Assembly: GCA_001724025.1 (NCBI GenBank)
Contig: MEDJ01000009.1
Location: 167,777-231,776, forward strand
Direction: 5' to 3'
DNA: 64,000 nucleotides
Origin: Acidobacteria bacterium SCN 69-37
GTDB taxonomy: Bacteria; Acidobacteriota; Vicinamibacteria; Vicinamibacterales; SCN-69-37
Shown: piece by piece, positions 1 to 64,000 of the stretch
Layout of the letters: the number at the start of each line of letters is the position of its first letter
Position numbering within the stretch: position 1 is the first letter of the stretch
Made by a program: the position numbers and the translations under genes
The notes under the pieces: generated by a model
The model's input: the letters and a program-made list of their open reading frames with translations, nothing else
Told to the model about the DNA's origin: nothing
The model's database searches: none

Positions 1-672
1 GACGAGGTCGATCTGGCCCAACTGATCAAGCACGCGCTCGAACGCGGGCGCGACGCGACCGTCGACATCGTGGCCAGCGGGGATGCCGCGCTCGAGGCCG
101 TCAAGGCGTCGCCGCCCGACCTCGTGCTGCTGGATCTCAACCTGCCGGTGGTCGATGGCACGGACGTCTGCCGCCGTCTCCGGGCACACCCGGCGACGGC
201 GACGCTGCCCGTGATCATGCTGACCGCCCGGACGGCCGAGGCCGATCGGGTGTCGGGCCTGGATCTGGGCGCCCACGACTACATCACCAAGCCGTTCAGC
301 CTGCGCGAACTGGCCGCCCGCGTGCGCGCCGTGCTCCGGCGACGGCGGGCGGAGGCCGGCGATGCGACGGCGCGTTACAGCGGCCGCCATTTGACCGCCG
401 ACTTCGATGCCGTCCAGGTGACGGTCGACGGCGTGCCCGTCCGGCTGACGCGGCGCGAGTTCGATCTGCTCAGGTGTCTGGTGGAGAACCGGCACCGGGT
501 GCTCTCGCGGGACCGGCTGCTCGAACGCGTGTGGGGGTATACGACGTCGATCGAAACGCGCGCCGTCGACGTCCACGTCGGCCGCCTGCGCGCCAAGCTC
601 GGCGTCGCCGGTCCCCAGATCGAAACCGTCGTCGGCCTCGGCTACCGCTTCGTCGAGCAGCCCCCCACGTAG
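1..672 (+). CDS. PhoB/OmpR-type response regulator, 5' end cut by the window
   Basis: The frame is open from base 1, so the start codon lies outside the window. The visible part begins inside a receiver domain: the phospho-acceptor Asp is in LVLLDLNLPVVDG (residue 45 of what is visible) and the conserved Lys is in YITKPFS. A winged-helix DNA-binding domain follows (RREFDLLRCL, then DVHVGRLRAKL and GLGYRF near the end). It should bind DNA as a phosphorylated dimer. Nearby ppx, pstB and phoU make a role in phosphate control plausible, but no histidine kinase is visible here and the OmpR family is broad, so PhoB identity is an inference. Confidence 0.9.
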   Translation, partial: DEVDLAQLIKHALERGRDATVDIVASGDAALEAVKASPPDLVLLDLNLPVVDGTDVCRRLRAHPATATLPVIMLTARTAEADRVSGLDLGAHDYITKPFSLRELAARVRAVLRRRRAEAGDATARYSGRHLTADFDAVQVTVDGVPVRLTRREFDLLRCLVENRHRVLSRDRLLERVWGYTTSIETRAVDVHVGRLRAKLGVAGPQIETVVGLGYRFVEQPPT

Positions 673-816
673 CCGTGTGGCCATGCAGCCCTGCCGCGTC
701 CCCGTGGCCTTGTAGCCTCGTAGCCTCGCAGTCTCGTAGCCCCACATCGCCCGCAGCGTCTACGTAACCTTCCAGCCTTCCAGCCTCCTCCCCGCCCGTC
801 GCCTCCCCGCCTTCTG
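673..816. repeat. 8-bp tandem-like repeat tract (TCGTAGCC type) plus C/T-rich tract
   Basis: Degenerate copies of TCGTAGCC (GTAGCCTC/TTGTAGCC and similar) run from about 695 to 745. They are followed by a pyrimidine-rich stretch built of CCTTCCAGCCTCC units. The same two motifs recur near 2.1, 21.8, 28.6, 31.4, 37.6, 38.9, 49.4, 59.8 and 60.1 kb. No gene is seen here. Confidence 0.7.
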
Positions 817-822
817 TACAAT
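817..822 (+). promoter_or_regulatory. -10 hexamer TACAAT of glgC, near-leaderless
   Basis: TACAAT lies 6 nt before the GTG start of glgC, so transcription would begin at or next to the start codon. No Shine-Dalgarno is present. No convincing -35 is visible. Confidence 0.5.
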
Positions 823-828
823 TCCCCC

Positions 829-2082
829 GTGCACGACGTCCTCACGATCATCCTGGGCGGGGGGCGCGGGACGCGGCTCTTCCCGCTCACGCAACTGCGA
901 TCGAAGCCGGCCGTGCCCATTGGCGGGAAGTGGCGGCTGATCGACATCCCGATCAGCAACTGCCTGCATGCCGGGCTCGAGCGGATCTACGTGCTGACGC
1001 AGTTCAACTCCGCATCGCTCAACCGCCACATCGCGCAGACGTACCGCATGGACCTGTTCTCGGGCGGTTTCGTCGAGGTGCTGGCCGCCGAGCAGACGCC
1101 CGAGGGCGAACAGTGGTTCCAGGGCACGGCTGACGCGGTGCGCCAGGCGGCGCGGCACTTCCGGGATCTCGACGCGGAGTATTACCTGATTCTCGCCGGC
1201 GATCACATCTACCGGATGGACTTCGCCGACATCCTCGAGTCGCACGTCGAGCGGGACGCCGACATCACGATTGCCACGCAGCCGGTCCCGGCCGACCTGG
1301 CCACGGGCCTCGGCCTGCTCCGGCTCGACGTGACCGGGCAGATCATCGGGTTCGAGGAGAAGCCGCAGCCCGAACGGCTCGCCGCCCTGGGCTCGAGCGC
1401 GCCCCTCAATTCGCCGTTCGGGGCCCTGACGGCCGAACGACCGTTCCTCGCGTCGATGGGCATCTACGTCTTCTCGCGCGACGTCCTGCACGATCTGCTG
1501 CGCAGCAACCCGTCGGTCGACTTCAGCCGCGGCATCATCCCGGCCGCAATCGCCACCCACAACGTCCAGCCCTACCTCTACCGCGGCTACTGGGCGGACG
1601 TCGGCACGGTGGCCTCGTTCTACGACGTGAACCTGATGTTCACGCGGCGCGGATCGCCGTTCAACTTCTTCCATCCGACACGGCCCATCTACACGCACCC
1701 GCGGTTCCTGCCGGCCGCGCGGCTGCACGAGAGTCATGTCGATGGCGTGCTGATTGCCGAGGGCGCGTATCTCGACACGTGCGAGATTCACCACAGTGTC
1801 GTGGGCGTGCGCGCGATGATTCACCGCGGCGCCCGCATCACCAATTCGGTCCTGCTCGGCGCCGACAGCTACGACGAACGGGTCTCGGACACGGCAGTTG
1901 GGATCGGTCCCGACGTGGTGCTCGACAAGGTCATCGTGGACAAGAACGCCCGCATCGGCGCCGGCGCGCGCCTGGTCAACGAGGCCGGGATCGAACACTT
2001 CGACGGCGACGGCTACTACATCCGCAGCGGCATCATCATCGTCCCCAAGAACGGCGTCGTCCGCGCCGGCACGGTGGTGTAG
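829..2082 (+). CDS. glgC: Glucose-1-phosphate adenylyltransferase (ADP-glucose pyrophosphorylase)
   Basis: GlgC makes ADP-glucose from ATP and glucose-1-phosphate, the committed step of bacterial glycogen synthesis. The 417-residue protein has the usual length. The N-terminal nucleotidyltransferase signature LGGGRGTRLFPLT is at residues 9-21, followed by RSKPAVPIGG, WFQGTADAVRQ and the LAGDHIYRMD metal-binding segment. The C-terminal third has left-handed beta-helix repeats (SVVGVRAMIHRGARI, VIVDKNARIGAGARL). The start is GTG at 829, which begins right at the conserved N-terminus. No other glg gene is adjacent. Confidence 0.96.
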   Translation: MHDVLTIILGGGRGTRLFPLTQLRSKPAVPIGGKWRLIDIPISNCLHAGLERIYVLTQFNSASLNRHIAQTYRMDLFSGGFVEVLAAEQTPEGEQWFQGTADAVRQAARHFRDLDAEYYLILAGDHIYRMDFADILESHVERDADITIATQPVPADLATGLGLLRLDVTGQIIGFEEKPQPERLAALGSSAPLNSPFGALTAERPFLASMGIYVFSRDVLHDLLRSNPSVDFSRGIIPAAIATHNVQPYLYRGYWADVGTVASFYDVNLMFTRRGSPFNFFHPTRPIYTHPRFLPAARLHESHVDGVLIAEGAYLDTCEIHHSVVGVRAMIHRGARITNSVLLGADSYDERVSDTAVGIGPDVVLDKVIVDKNARIGAGARLVNEAGIEHFDGDGYYIRSGIIIVPKNGVVRAGTVV

Positions 2083-2140
2083 GGAGGCGGGGAGGCTGCA
2101 GGCGGGGAGGAGGCCGGAAGGCGGGAAGGCCCTCGCGGCC
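2083..2140. repeat. G/A-rich intergenic repeat (GGGAGGCTGCAGGCGGG type)
   Basis: This is a purine-rich tract built of GGAGGCGGGGAGGCTGCAGG-like units. It is the complement of the pyrimidine tracts found at other gene ends. It lies between the convergent glgC and sixA genes. Confidence 0.6.
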
Positions 2141-2178
2141 GCCGACCGGGTCGACGGGTCGACACGACGATCGGCCCC

Positions 2179-2721
2179 CTACGCGGATCGGCCGGCCAGG
2201 CGCAGCAGCGTTGGCGGGGCCAGCCAGATCAATGTCGCATCGCCGCGGCGCGCCGGCCAGCGACGCACGGCCAGGCAACAGACAGCCCCCTTCTTGAACG
2301 GCACGGACCGATCCGTGCCGAGCCACCAGGCCGCCAACTGCCCAAGGTCCGGCTCGTGCCCGACCAGTGCCACTGTGGACGCGGTCGCCACGCCGGCCAC
2401 CGCGCGCATCGTCACCGCCGGACTGACGTCGGGGGCCAGGTCCGGCAGGAGCACCACGTCGCCACGCACCGCGTCGTCCGTCGGTCCGAGGCCGGCGGCA
2501 AGCAGTTCGGCCGTCTGCCGGGCGCGCACGAGCGGGCTGCTGATCACCTGATCGATCCGCACCCCGAGCACGTCGAGGCCGCGCATGATCTGGCGCATCC
2601 GCTGCAGGCCGCGCGGGGAGAGCGGCCGGCGGGCGTCGTCGGGCCAGCCGGGGCCGCGTGGCTCGGCGATCGCGTGACGCACGAGATAACAGGTTCGCAC
2701 CTGCGTGGTAGCATGCGCCAT
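2179..2721 (-). CDS. sixA: SixA-type phosphohistidine phosphatase (histidine phosphatase superfamily)
   Basis: This 180-residue protein belongs to the small RHG/histidine-phosphatase group. The catalytic motif is [10 protein letters not shown] near the N-terminus, with a second catalytic His in [11 protein letters not shown]. The [13 protein letters not shown] segment is also typical. Family members remove phosphate from phosphohistidine on HPt domains or phosphotransfer proteins, but the partner cannot be read here. The ATG at 2721 begins just before the conserved strand and leaves 33 bp to the divergent ppx gene, so the two may share a promoter region. The reading frame stays open upstream, but that stretch is antisense to ppx. 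Confidence 0.85.
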
Positions 2722-2754
2722 CAGCGCCCACCCCCCGGGGTCTGCTCCTGCTCC

Positions 2755-4392
2755 ATGCGCCTGGCCGCCATCGACATCGGAACGAATTCGCTGCACATGA
2801 TCGTGTGCCAGATCCGGCCCGATCGATCCTTCGAAGTGATCGATCGCGAGAAGGACATGGTCCAACTCGGGCGCGGGGGCTTCGACAGCGGCCGGCTGGC
2901 CGAGGCCAGCATGACGGCGGCCGTGCAGACGCTGTCGAAATTCCTGCGCATCGCCGCCACGCGCGGCGTCGACGACGTCGTGGCCACGGCCACGGCAGCC
3001 GTCCGGGAGGCGGAGAACGGCGGCGACTTCGTCGGGCTCGTCGAACGCGATCTCGGCCTGCGCGTCCGTGTCATCTCCGGCAGCGAAGAGGCCCGGCTGA
3101 TTCACCTCGCGGCCGTCAACGCCGTCGATCTCGGCCGCCGGCCGGCCATCATCATCGACATCGGCGGCGGCAGCACGGAGATCACGCTCGGCACCGCCGA
3201 CCGGCTGATGCGGGCCCAGAGCTTCAAACTGGGCGTCATCCGCCTGTTCGAACGCTTCGGCGGACCGGGCCCCCTGGCGCCGCGCGACGAACGCCGGCTC
3301 GTGCGGCACATCCATCGGGAACTCGGCGACTACCTCACCAGCCTCTCACGACGACGCTTCGATCGGGTGATCGGTGCCTCGGGCACCATCCTGTCGCTGG
3401 GCGCGCTCGCCGTGGGCGCGCCGCCGAGTGGCGTGAGCCGTCTGACCCGCGTGCCGGCCCGAGACATCACGCGGCTCAGGCGGCGCCTGACGCCGCTGCC
3501 GCTCGCCCAGCGGCTGAAGCTCCCCGGCCTCGATCCGAAGCGCGCCGACCTCGTCCCTGTCGGCGTCGTGCTCCTCGATACCATCCTCCACGACCTCGGC
3601 CTGCCCGACCTGACGCTCTGCGACTACGCCCTGCGCGAGGGGCTCATCCTCGATTACATCGCGCGCAACGCCCGGCACATCCAGACGGCCGAGCGCTATC
3701 CGGACGTCCGGCGACGCAGCGTGATCGAGCTGGCCGAACGCTGCAACTACCTCCCGGACCACGCGCGGCACGTGGCGAAGCTCTCGCTCGCCCTGTTCGA
3801 CGCCACGCGGGGACGACACGGCCTGGGGCCGCGCGAACGCGAATGGCTCGAGTACGGCGCCCTGCTGCACGACATCGGCACGCACATCGGCTACGAGCGT
3901 CACCACAAGCACTCGCACTACCTGATTCGTCACGGCGGTCTGCGCGGATTCGAGCCGGCCGAAATCGAGACCATCGCCCTCATCGCCCGGTACCACCGGC
4001 AGGCGGTCCCGAAGAAATCCCACCCCGAGATGGCGGGCATCACGCGCGAGGGTCGCCAGATGGTGGCCACACTGAGCGCCATGGTCCGGCTGGCCGAAGG
4101 ACTCGACCGCAGTCATGGGCAGGTCGTCGACGGGCTGTCGGTCACCGGACGCGGCTCGCAGATGACCCTCCGTCTGCGGACGACGGGCGACGCCGAACTG
4201 GAGATCTGGGCCGCCGAACGCCATATCGCCGCGCTGGCCGACGCGCTCGGCGTGACGTTCGCGATCGCCAAGGTGGCCACGCCTCACCGGACACGCAAGC
4301 CCGCACGCGGCAGACGGCAGACACCGACGCCCCGTCGTTACACCGAATTTACACACGGGAAACTGTCGCGAAACCGACGACGGTCACAGTAG
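2755..4392 (+). CDS. ppx: Exopolyphosphatase / pppGpp phosphohydrolase (Ppx/GppA) with C-terminal HD domain
   Basis: Ppx/GppA enzymes release phosphate from polyphosphate and/or convert pppGpp to ppGpp. The 545-residue product has the ASKHA-fold phosphate-binding motifs: [13 protein letters not shown] right after the start and [14 protein letters not shown] about 130 residues later. The C-terminal half carries an HD-type metal domain ([18 protein letters not shown]). A basic tail of about 40 residues follows and looks disordered. The ATG at 2755 starts directly at the conserved strand. pstB and phoU follow closely, which ties the gene to phosphate homeostasis. Ppx versus GppA cannot be settled from sequence alone. 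Confidence 0.92.
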
Positions 4393-4397
4393 GGGGC

Positions 4398-5228
4398 ATG
4401 TCGTCGCTCACCACGATCAGGCCCGTCGCCGCGCGACAGGCGGCCCCGCCAGCGCCCGACGCGCCGCCGCCCCCTGTCAAGATCCGCGCGGATCGGCTGA
4501 GCTTCCACTACGGGCAGACGCAGGCGCTCACCGACATCTCGCTCGAGATCCCGACGAAGCTCGTGACGGCGTTCATCGGCCCCTCGGGGTGCGGCAAGAG
4601 CACGTTCCTGCGCACGCTCAACCGCATGAACGACATCGTCCCCGGGGCCCGCGTCGAGGGGCGCGTCGAGATCGACGGCACCGACATCTACGCGCCGCGC
4701 ACCGATGTCGTGGCGCTGCGCCGGCGTGTCGGCATGGTGTTCCAGACCTCGAACCCGTTCCCCACCTCGATCTTCGACAACGTCGCGTACGGCCTGCGGC
4801 TCAACGGCCTGGCGACCGGACGGCACGATCTCGAGGGCCAGGTGGAGGCCAGCCTGAAGGCCGCCGGACTCTGGACCGAGGTCCGCGACCGGCTGCACGA
4901 GTCGGCGCTGGCGCTCTCGGGCGGCCAGCAGCAGCGGCTCTGCATCGCGCGCGCCCTGGCGATCAGGCCCGAGGTCCTGCTCATGGACGAGCCCGCGTCG
5001 GCGCTCGATCCCATCGCCACGCAGCACATCGAGGAACTGATCTACGAACTGAAGCGCGACTATACGATCGTGATCGTCACGCACAACATGCAGCAGGCCG
5101 CGCGCGTGTCGGACGTGACCGCGTTCTTCTGGCTCGGCCGGCTGATCGAGTCCGGAGCGACGGCCGCGCTGTTCACCAACCCGCAGGAATCGCTGACGGA
5201 AGCCTACGTCACCGGGCGCTTCGGTTGA
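4398..5228 (+). CDS. pstB: Phosphate ABC transporter ATP-binding protein
   Basis: PstB powers high-affinity phosphate import with PstSCA. Walker [10 protein letters not shown] is at about residues 61-69. The family marker [11 protein letters not shown] follows, then the signature [15 protein letters not shown] and Walker [14 protein letters not shown]. An unusual Ala/Pro-rich stretch of about 25 residues precedes the ABC domain. The ATG at 4398 has an AGGGGG ribosome site. The gene sits 5 bp after ppx and 17 bp before phoU, a likely operon. pstS, pstC and pstA are absent here and must lie elsewhere. Confidence 0.94.
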
Positions 5229-5245
5229 GACGGGATCGGCACGCC

Positions 5246-5920
5246 ATGGAACGACACGTCCCGCATTTCCAGGAAGAGCTCGACACGCTCAAGACCCGGC
5301 TGCTCGCGATGGGCGGTCTGGCCGAGGACCGCGTGCGTCTGGCCGTGCGCGCCCTCGTCGACCGCGACGCCCCGATGCTCGACACGGTGCTCGTGAGCGA
5401 CGAGGCGATCAACCGCCTGCACATCGAGATCGACGACCGCTGCCTGAAGCTGCTCGCGCTGCGCCAGCCGATGGCCATCGACCTGCGGGCCATCGTGTCG
5501 GCCGTGAAGATCAACACGGACCTCGAACGGGTCGGCGACCTGGCCGTGAACATCGCCGAGGCCGCCGCGCGCTACCTGCAGCACCCGCCGGTCAAGGAGC
5601 TGATCGACATTCCGCGCATGGCCGATCTCGCCAAGGACATGCTGCGCGATGCGCTCGACGCGTTCGTCAGGCGCGACCTCCAACTGGCCCGCCACGTGCT
5701 CGATCGCGACGACGCGCTCGATACATTGAAGATCCACGTATTCAGATCCCTGCTCGATCACATGATGCGCGCTCCGGACACGATCGAGCCGGCGATGGAC
5801 CTCATCCTCATTTCGCGCCATCTCGAGCGGATCGGCGACCATGCCACGAACGTGGCCGAGGACGTGATTTTCCTCGTCTCGGCCCGCGACGTCCGCCACC
5901 ACCAGCACGACCTGCCCTGA
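5246..5920 (+). CDS. phoU: Phosphate transport regulator PhoU
   Basis: PhoU is a cytoplasmic all-helical protein that dampens the phosphate sensor kinase through the Pst transporter. The 224-residue protein consists of two tandem PhoU helical bundles. They show the metal-site pattern (N-terminal DLERVGDLAVNIAE and C-terminal HLERIGDHATNVAEDV, each an E/D-x3-D-type motif). It starts 17 bp after pstB. Length and both motifs fit the family well. Confidence 0.94.
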   Translation: MERHVPHFQEELDTLKTRLLAMGGLAEDRVRLAVRALVDRDAPMLDTVLVSDEAINRLHIEIDDRCLKLLALRQPMAIDLRAIVSAVKINTDLERVGDLAVNIAEAAARYLQHPPVKELIDIPRMADLAKDMLRDALDAFVRRDLQLARHVLDRDDALDTLKIHVFRSLLDHMMRAPDTIEPAMDLILISRHLERIGDHATNVAEDVIFLVSARDVRHHQHDLP

Positions 5921-6027
5921 AGACGGCGGCCACTGATACTGGCCCCCCGCACCCGCGTCGACGCCATCGGCCGCCCCGCTCGTACAGGCCACGTGGATCG
6001 CTTGCACAGGCGGGCCGCGTGATCCCA

Positions 6028-6033
6028 TAGAAT
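6028..6033 (+). promoter_or_regulatory. -10 hexamer TAGAAT of yacG, near-leaderless
   Basis: TAGAAT ends 6 nt before the yacG ATG. A TTGCAC at 6002-6007 is a possible -35 but with a long 20-bp spacer. Confidence 0.45.
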
Positions 6034-6039
6034 ACGCAC

Positions 6040-6243
6040 ATGCCTTCCCCATCGCTGTGTGTCTTCTGTCGCCAGCGCGCGGCGGAAGACCGGTATCGGC
6101 CGTTCTGCAGCGAGCGCTGCAAGATGGCCGATCTGGGTCGGTGGCTGAACGGCGCCTATGCCGTCCCCGGCCAGCCTGCATCCGGGACGGACCACCCCGT
6201 CGTCGATTCCCAGGTCGACGACGATGAGGATCGGGTTCGTTGA
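6040..6243 (+). CDS. yacG: YacG-type zinc-binding DNA gyrase inhibitor
   Basis: This 67-residue protein carries the YacG zinc ribbon: CVFC near residues 7-10 and FCSERCKMADLGRW around 26-40, the family hallmark. YacG of E. coli binds GyrB and inhibits gyrase. The acidic C-terminal tail (QVDDDEDR) is also typical. The gene lies 31 bp upstream of the citrate synthase gene on the same strand. It is usually found near coaE/yacF-type genes, so this neighbourhood is uncommon. Confidence 0.85.
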   Translation: MPSPSLCVFCRQRAAEDRYRPFCSERCKMADLGRWLNGAYAVPGQPASGTDHPVVDSQVDDDEDRVR

Positions 6244-6274
6244 GATTCATTGCTGCACGAGATCGACGTTGACC

Positions 6275-7549
<1,275 letters not shown>

Positions 7550-7556
7550 TCGCCGC

Positions 7557-8588
7557 ATGCGTCGTCGAGCCGTTGTCTGCCTCGGCGTGATGATGGTCGT
7601 CTCGGCCGTCATCGGCGCCGGGCCCGCGGCGTGGCCCGGCAAGGCACAGGCCCCGAGCTTCGACGGCGCGCGGGCGTTCGCGCACGTCGAGCGGCTCGTG
7701 GCTCTCGGTCCGCGGCCGGCCGGGTCACCTGCGCTGCGTCAGGCCCGCGCGTATCTCACCCGTCAACTTGCCTCACTCGGCCTGACGGTGCAGGAGCAGC
7801 CTTTCACCGCCAGCACGCCCGTCGGGCCTGTCGAGATGGTCAACCTCATCGTCCGTCTGCCCGGCGATCGCCCGGAGCGGATCCTGGTGGCCGGGCACTA
7901 CGACACGAAGCCCATGCGCGAACCGTTCGTGGGCGCCAACGACGGCGGATCGAGCGCGGCGTTCCTCGTCGAACTCGCGCGCGTGCTCGTCGCGCGTCCG
8001 CAGGCGTTGACCTACGAGATCATCTGGTTCGATGGCGAGGAAGCGTTCTGCGAGGGCTGGACCGAATGCGGATCGGCGGCCCGTCCCGACAACACGTACG
8101 GCAGCCGCGCGTACGTCGATGCCGCGCGCGCGGCCGGCGCGCTCCCGAGTCTGAAGGCGCTCGTGCTCGTCGACATGATTGGCGATCGCCAGCTCGAGAT
8201 CCGGCGCGATACGAACTCCACGCCGTGGCTCGTCGACACCGTATGGGCCGCCGCGCGGCGTCTCGGCCACGCACGCACGTTCGTCGAGCGCGACCTGGCG
8301 GTCGAGGACGACCATCTCCCCTTCCTCCAGGCCGGCGTCCCGTCCGTCGACCTGATCGATCTCGACTACCCTGCGTGGCACACGCCAGCCGACACGATCG
8401 ATCAGGTCAGCCCCGACAGCCTGCAGATCGTCGGCGACGTCCTGCTCGACGCGCTGCCCGCGATCGAACGAGGCCTGACGGGAAGTGAGAAGTCAGAAGT
8501 AAGAAGTCAAGAGTTCCAGAAACTCAGAAGTTCGAAGTTTGAACTTCGAAGTTCTAAGTTCTCCGCACTTCTGACTTCTTACTTCTGA
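7557..8588 (+). CDS. Secreted M28-family glutaminyl-peptide cyclotransferase-like enzyme
   Basis: An N-terminal signal peptide (VVCLGVMMVVSAVIGAGPAA) precedes a single-zinc M28 domain. The metal ligands are recognisable in VAGHYDTKP, GANDGGSS, FDGEEAF and YPAWHTPADT. FDGEEAF, YGSRAYV and VEDDHLPFLQAGVP closely follow the layout of animal and bacterial glutaminyl cyclases, which turn N-terminal Gln into pyroglutamate; an aminopeptidase is the alternative. The final 34 residues (Ser/Lys/Arg-rich) are not part of the fold: they are translated from the palindromic repeat downstream. The gene starts 7 bp after gltA. Confidence 0.82.
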   Translation: MRRRAVVCLGVMMVVSAVIGAGPAAWPGKAQAPSFDGARAFAHVERLVALGPRPAGSPALRQARAYLTRQLASLGLTVQEQPFTASTPVGPVEMVNLIVRLPGDRPERILVAGHYDTKPMREPFVGANDGGSSAAFLVELARVLVARPQALTYEIIWFDGEEAFCEGWTECGSAARPDNTYGSRAYVDAARAAGALPSLKALVLVDMIGDRQLEIRRDTNSTPWLVDTVWAAARRLGHARTFVERDLAVEDDHLPFLQAGVPSVDLIDLDYPAWHTPADTIDQVSPDSLQIVGDVLLDALPAIERGLTGSEKSEVRSQEFQKLRSSKFELRSSKFSALLTSYF

Positions 8589-8617
8589 CTTCTGACTTCT
8601 GACTTCCCGTCAGGCCT
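8471..8617. repeat. Long hairpin of GAAGTCAGAAGT units between convergent genes
   Basis: A near-perfect inverted repeat starts in GGCCTGACGGGAAGT and ends in ACTTCCCGTCAGGCC. Its arms are made of GAAGTCAGAAGT units around a TTCGAAGTTTGAACTTCGAA core. It is AT-rich compared with its surroundings. The arms encode the C-terminal tails of the genes on both strands and probably act as a bidirectional terminator. A second copy is at 16070-16178. Confidence 0.85.
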
Positions 8618-8863
8618 CGTCCATACGCTGAGGCAGCCGGTACCGAGGACGATCAGCGCCCAGGTGCTGGCTGCCCTGACGCCCTCGCGCGACGCGGTCG
8701 TCGTCACCTCGCGCAGGGACGGGGCCTCGCGCAGGCCGAGCGTGGCCTCGGCCACCAGCCGCAGATACTGCCGCTCGCCGCGCGAGACGTGCAGATCGAA
8801 CACGACGTTCCAGATGCCCGCGGCGATGACGATCCACAGGACGAGCAGGAGGCGCCGCGTCAT
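8579..8863 (-). CDS. Small membrane protein of unknown function
   Basis: The 94-residue product has an N-terminal hydrophobic segment (LLLVLWIVIAAGIWNVVFDL) and a second one near the C-terminus (STWALIVLGTGCLSVW). This suggests two membrane passes with a short soluble loop. I do not recognise a family. Its last residues (GKSEVRSQK) come from the hairpin repeat, and it overlaps the convergent cyclotransferase-like gene by 10 bp. It follows the zinc-ribbon gene at 8925 on the same strand. Confidence 0.6.
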   Translation of the reverse strand: MTRRLLLVLWIVIAAGIWNVVFDLHVSRGERQYLRLVAEATLGLREAPSLREVTTTASREGVRAASTWALIVLGTGCLSVWTRPDGKSEVRSQK

Positions 8864-8924
8864 GCCGGCTCCCCGCGCGCGTGCAGCCCCGGTCTCGTCG
8901 TCGCTCCGGCCATGCGCGCCCGTC

Positions 8925-9206
8925 CTAGCGCGCCCGGCGGCCGTGCCAGGCGAGATGGCCGCCCCAGAGCAGCGCGACCAGGCCGACGAGGGCGAAGATG
9001 ATCTGGCGAACCGTTCCCGCCGGTTCCGCGGACGCGAGCCAGCCGAGTACCGCGGCGATGACGATGAGGATGGCGATCAGCAGCCAGGGACGAGTGACCG
9101 GCGGCACCGGCTTCGGCGGTGGCGTGGGAATCGCCGTGGCCGTCCCACATCGATAACAGACAATTGCCTTGTCGGCGATCGTCGCGCCGCACGTTCCGCA
9201 CACCAT
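8925..9206 (-). CDS. Zinc-ribbon plus membrane-anchor small protein
   Basis: This 93-residue protein begins with a zinc-ribbon pair (CGTC near residue 3 and CYRC near residue 17). A Pro-rich linker follows, then two hydrophobic helices (LLIAILIVIAAVLGWLA and IIFALVGLVALLWGGHLAW). Such zinc_ribbon_2-type membrane proteins are common and mostly uncharacterised. It is transcribed divergently from the rhomboid-like gene and is probably co-transcribed with the gene at 8579. Confidence 0.65.
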   Translation of the reverse strand: MVCGTCGATIADKAIVCYRCGTATAIPTPPPKPVPPVTRPWLLIAILIVIAAVLGWLASAEPAGTVRQIIFALVGLVALLWGGHLAWHGRRAR

Positions 9207-9223
9207 GCCCGGGGCCTCACATC

Positions 9224-9229
9224 TATACT
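9224..9229 (+). promoter_or_regulatory. -10 hexamer TATACT upstream of the rhomboid-like gene
   Basis: TATACT lies 12 nt before the ATG at 9242. No -35 stands out. Confidence 0.4.
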
Positions 9230-9241
9230 GACCCGGTCACG

Positions 9242-9907
9242 ATGCTGCCGGTTCAGGACGCCATGCCATCACGCACCACGCCGTGGGTGACGATTGGCTT
9301 CATCGCCCTCATCACGGCGGTCCTGGGCCTGGAGCTGACTCGCTCGGTCCCCTCGGCGCGCGGCTTGATTCTCTCGTACGGGCTGGTCCCCGCGCACCTG
9401 TCTCCCGTCACCGTGCTGACGGCGCCGTTCCTCCACCACGGGCTGTTCGACGCGGTGCTGCAGTGCATCGTGCTCTGGGTCTTCGGCGACAACGTGGAAG
9501 ATCGGCTCGGGCGCGTGCGGTACCTGCTGCTGTTCATCGGCGGTGCGGCCCTGAGCGGCCTCGCCGCGGTGGCCGCCAGCCACGCGTCCGTCCTGCCGAT
9601 CGTCGGCGCGGCCGGCGGGACGGGCGCCATCGTCGGCGCGCACCTGGTCCTGTTCCGCCAGGCACGCGTGCTGATGCTGGTGCCGACCGGACGCGACATC
9701 GATCTCGTGGAAATCCCGGCGGCGGCCGTGGCGATCGCCTGGCTGGTGCTGACCGCGCTCGTGGCCGGCGCCCTGACCACGACGGCCGGCAGGCCCGCCG
9801 CGACCCTCATGCCCGTGGTCGGCCTGCTGATCGGCGCCGCACTCGGGCGCGTGCTCGCGCGCCCGGAGCGGCTGCGCTGCGCGTGGTGGAACGTGCCGGC
9901 GTCGTAG
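9242..9907 (+). CDS. Rhomboid-family membrane protein, catalytic residues replaced (pseudoprotease)
   Basis: The 221-residue integral membrane protein has the rhomboid core: APFLHHG, then LWVFGDNVEDRLGRVRYLLLF, then the glycine-rich helix GAAGGTGAIVG. The serine protease residues are missing. The GxSG serine is Ala124 (GAAG). The HxxxN oxyanion positions are Asp70 and Gln74. No second His appears in a late helix. It is therefore probably not a protease, and may bind or chaperone membrane proteins as iRhoms do. An alternative ATG lies at 9263. Its TAG stop is the first part of a GTAG palindrome. Confidence 0.8.
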   Translation: MLPVQDAMPSRTTPWVTIGFIALITAVLGLELTRSVPSARGLILSYGLVPAHLSPVTVLTAPFLHHGLFDAVLQCIVLWVFGDNVEDRLGRVRYLLLFIGGAALSGLAAVAASHASVLPIVGAAGGTGAIVGAHLVLFRQARVLMLVPTGRDIDLVEIPAAAVAIAWLVLTALVAGALTTTAGRPAATLMPVVGLLIGAALGRVLARPERLRCAWWNVPAS

Positions 9908-9931
9908 GGGCGACGCATGCGTCGCCCCTAC
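9904..9931. repeat. 28-bp GTAG-type perfect palindrome (REP-like)
   Basis: This perfect palindrome starts GTAGGGGCGACG, is centred on CATG and ends in CGCCCCTAC. It contains the stop codon of the rhomboid-like gene and lies between convergent genes. A second copy with two changed positions per arm is at 46340-46367. It is a likely bidirectional terminator. Confidence 0.85.
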
Positions 9932-9934
9932 AAA

Positions 9935-10945
9935 CTAATTGCCCGAGCGGCGCCGGATCTCGCGTGAGACCTCGGCCAGGTCCCCCAGCAGCGCTTCGAA
10001 CTCGCGCGTGAACGCCTCCTCGGTCATCGTCGCGCGCCGCCGCCGCAGTTCGTCCACCTGATTCGTGAGGGCCTGCTGCCGTGTCAGCAACGTCTGCAAC
10101 TCGGGATCCGACGACGTCGCGACCTTCGGCGCATCGAGATACCAGAGCGCTGCCGGACTGCCCGACGGCGACTCGGCCGTCGCGAGCCGGCCCTTGCCAT
10201 CGCCCGTGTCGTCGATGACCGCGGTTTCTGTGGCCATGGTGCCGCGCTGCTCGTAGTACTCGCGCACGAGGCGCGACGCGTGCGTGAACGCCTCGAGCAG
10301 GGAGATCCGGCCGTCCTTGTCCTGATCGGCGTCGGTGTCGGTCAAGGCCCGCACGAACGCATCGGGAAACACCGTGTGGAACTGCTGCGCGAAGCTGTTC
10401 GTCGCGGTGATGACCACGCGTCCCGGCGCCGCCAGGCCCGCGAGGTACGGGTAGCTGCCGCTCGTCGTATCGACGACCGCCAGGGTCGCCTTGATGGGGG
10501 CGAGCAGCGCCTTCCACTCCGCTACGCTGAGATCGGGCCCGATCAGGTTGAATTTCGCGTCCTGCCCCTGCGACGTGCCGTGACCGATCAGTACGATCAG
10601 CAGCTGATCGGACGACGCCAGCGATGCGGTCAGGCGCACGATCGCCGCACGCACGTTCTCGGCCGTGGCGCGCGTCTCGCCGTCGCGCGGCTGCTCGGCC
10701 ACGATCGTCACGGCCGACGGCTCGTAGCCGAAGCGATCCCGCAGGATGGCCGCAAGGCTGTCGAGCCACGCCCGGTGCTGCGTCGCATACTGCGGTTCAC
10801 CCGACGCTCCCTGGACGATCAGGGCATATCGCCCGCCCGACTGCGCCGCGGCAGGCGCGGCGATCATCGTGCCGGCCATCATCGCCAGCGCGATCGTCCA
10901 CGCCAGGCCGAACCGGCGCCCCGACATCCTTCCGCGCATCGTCAT
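9935..10945 (-). CDS. Secreted caspase/legumain-fold (C13-like) protein without catalytic Cys
   Basis: A signal peptide ending APAAAQ precedes a caspase-like fold. The His strand LLIVLIGHGTSQG is intact. At the position where the nucleophile Cys should follow the next strand, the sequence is AVVDTTSGSY, without Cys. A clear EF-hand loop (DQDKDGRISLLE) follows, so calcium binding is likely. The C-terminus is a coiled, charged helix (LTRQQALTNQVDELRRRR). The start overlaps the stop of the upstream TPR metallopeptidase gene by 4 bp, so the two are translated together. Function is unknown; a scaffold or regulatory role fits better than proteolysis. Confidence 0.75.
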   Translation of the reverse strand: MTMRGRMSGRRFGLAWTIALAMMAGTMIAAPAAAQSGGRYALIVQGASGEPQYATQHRAWLDSLAAILRDRFGYEPSAVTIVAEQPRDGETRATAENVRAAIVRLTASLASSDQLLIVLIGHGTSQGQDAKFNLIGPDLSVAEWKALLAPIKATLAVVDTTSGSYPYLAGLAAPGRVVITATNSFAQQFHTVFPDAFVRALTDTDADQDKDGRISLLEAFTHASRLVREYYEQRGTMATETAVIDDTGDGKGRLATAESPSGSPAALWYLDAPKVATSSDPELQTLLTRQQALTNQVDELRRRRATMTEEAFTREFEALLGDLAEVSREIRRRSGN

Positions 10946-13434
10946 CTCCCCATCGTCTCGAGCAGCAGGTCCTGCGCGCGGGCGTAGGTCGGCGCGTCCT
11001 GCAGCGCCAGCATCACCTCGCGTCGCGCGTCGTCACGCCTGTCGAGCGCCAGCAGCGCCTCGGCCCTGTCGGTCCGCGCCTCGGCCTTGTTCGCCGGTCC
11101 GACGGCGAGAGCTGCATCGAACTCGACGAGCGCCGCCGCGAAGTCGCGCGTTGCCATCAGCCGTCGCCCGAGCTTCACGTGCACGCCGGCGTCGAACGGA
11201 TCGACTTCCGCGATGAGCGCGAGCGCGAAGTCTTCGTCATCGGTCGCCGAGTCCTGCGCGGCCAGCGCCGCCAGCTTGCGGGCGGCGACGATGTTGGTGT
11301 GGTCGTACTGCAGCAGGGCGCGCCACTCGCGGCGAGCGCGCGCGACGTCCTTCTGCATCTCCGCGATCGTGGCCAGCAGGGCCCGGGGACTCGCCTCGCC
11401 GCTGGCCATGGGCGCCAGGGCCGCCGCCCGCTCGAGTGGCGCCCGGGCCCCGGCAAAGTCCTCGGCCTTGATCAGCGCCTGCCCGAGCGTCATCTGCACG
11501 GCGAAGTTGCCGGGCTCGGCTGCCGCGCGCGTCCGCAACTGCGCCAGAGTGCCTGCCTCGATCGCCGGCGACGGTACGGCCATCGCGTTGCGCAGGGTGC
11601 CATATCGCGCCTCCACGAACGTCTGGAACGACGCCTCCACCTCGTCGACACTCTGACCGAAGGCCTGCGAGAACGCCGCCGCGTCGTCGGCGCCTGCCCC
11701 ATAGGCGCGCAGCAGCGTGCGCACGCCGGCATCGCCGTTCTCGGCCACCAGGTGCTCGACGAGCAGCGAGGCCTCGAAGTAGGCCAGCCCCAGGCTCTCG
11801 GGCCGCTTGAAGGCCTGCGGCAGGTTCTTCACGCCGAACGTCCGCTTCGCGCTCAGTTCGCGGGCGAACTCGAGCGTCAGCTCGCGTCCCCACGCCGGAT
11901 TCCGCAGGTGTTCCTCGTAGACCGACAGCCCCTCGGTGAGCCAGCGCGGCACGCGGAACTCCGAGGCGTGCAGGGTGAACACGTGCGCCAGTTCGTGCCA
12001 GAGCGTGGCCTGCCAGCTGAACTCGCCCGGCGGGCGCGCGCGCGGCGAGTCCATCGTCACCACACGCCCGAAGCAGGCGCCCAGCGCGCCGACCAGGCCC
12101 GGCAGTCCCAGCGTACGGACCGCAAAATCGTCGTGCTTCGGAAACACCTCGACGAGGATCGCCTGATCGGGCCGCACGCCGTACCGCTCGGCGAAGACGC
12201 GATACGCTTCGTCGGCCAGCGGCAGCGCGTACGCGCGCAGCACCGCGGCCTCCTCTTTTGCGAACTTGAAGATGAACGGCCCGTGCGGGACGATCTCGAA
12301 CCCATCGACGACGTCGAGCACGTCGAGCAGGTTCTTCGTGAACGGCGAACTGCGATCGAGTTCCCAGGCGAGATCGAGCGCCGTACGGGCCGCGGCCTCG
12401 TCGCCGGTGCGCATCAGGTACAGACCGAGGTTGAACTGCGCCAGCGGATCGTTCGGATCGAGCGCAATCGCCTTGCGCGCCAGAGCGGCGGCGTCATCGA
12501 ACCGGTACTGCCGTGCGGCCTGCTCACCGGCGGCCCGGTAGCCGAGCGACGACCGCGGATCGATGGCGGCCACGGCGCGGGCGGCCGTCTCGGCACCGGC
12601 CAGGCCGTCACGCTTGTACGCCACGGCGGTCCGCCACGCGGCCTCGTCGATCGTGCCGGGCCGCAGGTCGGCAAACGTCGCCAGCGACGCCTCGGCCGCG
12701 TCGACGTCCTCGGCAGCGAGTTGCTGTTCGACGAGCGCGAGGTGGACGTCCGGATGCTTCGGCGCCTGGGCCAGTGCCTTCTGCAGCAGTTCGCGCGAGG
12801 CCGGCGGATTCTCGTCGGCGAGCGCCCGAGACAGCCCGATCAGCGCGGGCACCCAGGTGGCGTCGTACTCGAGCGCGCGCCGATAGCTCACCACGGCATC
12901 GCCCGGCTGGTGCCGCTGCAGGAACATGTCGGCCCACGCCGTCTGATACTCGGCGCTCGGCGTGCTGTCGAGACGCTGAAAGGCGTCGTTGGCCAGGAAG
13001 AACTCGCGCACGCCGACGGCTGCACGCGCGAGGCGGAAGTAATCGTCGGGCGAGGCGAACGTCCGCACGGCGGCGAGACGATCGAGCCGGCGCCAGGCGT
13101 CGTCGACGCGGCCGGTACGCCGATCGAGCAACCCGAGTTCGAGCGACGCCTCACCGAGCGGATCGGTGTTGGCCGCCGCGGCCAGCCGCGTGCGTGCCTC
13201 GGCGTCGCGCCCCTCGAACATGTCGACGAGCGCCAGCGCGACGGCCGTGGCCGGATCCGCCGCATCGGCACGTTGCGCGATCACGCGCGCGCCCGTCAGG
13301 TCGCCATGCGCGAGCGCCGTGCGCACCTGCTGAATCGACTGGCTGGATGACGGGCGCACCTGCGCGCCAATCGAAACCACGGCCAGCAACAGGGCGACCG
13401 GCAGCATCACGGAACGGGTGATCGCTGTGCGCAT
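10942..13434 (-). CDS. Secreted TPR protein with gluzincin metallopeptidase domain
   Basis: This 830-residue protein has a signal peptide (VALLLAVVSIGAQ). TPR-type helical repeats occupy about residues 30-370. A peptidase MA-like domain follows with HELAH at 480-484 and the third ligand Glu in WLTEG at about 501. More TPR repeats continue to the end. All zinc ligands are present, so it is probably an active periplasmic or secreted peptidase. It is the first gene of a two-gene unit with the caspase-fold protein (4-bp overlap). The substrate is unknown. Confidence 0.82.
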   Translation of the reverse strand: MRTAITRSVMLPVALLLAVVSIGAQVRPSSSQSIQQVRTALAHGDLTGARVIAQRADAADPATAVALALVDMFEGRDAEARTRLAAAANTDPLGEASLELGLLDRRTGRVDDAWRRLDRLAAVRTFASPDDYFRLARAAVGVREFFLANDAFQRLDSTPSAEYQTAWADMFLQRHQPGDAVVSYRRALEYDATWVPALIGLSRALADENPPASRELLQKALAQAPKHPDVHLALVEQQLAAEDVDAAEASLATFADLRPGTIDEAAWRTAVAYKRDGLAGAETAARAVAAIDPRSSLGYRAAGEQAARQYRFDDAAALARKAIALDPNDPLAQFNLGLYLMRTGDEAAARTALDLAWELDRSSPFTKNLLDVLDVVDGFEIVPHGPFIFKFAKEEAAVLRAYALPLADEAYRVFAERYGVRPDQAILVEVFPKHDDFAVRTLGLPGLVGALGACFGRVVTMDSPRARPPGEFSWQATLWHELAHVFTLHASEFRVPRWLTEGLSVYEEHLRNPAWGRELTLEFARELSAKRTFGVKNLPQAFKRPESLGLAYFEASLLVEHLVAENGDAGVRTLLRAYGAGADDAAAFSQAFGQSVDEVEASFQTFVEARYGTLRNAMAVPSPAIEAGTLAQLRTRAAAEPGNFAVQMTLGQALIKAEDFAGARAPLERAAALAPMASGEASPRALLATIAEMQKDVARARREWRALLQYDHTNIVAARKLAALAAQDSATDDEDFALALIAEVDPFDAGVHVKLGRRLMATRDFAAALVEFDAALAVGPANKAEARTDRAEALLALDRRDDARREVMLALQDAPTYARAQDLLLETMGR

Positions 13435-13511
13435 CGTGCACGAACCTCGTCTTCCATGTTCACGTCGTATCGACCATCATAGCCTCGCGTCCGGTGCGGG
13501 GCACGCGGGAC

Positions 13512-14600
13512 TCACGTGAAGGTTTCGTGAATTCGCCAGCGGATCGCCAGGCCCGGCGCGAAGCGCTGGCCGCGGCCGACGAGTGCCAGGACCCGCGGAT
13601 GCGCGCGCAGCCAGCACCGCCTGCGTGCCGCGCGCCACATGGCCTCGAACCGCGCGGCGCGCGACGCGGTCAGCCGGCGGACGGCCACGACGAGGTCGGA
13701 TGATTCGAGCGCCGCGATGGCCGCCTCGGCCGCGAGTTGCCCGCCAAGCATGGCCGCACCAATCCCGTCGCCGAGCGGATCGACGGGACCCGCCGCATCT
13801 CCGGCAAACAGCAGCCCCGGCACACCCGCCGGCGGCAATCCTCTCGCCTTGCGGACGCGCATCCACTGGACGGTGACGCCCTGCCGCGCGTCGCGAACGC
13901 GCTCACCGTCATCGACGATAGCCGAGGCGTTCTTCGCCGATCCGTACGCCGTCCATCCCATCACGCGGCCGTCGACGGGCGATGCGCCACCATGCATCCG
14001 CGGCCCTTCGACGACATCGGCCAGATCGGGAACGCCGGCGTCACCGACGGCGCCGTGCACGATGCGCCAGCGTTCGCTGCATGCGCCATGAGGCACGACG
14101 CCTCGCGCGAGCCGCGACGAGCGACCATCGGCCGCGATGACCAGCGGCGCGGGCATCCGCACGCGCGGCGCCGACCGTCGTCGCATCACGACGCCGCGGA
14201 TGGCCCCGGACTCGTCGTGGACGAGCGGGGCGCGCACGTGCCACCCCTCTTCCAGACGTGCCCCTGCACGCACGGCCGCGGCAAGCAGCCAGGCGTCGAA
14301 GGCCCCGCGATGAACGGCCAGCGGTCCGGCCTCGCCGGCACGTGGCACGACGATCGCCGGCGGGGCCCCGGGCACGTGGACACGCCACCCGCGCAGGGCC
14401 CGCACGCCCGGCGCGTCACGCCATGACAGATCGACGGCGGCCAGCAGCGGCGCGACGCGCGGCGACAGCACGCCCCCCCATGCCGCGTCACGCGGCCGCG
14501 TGGCGCGTTCGACGACGAGCACGCGCACGCCGGCACGCGCCAGCGTCAGGGCGGCCATCGCCCCGGCCGGCCCGGCGCCGACGACGATGACGTCGAGCAT
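13512..14600 (-). CDS. FAD-dependent oxidoreductase, geranylgeranyl-reductase-like
   Basis: The 362-residue protein opens with the Rossmann FAD motif VIVVGAGPAGAMAA. It has the second FAD-binding segment FAGDAAGPVDPLGDGIGAAM near residue 280. Length and motif spacing fit the geranylgeranyl reductase / digeranylglycerophospholipid reductase-like group within the PHBH superfamily, which reduces isoprenoid double bonds. Other members are halogenases and epoxidases, so the reaction is not settled. It is followed on the same strand by nothing closely linked; the zinc-ribbon gene at 14642 lies 41 bp upstream. Confidence 0.75.
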   Translation of the reverse strand: MLDVIVVGAGPAGAMAALTLARAGVRVLVVERATRPRDAAWGGVLSPRVAPLLAAVDLSWRDAPGVRALRGWRVHVPGAPPAIVVPRAGEAGPLAVHRGAFDAWLLAAAVRAGARLEEGWHVRAPLVHDESGAIRGVVMRRRSAPRVRMPAPLVIAADGRSSRLARGVVPHGACSERWRIVHGAVGDAGVPDLADVVEGPRMHGGASPVDGRVMGWTAYGSAKNASAIVDDGERVRDARQGVTVQWMRVRKARGLPPAGVPGLLFAGDAAGPVDPLGDGIGAAMLGGQLAAEAAIAALESSDLVVAVRRLTASRAARFEAMWRAARRRCWLRAHPRVLALVGRGQRFAPGLAIRWRIHETFT

Positions 14601-14641
14601 GGCGTGTCGGCCGTCTCACCGCGCGCATCGCGCGGCGGCAC

Positions 14642-14905
14642 TCACAGGAACACGGTGGACTGATGGGAGGGAATCTCGAACCGGCGCCGGCACTTCGCGC
14701 ACGTCACCATGTCGTCGATACGATACATGTAGTCGCGGAGCTTCTCGTAGAAGCCGCGATCGCCGCCGGCCGGCACCCGGTCCTTCCGCGTGTACCGGAC
14801 CCACTTCACCGGGTAATCCTCGCGGTGCCGGCACTGCGGGCACGCGAGCGACATCGGCTTGGTCTCGGTCTTCTGGTTGAAGTAGTCCCGTTCGTGCAGC
14901 GGCAT
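14642..14905 (-). CDS. Zinc-ribbon small protein of unknown function
   Basis: The 87-residue protein holds two CxxC knuckles, CPQC (around residue 22) and CAKC (around residue 69). A basic/aromatic middle section (YEKLRDYMYRIDD) lies between them. The spacing would allow one structural zinc site. No hydrophobic segment is present, so it is cytoplasmic. I do not recognise a named family. Confidence 0.6.
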   Translation of the reverse strand: MPLHERDYFNQKTETKPMSLACPQCRHREDYPVKWVRYTRKDRVPAGGDRGFYEKLRDYMYRIDDMVTCAKCRRRFEIPSHQSTVFL

Positions 14906-14949
14906 GCGGCGATCCTAGCACTACGGACGGCGGGCGGCGACGCTTCGCG

Positions 14950-14955
14950 TAGACT
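14950..14955 (+). promoter_or_regulatory. -10-like TAGACT upstream of the glycosyltransferase gene
   Basis: TAGACT lies 33 nt before the ATG at 14989. It was identified by similarity to the other TAnAxT boxes of this window. Confidence 0.3.
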
Positions 14956-14988
14956 CTCTCTCGCCGCGTCTCGGCCCCTTCCATTCCC

Positions 14989-16095
14989 ATGTCCATCGTC
15001 TTCTACATTTCCGGTCACGGATTCGGTCACGCGTCGCGGGACGTCGAGATCATCAACAGGCTGGCCGTCGACGCGAGCGATCCGATCGTCATCCGCAGCA
15101 GCGTGGCCCCCGACCTGCTGGCGCGGACGCTGCGCGTCCCGTACGTGCTGCTGCCGGGCGCCTGCGACACCGGCATCGTGCAGGCCAGCAGCATCGCGCA
15201 CGACGATCCGGCCACCGTCGCCGCCACGATCGCGTTCTACAGCACCTACGACGCCCGCGTGGCCGCCGAGGTGGCGCGGCTCGCCGACCTCGACGTTTCG
15301 CTGATCGTCGGCGACATCCCACCTCTGGCGTTTGCGACGGCGCGGGCGCTCGGCGTGCCGTCGATCGCGATCGGCAACTTCACCTGGGACTGGATCTACG
15401 AAACGCATCCCGGCTTCCTGCCCAGCGGGGCGGCGGCGCTCGATCAGATGCGCGAGAGCTACAGCCGCGTGGATCTGGCGCTCAAACTTCCCTTTGCCGG
15501 CGGCTTCTCGATCTGTCCGCGCGTCGAGCGCCTTCCGCTCGTCGCGCGTCACCCGACGCAGTCGCGTGCGGCGACGCGTGCGCACTTCGCTCTGCCCGCC
15601 GCCGCACGGATCGCCCTGCTGTCGTTCGGCGGTTACGGCCTGCCGGCCCTCGATCTCTCGACGATCGACTGCCACGGTCCGTGGACGCTCGTGACCACCG
15701 ACCGCGTCACCGGTGACGCGCGCCACCTGCCGCACGTCCACGTGCTGGCGGAGACGCGTTTCCAGGACGGTCCGTTCCGCTACGAAGATCTCGTCGCGGC
15801 CGTCGACGTGGTCGTCACGAAACCGGGCTACGGCATCCTCTCGGAGTGCCTCACCAGCCGGACGGCCATGGTCTATACATCACGCGGCGTCTTCCGCGAA
15901 TACGACGTGCTCGTCGAGGCGATGCCGCGCCTGGTGCGTGCGGGATTCCTCAGCCAGGCGGATCTCTTCGCCGGCCGCTGGCGCGAGACGATCGAGCGCG
16001 TCGTCGCCCTGCCGCCCCCGCCGGAGCGAATCGCCACGAACGGCGCCGAGGTGGCGGCAGAGAAGATCAAGTCAGAAGTGAGAAGTCAGAAGTAA
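14989..16095 (+). CDS. GT-B fold glycosyltransferase-like protein (MurG/GT28-like)
   Basis: The 368-residue protein begins with a GT-B motif (ISGHGFGHASRDVEI). A donor-site-like C-terminal segment (VVTKPGYGILSECLTSRTAMVYTSR) resembles MurG/UDP-GlcNAc-type enzymes. No membrane segment is visible. Similar proteins occur as stand-alone putative glycosyltransferases or fused to sugar kinases; donor and acceptor are unknown. The last residues (IKSEVRSQK) are read from the start of a GAAGTCAGAAGT hairpin repeat. Confidence 0.75.
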   Translation: MSIVFYISGHGFGHASRDVEIINRLAVDASDPIVIRSSVAPDLLARTLRVPYVLLPGACDTGIVQASSIAHDDPATVAATIAFYSTYDARVAAEVARLADLDVSLIVGDIPPLAFATARALGVPSIAIGNFTWDWIYETHPGFLPSGAAALDQMRESYSRVDLALKLPFAGGFSICPRVERLPLVARHPTQSRAATRAHFALPAAARIALLSFGGYGLPALDLSTIDCHGPWTLVTTDRVTGDARHLPHVHVLAETRFQDGPFRYEDLVAAVDVVVTKPGYGILSECLTSRTAMVYTSRGVFREYDVLVEAMPRLVRAGFLSQADLFAGRWRETIERVVALPPPPERIATNGAEVAAEKIKSEVRSQK

Positions 16096-16178
16096 GAAGT
16101 GCGGAAAGTTCGAACTTCGAAGTTCGAACTTCGAAATTTACCGCATTTCTTATTTCTGACTTCTCACTTCCAACTTGC
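16070..16178. repeat. Second GAAGTCAGAAGT hairpin between convergent genes
   Basis: Arms of AAGTCAGAAGTGAGAAGTC type flank a core of alternating GTTCGAACTTCGAAG palindromes. This is the same family as 8471-8617, again placed exactly between convergent genes. It is AT-rich compared with the flanks and probably terminates both. Confidence 0.85.
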
Positions 16179-16179
16179 T

Positions 16180-16791
16180 CTACTGTCTTTTCCTCCACGT
16201 CAGCACGATGGCGGGGGGCACGTTGCGGACGACGAGCCGCGAGCTTGGCTCGCCGCCCATCCGCGCGGTCATCGCACGGCGGAAGGAGGCAGCCTGGGGC
16301 AGGCCGTAGCCGTGCAGGTACTGGAACGTGGTGAAGGTGCCGCCAGGCCTGAGGGACGCGGCTACGCTCGCGAGAATCTGCCGCGTCATCAGCGGGGGCA
16401 GGCTGACGAACGGCAGGCCGGACACGATGTGATCGACAGGGAACATGTCGCGGGCGAGTACCAGTTCGTCGAGCCGCTCGGCCGAGGCGCAGACGCACTC
16501 GATGGCCGGCCACCGCCGCTGGACTTCGCGTACGAATGCCGCGTCGATGTCGACGGCTAGGAACCGTGTGTCCTTCCCCAGCCGCTCGGCGATGGCCGAC
16601 GTGAAGGCGCCGGTGCCCGGACCGAGTTCGACGATGTGCCCCGGTCGTGCCAGGTCGACGCCCTCGACCATGGCCACCGCCAGCGCGCGTGAGCTCGCTG
16701 TGAGTGCCCCGACCGTTCGCGGACTCCGCAGGAACCGGCTGAACAGGAACACGTGCTCGCGGAGCCCCGTGCCGTTCGTCCCGTTACTCAT
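16180..16791 (-). CDS. PmtA-like phospholipid N-methyltransferase
   Basis: This 203-residue class I SAM methyltransferase opens with FLFSRFLRSPRTVGALTASSRALA, the arrangement typical of phosphatidylethanolamine N-methyltransferase PmtA. The SAM motif is IVELGPGTGAFTSAI, followed by FLAVDID and the VSGLPFVSLPP motif IV. It likely methylates phosphatidylethanolamine toward phosphatidylcholine at the membrane. The start overlaps the end of the upstream methyltransferase/reductase gene by 8 bp, which could couple SAM use with methyl supply. rRNA dimethyltransferase-like specificity is less likely. Confidence 0.75.
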   Translation of the reverse strand: MSNGTNGTGLREHVFLFSRFLRSPRTVGALTASSRALAVAMVEGVDLARPGHIVELGPGTGAFTSAIAERLGKDTRFLAVDIDAAFVREVQRRWPAIECVCASAERLDELVLARDMFPVDHIVSGLPFVSLPPLMTRQILASVAASLRPGGTFTTFQYLHGYGLPQAASFRRAMTARMGGEPSSRLVVRNVPPAIVLTWRKRQ

Positions 16792-18658
16792 GTGTCGCTC
16801 CGTGCAGGGCCGAACGATCGCCGTCGGCGCCGGTCCCTGCGTCCATGATGCGTTGCTCGGCCGTGGCCGCAGAGCCGTGCAGCCAGGTCAACACCAGCCC
16901 CTGCACCCGCCCGCGCAACCAGGCCATGATTTCTGTCGTCACCGCGGCCGCTTCGGCCGCGGGATCCGCCGCGCGGCGCAGCCGATCGAGGATGGCCTCC
17001 GACGCGCGCACGCCCACGACCTCGCTCGACAGCCACTCGGCGTGCCGGGCGTGCTCGAGCGCCGCCACGCCCGCCAGCACCGGCAGGCCCAGACGGGCGA
17101 GCCGGGCGAAGACCGGCTCGAGCGCCTCGGGATCGAGCACGGGCGGCGTCATGATGAACCCGGCGCCCGCGGCGATCTTGCGTTCCAGCCGCTGCCACTC
17201 GACGTCCGGCTCGGCGGCAAACGGGTTGATGGTGGCCCCTACGTGAAACTGCGTCGCCCCGTCGAGCGGCTCGCCCGCCACGTCGCGTCCCGCGTTGAGC
17301 CGGGACGTCATGTTCAGCAGGCCGATCGCGTCCAGCTCGTAGGTCGACGTCACGTCCGGGAAATTGCCCTGGCGCGACGGGCTGCCGGTCGTCGCCAGCA
17401 GATTGCGGATCCCCATCACGTGCGCCGCCACCAGGTCCGACTGCATCCCGGCGAGCGTGCGATCGCGGCAGGTGTAGTGCAGCAGGGTCTCGATCCCGTG
17501 CTGCTCGAGCAACGCGGCCAGCGCGAGCGCACTGGCGCGTGCCCCAGACCGCGGATAGTCGGGCACGTTGACGGCGACGGCGCCGAGATCGCAGAACCGC
17601 CGGGCCTGCGCCACCGCGGCCTCGACGTCCAGGCCGCGCGGGGCGGCCATCTCGACGACGAGCGCGAACGTGCCGCTGGCCAGACTGCGCGCCAGGTCGG
17701 ACGAGGGCGGCGGCGTCCCCGTCGGCGTCGCCGGCGTCGCTTCCGCGGCCGGCGTCACGCGGGCCGAAGCGGCGTGGCGCGTGACCGGCGCGCTCCGGCG
17801 CACCGCCTCGGCGATCTGCCGCGTGTGTTCAGGAGTCGTCCCGCAGCAGCCACCGACCAGCCGCACGCCCGCGGCCACGAAGCGCCGCGCGTAGCTGGCC
17901 ATGTACTCGGGCGAGCTCAGGTAGAGATTGCGGCCGTCGACATCGCGCGGCCGGCCGGCGTTAGGCTGGGCCGCGAGCCGGCCCGCGTACACGCGCGTCA
18001 TCCGCTCGATCGTGTCGAGCATCGCCGCCGGCCCGACCGAACAGTTCAGGCCGATGACGTCGGCGCCGGCCTGTTCGATGGCGCCCGGGAACCGTTCGAC
18101 CGGCGTGCCGTCGGGGGCGCTGCCATCCTCGACCGTGGTCAGTTGCGCCACGATCGGCAGCGGGCTGACCGCGCGGACCGCCCGGATGGCCGCCGTCAGT
18201 TCCGCGATCGACCCGAAGGTCTCGAGGATGAACAGGTCGACGCCGCCCTCGACCAGCGCAGCCGCCTGCTCACCGAACACGGCCTCGGCGTCGGCCACCG
18301 TCGTCCGGCCCCAGGGCTCGATCCGGACACCGAGCGGCCCGATCGATCCGGCCACCCACGCCCTGTCGCGCGCCACGCGTCGCGCCAGCCGGGCGCCCTT
18401 GCTGTTGATGGCGGCCACCTGGTCGGCGAGGCCGAAGGTGGTGAGTTTGATGCGGTTGGCGCCGAACGTGTTCGTCTCGATGACGTCGGCACCGGCGCGC
18501 ACGTACTCGCGGTGCACCTCGGCGACCAGATCGGGCGCACTCAGGTTCAGTTCATCGAACGAGCGATTCAGGAACACCCCGCGTGCATAGAGCACGGTGC
18601 CCATGGCCCCGTCGCAGACCAGCACGCGTCGATCGAGGGCGTCGAGGAACCCCTGCAT
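16784..18658 (-). CDS. Fused homocysteine S-methyltransferase / methylenetetrahydrofolate reductase
   Basis: The 624-residue protein has two domains. The N-terminal one is a homocysteine S-methyltransferase (VCDGAMGTVLYARG, then IETNTFGANRIKL, zinc ligands in GLNCSVGP and VGGCCGTTPEHTRQI). The C-terminal one is a MetF-type flavin TIM barrel (RDRTLAGMQSDLVAAHVMGIRNLLATTGS). Length and order match the YitJ type. It would supply methyl-folate and methionine. I chose the ATG at 18658 because the HMT domain begins 14 residues later; the longer frame upstream has no family similarity. Confidence 0.88.
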   Translation of the reverse strand: MQGFLDALDRRVLVCDGAMGTVLYARGVFLNRSFDELNLSAPDLVAEVHREYVRAGADVIETNTFGANRIKLTTFGLADQVAAINSKGARLARRVARDRAWVAGSIGPLGVRIEPWGRTTVADAEAVFGEQAAALVEGGVDLFILETFGSIAELTAAIRAVRAVSPLPIVAQLTTVEDGSAPDGTPVERFPGAIEQAGADVIGLNCSVGPAAMLDTIERMTRVYAGRLAAQPNAGRPRDVDGRNLYLSSPEYMASYARRFVAAGVRLVGGCCGTTPEHTRQIAEAVRRSAPVTRHAASARVTPAAEATPATPTGTPPPSSDLARSLASGTFALVVEMAAPRGLDVEAAVAQARRFCDLGAVAVNVPDYPRSGARASALALAALLEQHGIETLLHYTCRDRTLAGMQSDLVAAHVMGIRNLLATTGSPSRQGNFPDVTSTYELDAIGLLNMTSRLNAGRDVAGEPLDGATQFHVGATINPFAAEPDVEWQRLERKIAAGAGFIMTPPVLDPEALEPVFARLARLGLPVLAGVAALEHARHAEWLSSEVVGVRASEAILDRLRRAADPAAEAAAVTTEIMAWLRGRVQGLVLTWLHGSAATAEQRIMDAGTGADGDRSALHGATHE

Positions 18659-18882
18659 CGGGGAGTGGCTCAGCAGCCCGCCGGGACCGGCGGCAGGGAC
18701 GAATCGATCGGCGTCCGGGTGGGGGCCTTCGGGAGGTGCGTGTACAACGTGGCGGACCCCACGAAGAACGGCCGAAACATGGGCGCCATAATAACAAAGT
18801 CGTGACGAACCGGCCGATGGCCCCGGGCCAGAGGGCCGTCGATGCACATAAGTCTCATCGAGTAATATAGTTACGTCGACTC
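18659..18882. other. Divergent intergenic region
   Basis: This 224-bp stretch lies between the divergent methyltransferase/reductase and LytS-type kinase genes. A TATAGT (18866-18871) or TAATAT (18863-18868) 11-14 nt before the kinase ATG is the likely -10. No gene or riboswitch that I can support. Confidence 0.4.
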
Positions 18883-20217
18883 ATGCCCGTGGGTTCGCTC
18901 TCGCTCAACCACGAACTGCTCCTCGTCACCCTGATGGCGCAGGTGGCCGTTGCCGCGATTCTCGCGACGATGCTGGTGCGTTTTCCGTGGTTCCGCCGCA
19001 TCCTGCTCACCGAGCGGCGCGACTGGCCCGAGCGGCTCGTCTTCGCCGCCTGTTACGGCGTGCCGCTGATGGCGGGGGTCGGCTCGCGCCTGGTGTTGCA
19101 GTATCAGGCCGCGGACCTCACCCTGGCGGGATCCTTCCTCGCCGGGCTGATTGCCGGTCCGTATGCCGGCGCGCTCGTCGGACTCGGCGTGGGGCTGCCG
19201 GCCACGCTCACGGGCGAGTTCGCGGCCCTGCCCTTTGCCGTCGGCTGCGGCTTTGCGGGCGGCGGCCTGCGCGAGGTCTGCCCGAAGGACGAGATCTGGA
19301 AGTTCTCGCCGTTCTTCGTCACGCAGCTGCACCGATCGGTCTGGCGCCTCCTCCGGAGGTTCCAGCTCGACTGGCAGGTCATCCTGGTGATGGCGCCGGT
19401 GCTGCTCGAGCTGCTGCGGCAGGCGATCGGTCGGCGCTTCCCCACCCGCCTGTTCTCCTTCGCGGCCGACAGCTGGTGGCTGCTGCTGCTCGAGATTGCC
19501 ACCACGGTGCTGGCCGTGGCCATCCCGATCAAGATCTGGAACAGTGCGCGCATCGAACACCGCCTGGCCGAGCAGGAGAAACTGTTGATGGCGGCGCGCG
19601 TCGAGGCCCTGGCCAATCAGATCAACCCGCACTTCCTGTTCAATACGCTGACGTCGATCACGTCGCTGATCCGATCCAAGCCCGAGACGGCACGGATGCT
19701 GATCATCAAGCTCTCCGGCCTGCTCCGCCGGCTGCTCCGCAGCCAGGAACACTTCGTGCCGCTGCGCGAGGAACTGGCCGCGATCGACGAGTATCTCGAC
19801 ATCGAGCGGATCCGCTTCGGTCCGAGCCTCGTCGTCGAGAAGGACATCGACGAGAACAGCCTGGACGTGATCGTGCCGAGCATGATCCTCCAGCCGATTG
19901 TCGAGAACTCGATCAAGCACGGGCTGGCGAACAAGGTGGGCGAAGGCCGGATCACGATTCACACGTCGCGGCGCGCCGGCCACGCGGTCATCGAGATCGT
20001 CGACAACGGCGTCGGGATGGCCGTCGACAGGCCCGATCGGTCGATGCGCGCCGAGGGCGAGCGCGATCACGGCATCGGCCTGAGCAACGTCAACGAACGG
20101 CTGCGGGTGATCTACGGCGCCAACTACCAGTTGCGCATGCAGAGCACGCCCGGCGCGGGCACGCTCGCGCGCATCGAGATCCCCGAGCTGATTGTGTCCG
20201 AAAGGGTCCCGGCATGA
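18883..20217 (+). CDS. LytS-type membrane sensor histidine kinase
   Basis: The 444-residue protein has several N-terminal hydrophobic helices including the 5TM_LYT-like stretch GSFLAGLIAGPYAGALVGLGVGL. A further helix (LLLEIATTVLAVAIPI) follows, then the His_kinase domain with QINPHFLFNTL (phospho-acceptor His). A GHKL ATPase follows (PSMILQPIVENSIKHGL, DNGVGM, GIGLSNVNERL). LytS-family kinases sense the membrane or cell-wall state and phosphorylate a LytTR regulator. That regulator is encoded next with a 4-bp ATGA overlap. Confidence 0.9.
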   Translation: MPVGSLSLNHELLLVTLMAQVAVAAILATMLVRFPWFRRILLTERRDWPERLVFAACYGVPLMAGVGSRLVLQYQAADLTLAGSFLAGLIAGPYAGALVGLGVGLPATLTGEFAALPFAVGCGFAGGGLREVCPKDEIWKFSPFFVTQLHRSVWRLLRRFQLDWQVILVMAPVLLELLRQAIGRRFPTRLFSFAADSWWLLLLEIATTVLAVAIPIKIWNSARIEHRLAEQEKLLMAARVEALANQINPHFLFNTLTSITSLIRSKPETARMLIIKLSGLLRRLLRSQEHFVPLREELAAIDEYLDIERIRFGPSLVVEKDIDENSLDVIVPSMILQPIVENSIKHGLANKVGEGRITIHTSRRAGHAVIEIVDNGVGMAVDRPDRSMRAEGERDHGIGLSNVNERLRVIYGANYQLRMQSTPGAGTLARIEIPELIVSERVPA

Positions 20218-21014
20218 CCGTGCCTCCCCCCTTGCGCACGCTCGTCATCGACGACGAGCAGCTGGCGCGTGAAGAGCTCTGCTTCCTGCTCGAACAGGCC
20301 GGCGACGTCGACATTGTGGGCCAGGCTGGCGACGGGCCGTCGGCCCTGCGGCTGGCCGGCGAGCTGAAGCCCGACCTGCTGTTCCTCGACGTCCAGATGC
20401 CCGGGCTCACGGGGTTCGAGGTGGCACGGCGACTGGTGCAGGCCGACGTGCTGCCGCAGCTCGTCTTCGTCACGGCCTTCGACCAGTACGCGGTCGACGC
20501 CTTCACCATCAACGCCGTCGACTACCTGCTGAAGCCCGTCGACCTCGACCGGCTCGAGCAGACGCTCGAAAAGGTGCGCAGCCGCCGGGTCGTGCCGCCA
20601 TCCGACGACGCGAAACTCCCGCTGTCGCCCGAGGATCTGGAGCGGGTGATCAGTGCGGTGCAGGCCCGGCAGGGCCGGCGCGAGCAGCTCGCGCTGCGCG
20701 TGGGGGAACGGTTCGTCCTCGTCCAGGCCGAGGAAATCGTGCACGCCTCTCTGGTGGACGAGGCTATTCTCGTGGTAACTAACACGGTGTCCGGGACGTC
20801 CAATTACCGGACCCTCGACGAGTTGTCGGCCCGGCTCGACCCGGCGATTTTCTGGCGGGTCCATCGGTCGCACCTGGTGAACATCACCAAGATCAAGGAG
20901 ATCGTGCCCTGGTTCAGCCGCAACTACCTCCTGAAGATGAAAGACCCCAAGACCACGGAAATTCCGGTCAGCCGGACGCAGACACGACGGCTGCGGGAGC
21001 ATCTCCAGCTGTGA
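20214..21014 (+). CDS. LytTR-family response regulator
   Basis: The 266-residue protein has a receiver domain (VIDDEQLAREEL; phospho-acceptor Asp in LLFLDVQMPG; Lys in YLLKPVD). A C-terminal LytTR DNA-binding domain follows (FWRVHRSHLVNITKIKEI). It pairs with the overlapping LytS-type kinase. The stop overlaps the GTG start of the signal peptidase gene, so regulator and peptidase are very likely made from one transcript. Confidence 0.92.
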   Translation: MTVPPPLRTLVIDDEQLAREELCFLLEQAGDVDIVGQAGDGPSALRLAGELKPDLLFLDVQMPGLTGFEVARRLVQADVLPQLVFVTAFDQYAVDAFTINAVDYLLKPVDLDRLEQTLEKVRSRRVVPPSDDAKLPLSPEDLERVISAVQARQGRREQLALRVGERFVLVQAEEIVHASLVDEAILVVTNTVSGTSNYRTLDELSARLDPAIFWRVHRSHLVNITKIKEIVPWFSRNYLLKMKDPKTTEIPVSRTQTRRLREHLQL

Positions 21015-21805
21015 GCGACGACTCGTCGACGCGTCCGCCCGCGCCCTGGCAGCCCGACGGCCAGGGCGACGCGATGTCGGCTGCCGCGCCGGGGGCCGGG
21101 CCGGCGCAGCCCGTCGCGCTGTCCGCGTCGGCGCCGGATGCGTTCGCCCGCGCGACGGCCTCGACGGTCGGCACCGATCCGGCCGCGCTCGCGCCGGCGT
21201 CGTCCATGCCCCAGTCGCTGGCCGCGCCGCCGGTCATCGTCAAACAGCGCGCGCCGATCGGTCACACCCTCGCCCGCATCGGCGAGGAACTGGTGGCGTG
21301 GTTCAAGACCCTGGTCTCGGCCGCGGTCTACGCGACGCTCATTGTCACGTTCGGGTTCCAGGTGGCGCGGGTCGAGGGGCACAGCATGGCCCCGACGCTC
21401 GAGGATCAGGACCGCCTGATCGTGAACAAGCTCGAGTACCGGCTGCCCCACCACGATCCGCAGTTCGGCGACATCGTCATGCTGCTGTTCCCGAACGACC
21501 CGGACAAGTCGTTCGTCAAGCGCGTGATCGGCGAGCCCGGCGACACGCTGCGCAGCGTCAACGGTCACGTCTTCCGCAACGACGAGCCCGTCCCCGACGA
21601 CTTCATCCCCGAGGAGTACCGGTCCTACGACACCTGGGGGCCGGAGATCGTGCCGGACGCGTACTACTTCGTGATGGGCGATCACCGCAACAACAGCTCG
21701 GACAGCCGCACGTGGCGGTATGTGCCGAAGAAATACATCATCGGCAAGGTCCAGCTGCGCTGGTGGCCGCTCACCCAGATGCGCATCTTCTCGGCCTGGG
21801 AATGA
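21011..21805 (+). CDS. lepB: Signal peptidase I
   Basis: LepB cleaves signal peptides of exported proteins. The catalytic Ser is Ser125 in VEGHSMAPTL, the general-base Lys is Lys170 in KSFVKRVIGEPGD, and box E is MGDHRNNSSDSR. One transmembrane helix (VSAAVYATLIVTFGFQV) precedes the catalytic domain. The roughly 90 residues before it are a long Ala/Pro-rich region, unusual for the family. The GTG start overlaps the LytTR regulator stop. Confidence 0.94.
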   Translation: MSDDSSTRPPAPWQPDGQGDAMSAAAPGAGPAQPVALSASAPDAFARATASTVGTDPAALAPASSMPQSLAAPPVIVKQRAPIGHTLARIGEELVAWFKTLVSAAVYATLIVTFGFQVARVEGHSMAPTLEDQDRLIVNKLEYRLPHHDPQFGDIVMLLFPNDPDKSFVKRVIGEPGDTLRSVNGHVFRNDEPVPDDFIPEEYRSYDTWGPEIVPDAYYFVMGDHRNNSSDSRTWRYVPKKYIIGKVQLRWWPLTQMRIFSAWE

Positions 21806-21853
21806 GGGGAGGCGGGAAGGCGGCGGGCCGGGAGGCGGCCGGAAGGCGGCCTC
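21806..21853. repeat. G-rich repeat tract between convergent lepB and acyl-CoA synthetase genes
   Basis: GGGAGGCGGGAAGGCGGC-like units fill the whole gap. They belong to the purine-tract family seen at 2083 and 37596. Confidence 0.6.
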
Positions 21854-23689
21854 CTACGAGTACATCCCCTCGATCTCCGCGCGGTACCGCTCTTCGAAGA
21901 TCCGTCGCTTGACCTTCATCGTCGGCGTCAGCAGGCCGTTGGCGATGGTCAGATCTTCGGTGAACAGCACGAACTTCTTGATGCGCTCGAACTGCGCCAG
22001 GTCGTGGTTGACGGTGTCGACGGCGGCCTGGAGCAGCGCCCGCGCATCCGGGTCGTGTACGCGGGCACGGGCCTGCGCGACGGGAACGCCCCAGTGCGAG
22101 GCGAGGGCCTGTACGTCGGGCAGCAGCAGCGCCGCGGGAAAATGCCGGCGGTCGCCGACGAGCACGGCTTCGGCCACGAACGGCTGCTGGCGCAGCCGCT
22201 GTTCGATCGGCTGCGGCGCCACATTCTTGCCGCCCGACGTCACGATCAGTTCCTTCTTCCTGTCCGTGATGCGCAGGAACCCCTCGTCGTCGAGCGTACC
22301 GATGTCGCCGGTGTGCAGCCAGCCGTCCACGATCACCGCCGCCGTGTCCTCTGGCCGGCGATGGTACCCCTGCATGAGATTGGGCCCGCGCGCGAGGATC
22401 TCGCCGTCCTCGGCAATCCTCAGCGCAACGTTCGGCAGCGGCGGCCCGACGGTGCCGAAGCGGACGCGCTCGAGCGGCACGACGCACAGCACGGGCGCAG
22501 TTTCAGTGAGACCGTAGCCCTCGAGCACCGGCAGGCCGAGGCCGTAGAAGAACCGGGCGAGATCCGCGTCGAGCGGCGCACTGCCCGAGACCGCGAATCG
22601 CAGGCGGCCGCCAACGGCCGCCCGGATCTTCCCGAACACCAGGCGATCGGCCACACGCGACGCCACGCGCAGCGGGACCGACAGCGGCTGTCGCGCCTCG
22701 AGCCGCGCACCGCGCCGCAGGGCCACCGACACGGCCCAGTGGAACAGCGCACGCCGGGGCGCCGACGCGGCGTTGGCCGTGTCGAACACGCGCGCGCGCA
22801 GCTTCTCGAACACGCGCGGCACGCCGCTCATCACCGTCGGCCTGACGACGAGCAGATCGCGCGCCACGGTCTCGATCGATTCGGCGAATGCCACCGAGAC
22901 GCCGGCCGTGAGATAGATGTACGCCACCATGCGCTCGAACGCGTGACACAGCGGCAGGAACGACAGCGCGACGTCATCCTGATCGACGGCAATCACCTGG
23001 CGCACGCCGTCGATGTTGGCGACCAGGTTGCCGTGCGTCAGCCGCACCCCCTTCGGCTCGGCCGTCGTGCCCGAGGTATAGATGATCGTCGCGAGATCAT
23101 CGGGCCCGACCTGCCGCGCGGCATCATGGAACGCGCGCGCCACGCCCCAGCCCTCGCGCATCCGATCGTGGCCGAACGTCTCGACCGCCTCCAGCGGCTC
23201 GATCCGCACATCCCTCGCGCCCGCCGTCTCGATCGTCGCGCGCTCGACAGGATCGATGACGACGATCGCGGCAATCGCCGGGAGGCGATCGATCACCGAC
23301 AGCAGCTTCTCGAGCTGCACGACGGTCGACACGACGACGAGCGACGCGTCCGCGTCGTCCAGGATGAACGCGATCTGATCGGCCGACAGGGTGGGATAGA
23401 CCGGCACGGTCACCGCGCCCGCCGCGAGCACGGCCAGGTCGACGACCAGCCACTCGGGCCGGCTCTCGGCCAGAATCGCCACGCGCGCACCGGCCGCCAT
23501 GCCGAGCGCCCCGAGCCCGAGACTGACGTCGCGGACCTTCGGCAGCAGATCCTTCCCGCTCGTCCACTGCACCTCGCCGTTCCGGCACTGCCCGATGCAT
23601 TCGGCGCCGGGATACCGGCCCGACGCGAAGAATGGCAGTTCCCCAATCGTGCGCGGCCGTGTCTGGACGTCGAGATCATCGGCGCTCAT
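21854..23689 (-). CDS. Long-chain fatty-acid--CoA ligase (AMP-forming)
   Basis: The 611-residue protein is of the FadD15-like long form. It has the P-loop [14 protein letters not shown], the A5-type motif [10 protein letters not shown], the ATP-binding Asp in GWLHTGDIG and the catalytic Lys region [10 protein letters not shown]. It activates fatty acids to acyl-CoA for beta-oxidation or lipid synthesis. The start overlaps the moaC stop by 4 bp (ATGA), so the genes rex, moaC and this one form a transcription unit. Confidence 0.9.
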
Positions 23690-24309
23690 GGCATGCTCCT
23701 GATCGACGACCGGCTGCCCGACGACCGACGGCGGCGGCGTCCAGCCACCGGCAGCCCGTGGCCGGATGGTGGTTCCGGATCACCGGTCGCCCGCGGCCCG
23801 CCGCCCGTTGCCGGTCGTCGATAATCCCCGCTCCGGCCTCCCCGCTTCTCGCTCAGGTGAATCGGCCCGATCACCATACCGCGATCGATCGCCTTGAGCA
23901 TGTCGTACAGCGTCAGCGCCGCCGCCGACACGGCTACCAGCGCTTCCATCTCGACGCCCGTGCGCCCCACGGTCGAGACGCGCGCCTCGATGCGATACCC
24001 GGTCGCGCGCGGCGTCAGATCCACCTCGACGCTCGTCAGCGGCAGCGGATGGCAGAGCGGGATCAGATCAGCCGTGCGCTTGGCCGCCATGATCCCGGCC
24101 AGCCGCGCCGTCTGCAGCGGGTCGCCCTTCGCGACCGCACGGCGGCGGATGGCGGTCCGCGCCGCGGCATTGATGCGCACCTCCCCCTCCGCGATCGCCA
24201 CGCGCGTCGTGTCGGGCTTCGCGCTCACGTCCACCATGCGCACGCGTCCGTGCGCATCGACGTGCGACAGGCGTGCGGCCGCGCGGCGCTCAGTCTGCGT
24301 CTTCGCCAT
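23686..24309 (-). CDS. moaC: Cyclic pyranopterin monophosphate synthase MoaC with C-terminal extension
   Basis: MoaC makes cPMP, the first stable intermediate of molybdenum cofactor synthesis. The core motifs are all present: [43 protein letters not shown] and [11 protein letters not shown]. The family ends near residue 160. Here about 45 further residues follow, rich in Gly, Arg, Ser and Pro, and look disordered. The gene overlaps rex by 20 bp upstream and the ligase by 4 bp downstream. The molybdopterin enzyme at 57.8 kb is a possible client. Confidence 0.92.
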
Positions 24310-24973
24310 CGACGTCGCCGTCCTCGCGGGCCAGGAAGAACGACAGGCTCTCCATCGACACGGTCAGGTCGACGTGCTTCAACTTGACGGCCGGCGGCAC
24401 CTTGATCGTGCCTGGCGAGAAATTCAGGATGGCCCGAATCCCGGTGGACACCGCCATGTCGACCACCGACGACGCCGCCTCGGCCGGCACGGCAATCACC
24501 GCGATGTTGATGTGCTCGCGGACGACCATGTCGCGAAACTCGGCCATGTCGTGGATGCGCACGCCGCCGCGCGACCGGCGTCCGACCTTGGTCCTGTCGG
24601 CGTCGAACATCGCGACGATGGCAAACCCTTCCTGGCGGAAGCCCGCATAGTCGGCCAGGGCCATGCCCAGGTTCCCGGCGCCGATCACCGCCACGCGGAC
24701 CGTGCGATCGAGCCCGAGGATCACGCGCAGCTGCCGCTTGAGTTCCTTGACGTAGTACCCGACGCCGCGAATGCCGAATTCGCCGAAGTACGCCAGGTCC
24801 TTGCGAATCTGCGCCGCGTTGAGGTGGAACTGCTCGGCCAGCGCCTTCGACGACACGGTCTTGACGCCCGCCGCATCGAGCACGCTCAGCGAACGCAGGT
24901 AGACCGACAGCCGGCCGGCCGTCAGTTCCGAGACCTGATCGCTCACCAGGCGCTGATTGTTCTTGCGTGGCAC
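24290..24973 (-). CDS. rex: Redox-sensing transcriptional repressor Rex
   Basis: Rex senses the NADH/NAD+ ratio and represses fermentative and respiratory genes. The 227-residue protein has the N-terminal winged helix ([22 protein letters not shown]). The Rossmann domain follows with [11 protein letters not shown], then the IAVPAEAA and ILNFSP segments. The domain-swap C-terminal helix is present ([15 protein letters not shown]). A short acidic tail is extra. It is the first gene of the rex-moaC-ligase cluster. NDH-2 at 55.7 kb would be a logical target, but I did not find a clear Rex box. Confidence 0.94.
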
Positions 24974-25088
24974 AAGCTCCGGATTCTAGCGCGAAACGCG
25001 GTGGAATCGGAGGCGCTTTGCCCGATCAGCCACCGAGTCTCCCGACTCCACGACCATAGCCCGACCGAGCGTCAGTCCCGGTGCCGCG

Positions 25089-25829
25089 TCACATGATGCG
25101 CTCGGCGGCTTCGCCGAGCCGGTCCCGCATCGCTCCGCGCACGGCCGCGGCAATCTGGCTCCTGTCGTCGATCGTCTTGCCCACGGTCGGCACGGGCGGC
25201 AGGAACGCGAGTGTGACGGTCGTCGGCCACACGAGCGCACTCCCCTTCCGCATCGCGTCGCGGCTGCCCATGATGGCCACCGGCACGACAGGCGCCTGCG
25301 CCTTGATGGCCATCACGAACCCGCCCTTCTTGAACGGCAGGACGGCGCCCGTGGGGCTGCGCGTGCCTTCTGGAAAGATGAAGAACGCGTGCCCCTCGCG
25401 CAGCGCGTCGGCCGCACGCTCGACGGCGGGCCAGCTCTGCTCCTTGTTCGCCCGCTCGAGCGGGATCCACCCGGCCGCGTCCCACACCCAGACGAGAATC
25501 GGCAGCCGGCGCAGCTCCGCCTTGTAGAGCACGCGCACCTTCGGGAACAGCCGCGCCAGCGCCTGATAGAGGACCGGCGGATCGACGTTGCTGATGTGAT
25601 TGCAGGCGAAGACGGCGCCGGGGATGATGTGCGCCTCGCCCTCGACGCGCACCGTGATGCCGACAATCGCCAGGCCCATCCGGACGCCGATCAGGCCGAG
25701 CGTGTAGAGGATGTTCGGGCGGCCGGTGAGGAACGTCCACGCGAGGCCGGGCGGCCCGACGATCAGGACGTACACCGCAATCGCCGTGCAGGCCGTGACG
25801 GTCCGCACGGCGGCGACGAATCGGGCCAC
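25089..25829 (-). CDS. plsC: 1-acyl-sn-glycerol-3-phosphate acyltransferase
   Basis: PlsC adds the second acyl chain to lysophosphatidate in phospholipid synthesis. The catalytic HX4D motif is ACNHISNVDPP, followed by GWIPLERAN, FFIFPEGTRS and VPVAIMG. An N-terminal hydrophobic segment (AIAVYVLIVGPPGLAWTF) anchors it to the membrane. The start is uncertain: GTG at 25829 lies 9 bp after the carD stop, and GTG at 25808 is an alternative. Confidence 0.88.
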   Translation of the reverse strand: MARFVAAVRTVTACTAIAVYVLIVGPPGLAWTFLTGRPNILYTLGLIGVRMGLAIVGITVRVEGEAHIIPGAVFACNHISNVDPPVLYQALARLFPKVRVLYKAELRRLPILVWVWDAAGWIPLERANKEQSWPAVERAADALREGHAFFIFPEGTRSPTGAVLPFKKGGFVMAIKAQAPVVPVAIMGSRDAMRKGSALVWPTTVTLAFLPPVPTVGKTIDDRSQIAAAVRGAMRDRLGEAAERIM

Positions 25830-25837
25830 GTCCGGCG

Positions 25838-26668
25838 TCAGGAGGCGCGTGCCGCGCGACGCGGGGCCGCCACGGCCTTGCCCGTGGCCTTCGACCGGGC
25901 GGTGGAGGCCTTCACGCGAGCAGGCGGGGCCGGCTTCACGGCCCGCTTGACGGGCGTCTTCACCTTGCTCGCGACCTTGCTGCCAGCCACGGCCACCTTG
26001 GCGGCAGGCTTGGCCGCCTTCACGGTCCGGGCGGGCGCCGTCCGCGCCGGGGCAGGCACCGCGGCCTTGGCCGCCACCGGGGCGGCGACCGGCGCGGCCA
26101 CCGGGGCCGGGGCCGGCGCCGGGGCCGCGACGGGTTCGGGTGCCGCCTTGGCCCTGGGCTTGCCCGCGTTGCGCGCCTTGACCACGAAACACTCCTCGAG
26201 CGTCTGCTCGACGCGCAGTTCCACGTCCGGGGTCTTGAGCGCCAGCACTTCGGTGATCTCCGACACGACCAGGAACTTGGCGCGATCGAGCATCCGCTTT
26301 TCCCGGAACGAGAGGCTCTTGGACTTGGCGAGGAACGTCAGGCTCTTGAGCACCTCGACCACGTCGTAAATCGAGCCGGTCCGCATGCGGTCCGAGTTGT
26401 CCTTGAACCGCCCCTTCCAGTTCTGGTGGCTGTCGATGTTGCCGTCACCGAGCAGACCGAACAACCGCTCGACCTCGTCGTCGGTAATTGCGCGGCGCAG
26501 ACCGACGCCGTCGACGTTGTCGACGGGCACGAACACGGTCGTCTCGTTCGCCATCCGCAGCTGATAGAAACTGCAGGTCGTCCCAATGATGGTTTTGGTT
26601 TCGATCCGTTCGATGACGCCCAGACCATGATTCGGGTAAATGACCTTGTCGCCTATCTCGAATGCCAC
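25838..26668 (-). CDS. carD: CarD-family transcription factor with Ala/Lys/Pro-rich histone-like tail
   Basis: CarD binds RNA polymerase beta and stabilises open complexes. The RNAP-interaction domain is FEIGDKVIYPNHGLGVIERI and the following strands. The helical DNA-facing domain includes LSFREKRMLDRAKFLV. Residues from about 165 to 276 are unlike mycobacterial CarD: a repeated Ala/Lys/Pro region (PVAAPVAAPVAAKAA, VKAAKPAAKVAVAG) resembling histone H1 or AT-hook-type tails. The GTG at 26668 was chosen because it begins at the conserved strand. plsC follows after 8 bp. Confidence 0.9.
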   Translation of the reverse strand: MAFEIGDKVIYPNHGLGVIERIETKTIIGTTCSFYQLRMANETTVFVPVDNVDGVGLRRAITDDEVERLFGLLGDGNIDSHQNWKGRFKDNSDRMRTGSIYDVVEVLKSLTFLAKSKSLSFREKRMLDRAKFLVVSEITEVLALKTPDVELRVEQTLEECFVVKARNAGKPRAKAAPEPVAAPAPAPAPVAAPVAAPVAAKAAVPAPARTAPARTVKAAKPAAKVAVAGSKVASKVKTPVKRAVKPAPPARVKASTARSKATGKAVAAPRRAARAS

Positions 26669-26863
26669 GTGCCCCCCGGAGTTGGTGCAGGAAAGGTGAA
26701 GCTTGGCTCGCTCGAAGCTGGAAGCTCCACGTATTCTACCGGACTTCTGGGGGAGACGCAACGGAAACACGCCGGAAATCCGTAAGTTACGGCCACATTC
26801 GCCATATTATCGCCACCAGATCCCGGCAAAATCCGGCATCTCGGCGACGGCGACGCGGCCGCC

Positions 26864-28534
26864 TCACGGAATCGTTCCTGAGAACCCCCGGCCGGCCCGC
26901 GGCCCCCGATGGTCCCGGCGAAGTCCGTCCGGCCGCTCGGCCACGTCGAAGCCGGCCTCGTAGATCAGCTGGGCAATCCGCACCAGCTTCGGGAACAGGA
27001 TCTTGTCGACCGTGTCCGTGTTGGCGTGATAGTCGCGGTGCGTCCCCGTGAAGAAGAACGCCACGGGAATGCCGCGCGAGGCGTAGCTGTAGTGGTCGCT
27101 CCGGGTATAGAAACTTTCGGGATCGGCCGGATCGTTGTAGTGGAAGTCGATCGTGAGCGGCCGTGATGCCCGCTCGTTGGTCAGGACCACGGCGTTGTGC
27201 AGGTCCGTGCTGATGCGGTCGGCCCCGATCACGTACACCGTGTCCGCCTCACCCGGGTCGTCGTCTCGATTGCGCCCGATCATGTCGATGTTGAATACCG
27301 CCTCGATGTGCGCGAGCGGCACCACTGGGTCGTCGGCCATGGCGCGCGATCCGAGCAGTCCCTCCTCCTCGGCCGTGTGCCAGACGAACAGCGTCGACCG
27401 CCGCGGTCTCGGCCCCTCGGCCAGGGCCTTCGCAATCGCCAGCACCGCCGACGTCCCCGATCCATCGTCGTCGGCCCCGTTCCAGATTGGATCGCGATCG
27501 ACGGGCACGTTCACGCGGCCGGGCGCCGGCCCGCCTGTCGCCATTCCGACGTGATCGAGATGCGCCCCGAACAGCACGTACCGATCGCGCAGGGCCGGAT
27601 CGCGTCCCGGGATCATCGCGACGACGTTGTGCGTGTGGGCGACGCTGACGACGTCGTACGTGTGGTCGATGGCGATCTGCACGTGCACGTCAGGCAGCGG
27701 GAACGACGGCAGCGGCTCGCCGCGGTTGGCCGCATCGCGCAGCGCCTCGAACGGCAGCGGCGCCCCGCCGAGCAGGAGCGTGAAAACGGTGGTATCGGCG
27801 GTCACGACCGGCGGGCGCGGCCGATCCACGCGCTCCACCGCGGTGAGCGAGACCGGTGGCGCCGTGCGCGGTCCGCCCCCGGCCTCCTGTCCACCAGTTG
27901 CCGGTACCGCGGGCACCGCCCCGAGCACGACGGCCGCGGCCGCACCGGCCCGCACGAGCGCCTCGGCACGCCCGGCCCCCGACGCGAGCGCCGGCGATCC
28001 ATCGCTCGGCGGCGAGGACGGCATGCCCGGCAGCAGCACGACGAGACGTCCCGCATGGGATTCGGCCGGATCGGGAAACCCGTACCCGACGAAGTCGACG
28101 CCCGTGAACTCGAGCTGCTGAGCGCTGCCGGCCAGCGCAGGCAGCGAGATATGTTCGCCCTGGGTGAACGTCTGCGTGCCGCCGGGGGTCTCGATCGTGA
28201 TCGTCGATCGCCGTGTCACCCGGTACGTCGTCCGTGCAACAGGCTGAAGATAGGTGCCGTCGATGCCCAGCGGCGTGGCGCCGATGCGCCGGAGCTGCTC
28301 CGACACATAGCCGGCCGCCAGGCCATAGCCCTCGGTGAACGCGGCGCGCCCCTGCATCGCATCCGACGACAGCGTCGTGAGCCACGTACGGATGTCGGCC
28401 TCGCCGATCGGCGCGAGCGCGGGCGCGTCGGCGGCCGGCGATGGCGCCTGCGCGCCGATGCCACTTGCGCCCGTGACCGCCACGGCCAACGCCAGCGTCC
28501 ACGTCCGCCACGTCCATCCGCTTCGTCGCGTCAT
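26864..28534 (-). CDS. Secreted M28 aminopeptidase with PA insert
   Basis: The 556-residue protein has a signal peptide ending near GIGAQ. A PA-type insert domain follows (around GRLVVLLPG), then an M28 di-zinc peptidase domain. The ligands are visible in GAHLDHVG, NGADDDGSGTSA, HTAEEEGLLGS, VFNIDMIGRN and YHANTDTVDK. It is probably a secreted or periplasmic aminopeptidase that would feed peptides to the ABC importer encoded nearby. The last 25 residues (Arg/Gly/Pro-rich) look disordered. Confidence 0.85.
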   Translation of the reverse strand: MTRRSGWTWRTWTLALAVAVTGASGIGAQAPSPAADAPALAPIGEADIRTWLTTLSSDAMQGRAAFTEGYGLAAGYVSEQLRRIGATPLGIDGTYLQPVARTTYRVTRRSTITIETPGGTQTFTQGEHISLPALAGSAQQLEFTGVDFVGYGFPDPAESHAGRLVVLLPGMPSSPPSDGSPALASGAGRAEALVRAGAAAAVVLGAVPAVPATGGQEAGGGPRTAPPVSLTAVERVDRPRPPVVTADTTVFTLLLGGAPLPFEALRDAANRGEPLPSFPLPDVHVQIAIDHTYDVVSVAHTHNVVAMIPGRDPALRDRYVLFGAHLDHVGMATGGPAPGRVNVPVDRDPIWNGADDDGSGTSAVLAIAKALAEGPRPRRSTLFVWHTAEEEGLLGSRAMADDPVVPLAHIEAVFNIDMIGRNRDDDPGEADTVYVIGADRISTDLHNAVVLTNERASRPLTIDFHYNDPADPESFYTRSDHYSYASRGIPVAFFFTGTHRDYHANTDTVDKILFPKLVRIAQLIYEAGFDVAERPDGLRRDHRGPRAGRGFSGTIP

Positions 28535-28574
28535 CGTCTCCTCGTCGCGTCTCTCGGGCCCGTCCCGGTGGCCG

Positions 28575-28648
28575 AAGCCAAGGCTCCGAACGCCTTCCAG
28601 CCTTCCAGCCTCCTCCCAGCCTGCCGCCTCCCAGCCTCCCCAGCCTTG
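28575..28648. repeat. Pyrimidine-rich CCTTCCAGCCTCC repeat tract
   Basis: CCTTCCAGCCTTCCAGCCTC-type units lie between the divergent M28 peptidase and LacI-family genes. They belong to the same family as 673-816. Confidence 0.6.
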
Positions 28649-28649
28649 C

Positions 28650-28655
28650 TATCAT
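28650..28655 (+). promoter_or_regulatory. -10 hexamer TATCAT, near-leaderless LacI-family gene
   Basis: TATCAT ends 7 nt before the TTG start codon at 28663, with no ribosome site between. Confidence 0.45.
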
Positions 28656-28662
28656 TTCTTAC

Positions 28663-29703
28663 TTGCCCACGATCTACGAAGTTGCCAGGAGAGCCGGTGT
28701 CTCCACTGCTACCGTCTCGCGCGTGGTGAGCGGTCCGAAGGGCCTCGTGGCGGCCGCGACACGACGGCGTGTGCTGAAGGCGGTCGACGATCTCGGGTAC
28801 GTGCCGAATGCGGCGGCCAAGAAGCTGCGCACGCGGCGCACGCGCACGCTGCTCGTCACCGTGCCCGACATCACCAACCCGTTCTTCGCGGCAATCCTCC
28901 AGGGGCTCGAAGATGCGGCCCACCGCGAGGGATACGCGGTGCTGCTCGGCGACACGCAGCACGACGCCGATCGCGAGAACCACTACGCGCGCATGCTCCG
29001 GCGCCGCGAGGCCGACGGCCTGATCTTCCTCGGCCACCGCCTGCCCGCCGAGGCGGAAGTCCTCGTTGCCAGCGCCCGCGGTCGCGCGCCCATCGTCAAC
29101 GGGTGCGAGTTCAGCCGGCGCGTCGGGGTCCCGAGTGTCCACATCGACAACGCCCGGGCCGCCGGCGAGGCGATGGCGCACCTCTACGCGCTCGGTCACG
29201 TGCACGTCGGCATCCTCACCGGGCCGCTGGCCAGTCCGCTCTCGCGCGATCGCCTGCGCGGGGTGACGACGGCCGCGCGTGCAGCCGGCCACGAAGCGCA
29301 GCTGACCGTCGAGCACGGCGACTTCTCGATCGCGTCGGGCGTCACCGGCGCCACGCGGCTCTTCCGGACACGCACGCGGCCGACGGCGCTCTTCTGCTTC
29401 AACGACGAGATGGCCATGGGCGCGCTCGACGCGGCGCGGCATCACGGACTGCGCGTGCCCGCGGATCTTTCGGTCGTGGGCTTCGACGACATCCGATTCG
29501 CGCGCCACACCAACCCGCCGCTCACCACCGTGGCGCAGCCGACGCGGGAGATCGGCGAGGGTTGTGTCCGTCTGCTGCTCGACATCCTGCGCGGCGGATC
29601 CAGGCCGCCGGCCTCGCTGACGCTGCCCCACGAATTCAAGCAGCGGGCCAGCACGGCGGCCGCCCCGCGCCCGGCCCGTCGCCGGGCACGCCGCGTCCCG
29701 TGA
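28663..29703 (+). CDS. LacI-family transcriptional regulator
   Basis: The 346-residue protein starts (TTG) directly at the LacI helix-turn-helix TIYEVARRAGVSTATVSRVV. The hinge helix (PNAAAKKLRTRRT) and a periplasmic-binding-protein-type effector domain follow (VTVPDITNPFFAAILQGLE, FNDEMAMGAL, VVGFDDIRFARHTNPPLTTV). It probably represses sugar-use genes. No catabolic genes are adjacent, so the effector is unknown. The C-terminus is extended by an Ala/Arg-rich tail. Confidence 0.92.
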   Translation: MPTIYEVARRAGVSTATVSRVVSGPKGLVAAATRRRVLKAVDDLGYVPNAAAKKLRTRRTRTLLVTVPDITNPFFAAILQGLEDAAHREGYAVLLGDTQHDADRENHYARMLRRREADGLIFLGHRLPAEAEVLVASARGRAPIVNGCEFSRRVGVPSVHIDNARAAGEAMAHLYALGHVHVGILTGPLASPLSRDRLRGVTTAARAAGHEAQLTVEHGDFSIASGVTGATRLFRTRTRPTALFCFNDEMAMGALDAARHHGLRVPADLSVVGFDDIRFARHTNPPLTTVAQPTREIGEGCVRLLLDILRGGSRPPASLTLPHEFKQRASTAAAPRPARRRARRVP

Positions 29704-29720
29704 GGCACCGCATCGGGTGG

Positions 29721-29726
29721 TATACT
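29721..29726 (+). promoter_or_regulatory. -10 hexamer TATACT of tRNA-Leu
   Basis: TATACT lies 37 nt upstream of the mature tRNA 5' end, a normal distance for a tRNA leader. No clear -35. Confidence 0.5.
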
Positions 29727-29763
29727 CGCGATCCCTGCAACGCCCTGCCCCTGCTCTTTCCGT

Positions 29764-29852
29764 GCCGGAGTGGCGAAACTGGCAGACGCGCGAGACTCAA
29801 AATCTCGTTAGGTTTACCCCTAGTGTCGGTTCGATTCCGACCTCCGGCACCA
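29764..29852 (+). tRNA. tRNA-Leu (anticodon CAA)
   Basis: Acceptor arms GCCGGAG and CTCCGGC pair over 7 bp, followed by A and an encoded CCA. The anticodon stem CGAGA/TCTCG encloses the loop CTCAAAA, giving anticodon CAA (decodes UUG). A long class II variable arm and a T arm GTCGG-TTCGATT-CCGAC are present. The 89-nt length fits tRNA-Leu. Confidence 0.97.
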
Positions 29853-29891
29853 TTCCTCGTGTAGCGCACGTCAGCGCCCGCTGATACGACG

Positions 29892-30053
29892 ATGACGATG
29901 AAAACGCACAAGTGGGCCACTGTTCGGGGGCGCCGAGCGCCCGACGTCGAGGCCGCCATCGAGGCGACCAAGGTCGAGATGCGCGCCGCCATGCGCGTGG
30001 CTGACATCCGCAAGGCGCACGAGCTGACGACGGACGTGGGCCGCGATCACTGA
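29892..30053 (+). pseudogene. Truncated Xre/HigA-type antitoxin remnant
   Basis: This is a 53-residue frame just downstream of the tRNA. The opening MKTHKWATVRGRR and the following helix (AAIEATKVEMRAAMRVADIRKAHELT) resemble the linker and first helix of XRE-family antitoxins (HKWxxLRxRR...E.RxAxGLTQ). It stops where the helix-turn-helix should follow. No toxin gene is adjacent. It could also be a real small protein. There is no strong ribosome site. Confidence 0.45.
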
Positions 30054-30149
30054 CGCGCCCGTCACACATCCGGCGTTGCCCGGGGCGCGCTGCCGGACGT
30101 CGAGATCGGTGACACGACGGCGGAAGCCGCGAGAGGAGACACAGCGATC

Positions 30150-30605
30150 ATGTGGGGCGACAAGATCTACGAGTACGACCTGGACGTCACGAGCGTCACG
30201 GACTTCGGCGTGACGATGGAGGCGATCGCGAGCGGCGAGGCGCCGCTGCCGGCGCAGGGCCTGCGCCTGGACGTGGCCTTCACCGGCCGCGCCACGGGCC
30301 GCGTGACCGGCCAGGTCACGGGTATCGATCACGTCTGGATGCGCGCCGACGGTCGCGTCGATCTCGACGTGCGCGCGGTCCTGACGACCGACGACGGGGC
30401 GCGGATCGCCCTGGCGGCCACCGGCGTGTCGGTGGCGCGCGAGGACGAGCCCATCGCGGACCTGCGGGAGAACATCAGCCTGTTCACCGCGACGGAGGCC
30501 TACGCCTGGGTCACCCGCCATCAGATCTGGGGCGTGGGTACGATGGACTTCTCGACCGGGCGTATCCACATCGACGCGTACCTGCAGTCCGGCGCCGCGG
30601 GATGA
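30150..30605 (+). CDS. DUF3237-like small beta-barrel protein
   Basis: The 151-residue protein has alternating strands around ATGRVTGQVTGIDHVWMRADGRVDLDVRAVLTT. This fits the DUF3237 pattern (an inner G-x-V-x-G then a DGR-x-x-LDVR core). The function of the family is unknown; some members bind small aromatic or polyketide ligands. No signal peptide is present. A GAGAGGAG ribosome site precedes the ATG. It is 33 bp upstream of rsmE. Confidence 0.65.
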   Translation: MWGDKIYEYDLDVTSVTDFGVTMEAIASGEAPLPAQGLRLDVAFTGRATGRVTGQVTGIDHVWMRADGRVDLDVRAVLTTDDGARIALAATGVSVAREDEPIADLRENISLFTATEAYAWVTRHQIWGVGTMDFSTGRIHIDAYLQSGAAG

Positions 30606-30638
30606 CGTCGCGGCTGCCGCGACGGAGATGACGTCGGG

Positions 30639-31409
30639 ATGAACCTCCTGCTCCTCGATCGGACCGAGATCGATGCGGACAACGTGGCCACGATCACCGA
30701 CGTGCGGGCGCGCCACATCCGCCAGGTCCTCGGCGCCGAACCCGGACGCGCGCTGCGCATCGGGCTGATCGATGGGCCCGCGGGCACCGGCACCGTGGTG
30801 GCGATCGACGATCGGCAGGTGCGTCTGGCCTGCACGTTCGACGAGGCACGGCCGCCGCTCCCGCGCGTCGATCTCCTGCTCGCCCTGCCGCGGCCGAAGG
30901 TGCTGCAGCGTCTCTGGGCGCAGATCGCCGCGCTTGGTGTGGGACGCATCCTCCTCACGAATGCGGCTCGCGTCGAGCGCCACTACTTCGACACGCACGT
31001 GCTCGACGAGGCCACGTATCGTCCGCTGCTGATCGAAGGCCTGCAGCAGGCTCGCGACACCCGCGTGCCGCGCGTCAGCGTGCATCGCCAGTTCCGCGTC
31101 CTCGTCGAGGACGATCTCGATCGCCTGTGTCCGCAGGCCACGCGTCTGCTGGCGGACCCGGCACCGGATTCGTCCGGCGACGCGTGCGACGCGCTCGAGA
31201 CCGCGCGCACGACATCCGACGCGCGCGTGCTGTTGGCCGCAGGCCCCGAAGGCGGCTGGAATGACTTCGAGCGTCGGCTGCTCATCTCGCGCGGCTTCCA
31301 GCCGTTCTCGCTCGGTCCGCGCACGCTGCGATCGGACACGGCCTGCATCGCCCTGCTGACGCTCGTGCACGCCGCGCTGTCGTCGCCACGTCCACGCCCC
31401 CGAGGCTGA
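30639..31409 (+). CDS. rsmE: 16S rRNA m3U1498 methyltransferase
   Basis: RsmE methylates U1498 of 16S rRNA in the decoding centre. The 256-residue protein has an N-terminal PUA-like domain (ITDVRARHIRQVL). A SPOUT methyltransferase domain follows with the knot motif LAAGPEGGWNDFE and LGPRTLRSDTACIALL. The normal length is about 240-250. Confidence 0.93.
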   Translation: MNLLLLDRTEIDADNVATITDVRARHIRQVLGAEPGRALRIGLIDGPAGTGTVVAIDDRQVRLACTFDEARPPLPRVDLLLALPRPKVLQRLWAQIAALGVGRILLTNAARVERHYFDTHVLDEATYRPLLIEGLQQARDTRVPRVSVHRQFRVLVEDDLDRLCPQATRLLADPAPDSSGDACDALETARTTSDARVLLAAGPEGGWNDFERRLLISRGFQPFSLGPRTLRSDTACIALLTLVHAALSSPRPRPRG

Positions 31410-31424
31410 CCACCTTCGCACGAG

Positions 31425-31550
31425 GCTACGGTGTCCGCTGCCCCGTAGCCTTGTAGCCCCGTAGCTTTGTGGCCCGCAGCCTTGCAGCCCGCAGCCTGCA
31501 GCCTTCCCGCCTCCTCCCCGCCTGCAGCCTCCCTGCCTTCTTCCCCTCCC
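31425..31550. repeat. 8-bp GTAGCC tandem repeats and C/T-rich tract
   Basis: About eight degenerate copies of an 8-mer (CCGTAGCC, TTGTAGCC, CCGTAGCT...) are followed by GCAGCC copies and a CCTCCCCGCC tract. This is the same arrangement as 673-816. Confidence 0.7.
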
Positions 31551-31551
31551 G

Positions 31552-31557
31552 TATACT
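31552..31557 (+). promoter_or_regulatory. -10 hexamer TATACT of the opp-type operon
   Basis: TATACT lies 29 nt before the ATG of the substrate-binding protein, leaving room for the ACGGAGG ribosome site at about 31576. Confidence 0.5.
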
Positions 31558-31586
31558 GGCGAGCGGGTCGAACGAACGGAGGCACG

Positions 31587-33416
31587 ATGACAGGCAGAAT
31601 TGCTGATCTCTCGAGGCGCGCACTCGCGATGGCGCTGCTGATTCCCCTGGCCGCGGCCTGTGGCGCCGGACGCTCGAGCACTTCCGCCCCTTACGACGAT
31701 CCCCACCCGCTCCCCGAAGAACCGCTCGTGATCGACGCGCCGGAAGTTGGGGCGCACGGCGGACGCTTCATCGTGCCGGCCACGAGCGGACCGCGCACGT
31801 TCAACATGATCATGGGCAACGAGACGTCGACGTACGACATCACGAAGCTGATGTTCATTGGCCTCGCGGACTTCGACAACGCGACGCAGCGCGAGGTTCC
31901 GATGCTCGCGAAGAGCTGGTCGACCGCCGACGACAAGCTGACGTGGACGTTCAATCTCCGTCGCGGCGCACAGTTCTCCGACGGCCACCCGATCACGTCG
32001 GCCGACGTGCTGTTCTCCTTCGAGGTCGTGCTCGACGACACGCTGCACCCGGCCGCGCAGGACGGATTGATCACCAACGGCCGCAAGTGGGAAGTCACCG
32101 CGCCCGACGACTACACGGTCGTCATCAAGACGCCCGAACCGAACGCCATGGTCGTGGCGCTGGCGAGTTCGGTCTTCATCATGCCGAAGCACCTCCTCGA
32201 GGCGGCCTTCCGCGCCGGGGCGTTCGCCTCGGCCTACGGCGTCAATACGCCTGCCGATCAGGTCGTGACCAGCGGCCCCTTCCGGCTCGTCTCGTACACG
32301 GCCAACGAGCGCGTGGTCCTCGGCAGGAATCCGTACTGGTTCGGCGTGGACGCCCGCCAGCAGCGCCTGCCCTACCTGGACGAAATCGTCTTCACCGTCG
32401 TGCCCGATCTCGACGCGGCGCACCTGCAGTTCGCGTCGGGCAACGTCGACGGGCTCGAGCGGCCGAAGCCCGAGAACTACGCGTGGTACGAGGACAACCA
32501 GGCCCGCGGGAACTTCACGCTGTACGACCTCGGCCCCGAGATGAATTCGCAGATGTTCTGGTTCAACCTGAACAAGGTCCGCCAGCCGACAGCCGGCAAG
32601 CGCGTGGGCGATCCGGTGGTCGACGCCACCAAGTACCGCTGGTTCAACAACCCCGCCTTCCGCCGCGCCGTGTCGATGGCCGTCGACCGCGAGGCGATGA
32701 TCAAGAGCATCTACTTCGGCGACGCCGTGAAGAACTGGTCGACGATGACGCCCGGCAACAAGCAGTGGTACTCGCCGGACATCGTCAAATACGACTACGA
32801 CCCGGATGAAGCCCGTCGCCTGCTCGCGAGCCTCGACTTCAGGGATCGCAACGGCGACGGCGTGCTGGACGATCCGCAGGGCCACGCGATCAGCTTCACG
32901 CTCAAGACCAACAGCGACAACCGGCTCCGCGTCGGGATGGCCAACTTCATCCGCGACGATCTGGCCAAGATCGGCATCCGCGTCGTCCTCACGCCCGTCG
33001 ACTTCAACACGCTGATCACCAACCTGCGCGACGACTTCCAGTACGAGGCAGCGCTGCTGGGACTGCAAACGGCGGTTCCGCCCGAGCCGGGCATGGGGCA
33101 GAACGTCTGGCGGTCGAGTGGTCTGACGCACTGGTGGAACGCCCGGCAGCCGAAGCCCGAGACGCCGCAGGAGGCGCGCATCGATCAGCTGATGGACGTG
33201 ATCATGCAGAATCCTGACTTCCCGGCCCGTCTGGAGGCCTGGCACGAGGTCCAGAACATCGTCAACGAACAGAGCTGGCTGATCTGGCTGCCCACGCAGG
33301 TGGCCAAGCTGCCGTTGTCGAACCGCTTCGGGAACCTCCAGCCGTCGATCGTGCCGCACCGGTTCCTGTGGAACGCCGATCGGATCTTCCTGACGTCACG
33401 CGCCGGCCAGTCCTGA
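31587..33416 (+). CDS. Peptide ABC transporter substrate-binding lipoprotein (SBP_bac_5)
   Basis: The 609-residue protein has a lipoprotein signal peptide with lipobox LAAAC. An SBP family 5 fold follows (SWSTADDKLTWTFNLRRGAQFSDGHPITSADVLFSFE). Such proteins capture oligopeptides, dipeptides or sometimes other solutes such as nickel and deliver them to the permease. The ACGGAGG ribosome site supports the ATG at 31587. It is the first gene of a complete five-gene ABC importer operon. Confidence 0.92.
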   Translation: MTGRIADLSRRALAMALLIPLAAACGAGRSSTSAPYDDPHPLPEEPLVIDAPEVGAHGGRFIVPATSGPRTFNMIMGNETSTYDITKLMFIGLADFDNATQREVPMLAKSWSTADDKLTWTFNLRRGAQFSDGHPITSADVLFSFEVVLDDTLHPAAQDGLITNGRKWEVTAPDDYTVVIKTPEPNAMVVALASSVFIMPKHLLEAAFRAGAFASAYGVNTPADQVVTSGPFRLVSYTANERVVLGRNPYWFGVDARQQRLPYLDEIVFTVVPDLDAAHLQFASGNVDGLERPKPENYAWYEDNQARGNFTLYDLGPEMNSQMFWFNLNKVRQPTAGKRVGDPVVDATKYRWFNNPAFRRAVSMAVDREAMIKSIYFGDAVKNWSTMTPGNKQWYSPDIVKYDYDPDEARRLLASLDFRDRNGDGVLDDPQGHAISFTLKTNSDNRLRVGMANFIRDDLAKIGIRVVLTPVDFNTLITNLRDDFQYEAALLGLQTAVPPEPGMGQNVWRSSGLTHWWNARQPKPETPQEARIDQLMDVIMQNPDFPARLEAWHEVQNIVNEQSWLIWLPTQVAKLPLSNRFGNLQPSIVPHRFLWNADRIFLTSRAGQS

Positions 33417-33446
33417 TCCGGTTCGCTCGCCGTTCGTCGGACCCGC

Positions 33447-34415
33447 ATGTGGACGTACATCCTGAGGCGATGCCTCCAGACGCTGCCGCTGCTGCTGGGC
33501 ATCTCCGCACTCACGTTCCTGCTGCTGCAACTGGCGCCCGGTGACTTCCTGAACCAGATGGCGGAGAACCCCGCCATCTCGCAGGAGGCCATCGACGCCA
33601 TGCGGCAGCGCTTCGGCCTGGATCAGCCGTGGTACGTGCAGTACGGCATCTACCTGCGCAACATCCTCCTGCACTTCGACTTCGGCCAGTCGTTCTCGCG
33701 GCACCAGCCGGTCTTTACCGTCATCGTCGAGGGGCTCGGCAATACGCTGATCCTGGCCGTCGCCGCAGCGCTCGTCACCTGGCTGCTGGCCATCCCGCTC
33801 GGGGTCCTCGCGGCCGCGCGCCAGCACACGTGGGTCGACCGCGTCCTGTCCGTCGTCTCGTTCGTCTGGCTGTCGATCCCCGAAATCCTGTCGGGCCTGC
33901 TGCTGCTCATGCTGGCCGCGCGCACCGGCTGGTTCCCCGTGGGCGGCATGCGGTCAATCGACTACGAAGAACTCTCGTTCGTCGGCAAGGCGCTCGACCT
34001 GGCCTGGCACCTGTGCCTGCCGGCCCTCGTCGTCGGCCTGGTGCCGCTGGCGGGCCGCATGCGGCAGATGCGCGCGAGCCTGCTCGACGTGCTGCGCCTC
34101 GACTACGTGACCACCGCGCGGGCCAAGGGCCTCGACGAGCGCGTCGTCGTGTTCAAGCACGCGCTGCGCAACGCGCTGAACCCGATGATCACGCTCTTCG
34201 GATACACGCTCGGCGCCCTGGTGTCCGGATCGTTCATCGCCGAGATCATCTTCTCGTGGCCCGGACTCGGCCGACTCACGCTCGATGCGATCCTGACGCA
34301 GGATCAGTACCTCGTCATGGGATCCGTCCTCATGGCGTCGGTCGTGCTGATTCTCGGGAACCTCATCGCCGACATCCTGCTGGCCGTCGCGGATCCGAGG
34401 ATCAGCTATGACTGA
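33447..34415 (+). CDS. oppB: Peptide ABC transporter permease (OppB/DppB type)
   Basis: The 322-residue permease begins with the typical cytoplasmic start and first helix (MWTYILRRCLQTLPLLLGISALTFLLLQLAPGD). It has the EAA loop (LDYVTTARAKGLDERVVVFKHALRNALNPMIT), which contacts the ATPases. It overlaps the next permease gene by 8 bp. Confidence 0.94.
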   Translation: MWTYILRRCLQTLPLLLGISALTFLLLQLAPGDFLNQMAENPAISQEAIDAMRQRFGLDQPWYVQYGIYLRNILLHFDFGQSFSRHQPVFTVIVEGLGNTLILAVAAALVTWLLAIPLGVLAAARQHTWVDRVLSVVSFVWLSIPEILSGLLLLMLAARTGWFPVGGMRSIDYEELSFVGKALDLAWHLCLPALVVGLVPLAGRMRQMRASLLDVLRLDYVTTARAKGLDERVVVFKHALRNALNPMITLFGYTLGALVSGSFIAEIIFSWPGLGRLTLDAILTQDQYLVMGSVLMASVVLILGNLIADILLAVADPRISYD

Positions 34416-35570
34416 GAATCGGCGACCGGCTGCCGATGGCGCGACACACGGAGCCCCGGGTCTTCAGACCCGGGGAACGGCGCCCGCACCGCCCCAGTCT
34501 CCTGCCCGCATTTTCTGGCGCCAGATGAAGAAGAGTCCGCTCGCGGTGGCGGGCGGACTCCTGCTCCTGGTGTTCTACGCCCTGGCGGCCATCGCGCCGT
34601 TCGTCGCCCCGTACTCGCAGGAGGAGATGGATCGCGATCGGTACTATCACCCGCCGCACTCGCTGCACTGGGTCGATTCCGGTGGGCGATTCCACCTCCT
34701 GCCCGTGGTGCGCCAGACCGTGCTCGCCGATCCGCGGACGTTCCGCTACGACGAGATGCCGGGATCGGATCAGCCGCTGCGCTTCTTCGTCCAGGGCGCG
34801 CCGTATCACCTGCTCGGCGTGGTGCCGATGACCCGCCACCTGTTCGGCGTGGACGCGCCGGGACGCGTGTACCTGCTCGGCACCGACTCGTTCGGCCGCG
34901 ACCAGTTCTCGCGCCTGCTGTTCGGCGCGCAGATCTCGCTCACCGTCGGACTCGTTGGCATCGTCGTCTCGTTCGCCATCGGCCTGGTGCTGGGCGGCAT
35001 CGCCGGGTACTTCGGCGGCTGGGTCGATACCGTCATCATGCGGTTCTCGGAACTGCTGCTGAGCATCCCGTCGCTCTACTTGATCATCGCGCTGCGCGCG
35101 GTCTTCCCGATCGACCTGCCCAGCCAGTACGTCTATCTCGGCATCGTGGGCATCCTGGCGTTCATCGGCTGGGCCAGCCTGGCCCGCGTGATTCGCGGCC
35201 TGGTGCTCTCGATCCGCAAGCAGGAGTTCGTGACCGCGGCCGAGGCGCTCGGCGTGGGACGGTTCCGCATCATCCTCCGCCACATCCTGCCGAATACGCT
35301 GTCGTTCGTGATCGTGGCCGCTACGGTATCGGTGCCGGGCTACATCCTCGGCGAGGTCGTGCTCTCGTTCCTGGGCGTCGGCGTGCAGGAGCCCGCGGCC
35401 TCGTGGGGCAACATGCTGAACCAGGCCCGCAGCGTGCGCGCGCTGACGACGTTCCCGTGGCTGCTCTACGTGCCCGGGCTCGCGATCTTCCTGACGGTGA
35501 TGGCGTTCAACTTCCTCGGCGACGGCCTGCGCGACGCGCTCGATCCCCGCCGCGTAACGGGAGGCCGGTC

Positions 35571-35574
<4 letters not shown>
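34408..35574 (+). CDS. oppC: Peptide ABC transporter permease (OppC/DppC type) with repeat-derived N-terminal insert
   Basis: The 388-residue permease has the N-terminal OppC region ([19 protein letters not shown]). It has a long periplasmic insert before [20 protein letters not shown] and the EAA loop ([27 protein letters not shown]). Residues 15-24 are encoded by a palindromic repeat (34450-34478) kept in frame within the cytoplasmic N-terminal tail. The stop overlaps the GTG of the following ATPase gene. Confidence 0.93.
34450..34478. repeat. REP-like palindrome (GGAGCCCCGGGTCTTCAGAC type) inside oppC
   Basis: This 29-bp unit has a CCCCGGGTCT/AGACCCGGGG hairpin flanked by GGAG and AAC. 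It is identical in type to the terminal arms of the element at 45291-45483. It contributes codons 15-24 of the permease. Confidence 0.85.
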
Positions 35575-36589
<1,015 letters not shown>

Positions 36590-36593
<4 letters not shown>

Positions 36594-37657
36594 CAGACGT
36601 CATCGTCCGCACGCCGCTCGTCGAGGTGACGGACCTGCGCACGTGGTTCCCGATCCGCAAGGGGCTCTTCTCGCGCGTGGTCGGTCACGTGAAGGCCGTC
36701 GACGGCGTGTCGTTCACCGTCGACGCCGGCGAAGTCCTCGGTGTGGTCGGCGAGAGCGGCTGCGGCAAGACCACGACCGGCCGCAGCATCCTGCGGTTGA
36801 TCGAACCGACGTCGGGCAGCGTGAAGTTCGATGGACAGGAGCTCGTGGGCCTGCCACGACGCGATCTGCAGCCGCTGCGACGGCAGATGCAGATCGTCTT
36901 CCAGGATCCGTATTCGAGCCTGAACCCGCGGATGTCGATTGGTACCGCACTGACCGAGGCGCTCACCGTCCACGGTCTGGCGCGCGGCCGCCAGGCCACA
37001 CACGATCGCGTCGAGGAGTTGCTGACGCTCGTCGGCCTGTCGCCGTCGCATGCCGCGCGCTATCCGCACGAGTTCTCCGGCGGCCAGCGACAGCGGATCG
37101 GCGTGGCGCGTGCGCTGGCCGTGTCGCCACGGCTGATCGTCGCCGACGAGCCGGTGTCGGCGCTCGACGTCTCGATCCAGGCGCAAATCGTCAACCTGCT
37201 GCGCGACCTGCAACGGCGCCTCCACCTGACCTACATCTTCGTGGCCCACGATCTCTCCGTGGTCGAGCACATCAGCGATCGTGTGGCGGTCATGTATCTC
37301 GGCCGGATCGTCGAACTGGCGCCGAGCCGCGCGCTGTACCGGTCGCCCATGCACCCGTACACGGTGGCGCTGCTGTCGGCCATCCCGATTCCCGATCCCG
37401 ATCGCCGACGGTCGCGCATCGTCCTGGGCGGCGACGTGCCGAGCCCGTCGAATCCACCCGCCGGATGCCGGTTCCACCCGCGCTGCTACATGGCACAGGC
37501 CATCTGTCGCACGGACGATCCACCGCTGCGCGAGGTCGCGCCCGGACACCTGTCCGCCTGCCACTTCGCTGAACAGGCCATGGCGATGGCGCCGGGGAAA
37601 GACGGGGAGGCGACAGGCTGGGAGGAGACGGGAAGGCTGGGAGGTACGGAGCCGTGA
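36590..37657 (+). CDS. oppF: Peptide ABC transporter ATP-binding protein (OppF/DppF type)
   Basis: The 355-residue ATPase has Walker [10 protein letters not shown], the [15 protein letters not shown] family motif, the signature [16 protein letters not shown] and Walker [13 protein letters not shown]. The C-terminal Cys-rich segment follows ([16 protein letters not shown]). The last 20 or so residues (Gly/Glu/Thr-rich) are translated from a purine-rich repeat and are not part of the fold. The GTG start overlaps oppD. Confidence 0.94.
37596..37652. repeat. Purine-rich GGGAGG repeat forming the end of oppF
   Basis: GACGGGGAGGCGACAGGCTG-type units with GGGAGGAGACGGGAAGGC belong to the family at 2083 and 21806. 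Here the repeat is translated as the oppF C-terminal tail and supplies sequence up to its stop. Confidence 0.6.
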
Positions 37658-37737
37658 GAATCAGCCGGCCTGACGCTACACGGACCCGGCATGCGCCGTC
37701 ATCGTCGCCCGGCTCGGGCGTCGGTGCGCGGTGCTGG

Positions 37738-37743
37738 TAGAGT
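37738..37743 (+). promoter_or_regulatory. -10-like TAGAGT upstream of the MFS gene
   Basis: TAGAGT lies 29 nt before the chosen ATG at 37773. It would place the transcription start after the alternative in-frame start at 37731, which supports the shorter protein. Confidence 0.35.
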
Positions 37744-37772
37744 CTCGTCGTCACCGGACGACGACACGCCCC

Positions 37773-38924
37773 ATGTTCTCCAGTCGATCGAACGATACGC
37801 CGGCCACGCGCCTGGCCACACGTTTGTCCTTCTTTGCCGCCGGTGTCGGGGCCGCCTCCTGGGCCCCGCTCGTGCCGTACGCCAAGGCGCGCCTGGCCAT
37901 CGACGACGGGATGCTGGGCGTCCTGTTGTTGTGCCTGGGGACAGGGTCGGTGCTGGTGATGCCCGCGGCGGGCGGTCTCATCGGACGCTTCGGCAGTCGC
38001 GCCGTGATTCTCGCCGCCGGCGTCGGGTACGCGCTCGCCCTGCCTGGCCTGGCGATGGGCGGCAGCCTGGCCATCGTGGCCATGTCACTCGTCCTGTTCG
38101 GCGCCTCGCTCGGCGCCATGGACGTGGCGATGAACGTCCATGCGGTCGACGTCGAACGCGACGCCCCCGTGCCGATCATGTCGGGCTTTCACGGCCTGTT
38201 CAGCGTGGGCGGCGTTGTCGGCGCGGGCGGCATCGCGACGCTGCTGGCGACCGGCGCCTCGCTCGGCATGGCGACGGTGGCCGGCATTCTCGTCGTGGCC
38301 GCCTCGCTCGCGGTCGCGGCGCCGCGGTATCTGACGGCACGGCCCAACGCGCAGGCGCCGTTCGTCGTGCGGCCGCGCGGGCTCGTGCTGCTGCTCGGTG
38401 TGCTGGCGTTCGTGACGTTCCTGGTCGAAGGCGCCGTCCTCGACTGGAGCGCTCTCCTGATGACGACATCGCTGGACGTGCCGGCCGCGCAGGGCGGCAT
38501 CGCCTATGCCGTCTTCTCGGTGGCGATGACCGTCGGCCGCCTCATCGGCGATCGCATCGTCGCGCTGCTGGGCCGGCGCCGCGTCCTGGTGTGCGGCGGA
38601 CTCGTCGCCAGCGCGGGCCTGGCGCTGGTCGTGTGGACGTCGACGCCGGCGGTGGCCCTGGCCGGCTTCCTGCTCATCGGCATCGGCGCGTCGAACGTCG
38701 TGCCCGTCCTGTTCACGCAGGCCGGCCGGCAGACGTCCATGCCGACCGGGCTGGCCATTGCGGCCATGACCACGATCGGCTACGCCGGGATTCTCGCGGG
38801 ACCTGCCGTCGTGGGCTTCGTGGCGCAGGCGTTCACGCTGCCCGCAGCGTTCGCGATGCTGGCAGTGCTGATGCTGCTCGTGCCCGTGTGTGCGCGCGTG
38901 GCCACAAAGTCTCCCCTGCCCTGA
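37773..38924 (+). CDS. MFS transporter, YbjJ-like
   Basis: The 383-residue protein has about 12 hydrophobic helices of the major facilitator fold. The helix-4 region GASLGAMDVAMNVHAVDVE and the following SGFHGLFSVGGVVGAG match the YbjJ/YfcJ-like group, which is poorly characterised. The substrate is unknown. It follows the opp operon by about 115 bp but has its own promoter-like box. Confidence 0.82.
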   Translation: MFSSRSNDTPATRLATRLSFFAAGVGAASWAPLVPYAKARLAIDDGMLGVLLLCLGTGSVLVMPAAGGLIGRFGSRAVILAAGVGYALALPGLAMGGSLAIVAMSLVLFGASLGAMDVAMNVHAVDVERDAPVPIMSGFHGLFSVGGVVGAGGIATLLATGASLGMATVAGILVVAASLAVAAPRYLTARPNAQAPFVVRPRGLVLLLGVLAFVTFLVEGAVLDWSALLMTTSLDVPAAQGGIAYAVFSVAMTVGRLIGDRIVALLGRRRVLVCGGLVASAGLALVVWTSTPAVALAGFLLIGIGASNVVPVLFTQAGRQTSMPTGLAIAAMTTIGYAGILAGPAVVGFVAQAFTLPAAFAMLAVLMLLVPVCARVATKSPLP

Positions 38925-38929
38925 TCACT

Positions 38930-38966
38930 TCCTTCCAGCCTCCCAGCCTGCCGCCTCCCCGCCTTC
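38930..38966. repeat. C/T-rich CCTCCCAGCCTGCCGCC repeat tract
   Basis: This short member of the pyrimidine repeat family lies between the convergent MFS and VWFA genes. Confidence 0.5.
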
Positions 38967-38967
38967 T

Positions 38968-40140
38968 CTATTTCCCCTTCACGAGCGTGCGCGCGCGGAC
39001 CGTCGAACCCCGCGCATCGACCCGCACACGCAGGCGCTGCGGTCGATCCGCGAGATCCGCGGCCGGCACGTCGACGGTCAGCTGATAGAACGAGGTCGTC
39101 TCCCGCGCGATCCGCGCGTAGGCATCGAGATCCTGCGCGGCCTGCACCCGCATCAGGCCGCCGCCCATCGAGGCAGAGAACTGATCGAACCACCGGCCGA
39201 GCGTCTCGCGATCGGCCGAGGCATTCGAGGACGGCCGCCCGCCGGTTTCTTCGGCGTCCTGCAGGCGATCGAGCAGCAGCGTGTAGAAGGCCACGTCGGC
39301 GCGCGTGACCGCCTCGGCCAGTTGCGTCTGCAGGCTGCCCACGTCCGGCCGGGCACCGGACCTGGCCGCCACCGGCAGGCCTGCGCTCGCGACCACCAGC
39401 ACCTTTCGTCCGGGAATCTCCTGGAGACGCGTCGCGAAATCGACGAGCCAGCCGAGCGTGGCCCTGGCCTGCGCCTCGAGCACGTTCACCGTCGCATTGG
39501 CTTCCTGCTCGAGCAGCTGGGGGCAGGCGTTGTCTTCCGACAGTTCCGCACCGCAGTGCCGCCGCGCGATCTCCACCCGGTCGGTGGCCGCGAGATAGTC
39601 CATCACCTCACTCGGTCCGAGCCCGAACCGGCCGCCGCGAATCGCCTGGCGCTGCCCCGCCAACGACTGCAGCGCGGTCATCACGGCTTCGTGATCCGGG
39701 GTCGGTTCGACGGCGGGTCCCGAGGGGAAGCTCACGAGGCCGACCAGGCTGTCCTCGGGCAGCGTCCGGACGAACGTAGTCACCATGTCGAGCGCGTCGC
39801 GCGTGGCCCCGGCCCCGAACGTCGAGGCATCGACAGCGAGGAAGTAGACGCGGCGGCCCTCGAGCGCCGCGGCCTCCGGACCGTTGCCCTCGAGCTGTCG
39901 CGCCTCGAGGACGCGGCGACGGCGGCCGTTCACCTCGACGTTGAATGCGTCGGCCGCCAGGCCGGCCACCGGCCGCCCCTCACGATCGACGACCTGTACA
40001 TCGATGGTCACCGTCGATGCCGGCGCCTGGGCGCCGGCCGTCACGGGCCGCACACCGCAGACCAGCGCCAGGGCGGCAACGCAGACACACACCCCCCGGC
40101 CCCAGCGCGCGATCGGACGCGCCTCCTCATGCACGGTCAT
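38968..40140 (-). CDS. Secreted VWFA-domain protein (acidobacterial type)
   Basis: The 390-residue protein has a signal peptide (VCVCVAALALVCGVRPVTAGAQ). A short beta domain follows (TVTIDVQVVDREGRPVAGLAADAFNVEV), as in the VWFA-related proteins abundant in Acidobacteria. A von Willebrand A domain is next; its MIDAS is degenerate at the start (FLAVDASTFG instead of DxSxS). A C-terminal strand region closes it. It may bind proteins in the periplasm. It overlaps the small acidic protein gene by 4 bp. Partners are unknown. Confidence 0.8.
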   Translation of the reverse strand: MTVHEEARPIARWGRGVCVCVAALALVCGVRPVTAGAQAPASTVTIDVQVVDREGRPVAGLAADAFNVEVNGRRRRVLEARQLEGNGPEAAALEGRRVYFLAVDASTFGAGATRDALDMVTTFVRTLPEDSLVGLVSFPSGPAVEPTPDHEAVMTALQSLAGQRQAIRGGRFGLGPSEVMDYLAATDRVEIARRHCGAELSEDNACPQLLEQEANATVNVLEAQARATLGWLVDFATRLQEIPGRKVLVVASAGLPVAARSGARPDVGSLQTQLAEAVTRADVAFYTLLLDRLQDAEETGGRPSSNASADRETLGRWFDQFSASMGGGLMRVQAAQDLDAYARIARETTSFYQLTVDVPAADLADRPQRLRVRVDARGSTVRARTLVKGK

Positions 40141-40337
40141 CGCCACTCCTCGGATTCGTCGTCTGTCGTCCCGAGCGGGTGCTCGCGACGACTCTCGTCG
40201 ACGCCCAGCGTCCACGACGGCGGATCGCTGGCCGGGAACGTATCGTCGAGCGTGTCGTCCATCTCCGCTTCGTCGAGCACGTCGCCGACGTCGCGCGGCG
40301 GCTGGCCGGGTCGATCCGACTCTGCCTCTGCTGACAT
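40137..40337 (-). CDS. Small acidic protein with DDTFPASDPPSWT motif
   Basis: The 66-residue hydrophilic protein contains the motif LDDTFPASDPPSWTLG. This is a widespread signature of tiny bacterial proteins of unknown function (DxTFPASDPPA/SW). It has no hydrophobic segment and is very acidic. It lies upstream of, and overlaps, the VWFA gene (ATGA). Confidence 0.7.
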   Translation of the reverse strand: MSAEAESDRPGQPPRDVGDVLDEAEMDDTLDDTFPASDPPSWTLGVDESRREHPLGTTDDESEEWR

Positions 40338-40432
40338 GGGGCCTCCGGTGTCTGGTCAGGCTCTCATGTCGGCACGGCCGCCGGCAAGTTCGCCCGTGCG
40401 CGGGCCGTTGTGCGACGCGGCACACCGGAGGC

Positions 40433-41806
40433 TCAGTGCGGATCGAGCGCCACGAGGCCGTCGGCCAGCCGATCGATCCAGGCGAGGTAATCGTGGCCAC
40501 CCGCGAACTCGCGCGCGATCGCGTCGTGGCCTTTCAGCCGGAGCACATCACGCAAGTGGCGGGTGGTGTCGAGAATGCCGCTGCCCTCGTCGGTGGTGCC
40601 CGCCTCGAGCAGACCGGCGGCCAGGTAGAACCGCACGTCCCGCCGCGGCCACGCGATGACGCGCTGCGCCATCGCGTTGGCCTCGGCGAACGGATTGCGT
40701 GACGCCGGCGGACCGGCGTCACGCTCGGGCGCCCACCAGAACGATCCAGACAGGCTGATCACGTTCCCGAACGCGTCGGGCCGCTCGAGCGCCGCGGCCG
40801 TGGCGGCCAGTCCCCCGTAGCTCGATCCCGCGACGATCACATCGCGGGCGGCTGCGGAAACGGGATGGCGGGCGCGGATCCACGGGAGCAGTTCGTCCGC
40901 GAGGAAACGGGTGAACCGGGGATTGGCCGTGAGCTCGTCCGCGCGGCTCGTGCTCGTGGCGTTCGCCACGAGCACGGCCATCGTCGGCGCGATACGGCCG
41001 TCGGCCGCCAGCGCCGCGAGCATCGCCGGCACGTCGACGGCGCGCGCATACGACTCGCCGTCGAGGAGCACCAGCAGGCGCCAGGGCCGCGCGGTGGTGC
41101 GGCCGGCATCCGCCGGCCGCACCACCGCGACGTCCCGGGTGTTGTCGAGCGTCGCACTCGTGACGCGCTGCCAGGTGAGCGCGCCCGCGGGCCGCGGCCC
41201 GGGGAGCGGCTGCCACGACGGGCGTGGCGCGCCGTCGAGCTCGAGGATGGACGCGACGCCCGACCCACCGGCCGATGGATCGTTCGACCATTGGCGGGAA
41301 TTGAGCGGGTCGGGCTGCGCCCCGGCCAGGATCGCCCGGCGCAGGGCGTCGCGCGACTGGCCGGCCGCAACGTCGAGATCCGGCACGAACTGATACGACA
41401 GCCGCGTCCCCCGGGGCAGGCGCGTCGTCTTGTACCAGATATCGGTGCCCGGCAGCCGCGTGAGCCACGGGGTGTCGGTCCCGACGAGGCGGACGGACCA
41501 GAAGAGGCGGACGTTGCGCGTCGTGTCGGTGCCGCGCCACAGGAATGTGACGAGTTGGCGGGCTGCGTCCAGCGGCTCGACGAGCGGCGCGCCGTCTCGG
41601 GCGATGCGCGCCCAGAATTGCGCCACGGCCGTGCTCGACGATCCGGCCTCGAGGCGCGGACTCTCGAGCCCGGTACCGGCAGGCGCGGCCGGCGCCTGCG
41701 CGGCGCCGGCCGTGGCGGATCCGGCTGGCGCGACGGACGTGGCGGATCCGGCTGGCGCGACGGACGTGGCGGCGGCCAGCAGGGCCGCCGCCACGAGGGC
41801 GGTCAC
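40433..41806 (-). CDS. Secreted enterochelin-esterase-like hydrolase
   Basis: The 457-residue protein starts at GTG 41806 with a signal peptide (TALVAAALLAAATS). A Fes-type N-terminal domain (FLWRGTDTTRNVRLFW, then LPRGTRLSYQFVPD) precedes an alpha/beta-hydrolase esterase domain. The nucleophile motif is GSSYGGLAA and the His is in GGHDYLAW. Such enzymes cut ferric enterobactin or related tri-ester siderophores. The signal-peptide region carries a 27-bp tandem duplication (TSVAPAGSA twice). The GTG start is inside the left 8-bp inverted repeat of the inverted segment. In the opposite orientation the gene would directly follow the TonB receptor. Confidence 0.85.
   Translation of the reverse strand: MTALVAAALLAAATSVAPAGSATSVAPAGSATAGAAQAPAAPAGTGLESPRLEAGSSSTAVAQFWARIARDGAPLVEPLDAARQLVTFLWRGTDTTRNVRLFWSVRLVGTDTPWLTRLPGTDIWYKTTRLPRGTRLSYQFVPDLDVAAGQSRDALRRAILAGAQPDPLNSRQWSNDPSAGGSGVASILELDGAPRPSWQPLPGPRPAGALTWQRVTSATLDNTRDVAVVRPADAGRTTARPWRLLVLLDGESYARAVDVPAMLAALAADGRIAPTMAVLVANATSTSRADELTANPRFTRFLADELLPWIRARHPVSAAARDVIVAGSSYGGLAATAAALERPDAFGNVISLSGSFWWAPERDAGPPASRNPFAEANAMAQRVIAWPRRDVRFYLAAGLLEAGTTDEGSGILDTTRHLRDVLRLKGHDAIAREFAGGHDYLAWIDRLADGLVALDPH
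41712..41765. repeat. 27-bp tandem duplication in the esterase signal region
   Basis: Two identical copies of a 27-bp unit beginning GTGGCGGATCCGGCTGGCGC encode a repeated nonapeptide after the signal peptide. A partial third copy follows. Confidence 0.9.
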
Positions 41807-42475
41807 GATCGTCGGATCGCCCGAGCTGGACCCCGAGACGAGCGGCGCCAGCGAGCTCGGCGTCCAGCTGGCGCAGGACGCCTGGCGCGCCTCGGTCACG
41901 GTGTTCCGGAACGATCTGAAAGACATGATCGACATCACGAGCCGCACGGCCAACCGTGAACAGGCGCCGGGCTTCCCGAACTTCGTCGGCTTCCTGCCCG
42001 ATGGCCGGCCGATCTTCCGGTACCAGAACATCGCCCGTGTCCGGACGGTGGGTGTGGAGTCGTCGCTGCGCGCGCAACTGGGCGCCGGCGTCGGTGCGCA
42101 GGCCAACTACACGTATCTGGATTCGACGAATCGGAGCGGGACCACGCCTGTGCCGCTCGCGTATCAGCCCTCGCATTCGGGGAACGTCACGCTCGACTGG
42201 CAGGGCACGGGACGACTGGGGGCGTACGTGACCGTGCAATACTTCGGACACCAGTACACGTTCGTGCCGGCCTCGGGCGTCAACATGTCCGAGGTCGACG
42301 GGTTTGCGACCGTCGACCTCGGGGCGAACGTGCGGCTGACCCCCACGCTGCTGCTGCGTGGCGGCCTGCTGAACGCGGCGGATCGGCGGCTCGATCGAAC
42401 GGTCTCCGACGACTTCAACGCAGATGGCCGGCGATTCTTTCTCTCGCTGGCCGCGCGGTTCTGAGAGTCGTGACC
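41801..42475. other. Inverted DNA segment bounded by 8-bp inverted repeats
   Basis: GGTCACGA at 41801-41808 and TCGTGACC at 42468-42475 are exact inverted copies. The 659 bp between them hold the missing C-terminal coding part of the adjacent TonB receptor on the wrong strand. Joining minus-strand base 42468 to plus-strand base 41809 restores the frame (codons CGG-GTC-ACG-ATC-GTC). The inversion could be a phase-variable switch, a fixed rearrangement or an assembly/strain chimera. Confidence 0.88.
41809..42464 (+). pseudogene. Displaced C-terminal barrel of the TonB receptor (inverted)
   Basis: The frame reads SPELDPETSGASELGVQ, the typical N-P-x-L-x-P-E-T-S-x-x-x-E-L-G motif of TonB receptor barrels. 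Barrel strands follow (VFRNDLKDMIDI, VESSLRAQLGAGVGAQANYTYLDS), and it ends in a terminal aromatic (FFLSLAARF), the outer-membrane C-terminal signature. It has no start codon or ribosome site of its own at the expected place. It is the exact complement of what the gene at 42415-44199 lacks. Confidence 0.9.
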
Positions 42476-44199
42476 CGATCGATCAAACAGCCAACGGTGG
42501 CGCTTCCACACGAAACGGATCCCCACCGCGAGCTGCCCTGGAGCAGCGTGGGCGCGCGGAAGGCACCGGCCCACCCACCCTTGATGGTGAGGAGTGCCGT
42601 CGGGCTCACCACGAGGTAGGCGCGCGGCGTCACGTGACTGCCGAAGTTCTCGTGCTGCTCGACGCGGCCGCCGAGGGTCAGACGGACGGCATCGTGCAGC
42701 CGGATCTCGTCTTCCGCGAACACCGCGCCCGAGAGCACGGTCTCGTGCGTATCGCGTCCGTATTCCGGCGTGCCGGGCAGACCGGCCAGGGTCGTCGGAT
42801 CGTCGAGCCGCTGAGAGCGGATCTCGCTGCCCACGGTCAGCATCTGCCGCGTCCACGGCAGGACCACCCGGACATCGCCCGTGACATTGGCGGCTTCGTT
42901 CGGATTCGAGGCACCCGTGACGTTGCCGACGAGGTTCTGGATGACGTCGCCATAGACCTTCGCGTCGAGCACGGCCGCGCGCCACCGATGCTTGTAGCTC
43001 GACCCGAGTCCCAGCCGCCGCAGCGTGAAGCCGCCGTGGTCGCGATCGCTGTAATCCCACTGCACGCCGATGTCGTCGGCACCGGTGGGCGTCCAGGCCA
43101 GCTCCCCGCCGACCTCCGCGTTCTGCTGGCGCTCGAATCCGGCCAGCGGGGCCGCGCCATCGGGACGGTCGGGGTTCACGCGACCGTCGGCCGCCCGGTG
43201 ATTGACACTGCCGTGCAGCTTCAGCCCGAGCACGCCGGCCACGAGCGGTCCGCTCACGTTGAAGCCGCCCTGGTAGGCGTCACCGGCCTCGCGCTCCTGC
43301 TGGAGCGTCGCGTCGGTGGACAGCCCGCCCGTCCAGCGCGTGCCCACACGCTTCGTGATGATGTTGACGACGCCACCGATCGCGTCCGAGCCGTAGAGCG
43401 ACGACATCGGACCGCGGACCACCTCGACACGCTCGATGGCCTCCATCGGCAACCAGCCCGAGTCGAAATCGTTCCCGCGGAACATCACCGCGTTCGAGTT
43501 CACGCGCCGGCCATCGACGAGCATCATCGTGTAGGCCGATCCGAGCCCGCGCATCTGGATGTTCTTCAGGTTGCCGCCACGCGAGAGCGTGATGCCCTCG
43601 ACCCGGGTGAGCAGGTCGGTGAGATCGCGCACGGGCCACCTGTCGATCTCCTCGCGCGAGACCACCGAGATGCTGGCGGGTGCCGTGGCGAGGGCGGTTT
43701 CCACCCCGGCCGCGGTGACGACCACGCGCACGTTGTCGACGAACGACGCCAGGCGCAGGGTCACGCGCAGCGGCGCCGCGCCGGACCGGGCCTCGATCGC
43801 CTGCGTGTCGATCTGGAACCCGGCGAGCGTGGTGTGCAGGGCGTACGTCCCGGCCGGGGCCGTGAGCGCGAAGCGGCCGTCGGTGCCGGAGAACGCGCGC
43901 ACGACGGTTCCGCCGCACTCGAGCGCGATCGCCGCACCGGGCAGCACGCTGCCCGACTCGTCGGTCACGGTCCCCGCGACCGCGACGCGCGGGGCGTCGG
44001 CCGCAACGCGACAGGCCGCCGGCGCGGCGACGACAGCAGAGGTGGACTGCGCAGCCGCGGCGGCCGGCAGCAGGATCAGCATCAGGCCGCCGGACAGCGT
44101 GCCGGCAGCGAGCATGGGGAGACGACGACGATTCAGGGGCAGGGTCACATGACGAAACAGATGAAGGCACCAGCCGACGGCCGGACGAGCGGGACACAC
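42415..44199 (-). CDS. TonB-dependent siderophore receptor, C-terminal barrel replaced by the inversion
   Basis: The present frame gives 594 residues. It has a signal peptide (LMLILLPAAAAAQ), a CarboxypepD_reg-like domain (VAGTVTDESGSVLPGAAIAL), a plug domain (APASISVVSREEIDRWPVRDL; GPMSSLYGSDAIGGVVNIITKR, as in FepA/CirA) and about half of the barrel. It then runs into antisense sequence after VGCLIDRVT. The start is GTG at 44199 because AGGAGG lies 6 nt upstream; GTG 44148 and ATG 44115 are alternatives. With the segment turned back the protein would be 795 residues, a normal receptor length. The esterase gene would follow, pointing to uptake and hydrolysis of a catecholate-type siderophore. 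Confidence 0.88.
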   Translation of the reverse strand: MCPARPAVGWCLHLFRHVTLPLNRRRLPMLAAGTLSGGLMLILLPAAAAAQSTSAVVAAPAACRVAADAPRVAVAGTVTDESGSVLPGAAIALECGGTVVRAFSGTDGRFALTAPAGTYALHTTLAGFQIDTQAIEARSGAAPLRVTLRLASFVDNVRVVVTAAGVETALATAPASISVVSREEIDRWPVRDLTDLLTRVEGITLSRGGNLKNIQMRGLGSAYTMMLVDGRRVNSNAVMFRGNDFDSGWLPMEAIERVEVVRGPMSSLYGSDAIGGVVNIITKRVGTRWTGGLSTDATLQQEREAGDAYQGGFNVSGPLVAGVLGLKLHGSVNHRAADGRVNPDRPDGAAPLAGFERQQNAEVGGELAWTPTGADDIGVQWDYSDRDHGGFTLRRLGLGSSYKHRWRAAVLDAKVYGDVIQNLVGNVTGASNPNEAANVTGDVRVVLPWTRQMLTVGSEIRSQRLDDPTTLAGLPGTPEYGRDTHETVLSGAVFAEDEIRLHDAVRLTLGGRVEQHENFGSHVTPRAYLVVSPTALLTIKGGWAGAFRAPTLLQGSSRWGSVSCGSATVGCLIDRVTTLRTARPARERIAGHLR

Positions 44200-44227
44200 A
44201 ACGCACCTCCTGGAGGGCGAATCACTA

Positions 44228-44243
44228 GTGAGACTAGTCTCAC
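44228..44243. promoter_or_regulatory. 16-bp perfect palindromic operator of the TonB receptor
   Basis: GTGAGACTAGTCTCAC is a perfect palindrome (with an extra ACTAGT copy just to the left). It lies between a -10-like TAGAGT (minus strand, 44256-44261) and the AGGAGG of the receptor gene, covering the expected transcription start. A repressor site responding to iron or another metal is likely; the regulator family is not clear. Confidence 0.6.
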
Positions 44244-44255
44244 CAGGTCCCGCAC

Positions 44256-44261
44256 ACTCTA
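44256..44261 (-). promoter_or_regulatory. -10-like TAGAGT of the TonB receptor gene
   Basis: It was read on the minus strand. The predicted start point falls about 7 nt downstream, just before the palindrome. Confidence 0.4.
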
Positions 44262-44354
44262 GGGCCGGCGGCCTCGGCGCCGCAATCTGCGTGACAGAAT
44301 CCGGACGTTTTGCCCTCGTGCGCCCAAAGACTTCAGCGTCCGCGACCTTTCGTC

Positions 44355-44360
44355 TACAGT
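44355..44360 (+). promoter_or_regulatory. -10-like TACAGT, near-leaderless AMP nucleosidase gene
   Basis: TACAGT ends 7 nt before the ATG at 44368, with no ribosome site between them. Confidence 0.4.
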
Positions 44361-44367
44361 CGTCCCC

Positions 44368-45144
44368 ATGCACACGAAGGACGCCATCGTCCAGAACTGG
44401 CTGCCGCGCTACACGGGATCGACAGCCACCGCCATTGCCCCGTACGTCCTGTTGACGAATTTCAGCGGATATCTCGACACGTTCGCCGCGCTGACGGGCG
44501 CCACGCTCGTCGGACTCGACCGGCCGATGCCCAACGCCACGGCCGATGGCGTCACGATGATCAACTTCGGCATGGGCAGCCCGAACGCGGCGACGGTGAT
44601 GGACATCCTGAGCGCCATCACGCCGAAGGCCGTACTGCTGCTCGGCAAGTGCGGCGGTCTCAAGAAGAAGAACCAGGTCGGCGATCTCGTGCTGCCGATT
44701 GCGGCTATCCGCGGTGAGGGCACGTCGAACGACTACCTGCTGCCCGAGGTCCCGGCGCTGCCGGCCTTCAGCCTGCAGCGCGCCGTCTCCACCGTGATCC
44801 GCGACCTGGGCCACGACTACTGGACCGGCACGGTCTACACCACCAATCGGCGCGTCTGGGAGCACGACGAGGCGTTCAAGGAGTACCTGCGGAAGACGCG
44901 CTGCATGGCCATCGACATGGAGACCGCCACGGTGTTCGCGGCCGGGTTCGCCAACGAGATCCCGTCGGGCTCGCTGCTGCTGGTCAGCGATCAGCCGATG
45001 ATTCCCGAGGGCGTGAAAACGGAAGCCTCCGACCGCGTGGTGACCGACAGGTTCGTCGAGCGACACATCATCATCGGGATCGAGGCGCTGCGGTTGATCC
45101 GCCGCGAGGGCCGCAGCGTCAAACACCTGCGTTTCGACGAGTGA
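44368..45144 (+). CDS. amn: AMP nucleosidase-like purine nucleoside phosphorylase-family enzyme
   Basis: The 258-residue protein has the nucleoside-phosphorylase fold. It shows INFGMGSPNAATVMDIL, LLLGKCGGLKKKNQVGDLVLP, AIDMETATVFAAGFAN and the SDQPMIPEGVKT ending, arrangements typical of short AMP nucleosidases (AMP to adenine and ribose-5-phosphate). It lacks the N-terminal regulatory domain of E. coli Amn. The stop overlaps the next gene (GTGA). Confidence 0.86.
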   Translation: MHTKDAIVQNWLPRYTGSTATAIAPYVLLTNFSGYLDTFAALTGATLVGLDRPMPNATADGVTMINFGMGSPNAATVMDILSAITPKAVLLLGKCGGLKKKNQVGDLVLPIAAIRGEGTSNDYLLPEVPALPAFSLQRAVSTVIRDLGHDYWTGTVYTTNRRVWEHDEAFKEYLRKTRCMAIDMETATVFAAGFANEIPSGSLLLVSDQPMIPEGVKTEASDRVVTDRFVERHIIIGIEALRLIRREGRSVKHLRFDE

Positions 45145-46343
45145 CCACGCGCGCCCTCTCCTGCCACGCGACGTATGCCTGCCGCGAATCGGGCGCGTGC
45201 TGCACGTCCGGCTGGCCCATCGAGATCGAACCGGATCGGCTGGCGGCGGCCGAACGCGCGATCGTCGCGGGGGCGATCGTTGTGTCCCACGTTTCCCCGG
45301 GTCTGAAGACCCGGGGCTCCATCGGACAAACACCGATCCCCATCGTTGAATCCGATCTCGCCGTATCACGTCCCACCGATCACTCCGTACGGAGCCCCGG
45401 TCTTTCCCGACGGAGCCCCCGTCTCTCCGTACGGAGCCCCGGTCTTTCGGTACGGAGCCCCGGGTCTTCAGACCCGGGGAAACACGTATCACCTCCCACG
45501 CTCCTGCCGATGATCGACGGCGCCTGTGTCTTCCACCGCGCCAGCGGTTCGGCGCGCTGCACGTTGCACCACGCACTCGGTCACGCGGCCCTGCCGCTCG
45601 CGTGCCGCCAGTTTCCGCGCGTCGTCGTGGTCGATCCGCGCGGCGTGTCCGTCACGCTGTCGCACTACTGCCCCACAGCGGCCGCAATGCTCGAGACAAC
45701 CGCGCCGATCGCGATCGTGACGGATGCGGACGCGTTCCCGCCGGGTGGCGAGTACGTGGGCCTCGACGTGCGCGACGGTCTGCCGCCGGCGCTGCGGCCC
45801 GACATGCTCATGGGCTGGGAGGACTGGTGGCACTGGGAGGAACAGGCCGTCGCCCTGCTGTCGGCTGTCGACGACGCGGCCGATGCCCTGGCGCGGCTCG
45901 CGCACGCGGTGGAATTCACGCGCGACTGGCGCCCGGCCGATGGACCGCTGCGCGACCGCATCGACGCCGCGTTCCAATCGGCTCGTCACGACACGCCGGC
46001 GCGCGTTGCCACAGCCTGTCGATCAGACGATGCGATGGCGGATGTCGTGGCAGCGGTGCCGGACGGCATGCGCGGGGACGCGAGGCGCGCGATCGGGACG
46101 CGCGGCGCCCGCGTGCCCATTCACGTGCATCGACACCTGCTCATCGCGCACGCGTTCGCGAACTGGACCGCACACATCGGTGAAGGCCTGCGGACCTGGC
46201 TGCGGTCGATCGAGACCGCGCACGCGCTCCTGCTATCAGGCCTCGGCGTACGCGACGTCGATCTGCTGCTGCGGCACCTGGTGGATCCCCGGGCGCTGGC
46301 GAGACGCTGGGTGGATGTGGAAGGAAACAAACGAGAGGTGTAG
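45141..46343 (+). CDS. CxxCxxCC (YkgJ-type) metal/cluster-binding protein with in-frame repeat insertion
   Basis: The 400-residue protein has the N-terminal Cys cluster CHATYACRESGACC and, after an insertion, CVFHRASGSARCTLHHALGHAALPLACRQFPR. This second stretch is the second half of the YkgJ/PF03692-type motif, thought to bind zinc or an Fe-S cluster. Between them, residues about 51-114 come entirely from a 193-bp palindromic element (45291-45483), which has split the conserved domain while keeping the frame. The rest is helical and of unknown function. It is translationally coupled to the nucleosidase. The TAG stop is part of a GTAG palindrome. Confidence 0.7.
   Translation: MTTRALSCHATYACRESGACCTSGWPIEIEPDRLAAAERAIVAGAIVVSHVSPGLKTRGSIGQTPIPIVESDLAVSRPTDHSVRSPGLSRRSPRLSVRSPGLSVRSPGSSDPGKHVSPPTLLPMIDGACVFHRASGSARCTLHHALGHAALPLACRQFPRVVVVDPRGVSVTLSHYCPTAAAMLETTAPIAIVTDADAFPPGGEYVGLDVRDGLPPALRPDMLMGWEDWWHWEEQAVALLSAVDDAADALARLAHAVEFTRDWRPADGPLRDRIDAAFQSARHDTPARVATACRSDDAMADVVAAVPDGMRGDARRAIGTRGARVPIHVHRHLLIAHAFANWTAHIGEGLRTWLRSIETAHALLLSGLGVRDVDLLLRHLVDPRALARRWVDVEGNKREV
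45291..45483. repeat. 193-bp REP-flanked (BIME-like) element with 30-bp terminal inverted repeats, inside a gene
   Basis: Arms 45291-45320 and 45454-45483 are perfect 30-bp inverted copies, each itself a CCCCGGGTCT/AGACCCGGGG hairpin. From 45391 the GGAGCCCC unit recurs with an exact 21-bp period (45391, 45412, 45433, 45454). This is translated as a 7-residue repeat (SPGLSVR-like). The element is inserted within the CxxCxxCC domain with the frame maintained. Confidence 0.9.
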
Positions 46344-46367
46344 GGGCGAGGCATGCCTCGCCCCTAC
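46340..46367. repeat. Second 28-bp GTAG-type perfect palindrome
   Basis: It starts GTAGGGGCGAGG, is centred on CATG and ends CGCCCCTAC. It carries the TAG stop of the upstream gene and lies between convergent genes, as does the copy at 9904. Both are followed by a similar AATTGCC a few bases later. Confidence 0.85.
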
Positions 46368-46379
46368 ACAGTCAATTGC

Positions 46380-47636
46380 CTACTCGTGCGCGACGACGGG
46401 CTCGAACTGCTTGCGGAACTCGTCGGGAGACAGGTTCGTGACCCGGGCGAGCCCCTCGATCGTCTTCGGATCGGCGAAATCCGACTTGCGCAGGCGCACC
46501 ATGTAATCACGCGCGATCGCGAACGACCGCTTCGACGGATCCACACGACGCACGCGCGTGCGGCCGGTCTCCGGGTTCAGCATGGTGTCGAACGGAATCG
46601 GCACGAACTTCCCGTCCTGCACCGACGCCATGGCCGCGTTGCCGCCCTCGGCGAGATAGCCTGCGGCCGAATAGCCGAGATCCCGCGTGTATTCCTGATC
46701 GAACGGAATCGGCGCGCAGCAGCGCAGTTCGTATCCGATGTTCTTGTCGGCAATCGTGAGCGAGACGCCGAGCGCCTTCAACCGTGCGCCCACCCGCTTC
46801 TTCAGGATGCCGCCGAGATCGAGTTCCGCGAGCCGGATGTGTCCGTGCGCGTCGCGCTCGACGTCCGAGAGTTCATCGAGATCCGCCGGATCGAGATCCA
46901 GTGCCAGGCCCTCGGCGATGATCGCCACGCCATCCTCGCGGCCGGCCGCCAGGCGCTTGATGATGGCGCCAGCCAGCGTGTCGACCACCGTGCGCAGCGG
47001 AATCTTCTTGCCGAACTCCTCGGGGATGACCGTGATGGTCGACGCGGCCGACTTGCCGATGCCCAGCGCGAGATGGCCCGCCGTGCGTCCCATCGCCACC
47101 ACGAAATACCAGCGGCCCGTCGTCTTGGCGTCGACGAGCAGTGTCTTGACGATGTCGGCGCCGACGTGGCGCGCGGTCTGATACCCGAACGTCGGAATGT
47201 GCGCGGGCAGGTCGAGGTCGTTGTCGATCGTCTTCGGCACGTGCACGACGCGGATGCGGCCGGCCGCCTGCTTCTCGATGCTCATCGCCGAGAAGGCCGT
47301 GTCGTCGCCGCCGATCGAGATGAGCTGCGACACGCCCAGCTTCAGGAGCGACGCGACGACGTTCTCGAGCAGCTCGGGACTCTTCGTCGGATTGGCGCGC
47401 GCCGTCCCGATGATCGACCCGCCCTCGAAGTGGATGCGGCTCACCGCCTCGATGGTGAGCGGCACGACGTGGTCCGTGTTGCCCTGCATCAGCCAGGTGA
47501 AGCCCTGCTGGATGCCGATGACGTCGAGGCCGTCGAGCCGCGCGCGAATCGTTGCCGCGCTGATCACGCCGTTGATGCCGGGAGCCGGCCCGCCGCCGAC
47601 CACAATCGCGAGTCTCTTCTGCTGCTCTGCTGCCAC
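46380..47636 (-). CDS. pfp: Pyrophosphate-dependent phosphofructokinase
   Basis: It converts fructose-6-phosphate and PPi to fructose-1,6-bisphosphate, reversibly. The 418-residue protein has GGDDT (about 109-113) and PKTIDND (about 134-140). The second Asp and the Lys are the residues that separate PPi-dependent from ATP-dependent enzymes. MGRTAGHLAL is also conserved. The GTG at 47636 has an AGGAGG about 11 nt upstream, which I prefer over the longer ATG frame at 47690. It lies downstream of the P5C dehydrogenase gene on the same strand. Confidence 0.92.
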   Translation of the reverse strand: MAAEQQKRLAIVVGGGPAPGINGVISAATIRARLDGLDVIGIQQGFTWLMQGNTDHVVPLTIEAVSRIHFEGGSIIGTARANPTKSPELLENVVASLLKLGVSQLISIGGDDTAFSAMSIEKQAAGRIRVVHVPKTIDNDLDLPAHIPTFGYQTARHVGADIVKTLLVDAKTTGRWYFVVAMGRTAGHLALGIGKSAASTITVIPEEFGKKIPLRTVVDTLAGAIIKRLAAGREDGVAIIAEGLALDLDPADLDELSDVERDAHGHIRLAELDLGGILKKRVGARLKALGVSLTIADKNIGYELRCCAPIPFDQEYTRDLGYSAAGYLAEGGNAAMASVQDGKFVPIPFDTMLNPETGRTRVRRVDPSKRSFAIARDYMVRLRKSDFADPKTIEGLARVTNLSPDEFRKQFEPVVAHE

Positions 47637-47693
47637 GTTGGTTCGTGCCTCCTGCCGGACCGGGCGCGTCGCCTGGGGTCGGACGACCACCGG

Positions 47694-49331
47694 CTACTCG
47701 GTCTTCATGAACGGATAAGTGTAGTCGACCGGCGGCACGAACGTCTCCTTGACGACGCGCGGGCTGAGCCAGCGCATCAGGTTCAGCTTCGATCCGGCCT
47801 TGTCGTTGGTACCCGAGGCCCGGGCACCGCCGAACGGCTGCTGCCCGACCACCGCGCCCGTCGGTTTGTCGTTGATGTAGAAGTTGCCGGCTGCGTTGCG
47901 CAGGCGCGTCGACGCCTCGGCCACGGCCGCCCGATCGCGCGCGAACACCGCGCCGGTGAGGGCGTAGGGCGACGTCGTGTCGATCAGATCGAGCGTCGCG
48001 CTCCACTGGCGGTCGGGATAGACGTAGGCCGTCACGACCGGCCCGAAGATCTCCTCGCGCATCAGCTTGTGGCCGGGATCGGTCGTCTGCACGAGCGTCG
48101 GTTCGATGAAGAACCCGGTGCGGTCGCTGGTGCCGCCCCCGTGGATGATGCGTGCCGTGCGCTGCGCGTGACGGATGGAGCCGCGGATTCGGTTGAAGGC
48201 GGGACGATCGATGACCGCGGCCACGAAGTTCCGGAAGTCGCGCACGTCGCCCATCTGCAGGTCCTGCATCATCGCCACGACGCGGTCGCGCACGTCCGGC
48301 CAGAGCGATCGCGGGACGTAGATGCGACTGGCCGCCGAGCACTTCTGTCCCTGGTACTCGAACCCGCCGCGCACGATGGCCACGGCCACGGCCTGCGGAT
48401 CGGCCGACGGGTGCACGGCAATGAAATCCTTGCCGCCGGTTTCGCCGACCACGCGCGGATAGCTGCGGTAGTTCGCGATGTTCGCGCCGATCGCCTGCCA
48501 GATCGACTGGAACACGCCCGTGCTGCCGGTGAAGTGCACGCCCGCCAGGTCGCGCGACGCGAGGACCTTGTCAGTGATCGCCACCGGGTCGCCCGGCACG
48601 AAGTTGATGAGTCCCGGCGGCAGCCCGGCTTCTTCGTACAGCGCCATGAGCAGGTGCGCGCTCAGCAGCGCGCTCGAGGCCGGCTTCCAGATCGTGGCGC
48701 CGCCCACGAGCACGTTGGCCGACGACAGGTTGCCGGCAATCGCGGTGAAGTTGAACGGCGTCACCGCGTAGACGACGCCCTCGAGCGGCCGGTGATCCAT
48801 CTGGTTCCACGTCCCGGCGCTGCTGATCGGCTGCTCGGCGTAGAGTTCCGCGGCGAAGTGCGCGTTGAAGCGCCAGAAGTCGATGAGCTCGCACGCCGCA
48901 TCGATCTCGGCCTGGTACACCGTCTTCCCCTGCCCCAGCATCGTCGCCGCGTTGAGGCGATCGCGCCAGGTGGTCGCCAGCAGGTCCGCGGCCTTGAGGA
49001 ACACGGCCAGCCTGTCCTCCCACGGCCACGCGGCCCACTCGCGCTGTGCGGCGACGGCCGCCTCGATGGCCTGCGCGACGTGTCGCGGCTCGGCCAGGTG
49101 GCAGTCGGCGAGCACGTGCTGGTGATCGCACGGCATGACGACCGCGCGCGTGGTCCCCGACTTGACGCGCCTGCCGCCGATGACGAGCGGAATCTCGACG
49201 CGCTCGCTGGCCGTGGCGGTCAGCTGCGTCTCGATCCGCAGGCGCTCGGGAGTCCCGGGCGCGTAGCTGCGCACCGGCTCGTTGGCGGGAACAGGCAGTC
49301 GACGGCTGGCAGAGAAGGCGTGATCCGTCAT
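47694..49331 (-). CDS. pruA: 1-pyrroline-5-carboxylate (glutamate semialdehyde) dehydrogenase
   Basis: It oxidises glutamate semialdehyde to glutamate with NAD+, the second step of proline breakdown. The 545-residue length and motifs match the ALDH4A1-like type: TPFNFTAIAGNL, KPASSALLSAHL, the catalytic Cys in GFEYQGQKCSAASR, and EIFGPVVTAYVY. No proline dehydrogenase gene is adjacent. The pfp gene follows 57 bp downstream. Confidence 0.93.
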   Translation of the reverse strand: MTDHAFSASRRLPVPANEPVRSYAPGTPERLRIETQLTATASERVEIPLVIGGRRVKSGTTRAVVMPCDHQHVLADCHLAEPRHVAQAIEAAVAAQREWAAWPWEDRLAVFLKAADLLATTWRDRLNAATMLGQGKTVYQAEIDAACELIDFWRFNAHFAAELYAEQPISSAGTWNQMDHRPLEGVVYAVTPFNFTAIAGNLSSANVLVGGATIWKPASSALLSAHLLMALYEEAGLPPGLINFVPGDPVAITDKVLASRDLAGVHFTGSTGVFQSIWQAIGANIANYRSYPRVVGETGGKDFIAVHPSADPQAVAVAIVRGGFEYQGQKCSAASRIYVPRSLWPDVRDRVVAMMQDLQMGDVRDFRNFVAAVIDRPAFNRIRGSIRHAQRTARIIHGGGTSDRTGFFIEPTLVQTTDPGHKLMREEIFGPVVTAYVYPDRQWSATLDLIDTTSPYALTGAVFARDRAAVAEASTRLRNAAGNFYINDKPTGAVVGQQPFGGARASGTNDKAGSKLNLMRWLSPRVVKETFVPPVDYTYPFMKTE

Positions 49332-49365
49332 CTGACGATCTTACGATGACGGGCGGCGCGGCGGC

Positions 49366-49412
49366 CCGGCTACGCGGCTGTGGGGCTGTGGGGCTGTGGG
49401 GCTGCGCAGCGG
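49366..49412. repeat. 9-bp GGCTGTGGG tandem repeat
   Basis: GGCTACGC is followed by about four copies of GGCTGTGGG and then GGCTGCGCAG. This is a variant of the 8-mer GTAGCC family. Confidence 0.75.
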
Positions 49413-49468
49413 CAAGAGCCTGTCGTGACCAGGCCGACACGAGTCGTGCTGCCCCCTCGCCGCGTGCG

Positions 49469-51010
49469 TCATCCCCCGCTGGAGACGCCGCGCCCGGATT
49501 GGAGCGCAGCGCGCGCCAGGATCCACGTCAGCCACGCAACGAGCGCCAGCCATCCCCACCAGGCCGCGCACACGACGACTGACAGCGAGGCGCCCAGCAC
49601 CGGAGCAAACGTCCACGGCGCGAACGCCGGCCGGAACATCGAGGCCAGGCCGTCGGCGGCTCCCGGCGCGATTGTCGTCACCGCGGTCCAGATGTTCCAG
49701 AATCGCTGGCCGATGACGACGTTGGATCCGATGCCCCTGTCGATCTGCGCGATCTCGAGGTTGAACGTGAAGATCGTCGACGCCACCTGAACAAGGACGC
49801 TGACGAGCGCGACGGTCCACATCGCCATCCGGGCGCGACGCGAGACGTCCATCGTGAGTGCCAGTGGAACCGCGAGGATCGCCAGGGCCTGCGCCGGCGA
49901 GACGAGGAACCGATCGCCCCACGCAGCGTCGCCGCCCCACGCGAAGTACCGGGCGTGGAACGTCGCCTGCGCCAGCAGCACGCTGCCCATCGCGACGGCA
50001 AATCCCCGCACGACCGCGGGGCACTGCCGCCAACGCGCGACCAGCACCACCATCGTCGCCGCGAGGAGGGGATCGAACAGGAAGACGGACTTGCGCCACG
50101 AGACGAACGCGCCGAGCCACCCGGTGACGAACGGCGTGCTGAACGGGAACATCGCGGGCAATGCCGGATCGGCGGCGCGTGCGGCCTCGCCGAAGCGTCC
50201 GATATAGGTCGTGGTCCAGTCGCCGAATCGCCACGCGTGATACAGGCGATCGAGCACGAGGCCGAGCAGCACGCAGCCGCCGATCACCAGGACGAGGTCG
50301 CGCAGGCGACGACGACGATCGTCGTCAGGCGTCGACGTCCATGCGAGCGCCCCGGCGAACGCCATCACGGCCACGACGTCGATGGCGCTGGTGAGTCGCA
50401 CGAGCAGTTCGAGGCCGAGACACAGCCCGGCAACGACGAGGTGGCGCCGCGGGCCGCCGCGGGCCCACAGCAGACCCGCGCGAACTGCCGTCAGCATCAG
50501 CAGCAGGCCGAGCACGTTCTCCTGCAGCAGCTGCGCATAGTGCAGCAGCGTCGTGGCCACGAGCAGCGAGAGCGCGCCGGCCAGGGCTACCCGCCAGGCA
50601 AATCCCAGCGCGACCAACAACAGATACGCCTGGCGCACGGCCAGCGCCACCAGCAGCGGTGCCAGCGTCATCACGACGAGGACGCGCACCGCGGCCCCAT
50701 CGAGCGCCCTGTCGATGCGCGCCAACGGCGGAATCAGGGAGACGGCCGTGGAGACGACCAGATCGACGGGCAGCATGATCAGGCTCTGCCCGGCGCCGTA
50801 CCAGGCGCGGCGACGGCCATCGCGGCCCGGGATGCCGAAGTCGGTGTCGTCGGCGCGCACCTCGGGCTCGGCCGTCCACCAGGCACGCGCCACCTGGAAG
50901 CGGCGCTCGGCGTCAATCGAGCCGAAGTGTCCCGGAGATACGAGCAATCCCACCGCCCATGCCCACACGAACAGCCAGGCGGCTGCGGTCTCCCTGCGCA
51001 CGTGCGGCAT
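49469..51010 (-). CDS. Polytopic membrane protein (GT-C/ArnT-like membrane glycosyltransferase candidate)
   Basis: The 513-residue protein has roughly ten hydrophobic helices. A first periplasmic loop contains a DDTDFGIPG acidic segment. This resembles the first loop of GT-C lipid-linked sugar transferases, where an Asp is catalytic. It lacks a clear full family motif, so the assignment is weak; it may simply be an uncharacterised membrane protein. No cell-wall or LPS genes are adjacent. Confidence 0.5.
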   Translation of the reverse strand: MPHVRRETAAAWLFVWAWAVGLLVSPGHFGSIDAERRFQVARAWWTAEPEVRADDTDFGIPGRDGRRRAWYGAGQSLIMLPVDLVVSTAVSLIPPLARIDRALDGAAVRVLVVMTLAPLLVALAVRQAYLLLVALGFAWRVALAGALSLLVATTLLHYAQLLQENVLGLLLMLTAVRAGLLWARGGPRRHLVVAGLCLGLELLVRLTSAIDVVAVMAFAGALAWTSTPDDDRRRRLRDLVLVIGGCVLLGLVLDRLYHAWRFGDWTTTYIGRFGEAARAADPALPAMFPFSTPFVTGWLGAFVSWRKSVFLFDPLLAATMVVLVARWRQCPAVVRGFAVAMGSVLLAQATFHARYFAWGGDAAWGDRFLVSPAQALAILAVPLALTMDVSRRARMAMWTVALVSVLVQVASTIFTFNLEIAQIDRGIGSNVVIGQRFWNIWTAVTTIAPGAADGLASMFRPAFAPWTFAPVLGASLSVVVCAAWWGWLALVAWLTWILARAALQSGRGVSSGG

Positions 51011-51105
51011 CGCGCCTCAGCATGTCACGAGCGTCGGCCCTCACCGGTCCGAGTGGCCTGTGCCCGCCGCGTGCGTGAGCCGTGCGCGACGCGGTGCACG
51101 CCTTC

Positions 51106-51546
51106 CTATGACGCAGGCGGCGGGTCCCCGGACCAGGGGTCGAAGATACGATCGAAGACGCCATCGAAGTCTGCGACATTGCGCGTGACCAGCGTGAGTT
51201 CGTGCACGCGGGCCACAGCGGCGACGTACGCATCGATGGCACCGATAGGTCGCCCGCGTGTGTCAGCCGTGGCGACGACATCGCCCCACATCTCGGCAAC
51301 CGCCGTGTCGATCGCCAGCACGCGCGTCTCGAATCGCGGCAGCAGTTCATCACGCAGCCACGCGAACAGCCGCTCCCGACGGCCTCCAGCCGGCAGGCGT
51401 GCCATGCCGTATCGCAGTTCACCAATGGTGACAGCGCTGAGAAAGACGTCCTCTTCGTCGACCGAGTCCAGCCACGCCACGACATGCGGATTGGGACGTG
51501 GCTTGACCCACTCCGACACCACATTCGTGTCGAGCAGGCATCTCAC
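51106..51546 (-). CDS. VapC/FitB-type PIN-domain toxin
   Basis: The 146-residue PIN-domain RNase has the acidic residues in place: LLDTNVVSEW (Asp6), TIGELRYGM (Glu), IDAYVAAVAR (Asp) and TLVTRNVADFDGV (Asp). The FitB-like pattern (VSEW, DTAVAEMWG) is visible. It cleaves RNA when the antitoxin is lost. It overlaps the antitoxin gene by 4 bp (ATGA), the usual toxin-antitoxin arrangement. Confidence 0.92.
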   Translation of the reverse strand: MRCLLDTNVVSEWVKPRPNPHVVAWLDSVDEEDVFLSAVTIGELRYGMARLPAGGRRERLFAWLRDELLPRFETRVLAIDTAVAEMWGDVVATADTRGRPIGAIDAYVAAVARVHELTLVTRNVADFDGVFDRIFDPWSGDPPPAS

Positions 51547-51794
51547 AGCCGGACCTTGCGCGCGCGGTCCCTTCGTCGCGTCGTCTGTAGGCCGCTGTCC
51601 TTGAGCGGCGAGTTCGCGAAGAACTCAGCCAGGGTGCCGGTTCGCCGCGCCCGGCGCTCCCATTCGTCCGCGTCGACGATGACCGCCGTGGGACGCCCAT
51701 GACGCGTCACCGTTTGCGGCCCGTCGCGGCCTGCGCGATCGAGCACCTCGCTGAATCGTGCTTTCGCCTCCGCGACTGTCCAACTGCCGGCCAT
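51543..51794 (-). CDS. Phd/YefM-type antitoxin
   Basis: The 83-residue protein has the Phd/YefM N-terminal domain (WTVAEAKARFSEVLDRAGRDGPQTVTRHGRPTAVIVD). A basic C-terminal tail would neutralise the PIN toxin. The ATG at 51794 has AGGAGG 8 nt upstream; the longer frame to 52004 has no family similarity. It probably also represses its own promoter through the repeats at 51816-51842. Confidence 0.9.
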   Translation of the reverse strand: MAGSWTVAEAKARFSEVLDRAGRDGPQTVTRHGRPTAVIVDADEWERRARRTGTLAEFFANSPLKDSGLQTTRRRDRARKVRL

Positions 51795-51815
51795 GTGCCC
51801 CTCCTGCCCAGTTGT

Positions 51816-51842
51816 AGTCATTATAGTCATGATGGTCATCTT
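51816..51842 (-). promoter_or_regulatory. Promoter and 3 x 9-bp operator repeats of the toxin-antitoxin pair
   Basis: AGTCATTAT, AGTCATGAT and GGTCATCTT follow one another with exact 9-bp spacing. On the minus strand a perfect -10, TATAAT, lies at 51820-51825, inside the repeats. Binding of the antitoxin here would block transcription. Confidence 0.65.
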
Positions 51843-51845
51843 GTT

Positions 51846-52486
51846 GCGAATATCCGCTGCACCCGTTGCCGCCCGTGCACGCACCCATCGTCCATCGCGG
51901 TGCGACCCATTTCGCGGCGCACAGTCACTCGTGGCGACGGGCACGATGGCCTGACATCGGTCGGGGACACACGCGACCCGGGCCGGGACCCGAGGTCTTG
52001 GCAATCGAAGGCCGAGGCGTTTCGGATCGCACGCCGACCGGCCTTCGATCGCGGTCTCACCCGTCTCCGGTGACGGTCCTACCGGTCTTCGCTCGCACTC
52101 TCACCCGTGTGGGATCGCGCCCTCACCCATTGTCGATCGCACTCCCAGTCGAAGCGGATCACGTAAGTGATTGACAACAAAGGCCGTGCGCGACACAAAA
52201 AGCGGGCTGCGCAAAATGGGTGTGAGTGCGTTCGATTTTCGCTGCGCGTCGAGCCGACGCTGCTCATGCCCTGTTCCCTCGTCGCCGCGACCTCGTTTGC
52301 TCCGGCGTCTGCGTGCGATCGGACCGGGGTGCCCCCCCGAGCGGGCCCGGGCGACGTTCGTCCGGAACGGCGTGCGAGCGCGACACGGCCGCGCCGATGA
52401 TCGACCGGTCAGGGGTGGGACCGCGCCGCCCGCCGCGCCGCCCGCTGCCCGCTGCCGTGCTGCCATGCCGCCCGCCGCCTCCGCGG
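51846..52486. other. 640-bp region without a recognisable gene
   Basis: I see no gene. Between 52040 and 52150 the text CTCACCC/ACTC recurs with GATCG spacers (CGGTCTCACCC, ACTCTCACCC, GCCCTCACCC). A lone TTGACA lies at 52171-52176 without a matching -10. Frames here are short and low in family similarity. Confidence 0.4.
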
Positions 52487-52492
52487 TACAAT
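52487..52492 (+). promoter_or_regulatory. -10 hexamer TACAAT of the STAS gene
   Basis: TACAAT lies 15 nt before the GTG at 52508, leaving room for a GAGAGGA ribosome site. Confidence 0.45.
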
Positions 52493-52507
52493 CGCGAGAG
52501 AGGAATT

Positions 52508-52861
52508 GTGCAGATAGAGGAACGTCTCGTGAACGACGTGGGCATCCTGCAACTGGCGGGACGACTCACGGTCAACGATCAGCCGGGCCTGCTGAAGCAG
52601 GCGGTCGCCTCGCTCGTCCAGAACGGGGTCCGGCACGTCATAGTGGATCTCAGCCACGTCCGGTACGTGGACAGCACGCGACTCGGCGAACTGATTGCCG
52701 CCTACGTGCTGCTCAGCCGGCATGGGGGCCGGTTCGCGCTGGCGGGCACGCCGCCGCGCGTGCGCGCCCTGCTCGACGTCTCGAGCCTGACGCACGTGTT
52801 CGAACGATTCGACACCGTCGAGGCGGCCGAGGCCAGTCTGACCACATCCGCGCCCGTCTGA
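52508..52861 (+). CDS. STAS-domain anti-sigma-factor antagonist
   Basis: The 117-residue protein is a single STAS domain (VNDVGILQLAGRLT, then VIVDLSHVRYVDSTRLGEL). The phosphorylatable Ser is present in VDSTRLG. Family members swap partners with anti-sigma kinases. No anti-sigma factor is encoded nearby. The GTG at 52508 was chosen because of the GAGAGGA upstream and the start of the fold. It is 46 bp before the DUF3014 gene. Confidence 0.87.
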   Translation: MQIEERLVNDVGILQLAGRLTVNDQPGLLKQAVASLVQNGVRHVIVDLSHVRYVDSTRLGELIAAYVLLSRHGGRFALAGTPPRVRALLDVSSLTHVFERFDTVEAAEASLTTSAPV

Positions 52862-52907
52862 TCGCCGCCGGACCATCCGGCGGCCCGGCCGCGCGCCAGG
52901 AGACCCG

Positions 52908-53735
52908 ATGGCGTTCGATGATCTGCCGCTCGATCGACCCGACACGGATCCGGCTCCCTACAGTCCGCCCCCGGAGCCGGAGCGCGGTCCCTGGCTGCGC
53001 TGGGCCGCCGTGGGCCTGGCCGGCCTCGTGCTCGGCGGGCTCCTGACCTTCTGGTGGATGAGCCGGTCGCGCCCGACCCCGGCGACCGCGGCCCCCTCGG
53101 CCACGGCGGCCGAAGCAGCCACGCCCGTGCGCCCGACGCCCCAGAACCTGGATCTGCCCACGCTGATCGATTCCGACAGCTTCATCCGCGATCTCGTCAG
53201 CGCCCTCTCCACGCATCCGACACTCGCGCGGCTGCTGGCCACGCCGTCGCTGGTGCGCGGCTTCACGGCCGCGGTCATCCAGATTGGCGACGGCCGCACG
53301 CCCGTCGCCTGGCTGTCGGGGCTCCGGCCCGCGACGCGGCTGCAGATTCTCGGTGACGACAGCGGTCCCGTCAGCCCGGTCAGTCACGCGCGCTGGACGC
53401 AGGTCGTCGCCGGCCTCACGTCGGTCTCCCCGACGGATGCCGCGCAGGTCTACGTCAACGTCAAGCCGCTGATCGACGAGGCGTACACCGAACTCGGCCG
53501 GCCCGATGGCGATTTCGATCAGTCGATCCTGCGTGCCGTCCGCCTGCTGAAAGAGACGCCCGATCCCCCCGTCTCGCCCGACCTGGTCCGTCGTCCCGGG
53601 TACTTCGACTATCAGGATCCGGCGCTGCGCGGCCTCAAACCCGTGCAGAAACAGCTCCTGCTGCTTGGGCCCGACAACCGGCGCGCGGTACTCGCCTGGC
53701 TCGACGCGTTCGTGCGCGCACTCGGGCTGTCCTGA
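52908..53735 (+). CDS. DUF3014 domain membrane-anchored protein
   Basis: The 275-residue protein has a Pro-rich N-terminus, one membrane helix (AAVGLAGLVLGGLLTFWW) and an Ala/Pro linker. A C-terminal helical domain with LIDSDSFIRDLVSALSTHPTLARLL and VNVKPLIDEAYTELG matches the DUF3014 pattern. It is a probable inner-membrane protein with a periplasmic domain of unknown function. Confidence 0.78.
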   Translation: MAFDDLPLDRPDTDPAPYSPPPEPERGPWLRWAAVGLAGLVLGGLLTFWWMSRSRPTPATAAPSATAAEAATPVRPTPQNLDLPTLIDSDSFIRDLVSALSTHPTLARLLATPSLVRGFTAAVIQIGDGRTPVAWLSGLRPATRLQILGDDSGPVSPVSHARWTQVVAGLTSVSPTDAAQVYVNVKPLIDEAYTELGRPDGDFDQSILRAVRLLKETPDPPVSPDLVRRPGYFDYQDPALRGLKPVQKQLLLLGPDNRRAVLAWLDAFVRALGLS

Positions 53736-53744
53736 TCGGTCTGG

Positions 53745-53750
53745 TAGAAT
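53745..53750 (+). promoter_or_regulatory. -10 hexamer TAGAAT of the desaturase gene
   Basis: TAGAAT lies only 3 nt before an in-frame GTG (53754), so that GTG is not usable. It supports the ATG at 53799 as the start. Confidence 0.45.
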
Positions 53751-53798
53751 GCCGTGCTGGTGCCTGCGGCGTCCCCGGAGGCCCCCGGGGATCTCCGC

Positions 53799-54629
53799 AT
53801 GGCTGATGTTGTACTCAAGGGCAGACGCTACGACCTGGGAACGATGCTGCCGTTCCTCTTCATGCACGCGTCGGTCCTGCTCGTGCTCACCGTTCCGTTC
53901 TCGCTCGAGATGATCGCCTGGTTCGCGGGGTCGTACTACCTGCGGATGTTCGGCGTCACGGGCGGCTACCACCGCTACTTCAGCCACCGGTCCTACAAGC
54001 TCAACCGCTTCTGGCAGTTCGCCATGGCGTGCCTGGCCCAGACGTCGGCGCAGAAGGGCGCGCTCTGGTGGGCTGCCCACCACCGCGATCATCACCTGTA
54101 CTCGGATCGGAAGGAAGATCTGCACTCGCCGGTGCACGAGGGCTTCTGGTGGTCGCATCTCGGGTGGATCCTCTCCGACGAGTACGACGCCTACGACACG
54201 AAGCGCGTCTCCGACCTCGCGAAGTTCCCGGAACTGCGCTGGCTCGATCGCTTCCACCTGGCGCCGGCCATCGTCTATGCGGTCGCGATCTACCTGATTG
54301 GCGGCTGGGACGCGTTCGTGTGGGGATTCCTCGCGTCGACCGTGGCGCTCTACCACGGCACGTTCCTGATCAATTCGCTGACGCACATCTGGGGCACGCG
54401 CCGCTTCGCCACGCCCGACGAGAGCCGCAACAACTTCGTGCTGGCCGTCCTGACCATGGGCGAGGGCTGGCACAACAACCACCACTACTACATGTCGAGC
54501 GTCCGCCAGGGCATCAGGTGGTGGGAGATCGATCCCACCTACTACGTGCTGATCGCGCTGTCGTGGGTCGGCATCGCGCGCGACCTGCGGCCGTTCCGCA
54601 CGGCCCCCGGCGACGAATCACTGGCCTGA
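53799..54629 (+). CDS. Acyl-CoA / fatty-acid delta-9 desaturase
   Basis: The 276-residue membrane di-iron enzyme has the three histidine boxes HRYFSH, HHRDHH and HNNHHYY with the normal spacing. Hydrophobic helices lie between them. It introduces a double bond into acyl chains, controlling membrane fluidity. The ATG at 53799 starts MADVVLKG. It overlaps the convergent DUF3810 gene by 12 bp. Confidence 0.92.
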   Translation: MADVVLKGRRYDLGTMLPFLFMHASVLLVLTVPFSLEMIAWFAGSYYLRMFGVTGGYHRYFSHRSYKLNRFWQFAMACLAQTSAQKGALWWAAHHRDHHLYSDRKEDLHSPVHEGFWWSHLGWILSDEYDAYDTKRVSDLAKFPELRWLDRFHLAPAIVYAVAIYLIGGWDAFVWGFLASTVALYHGTFLINSLTHIWGTRRFATPDESRNNFVLAVLTMGEGWHNNHHYYMSSVRQGIRWWEIDPTYYVLIALSWVGIARDLRPFRTAPGDESLA

Positions 54630-55694
54630 CGAGGGCGTGTACGCGTCGAGCGCCCGGCGCAGGTCGGGCGACAGGATCAGCGTGAGCGCCCGGCCGTAGC
54701 TCGCGTTCCCGTCGGCCACCCGGTTCGCCTTCAGGTAATTGTCGTAGACGCGCGACGCCGCGCGCTGCACCTCGGGCCGCTGTCGCGTCATGCGCTCGGC
54801 CATCCTCGCCAGATCCTCGCGCACCCCGGCATCGAGCGCCGCGAAGACCTTCGTCCGCGCCGGACCGGGCAGCGCCCCTCCCGCTTCCAGAATCAGATAC
54901 AGGCTCGCGCTGTACGCCAGGGCCGGATCGCCCTTCATGCACGCCAGCCAGCCGACGGCGCTGGCTTCCGCCTCGTCGGCATAGCCGGCCAGGTGGGCCC
55001 ACTCGTGCGCGAGCACGAACCCGCGCTCGAACGGCAGCAGATCCGCCTGCACGATCGATTCGAGGACCAGCGGATTGAGCATGCCGTTGATCCCGGCCCA
55101 GGTGAAGAACGGCGAGAGAATCAGCGAGAACTTCGGACGGCCCGGCCGGAACATCGTCGGCCTGTCGATGGCCTGCAGCGCGGCGTGCATCGGCCCGCGC
55201 AGCCGATCGGCCGCCTGCGCGTACGAGATCGCGGACAGATCGCCCAGGCGCGGCCGGAGCCGGGCCGCGAGGGCGTTCGCGTCACCGATGGCTGCCGTGA
55301 GCGCCGCGACGCTCGGGGGCGCCGGGGCCGTCAGCGTGTCGGCGAGCGGCACGCGCCTGTAGTTCAGGCCCCACCCCAGCATGAACAGCAGGACGACGAC
55401 GGCGACGCCGCGCAGCAGGCGCCGGAGGCCTTCCCAGAGTTCGGGGAGCAACCCGCGGCGACCGCGCCACACGAACACGAGGCGGAGGACGACCAGGATC
55501 AGCAGCCCGACGATCATCGGATCGAGCAGCGCGATCGGGACGAGGTTGCTGGCGAACGTGACGCCGTTCTGCCACCACGGGTACACGCCCCGCGCGTAGA
55601 CGGTCTCGACCACGCGCGCCGGCACCGGCGCGAGCGTCACGATCGCCGCCAGCACCGACAACACGAGCCAGCCGGGGGCCGGACGCTTCCTCAT
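54618..55694 (-). CDS. DUF3810 family membrane metallopeptidase-like protein
   Basis: The 358-residue protein has an N-terminal signal/membrane segment, further hydrophobic helices (IVGLLILVVLRLVFVW, RGVAVVVLLFMLGWGLNY) and a soluble domain. That domain carries HEWAH followed by GYADEAEASAVGWLAC, a gluzincin-type arrangement. The DUF3810 family has no known function. Its start overlaps the NDH-2 stop by 4 bp (ATGA), and the Yip1 gene precedes NDH-2, so these three form an operon. Confidence 0.78.
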   Translation of the reverse strand: MRKRPAPGWLVLSVLAAIVTLAPVPARVVETVYARGVYPWWQNGVTFASNLVPIALLDPMIVGLLILVVLRLVFVWRGRRGLLPELWEGLRRLLRGVAVVVLLFMLGWGLNYRRVPLADTLTAPAPPSVAALTAAIGDANALAARLRPRLGDLSAISYAQAADRLRGPMHAALQAIDRPTMFRPGRPKFSLILSPFFTWAGINGMLNPLVLESIVQADLLPFERGFVLAHEWAHLAGYADEAEASAVGWLACMKGDPALAYSASLYLILEAGGALPGPARTKVFAALDAGVREDLARMAERMTRQRPEVQRAASRVYDNYLKANRVADGNASYGRALTLILSPDLRRALDAYTPSSGQ

Positions 55695-56983
55695 GACCGC
55701 GGCATCGCGTCGTCGGCGTCGGCGTCGGCCGTATCGAACGTGATGAGACGGACCGACCGCTGGAACGTGATGTACGAGAAGGCCCACTGCGTGAGGACCG
55801 ACAGCCGGTTGCGGAACCCGACCAGGTTCATCACGTGTACGAACAGCCAGAACAGCCAGGCCAGGTAGCCCTTGAACTTCCAGCCCGGCAGATCGGCGAC
55901 GGCCTTGTTCCGGCCGATCGTGGCCAGGTTGCCCAGATTGCGATAGCGGAATGGCTGCGTCGGCTCGCCGCGGAGCTGGCGCGCGAGGTTGGCCCCGGCC
56001 CGCCGCCCCTGCTGAATCGCCACCTGCGCCACGCCGGGCAGCCATCGGCCGTCCGCGGCCTTCAGGGCGGCCAGGTCACCAATGACGAAGATCTCGGGAT
56101 GACCCGGCACCGTCAGGTCGTCGTTGACGAGCACCCGTCCGGCCCGGTCGAGCGGCACGCCCAGCTTCGCCCCCAGCGGCGACGCCGACACGCCTGCGGC
56201 CCAGATGATGGTGCCGGCCTCGATCGTCTCTCCCCCCACGTGGACCTTGCCCGCCGTCACGCTCGTGACCACGCTGCCGGTCCAGACGTTCACGCCGAGC
56301 CGTTCGAGCGCGCGTCGCGCGAAGGCCGACAGATCCTCCGGATAGACGCCCAGGATGTTCGGTCCGCCTTCGATGAGAATCACGCGCGCCGACTCGGGAT
56401 CGATCGCGCGGAAATCGTGCGCCAGCGTGTGGCGCGCGATCTCGGCCAGCGACCCGGCCATTTCCACGCCCGTCGGTCCCCCACCGATCACGACGAACGT
56501 GAGGAGCCGCCGCTGCGCGGCCTTGTCGGTCTCCCGCTCGGCCTGTTCGAAGGCCAGCAGGACGCGTCGCCGGGCGTCGAGCGCATCTTCGAGCGTCTTC
56601 AGGCCGGGCGCGTACTGGTGCCACTCGTCGTGGCCGAAATATGCGTGCGTCGCGCCGGCCGCGACCAGCAGATAGTCGTACGGCACGTCGGTGCCGTCGG
56701 CCAGCCGCAGGTGCCGCCCGCCGGTGTCGATCGACACCACGTCGCCCATCCAGACCCGCGCGTTCGACTGGTGCCGCAGGATCCAGCGGATGGGCGCCGC
56801 AATGTCGCCCGGCGAGAGTCCCGCCGTTGCCACCTGATAGAGCAACGGCTGGAAGACGTGATGATTGCGCCGGTCGATCAGCAGCAGATCGACCGGCGCG
56901 TGCCTCAGCGCGCGGGCCGCCGTGAGTCCCCCGAATCCACCGCCAATGACGACGACCCGGGGAACCGACGTGGGAGTGCTCAC
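55691..56983 (-). CDS. ndh: Type II NADH dehydrogenase (NDH-2)
   Basis: NDH-2 passes electrons from NADH to quinone without pumping protons. The 430-residue protein has the FAD Rossmann motif VVVIGGGFGGLTAARAL, the quinone-site AAGATHAYFGHDEW region and a second NADH-binding Rossmann (VVIGGGPTGVEMAGSL). The membrane-associating C-terminal helices follow (YLAWLFWLFVHVMNLVGF). A short Asp-rich tail is extra. A Rex repressor in the same window could control it. Confidence 0.93.
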   Translation of the reverse strand: MSTPTSVPRVVVIGGGFGGLTAARALRHAPVDLLLIDRRNHHVFQPLLYQVATAGLSPGDIAAPIRWILRHQSNARVWMGDVVSIDTGGRHLRLADGTDVPYDYLLVAAGATHAYFGHDEWHQYAPGLKTLEDALDARRRVLLAFEQAERETDKAAQRRLLTFVVIGGGPTGVEMAGSLAEIARHTLAHDFRAIDPESARVILIEGGPNILGVYPEDLSAFARRALERLGVNVWTGSVVTSVTAGKVHVGGETIEAGTIIWAAGVSASPLGAKLGVPLDRAGRVLVNDDLTVPGHPEIFVIGDLAALKAADGRWLPGVAQVAIQQGRRAGANLARQLRGEPTQPFRYRNLGNLATIGRNKAVADLPGWKFKGYLAWLFWLFVHVMNLVGFRNRLSVLTQWAFSYITFQRSVRLITFDTADADADDAMPRS

Positions 56984-56987
56984 GGGA

Positions 56988-57530
56988 TCAGAACATCCCG
57001 GCCAGGCCCGCGGCCCCGATGCCCAGCGGGGTGGCGAGGAGCATCATGATGAACATGATCACCCAGGCGACCACGCACACGATGACGGCCTTCAGCGTGT
57101 CGTCGTAGTCGAGCGCCTGACGCACCCCGATCACCATCGCCACCAGGACCCAGATGCTCACCGCGAACTGGATCAGGAAGCCGAGCAACGGGATGATGCC
57201 AAGGACGCTGAAGAGTCCCGCCGACTGCGCGAACCCCATCGTCCGCAGCATCTGACCGAGATCGGCCTCGGTGTTCTTGCCCGGAAACAGCTTCGTGCCG
57301 ACGAGCAGCACGACGAACGACGCCAGCACCCAGCCGAGGAGCTGGAAAATGATGGCCGTCAGTGCGCCCAGCACTGTGATGTGGCGGATCCCCGCGATGA
57401 CGCCGGCCACGGCGACCGCGGCCACGACCATCGCCGCCTGCGAGGTGGCCGCCTGGTCGTGTTCCACTTCCTCGAACGTCGAGGGCTGTAACCGCATTGC
57501 CCCAATCACCCGTTCCTGCAGACTCGCCAT
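56988..57530 (-). CDS. Yip1-domain membrane protein
   Basis: The 180-residue protein has about five hydrophobic helices and the N-terminal MRLQPSTFEEVEHDQAATSQA region typical of bacterial Yip1-domain proteins. The pattern GTKLFPGKNTEADLGQMLRTMGFAQSAG is also conserved. The function is unknown; members often sit near transport or respiration genes. A GGAGGGG ribosome site supports the ATG at 57530. It is just upstream of NDH-2. Confidence 0.8.
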   Translation of the reverse strand: MASLQERVIGAMRLQPSTFEEVEHDQAATSQAAMVVAAVAVAGVIAGIRHITVLGALTAIIFQLLGWVLASFVVLLVGTKLFPGKNTEADLGQMLRTMGFAQSAGLFSVLGIIPLLGFLIQFAVSIWVLVAMVIGVRQALDYDDTLKAVIVCVVAWVIMFIMMLLATPLGIGAAGLAGMF

Positions 57531-57617
57531 TGTGCCCCTCCTCCGGTTCGACCGGTCGCGCCATTCTACGCGTACTCCCGGGGAACTCTCGCAGGACGTT
57601 CTCTCTGCCCCGAGGGG

Positions 57618-57722
57618 GTTCCCCGGGGCTGAAGCCCCGGGGCTCCGTACGGCGCGCGCGCACGCCACACACCGCACGCGGCCCGCAGTCTTCGGAGCCC
57701 CGGGGCTTCAGCCCCGGGGAAC
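57618..57722. repeat. 105-bp element with perfect 29-bp terminal inverted repeats
   Basis: The arms GTTCCCCGGGGCTGAAGCCC... (57618-57646) and its inverted copy (57694-57722) each form a hairpin. They enclose 47 bp. The arm design is the same as 45291-45483 but with GGCTGAAGCC in place of GTCTGAAGAC. It lies in the divergent gap before the molybdopterin enzyme. Confidence 0.88.
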
Positions 57723-57749
57723 GCGCCATCCCCGCCGTCGTCGCGGCGA

Positions 57750-57755
57750 TACACT
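57750..57755 (+). promoter_or_regulatory. -10 hexamer TACACT, near-leaderless molybdopterin gene
   Basis: TACACT ends 8 nt before the ATG at 57764. It excludes the upstream in-frame codons, which are repeat sequence. Confidence 0.4.
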
Positions 57756-57763
57756 CTTCCGTG

Positions 57764-59791
57764 ATGCCAGGACGCGACACGCCTTCGCCGCCCCTGTCCT
57801 GGGGCCGTTCCACCGTCTCGACCGCCTGCCCGCTCGACGGCCAGGACGCGTGCAGCCTGTCGGTCACCGTCGAACGCGGGCGGGTCGTGAAGATCGCGGG
57901 CAGTCCCCTGCACCCGTCGATCGCCGGGGCGATCGACGACAAGGTCCGGCGGTTCGATCGACGCCTCTACGGCCCGGATCGCGTCCAGCACCCGCTGCTC
58001 CGCACGGGGCCCCGGGGCAGCGGACAGTTTGCCCGGGTGCCCTGGGACGAGGCGCTCGATCTGCTCGTCGATCGCCTGAACGAGGCCCGCGCCACGTTCG
58101 GCGGCGACTCGATCCTGCCCTACCACTCGGGCCGCTCGAACGGCCTGCTGACCGACAATCTCGAAGACGCGCGGTTCTTCCGGCGTCTCGGGGCCTCGCA
58201 GCTGACAGGGCCGACCGGCGCCGCATCGACGGCACTCCTCGACGAGACGATGCCGGGCGTAGCCTACGAGGACTACGCAGCCGCCCGACTGATCGTCATC
58301 TGGGGTTCCAATCCATCGACGTCCGGCGCCCACCTCATTCCGTACGTCCAGCAGGCCCGCGAGCAGGGCGCCCGGCTCGTCGTCATCGATCCGCGAGCCA
58401 CGCCGCTCGCGCGGACGGCGGACCTGTATCTACCGGTTCGTCCCGGTACGGACGTCGTGGTGGCCCTGGCGGTGATCAACGAGTTGTTCACGCGCGGATG
58501 GGCCGATGAGGCGTTCCTGGCCGCTCACGCCGATGGGGTCGACCGACTGCGTGCCGCAGCCGCCGCATGGCCGATCCCCGGGGCCGCGGCCGAAGCCGGC
58601 CTCGATCCGGCCGCCCTCGCGCGATTCGCCGAGTGGTACGGCACCACGTCACCGGCCGTGATCCGCTGCGGGGCCGGCCAGGCGCGCAACCGCAATGGCG
58701 TGGCCTCGACGCGGGCCATCCTGGCGCTGCCGGCCGTGGGCGGCAAGTTCGGGGTCCGCGGCGGCGGGTACACGTTCAGCAACGCCGGTGCCTGGGGCAT
58801 CTCGCAGGAGTCCCTGATCGATCAGCCGGCCCCATCGACCCGCGCCGTCAACAGGTACCAGCTCGGGCGCGCGCTGACCACGCTCGGCGATCCGTCCGTG
58901 AAGGTCCTGTTCGTCTACAACGCGAACCCGCTGGCGACGGCGCCCGATCAGCAGGCGATCCGCCGGGGCCTGATGCGCGAAGACCTGTTCACCGTGGTCC
59001 ACGAACAGGTGCTCACCGACACGGCCCTCCACGCCGACCTCGTGCTGCCCGCCACGACGTTCCTCGAGCACTACGACATCGCGCGCGGAGACGGCGCCTA
59101 CCACCTGCACCTCGTGCAGCCGGCCATTGCGCCCGTTGGCGAGTCGCGCTCGAATCACGATCTGTTCCGCGACCTCTCCGTCCGGCTCGGCCTGGGCGAT
59201 GACGATGCCCTCGGAGAAGCGGGATTGTTGATGGAGGCGATCGCCCGCATGCCCGGCAACCTCGGCACGGCCCTGATGGCCGGTGAACGGGCCGAACCGC
59301 CAACCGGCCCTCGCCCGATCCAGTTCGTCGACGTGCACCCGTCCACGGCCGGCGGGCGCCTGCAGCTGTCTCCGGCGGCATCGGCTGCCGAGAGCGAGGC
59401 CGGTGACGCCTATCACCTCGATCCCGCGACGGAGCAATACCCGCTCGCGCTCATCAGCCCGTCGAGTGAGCGGACGATCGCCTCGACGCTCGGCGAGCAG
59501 CGTCCCAGCATCGCCAAGGTGAAGGTCCACCCGGATGATGCGCACAGTCGCGCGATTGCCGACGGCGATCCGGTGCGGATCTTCAACAACCTCGGTGACG
59601 TGCACTGCAACGCCACGATCACGCCCGAAGTCCGCCCGGGCACGCTGGCGCTGCCCCTGGGCCTGTGGGCCCGGAGCACCTACAACGGCCAGACCGGCAC
59701 GGCCCTCGTGCCCGACACGCTGACCGCCCCCGACGGCAACGCCTGTCCGAACGACGCCCGCGTGCAACTGGAGTTGTTGGGGAGACACTGA
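57764..59791 (+). CDS. Molybdopterin oxidoreductase (bis-MGD family) missing [4Fe-4S] ligands
   Basis: The 675-residue protein has the molybdopterin-enzyme fold: VIWGSNPSTSGAHLIPYVQQAREQGARLVVIDPR, VNRYQLGRALTTLGDPSVKVLFVYNANPLATAP, and a C-terminal MopB-CT domain (KVKVHPDDAHSRAIADGDPVRIFNN). The N-terminal cluster motif normally reads CPLDCPDxCS. Here it is C22-PLD-G26-QDA-C30-S, and the fourth Cys (GFLCAKV) is Asp (AIDDKVRRF). So at least two of four ligands are lost, and no Sec or clear Cys replaces the molybdenum ligand. Substrate and activity are open. It has its own promoter downstream of the repeat element. Confidence 0.87.
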   Translation: MPGRDTPSPPLSWGRSTVSTACPLDGQDACSLSVTVERGRVVKIAGSPLHPSIAGAIDDKVRRFDRRLYGPDRVQHPLLRTGPRGSGQFARVPWDEALDLLVDRLNEARATFGGDSILPYHSGRSNGLLTDNLEDARFFRRLGASQLTGPTGAASTALLDETMPGVAYEDYAAARLIVIWGSNPSTSGAHLIPYVQQAREQGARLVVIDPRATPLARTADLYLPVRPGTDVVVALAVINELFTRGWADEAFLAAHADGVDRLRAAAAAWPIPGAAAEAGLDPAALARFAEWYGTTSPAVIRCGAGQARNRNGVASTRAILALPAVGGKFGVRGGGYTFSNAGAWGISQESLIDQPAPSTRAVNRYQLGRALTTLGDPSVKVLFVYNANPLATAPDQQAIRRGLMREDLFTVVHEQVLTDTALHADLVLPATTFLEHYDIARGDGAYHLHLVQPAIAPVGESRSNHDLFRDLSVRLGLGDDDALGEAGLLMEAIARMPGNLGTALMAGERAEPPTGPRPIQFVDVHPSTAGGRLQLSPAASAAESEAGDAYHLDPATEQYPLALISPSSERTIASTLGEQRPSIAKVKVHPDDAHSRAIADGDPVRIFNNLGDVHCNATITPEVRPGTLALPLGLWARSTYNGQTGTALVPDTLTAPDGNACPNDARVQLELLGRH

Positions 59792-59940
59792 CGAAGGCTG
59801 GGAGGCTGCGGGCTGGGAGGAGGCTGGAAGGCTGCGGGGCTACGGGCTGCGGGGCCGTGGGGCCGCGGGGCTACAAGGCGACGGGGCGACGAGGCGACCG
59901 TTGGCGGAGAACCAGCCACCTTCGTAGCCTGGTGGCCTGA
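59792..59940. repeat. 8/9-bp GGGGCTAC-type tandem repeats
   Basis: GGGGCTGCGG, GGGGCCGTG, GGGGCCGCG, GGGGCTACA and GGCGACG variants follow a GGGAGG tract. This is the complementary orientation of the GTAGCC family. Confidence 0.7.
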
Positions 59941-59946
59941 GCCTGC

Positions 59947-60082
59947 CTGGAGCGGTTTTGTTTCTTCGTAGATGGAGGCCAGGGGCTTCAGCCCCTGGCG
60001 CGGCCGCACGGACTGAAGCCCGTGCGCTCCATTCGGCCAAAACCGACCGCTCAAGATCTACGCCGACTGGAAACCGCTCTAG
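59947..60082. repeat. Nested inverted-repeat element
   Basis: The outer arms are CTGGAGCGGTTTTG and its near-inverse ending GAAACCGCTCTAG. Inside lie GTAGAT/ATCTAC and two hairpins (AGGGGCTTCAGCCCCT and the half-palindrome GGACTGAAGCCC). It recalls the CTTCAG/CTGAAG core of the other REP elements. Confidence 0.75.
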
Positions 60083-60167
60083 TAGCCTCGCAGCCTAGCG
60101 GCCTCGTAGCCTAAGCCAGGAAGCCTCGCAGCCTTCCAGCCTCCTCCCAGCCTGCAGCCTCGCCTCC
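60083..60167. repeat. GTAGCC/CAGCCT repeat tract
   Basis: TAGTAGCCTCGCAGCCTAGCG copies and CCTTCCAGCCTCC units run up to the stop of the large outer-membrane protein gene. Confidence 0.65.
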
Positions 60168-63100
60168 CTAGAATCCCTGCCGAATCCCGAGTTGCCAGCG
60201 GAGCTGGCGGTCGACGCGATCGAGCGGGTGGCTGACGGCGAGTTCCAGCGGGACGAAGCCGAAGAGGTTCACGCGGACCGCCCCGCCGACACTGCGCACG
60301 AGCCGGCGCGATCCGCCGGCGAAGTCGGGCCGATCGGCCGCCGTCCACGTCAGCCCCGCATCCATGAAGAACGCGACGTCGACCGGCAGGCGCCCGTACT
60401 CGACGCGTCCCCTGAACAGCCCCGGCACCGGGGCCCGCACCTCGAGGTTGGCCACCGCCATGCGGCTGCCGAGCAGGTTGCGGAAGATGGCGCATTCGCC
60501 GTTGTCGCCGCCGCGCAGGCACTCGACGGCGGAAAACGTGCCGATCCCGTAGCCGTGCACGAACTCGGGATAGCCCGCGTAGAGATCGAGGAGCCGCTCG
60601 TGATCGGCATCGGGACCGTAGCGGCCGTCGTGCATGACGCGCACCGCCACGGTCCACGGCCTGACGGGCATGAAATAGCGACGCCAGTCGGCCAGGACGG
60701 TCACGTAGTCGAGGGTCCCGGCGGTGCCCCCCACCTCCAGCCGCGCGCGTTCGCCGAAGATCGGATGCGACGCACCGAAGAGCGACGTGTCGCGCACGAG
60801 GGCGACACTGCCATAGCCGAGATAGAACGTGGGCCCGAGCGGCACGGTCTCGCGCGTCTGCCCGATCAACGCGCGCCCGTTGGCCGCATCATACGTGGCG
60901 GTCCGCGTCTCGCGACTGAATGACAGCGCCTCGGCGCTGGCCGACGCCTCGAAGCGCGTGCTCGGGCTGAACGGATAGGCGGCCGTGAAGAAGCCGCCCC
61001 GCACCTGCTGGCGCTCGATGATCGCGTTGATCTCGGTATCGCCCGTCTCCGCGTCGTCGCGGCGCGTCAGGTATCCGATGCTCGTCGGCACGGCAGCCAG
61101 CGAGGCCGCCCAGTTCCACCGGTGCTGCCGGTTCAGGTATGTCAGCTGGCCGCCCAGGTCGGCCAGCGTGCCGCCGATCTGGACCTGCGCGCCGAGTGCC
61201 CGATCGCCCAGCATGTCGCTGAAGAAGGCGGACATGCCGCCCACGACACGCGGCCCCAGCGAACTGACACCGGCCGACACCATCGGCTGGCCCAGGAAGT
61301 CGAGCGCCAGCCCGCGCCTGTACGCGGCACCGTCGACCAGCGGCGTGACGGGCGGCAGCCCGCGATCGGCGTCCGCAATCAGCGCGAACACGTCCCCGCC
61401 GGGAACGCGGCGACCGGGCAGGACGGCCGCATCGGCGGTGGAGGCCGGCGGCACGTCGGCGCGGGTATCGGCCGGGTCGAGGCGATAGACCGCGTGGCCG
61501 TCCCGCTCGAACACGCTGAACACCAGCCGGCCGTCGGACGCCATGCTGAGCGCCGGACTGGTCGACGTGATTCCCGCCACGCCGGTGACCAGCGCCGAGA
61601 TGCGCTCGACCGGTCCCCCATCGATAGCCATGCGATAGAGGTTGTTGACGCCGTCCGGATCCGCGATGAACGTGACCACCCGACCGTCAGCCGAGATCTG
61701 CGGGCTCAGGTGCTTACCGTGCCGGAACGCGGGAATCGGACGCACCTCGTGCGTGGCGAGATCGATCCGCGCCAGGCGCAGCGCGCCGGGCTCGAGCCGG
61801 GCGAGGTCGGTCGTGAAGCGCTCGGTGACGAACACGAGCGTCGTCCCGTCCGGCGTGAACACCGGCTCGAGGTCCGCATACGGGTCGTCGGTCAACTGCT
61901 CGAGGTCGCCGCCGGCGAGCGTCACGCGATAGAGATCGATCACGCCGCCGCGATTGCCGCTCACCACCACCGACGCGCCGTCGGGCGCGAACGCCGGGTG
62001 CAGCGCGTCGTCGAGCGTCTCGAGCCGGATCTCGCGACGGATGCGGCCGTTCGACGCCTGCATGAGCACGAGCACGGGCCGTCCGCCGCGCGTGGCCGTG
62101 AGCGCCAGCGTCTGGCCGTCGGGACTCCAGGCCCCGGCGGAATTGAGGAACTGCAGGCTGTCGAAGTGCGGATCGCTCGCCGACGTCGTCAGCCGGCGGC
62201 GGATGCGGCCGGTGTCGGCATCGGCCAGGAACAAATCGATGGAGAACCTGTTGCGTTCGGAGAAGAACGCGATCGTGCGGCCGTCCGGGCTCACGCGCGG
62301 CCCCACGTTGTAGCGGCCGCCGCCCGTGTCGGGGCCGATCACCAGCCGCGGCGTGCTGGCGACGATCGCGCGCTCATCGGCCATCGCGCGGGTCGTCTCG
62401 AGGATGGCCGCGTGCCACTCGGCCGTGAGCGTGTCGGCGTCGGTGCCCAGCTGACGCGCCAGACCCTCGAGGTCGACGCGCGGGTTGGCCGCCGACCTGA
62501 TGAGCGACGCCACCGCGCGGTCGCCGTATTTCGCGCCGATGTAGGCCCAGAACGCGTGCCCCCAGCGGTACGGGAAATAATCCGGGTTCTCGAGATCGCG
62601 CAGGTGCGGCAGCGTCTCGCGCACGGCCGCGTCGCGCATCCACATCGCCGTCTGCGTGTCGACCGGGCCGAGCGAGAGGTACTCCGCCATTCCCTCGACG
62701 TACCACAGCGGAAACGCCAGGATGCCCGGCACCTGCCCCGTGCGATCGCGCGGATCGTCGCCCGTCAGATCGAACTGGAACGCGTGCACGAGCTCGTGCC
62801 CGAGCACGTGATCGGTGTCGGCGAGCGATCCCGACATCGGGAGCACGATCCGCCGCTTGATCGCCTCGGTGACGCCGCCCGTGCCCTCGCCGATCGCGCC
62901 GTCGACGGTGTTGGTCTGCCGGAAGTGCGCCGAGGCGGCGTAGAGCACGATCGGCTGCCGCCCGCGCAGGTCGTGTCCGAAGAACCGCGAGAGCCGGGCG
63001 TGCCAGCGCTCGGCCATCCGCGCCACGATGTGCGCGGCCTCGATCTCTTCCGGGTAGTAGTAGATGTCGAACCGATCGGTCTGCAGGATGCGGAAGTCGA

Positions 63101-63215
63101 ACGTGCGGTACTGGACCTTGTTCCTGCCGAAATACTGCGCCGTCGCCACGGCCGGCAGGCACAGCAGGCCCGCGACGAGGGTCGCCACGAGACGCAGACC
63201 GTTCCGATCGAGCAT
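60168..63215 (-). CDS. Outer-membrane protein with gluzincin peptidase, beta-propeller and barrel domains
   Basis: The 1015-residue protein has three parts. After a signal peptide (LVAGLLCLPAVATAQ) comes a peptidase MA-like domain with HELVH at 140-144 and the Glu in WYVEG near 174. Residues about 290-590 hold at least six PD40/WD40-type blades with PDG motifs (SPDGRT, SPDGQT, APDGAS, TPDGTT). The remainder is a surface-exposed beta-barrel of the Omp85/BamA-like sort, ending in Phe (GIRQGF). Peptidase, propeller and barrel in one chain is unusual. Its likely site is the outer membrane with the peptidase facing the periplasm. The substrate is unknown. Confidence 0.85.
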   Translation of the reverse strand: MLDRNGLRLVATLVAGLLCLPAVATAQYFGRNKVQYRTFDFRILQTDRFDIYYYPEEIEAAHIVARMAERWHARLSRFFGHDLRGRQPIVLYAASAHFRQTNTVDGAIGEGTGGVTEAIKRRIVLPMSGSLADTDHVLGHELVHAFQFDLTGDDPRDRTGQVPGILAFPLWYVEGMAEYLSLGPVDTQTAMWMRDAAVRETLPHLRDLENPDYFPYRWGHAFWAYIGAKYGDRAVASLIRSAANPRVDLEGLARQLGTDADTLTAEWHAAILETTRAMADERAIVASTPRLVIGPDTGGGRYNVGPRVSPDGRTIAFFSERNRFSIDLFLADADTGRIRRRLTTSASDPHFDSLQFLNSAGAWSPDGQTLALTATRGGRPVLVLMQASNGRIRREIRLETLDDALHPAFAPDGASVVVSGNRGGVIDLYRVTLAGGDLEQLTDDPYADLEPVFTPDGTTLVFVTERFTTDLARLEPGALRLARIDLATHEVRPIPAFRHGKHLSPQISADGRVVTFIADPDGVNNLYRMAIDGGPVERISALVTGVAGITSTSPALSMASDGRLVFSVFERDGHAVYRLDPADTRADVPPASTADAAVLPGRRVPGGDVFALIADADRGLPPVTPLVDGAAYRRGLALDFLGQPMVSAGVSSLGPRVVGGMSAFFSDMLGDRALGAQVQIGGTLADLGGQLTYLNRQHRWNWAASLAAVPTSIGYLTRRDDAETGDTEINAIIERQQVRGGFFTAAYPFSPSTRFEASASAEALSFSRETRTATYDAANGRALIGQTRETVPLGPTFYLGYGSVALVRDTSLFGASHPIFGERARLEVGGTAGTLDYVTVLADWRRYFMPVRPWTVAVRVMHDGRYGPDADHERLLDLYAGYPEFVHGYGIGTFSAVECLRGGDNGECAIFRNLLGSRMAVANLEVRAPVPGLFRGRVEYGRLPVDVAFFMDAGLTWTAADRPDFAGGSRRLVRSVGGAVRVNLFGFVPLELAVSHPLDRVDRQLRWQLGIRQGF

Positions 63216-63308
63216 CAGCGCCTCCCCGCAGCCCCGCCGCCTTGTGGCCCCGCGGCTTTCTTCGTAAGATCCAGCGATCCCCGCTCGGTGGGACGTGGAG
63301 AGTCGATT

Positions 63309-63608
63309 ATGTCAGAGGCACACGCCGAAGGCCGCCGGGTCTTCTGCCAGAAGTTGCAGCAGGACCTTCCGGGGCTCGACGCCCCGCCGTGGCCGGGCGC
63401 GCTCGGCCAGCGCATCTACGATCACATCTCGCGCGAGGCGTGGGAGCAGTGGGAAGAGCGGATGAAGATGGTCCTGAACGAGTACCGCCTGCTGCCGTTC
63501 CAGAAGGAGGCCCAGACGCTCATCGTCCAGCAGATGGAAGAGTTCCTGTTCGGCCAGGCGGCCTCGCTGCCGCCCGGGTACGTGCCGGAGTCGCCGGCCG
63601 GCCAGTAG
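63309..63608 (+). CDS. yggX: YggX-type Fe(2+)-trafficking / oxidative-damage protection protein
   Basis: The 99-residue protein carries the YggX signature [38 protein letters not shown], followed by [26 protein letters not shown]. YggX protects Fe-S enzymes and moves iron. The ATG at 63309 has a purine-rich GGACGTGGAGAG upstream. The Ala/Pro C-terminal tail is a little longer than usual. Confidence 0.9.
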
Positions 63609-63631
63609 CGGACGGGTCACGGCGGTCGCCA

Positions 63632-64000
63632 TGCCCCTCGACGAGTACCGCCGCAAGCGCGACTTCACGAAGACGCCCGAGCCGTCGGGCGACCGCACGC
63701 CGCCGAACCGGACGACGGGCCGCGGCCTGCGGTTCTGTGTCCAGAAGCACCTCGCCACGCAACTGCACTACGACCTGCGGCTCGAACACCACGGCGTGCT
63801 GCTCTCGTGGGCCGTGCCCAAGGGCCCGTCGCTCGATCCGTCGATCAAGCGCCTGGCGATGCAGGTCGAGGATCACCCCATCGCGTACGGCGACTTCGAG
63901 GGCGTGATCCCGGAGGGCTACGGGGCCGGCGTCGTGATGGTCTGGGACACCGGGATCTGGACGCCCGAAGTCGACGACATCGACGCGGCACTGGCGAAGG
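63632..64000 (+). CDS. ligD: LigD-type 3'-phosphoesterase domain, cut by the window end
   Basis: Only the first 123 residues are visible. [15 protein letters not shown] is followed by the phosphoesterase motif [53 protein letters not shown] then continues it. This is the N-terminal 3'-phosphoesterase of bacterial non-homologous end joining, which may stand alone or be fused to ligase and polymerase domains. A ku gene should be nearby if the system is complete. The ATG at 63632 is 23 bp after yggX. Confidence 0.85.

Follow-up and report, generated by a model that had tools for sequence, protein, structure and literature searches.

A TonB-dependent siderophore receptor gene at this locus breaks off within its β-barrel, and the missing barrel end lies on the opposite strand, beside an esterase gene. 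The arrangement raises the question of whether a block of DNA is switched back and forth here or was turned once and fixed, and between which bases the exchange took place. We consider it probable that an acquired receptor–esterase pair was broken by a recent microhomology-type inversion of ~668 bp, with GATCG and CGATC as the exchanged sequences. Positions are those of the window, the whole stretch of 64,000 nucleotides that was analysed.

Receptor and esterase genes

The following features define the two parts of the receptor gene and their surroundings.

42480–44199, minus strand: N-terminal part of a CirA-like, TonB-dependent receptor for catecholate siderophores (reading frame, domain and profile matches)
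41808–42464, plus strand: C-terminal part of the same receptor, inverted relative to the remainder (reading frame, profile matches)
40433–41806, minus strand: Fes/PfeE-type esterase gene for enterochelin (ferri-enterobactin) (domain and profile matches)
44228–44243, no strand: GTGAGACTAGTCTCAC, a perfect palindrome of 16 bp upstream of the receptor, with no second exact copy in the genome

The N-terminal receptor part is composed of a signal peptide, a CarboxypepD_reg domain, a plug (PF07715, 1.4e-28) and the initial portion of the β-barrel. It starts at a GTG at position 44199, with AGGAGG upstream at 44206–44211. The minus-strand frame that opens here has 594 codons and runs through an antisense run to a stop at 42415; its family homology is lost after SCGSATVGCLI, at ~42480. 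The plus-strand frame 41808–42464 reads IVGSPELDPETS...FFLSLAARF, with a terminal Phe followed by TGA and no internal stop. The palindrome lies ~30 bp from the receptor start and is likely to be the operator of the receptor–esterase pair. Its single exact copy suggests that it may serve a local repressor rather than a global iron regulator.

CirA is the best NCBIfam model for both receptor parts. The N-terminal part matches positions 26–438 of this 663-position model and the C-terminal part positions 441–663. Alignment to the crystallized CirA sequence (2HDF) gives 6–414 and 417–639, and the barrel profile PF00593 (436 positions) is divided between the two parts in a complementary manner, at 21–253 and 262–435. 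The parts cover one family from end to end, without overlap and almost without gaps, indicating that they are complementary halves of one gene. This far exceeds chance coincidence: the split of the receptor is real. The initial annotation, which had described a TonB siderophore receptor divided by an inversion of ~0.66 kb, was correct in this respect, as the family profiles meet at the break.

The plug, the TonB-dependent barrel and the aromatic C-terminal end expected of a CirA/FepA-type receptor are all present. When the two parts are combined, plug and barrel match the full mature length of CirA, the colicin I and catecholate siderophore receptor (2HDF/2HDI, 9NN6). The receptor described here differs from CirA in its additional N-terminal CarboxypepD_reg domain, in its inversion-split gene and in its score, which, at 370 bits for one part and 130 for the other, lies below the curated equivalog cut-off of 745 (NF007478). 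We therefore assign it to a related family and do not call it CirA itself. Family membership and the esterase neighbour suggest that it would bind and import ferric catecholates.

The esterase gene adjoins the C-terminal receptor part. Its product contains PF11806 (Enterochelin_N) and PF00756, scores 226 bits with NF007758 (cut-off 222), as expected of an enterochelin esterase, and has an N-terminus that resembles a signal peptide. Past the signal peptide, a ~27-bp unit, GGATCCGGCTGGCGCGACGGACGTGGC, is repeated in tandem at 41718–41771 (SATSVAPAG repeated). In Pseudomonas aeruginosa, the ferri-enterobactin receptor PfeA and the neighbouring periplasmic esterase PfeE provide iron freed from the enterobactin of other organisms (PMC8001512). 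The locus described here likewise places a siderophore receptor beside a signal-peptide esterase, a layout for taking iron from foreign siderophores; it differs in that the receptor is CirA-like and the pair is broken. By its make-up, the pair would be expected to work like PfeA/PfeE, on a substrate presumed from the same features.

A scan of GTDB genome contigs, which detects close relatives only, returned a single match, in Asticcacaulis aquaticus. The same two genes occur there in the same order and intact (receptor 4878–6893, esterase 6893–8176), with identities of 49% and 46% to the two receptor parts and 40% to the esterase. They differ from the pair studied here in that the esterase ATG overlaps the receptor TGA (TGATG) and the CarboxypepD_reg domain is absent. 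Because receptor and esterase lie end to end on one strand in Asticcacaulis, it is the 41.81–42.48 kb block that is inverted here. The earlier expectation that turning the block back would place the esterase directly after the receptor stop agrees with this gene order, which as an ancestral state rests on one homologue of ~50% identity.

The site of exchange

Two pairs of short inverted repeats flank the inverted segment, and the two readings assign a 15-bp element to different genes.

41812–42479, no strand: the 668-bp inverted block with the best support, bounded by inverted repeats of 5 bp (breakpoint scan against the homologue profile)
41807–41811, plus strand: left-hand GATCG of the 5-bp match
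42480–42484, minus strand: right-hand counterpart of this 5-bp match (CGATC on the plus strand, GATCG on the minus strand)
41801–41808, plus strand: left copy of the 8-bp repeat, GGTCACGA, overlapping the esterase GTG start
42468–42475, plus strand: right copy of the 8-bp repeat, TCGTGACC
42470–42484, plus strand: 15-bp element GTGACCCGATCGATC (flip products at the two candidate breakpoints)

The initial annotation had placed the exchange at the 8-bp repeats. Both copies are located where it had reported them, and recomputing the flip of 41809–42467 gives the same single frame of 795 residues, reading GCLIDRVTIVGSPELD. We scanned 5041 breakpoint pairs, retained the full-frame products and scored each against a profile of 18 homologues. 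The 8-bp product scored 620.2 bits. The flip at GATCG/CGATC, for which six positions are equivalent, yields 790 residues reading GCLIVGSPELD and 624.4 bits, and the two best-scoring products, with breakpoints 1–3 bp outside the 5-bp match, reached up to 626.3 bits. The gaps between these scores are slight, and the profile does not tell the GATCG match from breakpoints 1–3 bp beyond it, which fit equally well; this counts against the exact placement at GATCG. Two homologues taken in the wrong frame remained in the profile, where their noise is equal for both candidate products; they were set aside in the pairwise comparison, which used the other 16.

Clearer evidence than the profile bits comes from the junction itself, which is gap-free and conserved in spacing. 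The junction of the GATCG product, SCGSATVGCLIVGSPELDPE, aligns without a gap to SCGSATTGCFIIGSTELEPE of the nearest homologue, and the flip gives GCLIVGSPELDPE here, equal in length to the homologue. With the 8-bp exchange, the intact receptor would instead read GCLIDRVTIVGSP, and its DRVTI residues, in a conserved loop, are present in none of the 16 homologues. Pairwise scores are higher for the GATCG product with 15 of the 16 and equal with one. A cysteine immediately precedes the junction in ten homologues, nine of which have the spacing C-x-[IM]-x-G; for eight of these nine the GATCG product gains +12 to +15.

The esterase start points in the same direction. Flipped at GATCG, the element GTGACCCGATCGATC supplies esterase codons 1–5 (VTRSI), in frame with the remainder, and the esterase begins VTRSIVTALVAAALLAAATS, with an arginine in the predicted signal peptide. 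Flipped at the 8-bp repeat, the same element becomes the DRVTI loop insertion in the receptor, and the esterase begins VTALVAAALLAAATS, in which a positive charge is absent. Signal peptides usually have a positively charged start, such as arginine, and the arginine-bearing start is therefore a second, independent sign for the GATCG exchange. The present GTG at 41806 has no preceding Shine–Dalgarno sequence. The claim that a flip would preserve the esterase start thus does not hold in simple form, as five codons including the signal-peptide arginine are severed from the gene.

On these comparisons of sequence, the exchange most likely took place at the 5-bp GATCG match, 15 bp from the 8-bp repeat; the earlier assignment to the 8-bp repeat is probably wrong, DRVTI being foreign to all 16 homologues and GATCG fitting nearly all of them better. 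Before the break, TCGTGACC would have stood twice at the esterase start as a direct repeat. A break between the two copies would turn them into an inverted pair, making the 8-bp repeat a by-product. Its right copy (42468–42475) is probably the original esterase start region, displaced by the inversion. No similarity extending beyond GATCG or GGTCACGA, as in a longer recombination site, was found by eye around the two points.

A fixed inversion with its exchange precisely at the 8-bp repeats, the intact form being a receptor with a private DRVTI loop insertion, has several points in its favour: eight bases are in register, a chance occurrence less likely than for five; the 795-residue frame is open; and loops can hold private insertions, so DRVTI is possible. 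We regard this reading as highly improbable, given the absence of the insertion from all homologues compared, the C-x-[IM]-x-G spacing conserved in nine of the ten cysteine-bearing homologues, and the uncharged esterase start that it implies.

As a separate observation, GATC occurs 10.7 times per kb in the window, ~4 times the expectation from base composition at 69% G+C.

Switch, chimera or fixed break

The initial annotation had offered both a switch and a fixed break; we favour the latter, and found no positive sign of the former. If the receptor were subject to on/off phase variation as an intragenic inverton, the block would flip at short repeats, so that some cells have the receptor and others lack it. 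Both receptor halves are open and undamaged, a flip at either repeat restores the full frame, and receptors on the cell surface, being used by phages and bacteriocins, make plausible targets; the absence of stops and frameshifts is just as compatible with a recent break. As in the invertons, intragenic ones among them, of Jiang et al. 2019 and Chanin et al. 2024 (both as cited in PMC11868660), a block within a gene is inverted between inverted repeats here, but the repeats are only 5–8 bp long, a linked recombinase is absent and a second orientation is not in evidence. Inverted repeats of 8 bp at 300–1500 bp spacing number 1319 pairs in 14 kb (36–50 kb), and one falls within 38 bp around two arbitrary breakpoints with a chance of 5.4%; the repeats here are thus at background level, whereas those of an inverton should be clearly longer. 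Recombinase matches in the genome comprise three of the serine type and eleven of the tyrosine type. The suggested search for a nearby invertase found no site-specific recombinase in the window, the nearest on the contig being a serine-type match at a distance of ~148 kb and a tyrosine-type match at ~172 kb, and hence no linked cognate enzyme of the kind that usually accompanies an inverton. Unlinked recombinases exist, and action from afar is possible. A flip at the longer repeat would also put five family-foreign residues into the receptor, and a search of the assembly for a flipped copy gave a single match, in one orientation. Phase variation consequently appears rather improbable. Its specific form, a 5–8 bp intragenic inverton served by an unlinked recombinase and switching receptor and esterase start together in an environmental bacterium, is distinctly improbable; if the block did flip in living cells, this would suggest that far shorter repeats than usual can sustain switching. 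Our literature search found no direct precedent for inversion-switched siderophore receptors and nothing useful on microhomology inversions in bacteria.

An assembly or library chimera, such as one in which a fragment was joined in reverse at its GATC ends, would also account for the arrangement. GATC lies within both 5-bp copies, making both exchange points GATC sites (the right-hand side is GATCGATC), which would matter if the library was prepared with a GATC-cutting enzyme, and the orientation is known here from the assembled sequence. A clean, balanced inversion would require two matching chimeras, however, several more GATC sites inside the block were left uncut, and an assembler is not misled by a repeat as short as 8 or 5 bp. 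We consider a chimera unlikely.

The favoured reading is a fixed inversion in a two-gene module acquired for the catecholate siderophore of another organism, a module in which an exported enterochelin esterase would have followed a CirA-like receptor of the outer membrane. A single ~668-bp inversion, probably a one-off event of the microhomology type, would have joined GATCG within the receptor to CGATC at the esterase start, turning the receptor's last 218 codons along with the gene junction. The receptor is thereby cut short to its first barrel strands and a nonsense tail, and the esterase is deprived of its first codons and of its place behind the receptor stop; for both genes, loss or impairment of function is predicted. 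The lack of stops and frameshifts in either part argues that the event was recent, and we infer that it was natural and not reversible. The locus would then offer a clean example of one small inversion disrupting two adjacent genes simultaneously, with an acquired siderophore-piracy module seen in the process of loss. It also cautions that a short inverted repeat flanking an inverted block may be a by-product and not the cause, a distinction that residue-level comparison with intact homologues can make.

Origin of the receptor–esterase pair

In a congener, the acidobacterial-type VWA gene and the PNP_UDP phosphorylase gene that flank the pair are neighbours, with ~140 bp between the aligned stretches. 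The corresponding interval here is 4.1 kb, and both receptor and esterase are absent from the congener. Protein searches found no orthologue in the family, among 162 genomes from the order or among 396 from the phylum, the best match in the phylum being 35% identical. DNA comparison with 60 relatives revealed short conserved stretches only, mainly in the plug. The comparison with related genomes that had been proposed earlier thus yielded an intact pair in Asticcacaulis aquaticus but no orthologue in the order and phylum genomes searched. The absence from the congener, together with the orthologue-free searches, points to horizontal transfer as the most likely source of the pair. Beyond the VWA gene, an MFS transporter gene (37731–38924) is likewise missing from the congener at that position; it is a second accessory insertion close by and may belong to the same acquisition.

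Follow-up and report, generated by a model that had tools for sequence, protein, structure and literature searches.

A window of 64,000 nucleotides from Acidobacteria bacterium SCN 69-37 contains a gene whose reading frame runs uninterrupted through a strongly palindromic block, and raises the question of what this block is and how it came to lie in frame within a gene. The features needed to address this are as follows.

45141-46343, plus strand: host gene, 400 aa, CxxCxxCC-like and weakly flagellin-lysine-N-methylase-like
45288-45292 and again 45483-45487, no strand: CACGT, 195 nt (65 codons) apart; a possible target duplication, or chance
45291-45320, minus strand: REP copy A, GGAG tag inward, GGAGCCCCGGGTCTTCAGACCCGGGGAAAC
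45321-45390, plus strand: spacer between copy A and the truncated REP units; original linker, or DNA brought in with the insertion
45362-45377, no strand: CGTATCACGTCCCACC, identical at 14 of 16 positions to 45485-45500, 123 nt (41 codons) apart
45391-45453, plus strand: three truncated REP units (GGAG tag and 5' half-stem), repeating every 21 bp (7 codons)
45454-45483, plus strand: REP copy B, full, the same as copy A in inverse orientation

The host gene and its palindromic block

The GTG start of the host gene overlaps the stop of an AMP nucleosidase gene upstream. A YkgJ-type (CxxCxxCC) domain had been proposed for its product, and the resemblance holds to the extent that two orthologues match PF03692 at 20.2-20.4 bits, but these scores are below the gathering cut-off of 23 and the window's 400-aa protein has no Pfam match. 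An AlphaFold2 model of the host protein, built on a three-sequence alignment, has a pLDDT of 33 and a pTM of 0.21, values too low for the model to be informative. At the other end of the gene, the stop codon is the TAG of the GTAG in a perfect 28-bp palindrome at 46340-46367 (GTAGGGGCGAGGCATGCCTCGCCCCTAC), whose core has 31 genome copies (≤2 mismatches) and represents a second palindrome family, GTAG-tagged at this position.

The two arms of the block, 30 nt each and 133 nt apart, are 100% complementary, as the first-pass annotation had stated. Each arm is a hairpin composed of GGAG, a 9-bp stem with its loop, CCCCGGGTC(TTCA)GACCCGGGG, and AAAC, and the arms are oppositely oriented with their GGAG tags facing inward. 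A 70-nt spacer is followed by three shortened units (GGAGCCCCGGTCTTTC..) that run in 21-bp steps into the second full hairpin; GGAGCCCC accordingly recurs every 21 bp exactly, at 45391, 45412, 45433 and 45454, and the four units described initially are three truncated and one full. The open frame of 400 aa includes the corresponding 7-residue tandem repeat (VRSPGLS/RRSPRLS/VRSPGLS/VRSPGSS), also as first reported. The window has five occurrences of the palindrome core, where shuffled sequence would give 0.01, the predicted fold of a 206-nt stretch has z = -10, and an Rfam scan of the window returns tRNA only.

The block as a whole is single-copy in the genome, and only the 30-nt arms and the truncated units are repeated parts. 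The spacer has no second match across the genome, such that the whole pair with its spacer is not a recurring unit in the manner of a REPIN, and the 30-mer of both arms has no other copy in the 1.58 Mb sampled. The make-up of the block, two inverted REPs plus truncated REP units, is BIME-like. The earlier description of a BIME-like palindromic element lying in frame in a gene is borne out, each arm being a REP of the RAYT-associated type that occurs at least 201 times in the genome. What is mobile, however, is the 30-nt REP, i.e. the GGAG tag and the 9-bp-stem hairpin, rather than the 193-bp element.

REPs and a RAYT transposase in the genome

The REP consensus GGAGCCCYGGGNCTTCAGNCCCRGGG (≤1 mismatch) has 201 copies in the 4.43-Mb genome, with none for a reversed-pattern control, and the pattern without the tag has 206 matches. 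A slightly looser pattern yields 200 copies in 117 clusters within sampled tiles of 1.58 Mb (36% of the genome), some of which were picked for known REP copies. The main subtypes in this sample are CCCTGGGG.., CCCCGAGG.., CCCCGGGG.. and CCCCGGGTC.., and the GGAG tag is present in the common subtypes, with the caveat that the search pattern itself includes GGAG. Neighbouring REPs are inverted in 69 of 83 pairs and 64 of these 69 have different arms, an arrangement that is a BIME-like mosaic of subtypes; tag-inward pairs have identical arms in 5 of 33 cases, the window pair among them. A further inverted pair of the same family, intergenic and with tags inward, is located in the window at 57621-57719 (no strand). 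Target-site duplications are absent around the 117 REP clusters at any offset, and the CACGT at the window block is therefore not usable as a general signature.

The genome has a single Y1 transposase gene (PF01797; C1:290286-290594), with the same REPs on either side of it, and reading of its translation identifies the motifs DHVH (HuH), LWQ and YIVANP (tyrosine). A strong RAYT match (>140 bits) is found in four of 14 family genomes, with REP counts of 201, 150, 17 and 5, and the other ten have 0-8 REPs (Mann-Whitney p = 0.009), including G004 and G010 with few REPs (5 and 8) and no strong RAYT match. G005, G007 and G008 likewise have the corresponding REP variants on the flanks of their RAYTs, and G017, whose RAYT is more distant, has GGAG-GCCGGGTCTTCAGACCCGGC next to it. 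To judge from these sequence relationships, the spread of REPs in this genome has very probably been helped by the one transposase gene.

REPs within genes

REP clusters are enriched between convergent genes (35/114, vs 170/1203 for all gene pairs) and strongly depleted within genes, where about 5 of 117 sampled clusters lie, as against a coding fraction of 83.5%. Both this count and the coding fraction derive from a simple home-made codon-usage gene caller run on the 1.58 Mb and supplemented by reading, the caller itself missing the N-terminal part of the host gene. The five genic clusters, whose REPs are located in linkers, loops or tails, are in the host gene and in the following four.

G000:C11:60589-60614 (L010): mutL; REP of the same subtype as the window's, in the linker that joins the N-terminal domains to MutL_C
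G000:C22:53119-53300 (L170): FHA/ABC-transporter protein; three REPs in a linker, in frame
G000:C19:269436-269509 (L166): PMT-like membrane protein; inverted REP pair in a loop, in frame
34450-34479 of the window, plus strand: OppC-type permease (ORF 34408-35574); REP of the same subtype as the block arms, in frame in the N-terminal tail

The permease ORF may have its true start downstream of the REP. The REP is free of stops in five of six frames, with a TGA in the sixth, and the presence of genic copies in frame would be most simply accounted for if others had been lost by selection.

Orthologues and alternative explanations

Homologues of the host gene are present in 33 of 60 related genomes, its nearest named relatives being in Acidobacteria MAGs at 31-38% identity. 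Comparison of orthologues had been set beforehand as the refuting test for an insertion, and all 29 related loci examined by sequence (the window's own excluded) lack a REP or insert at the window gene's site. This site is linker 1, between a conserved CC..W block and a CxFH block, which is ~13 aa long in genus g4, roughly 30-50 aa in other close relatives and >100 aa in the window gene; this wide range indicates that the length of the linker is not constrained. Two members of genus g4, G004 and G007, carry a REP pair of their own in this gene, in frame and in a different, C-terminal linker, and a 39-nt (13-codon) tandem expansion of this pair is present in G007 only. From REPs at different linkers in two genera, and from the difference between G004 and G007, it follows that there have been at least two entries into this gene and that insert length has changed between relatives.

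We consider it highly probable that a RAYT-associated inverted REP pair, BIME- or REPIN-like, entered a length-tolerant linker of a CxxCxxCC-type gene. The open frame and an otherwise conserved protein could also be expected of an ancient linker domain that is repetitive in appearance only, but the arms copy dispersed repeats located elsewhere and the examined orthologues are without the insert, making an ancient domain extremely improbable. It is also unlikely that the gene is a pseudogene, or that the element parts two independently translated pieces with the open frame an accident. When REP sequences are shuffled, 1/4 to 2/5 of the results carry no stop in any of the six frames, and the codon-usage gene caller begins the gene past the element, at 45510; against this, the N-terminal block ahead of the element, CRESGACCTSGWPI, retains the orthologues' motif, the 400 aa contain no stop or frameshift, and the gene still overlaps its upstream neighbour at the start.

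The highly stable predicted fold might suggest that the hairpin is a selected regulatory device in the gene, either an attenuator or an mRNA stabiliser. The hairpin is not followed by a U-run, however, it is missing from the examined orthologues, and the same REPs occur in ~117 unrelated clusters within one third of the genome, such that we give a regulatory role very little credence. The preferred reading, insertion of a REP pair, has points against it too: the unique spacer leaves the pair with no dispersed twin, such as one might look for if it were a mobile REPIN; the tag is GGAG, where described RAYT systems have GTAG or GTGG; and a few REPs are present in G004 and G010 with no strong RAYT match.

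A proposed history of the insertion

A clean 193-bp insertion, as first envisaged, is incompatible with the reading frame, as 193 is not a multiple of three and exact excision of 45291-45483 shifts the frame into stops; the insertion was thus 192 or 195 bp, or there were two in-frame events. The remaining in-frame histories are a 195-nt insertion bounded by CACGT, or steps of 30 nt and 123 nt. The 16-bp repeat at 45362-45377 and 45485-45500, which was spotted post hoc, is a possible trace of a separate second step, with REP A (30 nt) entering alone, a 123-nt segment carrying the REP B array entering or growing later between the 16-bp repeats, and native linker remaining between the two. Removal of 30 + 123 nt keeps the frame, leaves a linker as long as those of the closest orthologues, and scores highest against the orthologue profile, at 447.2 bits compared to 435.0 with 195 nt removed; the uniqueness of the spacer in the genome also fits two steps. 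However, shuffling the 14 putatively native residues gives a mean of 445.0 bits, with 58 of 300 shuffles scoring at least as high, showing that the gain reflects length and not sequence, and sequence homology of the spacer to orthologous linkers is indistinguishable from that of shuffles. A common origin of the two arms is moreover suggested by their being the same 30-mer, of which the 1.58 Mb sampled contains no further copy. We place two steps at somewhat below an even chance; this is a sub-question of the preferred explanation and leaves the identity of the REPs unaffected.

The events may be reconstructed as follows. The single RAYT, a Y1 HuH enzyme by its motifs, very probably acts on single-stranded REP hairpins that bear GGAG as a 5' tag, recognising and mobilising them. 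REP DNA moved by it would have inserted into the stretch of the host gene that separates its two conserved motif blocks. The insertion would have survived because the net insertion is a multiple of three, the REP is stop-free in five of six frames and the linker was already variable in length; translation presumably proceeds through the element, with a near-neutral effect on the protein. Later, the REP end would have grown by tandem copying of its tag-side half at the 21-bp period.

Truncated units lie almost exclusively on the tag side of REPs

The truncated units have a marked polarity. Truncated REP copies ≤60 nt from a full REP lie on its tag side in 18 instances and on the other side in one (p about 8e-5; REP clusters in tiles L092-L171, and also L034, L226 and L232), and the count is 2 to 0 for the tag side in part of G005. 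The in-gene arrays of the window gene and of G007 have the same tag-side polarity. In arrays of three or more, the period is constant within each locus (19, 21, 24, 27 or 37), and the full REP always comes last. Polar truncated arrays of this kind would be expected from copying that begins at the tag and breaks off within the stem; involvement of the RAYT is speculation. The tag-side bias is apparently new, with no mention found in those portions of the RAYT and REP literature covered by a limited search. More broadly, strand-specific and possibly RAYT-dependent copying might add the tag and 5' half-stem to the tag side of REPs, producing tandem peptide repeats in genes where the period is divisible by three, with the CxxCxxCC gene as a recurrent landing site in this family, but we put this forward only as a long shot, with a low probability of being correct.

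Comparison with known systems

The mode of REP spread is still an open question in the field. This system offers one transposase, more than 200 tagged hairpins, relatives with and without both, and a gene entered twice independently, and its polar partial-copy arrays resemble the trace of a copying step. It is also a clear added case of selfish DNA extending ordinary proteins in frame, MutL included.

The RAYT/REP arrangement is as described in PMC2817692 (REPs, BIMEs and REPtrons) and PMC8266576 (TnpAREP); REPINs are the subject of PMC3116915. The REPs here share with RAYT-associated REPs and BIMEs the short GC-rich hairpin, the fixed unpaired 5' tetranucleotide, a copy number above 200, a mostly extragenic location, inverted pairs of mosaic subtypes, and the presence of REPs of the same kind on both sides of a Y1 HuH transposase gene. 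They differ in the tag (GGAG, vs GTAG/GTGG), which also sets them apart from the GTAG superfamily of Di Nocera, in the unique spacer of the window pair, in that RAYT activity here is predicted, and in an apparently acidobacterial lineage.

Intragenic REPs are reported in PMC3733652 (Di Nocera 2013), e.g. in O. terrae, Thauera and Xanthomonas recB, where in-frame REPs are single, paired or grouped, add roughly 20-80 aa and are biased to DNA repair genes, and where linker tolerance is proposed. The same features of putative in-frame read-through and a DNA repair gene hit, here MutL, are seen in our genome; the differences are a REP family and lineage outside the survey as far as searched, entry of the same gene at different linkers in two genera, and arrays in which truncated units are placed with a fixed polarity. 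The resemblance to Rickettsia palindromic elements (RPE) suggested in the first-pass annotation is one of effect, in that both are in-frame palindromic repeats in ORFs probably encoding functional proteins, but not of membership: the sequences differ, and the window REP lacks the CGTC tag of the families to which rickettsial RPE-4 and RPE-6 belong and which have no associated transposase (PMC3733652). In-gene REPs are a known, if uncommon, route by which selfish DNA lengthens proteins, and the REP family is newly described here.

Follow-up and report, generated by a model that had tools for sequence, protein, structure and literature searches.

A single gene in the window (the whole 64,000-nucleotide stretch of DNA analysed here) encodes, as judged from predicted folds, one chain in which a signal peptide is followed by an MA-clan zinc peptidase, a TolB-like propeller and an Omp85/BamA-type barrel (Table 1). 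The architecture is no local oddity: it defines a multi-phylum family present in Acidobacteriota, Gemmatimonadota, Bacteroidota, Ignavibacteriota and others, in which the fusion of peptidase, propeller and barrel is close to obligatory. We give somewhat better than an even chance to the reading that the protein is an active periplasmic peptidase anchored by its Omp85 barrel, whatever its substrate.

Table 1. Coordinates in the window of the gene and of the predicted parts of its product.
Feature	Residues	Position in window	Strand	Basis
Whole gene, 1015 aa + stop		60168..63215	-	
Signal peptide (...ATAQ/YFGRNK)	1-27	63135..63215	-	Inspection; AQ-YFG(R/Q)NKV junction conserved in alignment A1
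Gluzincin (MA clan) zinc-peptidase domain	28-286	62358..63134	-	Predicted fold and profile match
HELVH, two zinc ligands and catalytic Glu (predicted)	140-144	62784..62798	-	Relatives' alignment
WYVEG, with E174 as third zinc ligand (predicted)	171-175	62691..62705	-	Relatives' alignment
TolB-like six-bladed PD40 propeller	about 287-586	61458..62357	-	Pfam and AlphaFold model
Linker	587-636	61308..61457	-	DSSP of model
Omp85-type 16-stranded barrel, ending in Phe	637-1015	60171..61307	-	Pfam, model and profile match
Loop L6 between strands 11 and 12	867-917	60465..60617	-	DSSP of model and alignment

The open frame carries the coding signature of a GC-rich genome (GC3 0.91 vs. GC2 0.50), and the identity of its relatives ranges from 73% down to 24%. 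Pfam matches of the window protein include PD40 (4e-23) and Omp85 (PF01103, 1.4e-6), both above their cut-offs; Peptidase_MA_2 (PF13485) is matched with an E-value of 0.001 and 19.4 bits, below the curated cut-off of 32.4 bits. All three domains are backed by AlphaFold models. The full-chain model (21 sequences; mean pLDDT 81.2, pTM 0.76) agrees with the initial annotation, which had read peptidase, propeller and barrel in one chain and had suggested such a prediction as a check; the refuting outcomes named there (no closed barrel, or a HELVH site away from the third ligand) did not appear in the models. No lipobox was seen by eye in the signal peptide of the window protein, and the DSSP string of its AlphaFold model contains no POTRA fold ahead of the barrel.

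Modelled alone from 63 rows, the peptidase domain reached a pLDDT of 87.4 and is predicted to have a gluzincin fold with HExxH and a downstream Glu. The HELVH/WYVEG peptidase proposed from the letters is borne out in the model, where a helix bearing HExxH is followed by another long one that supplies the third-ligand Glu, which is the gluzincin order. The structural matches listed for this model, at 11-18% identity, include M9 collagenases (Z 16.6) as well as M1 aminopeptidases (Z about 14); these enzymes share the fold and the HExxH plus Glu site with the window protein but, unlike it, have no barrel. In a domain profile comparison, HExxH and WxxEG were aligned with the corresponding positions of a microbial collagenase (E 0.0023) and a glutamyl aminopeptidase (E 0.03), both weak E-values. 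The M48 family profile PF01435 is absent from the Pfam matches of the window protein, and the PF01435 places of its own genome do not include the window gene. The 84 rows of alignment A2 all share H140, E141, H144 and E174; 64 of these rows came from a scan whose patterns contain the active-site motif. A profile search in which the motif was not required, covering 149 Acidobacteriota genomes at an E-value of 1e-60, returned 84 places in 72 genomes; the four residues (HEHE) are kept in 82 of the 82 loci read from it, the remaining two places being already in A2, and these loci overlap in part with the 84 rows. Since all 84 places start within the first 30 model positions, none of them lacks the peptidase. 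This domain is the best-conserved part of the chain, with a mean column identity of 50% vs. 37% for the barrel, in row sets that differ slightly. Nevertheless, Peptidase_MA_2 matches only 13 and BSP 17 of 34 family members at an E-value of 0.001, so the peptidase domain would often be overlooked in Pfam-type domain tables.

Structural comparison of the propeller with TolB (Z 26) and with the six-bladed design Pizza6 (Z 23) indicates six blades, as had been proposed for the PD40-type repeats. TolB, which has this six-bladed PD40 propeller in common with the window protein, is soluble, carries its own N-terminal domain where the window protein has the peptidase, and has no barrel; the NCBIfam equivalog for Tol-Pal TolB (TIGR02800) is not reached by the window protein (148.2 bits vs. 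a cut-off of 343.15 bits). In the predicted model, residues 637-1015 match the fold of BamA barrels (Z 22.4 over 300 residues, 4.1 Å) and comprise 16 strands by manual count of the DSSP assignment, which, together with the last residue, upholds the earlier claim of a C-terminal barrel ending in Phe. This Phe is found in 54 of 84 rows, and Trp occupies the position in 28. In its match to BamA (4k3b, E 1.3e-6), the barrel profile keeps RGY and DAG aligned. In Omp85 proteins, the L6 motif is (V/I)RG(F/Y); the window protein reads VHGY (886-889) and belongs to the 8 of 84 rows in which the Arg is replaced by His, RGY being present in the other 76, and G888-Y889 as well as E925/R927 are invariant (84/84). 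A Cys pair in L6 (C899/C908), present in 63 of 84 rows and missing from four sister-class rows and many Aminicenantes rows, is likely to form a disulfide.

At an E-value of 0.001, the family has a match in all 60 genomes searched, the window's own included, some of these matches being propeller-only. A scan of named genomes, with patterns containing the active-site motif, yielded at least 80 loci carrying the family, and the titles among the listed loci comprise Acidobacteria, Aminicenantes, Gemmatimonadetes, Bacteroidetes, Ignavibacteriales, Calditrichia, KSB1, Zixiibacteriota, Fibrobacter and Salinivenus; a search for the same architecture in other Acidobacteriota, the check suggested in the initial annotation, found it there and in further phyla. 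Alignment A2 took in 64 of the 80 listed loci, the other 16 being truncated or near relatives of kept rows (L013, L014, L016, L018, L037 and partial loci stand outside it), and A3, A4 and A5 are subsets with 63, 56 and 34 rows. In the tree of the 84 rows, a long branch separates four sister-class rows, and phyla are clustered yet mixed (6 changes for Acidobacteriota and 5 for Gemmatimonadota), for which paralogy and transfer may both account. Rows labelled 'Gammaproteobacteria' (L074) and 'Clostridiales' (L055) fall inside Gemmatimonadota and Aminicenantes clades, so these labels look wrong (binning or labelling) and the two phyla were not counted. The window's genome itself holds two further full-length members, namely a paralogue at 44% identity (G000:C24) and, 22 kb past the right end of the window, a divergent member of the sister class (26% identity, G000:C9:253910-257059).

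According to the initial annotation, the three domains are usually separate proteins, which does not apply within this family. Among 99 Acidobacteriota genomes, 60 barrel places (found with a barrel-only profile, rows belonging to one gene being merged manually) and 58 strong peptidase places (found with a peptidase-only profile, E-values up to 1e-50) gave 56 pairs at one locus, with G119 scored as a pair despite a frame split in two. The unpaired places include four contig-end cases, two barrels and two peptidases; the other unpaired barrels are a 935-residue member whose peptidase falls below the cut and a 780-residue Omp85 protein with no peptidase match. Outside the pairing are 20 weaker A3 places (E 5e-15 to 9e-7), one of which shares a frame with a leftover barrel. 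In 20 further genomes, mostly of other phyla and selected for holding the family, pairing by eye and by contig succeeded for 39 of 40 barrels and for 39 of 40 peptidase domains, and the single unpaired barrel begins at a contig end. The unpaired peptidase (L319, G212:C4) belongs to a frame-shifted copy with peptidase and propeller and no barrel within the 5 kb read.

Parts of this architecture have published counterparts. An Omp85 barrel that lacks POTRA domains and carries a TolB-like propeller, the make-up found in the window protein, was described as WD40-Omp85 (Heinz & Lithgow 2014, PMC4104836), for which TolB was named as the closest propeller and a BamA-BamB-like platform or fusion was proposed; the available text of that description mentions no N-terminal peptidase, and its 'Metallo' group carries PF00149. 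The family of the window protein is very probably the same as this WD40-Omp85 subfamily, whose propeller-Omp85 core is published and whose N-terminal enzyme domain is apparently unreported; within the open-licence PMC literature, preprints excluded, no description of the three-domain protein was found. PlpD (PMC11116518) likewise has an N-terminal hydrolase fused to an Omp85 barrel, but, as far as the accessible text of that paper goes, it combines a patatin lipase with one POTRA domain and has neither propeller nor peptidase, and no patatin match was found by Pfam in the window protein. BepA and other M48 proteases, which act with BAM (PMC13067283), are periplasmic zinc metallopeptidases at the outer membrane, which is also the function proposed here for the window protein; in the portions available of that source, however, they belong to M48, have no barrel or propeller and act on BAM in trans. 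BamA, TamA and TpsB have N-terminal POTRA domains, none of which appears in the model of the window protein.

Under the preferred reading, the chain would be exported by Sec and its C-terminal Omp85-type barrel, judging from the fold, inserted into the outer membrane. Omp85 topology places both barrel ends on the periplasmic side, so the N-terminal gluzincin and the TolB-like propeller should also be periplasmic, that is, inside the outer membrane, as the initial annotation had supposed and as the analogy with PlpD suggests. The propeller probably recruits or positions a partner protein or a substrate at the membrane, the peptidase would cleave what the propeller presents, and the barrel would serve mainly as an anchor or docking platform. 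A role in quality control or secretion, as originally suggested, is possible. The likeliest use that we can name, a tentative one well short of an even chance, would be proteolytic upkeep of envelope proteins, a role analogous to that of BepA but with a barrel of its own. Bolder, and doubtful, is the idea of a dedicated outer-membrane proteolytic machine with parts distinct from BAM and BepA, in which an Omp85 barrel with a propeller adaptor and a gluzincin of its own, joined in the sister class of Acidobacteriota by TPR and FlgT_M-like lipoproteins, would form a protease-bearing BAM analogue that clears or processes envelope proteins. The characterisation of one enzyme-bearing branch of Omp85, that of PlpD, is recent; a branch that spans several phyla, with an unchanging protease site and an almost exceptionless fusion, would, if true, put the Omp85 scaffold to enzymatic use in a second way. 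The family offers a direct test of outer-membrane upkeep in Acidobacteriota, Gemmatimonadota and their relatives, by way of active-site mutants and the linked lipoproteins.

Omp85 proteins are insertases and translocators, and the fold itself, together with the invariant L6 G888-Y889 and E925/R927, would suit an assembly or secretion device in which the barrel is the insertase or translocon, the propeller plays the part of BamB and the peptidase trims or clears passing clients; the linkage of the sister class to a putative TPR lipoprotein and a second one is also reminiscent of BAM. We regard this device as unlikely, however, and favour an anchored enzyme over an insertase, since conservation is higher in the peptidase than in the barrel, 8 of 84 rows, the window protein among them, have His in place of the L6 Arg, and POTRA domains are absent from the model; moreover, the linked lipoproteins are confined to the sister class and to Acidobacteriota. 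A surface-exposed or secreted peptidase, whose N-terminal domains are moved outside by the barrel or Omp85 machinery and which digests external protein, is a distinctly improbable alternative: the combination of an enzyme with an Omp85 barrel corresponds to the original PlpD model, a type Vd surface/secretion idea, and several family copies per genome would fit such a use, but the enzyme domain of PlpD turned out to be periplasmic, according to the available text of PMC11116518, and the compact propeller and peptidase, some 560 residues together, would need to be threaded through a 16-stranded barrel. Least probable is a pseudo-peptidase whose N-terminal domain binds zinc or peptides without cutting, given that HExxH retains its catalytic Glu throughout the 84 aligned rows and the 82 loci of the search that did not require the motif, two partly overlapping sets.

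The lipoprotein linkage comes from the sister class. In two genomes, the sister-class gene is preceded by a TPR protein and a second protein, which in one of the two genomes has a weak FlgT_M match (the loci include L254:5661-7116), and both a TPR and a FlgT_M-like protein were found in 20 of 20 further sister-class upstream regions (L267-L286), fused in one open frame in three of them (L268, L271 and L272). Many of these upstream proteins have, by eye, lipoprotein-like signal sequences. The FlgT_M-like protein (A6) occurs in 44 of 99 Acidobacteriota genomes, all 44 of which also hold the peptidase-propeller-barrel family, and in none of 50 family-less genomes; at an E-value of 1e-4, it is absent from 5 family-bearing genomes of the 99. 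This co-occurrence has a Fisher p of 7e-23, a value inflated by kinship, and in 36 of the 44 A6-positive genomes A6 lies within 2.5 kb of a family gene. FlgT_M is matched by 8 of 19 A6 members at an E-value of 0.05 (best 3.6e-5, the member shown being below the cut-off). An identity with TolB_N was rejected, as hhalign against Acidobacteriota TolB N-domains gave a probability of 0.7%, so the resemblance of A6 is limited to the weak FlgT_M match. Among the 20 further genomes used for the pairing, mostly of other phyla, A6 was found in three, all of the Aminicenantes group and each time adjoining a family gene, and in none outside Acidobacteriota. A6 therefore counts as an accessory that a single class employs within one phylum, no defining part of the family, and the TPR/A6 pair carries no direct message on the window's own class.

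In the taxonomic order of the window, the TPR-A6 pair is conserved (7 of 7 loci), yet its place is a topA / rplU-rpmA-obg locus (names assigned by eye). Upstream of the sister-class gene of the window's genome, neither a TPR nor a FlgT_M-like gene was found; the pair of this genome sits at topA / rplU-rpmA-obg, away from the barrel gene (L299, G000:C10:19177-19884 and the preceding frame). A second, divergent A6-like gene lies directly behind a gene that resembles, by eye, a heavy-metal RND efflux gene (L300, G000:C19:66139-66687, and L308 in G014).

The window gene stands alone on its strand among metabolic or repair genes, being convergent with a molybdopterin oxidoreductase gene and divergent from genes for Fe(2+) trafficking (63309-63608) and a LigD-type 3'-phosphoesterase (63631-). 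The order of the window gene, the convergent molybdopterin oxidoreductase, NDH-2 and DUF3810 was seen again, in partial form, solely within its own family, and the comparison of neighbourhoods across family loci revealed no operon or linked partner for the window's class. A defence role was dismissed, there being no PADLOC match. Replacement of BamA or of M48 proteases by the window protein is likewise ruled out, because the window's genome also encodes an Omp85 protein as long as a canonical BamA (900 aa frame) and has four strong matches to M48 peptidases. The DUF3810 protein (54618-56045, minus strand), on which no paper was found in the open-licence PMC literature, contains a HEWAH (HExxH) motif and is possibly another metallopeptidase. 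Finally, in at least 11 Gemmatimonadota loci (L098, L076, L123, L080, L083, L114, L115, L066, L070, L099 and L109; 79 of the 80 listed loci were indexed), an MCE gene that is mlaD-like by eye lies at most four genes downstream, in several cases adjoined by a mlaF-like ATPase gene; being convergent, it was not counted as a link.
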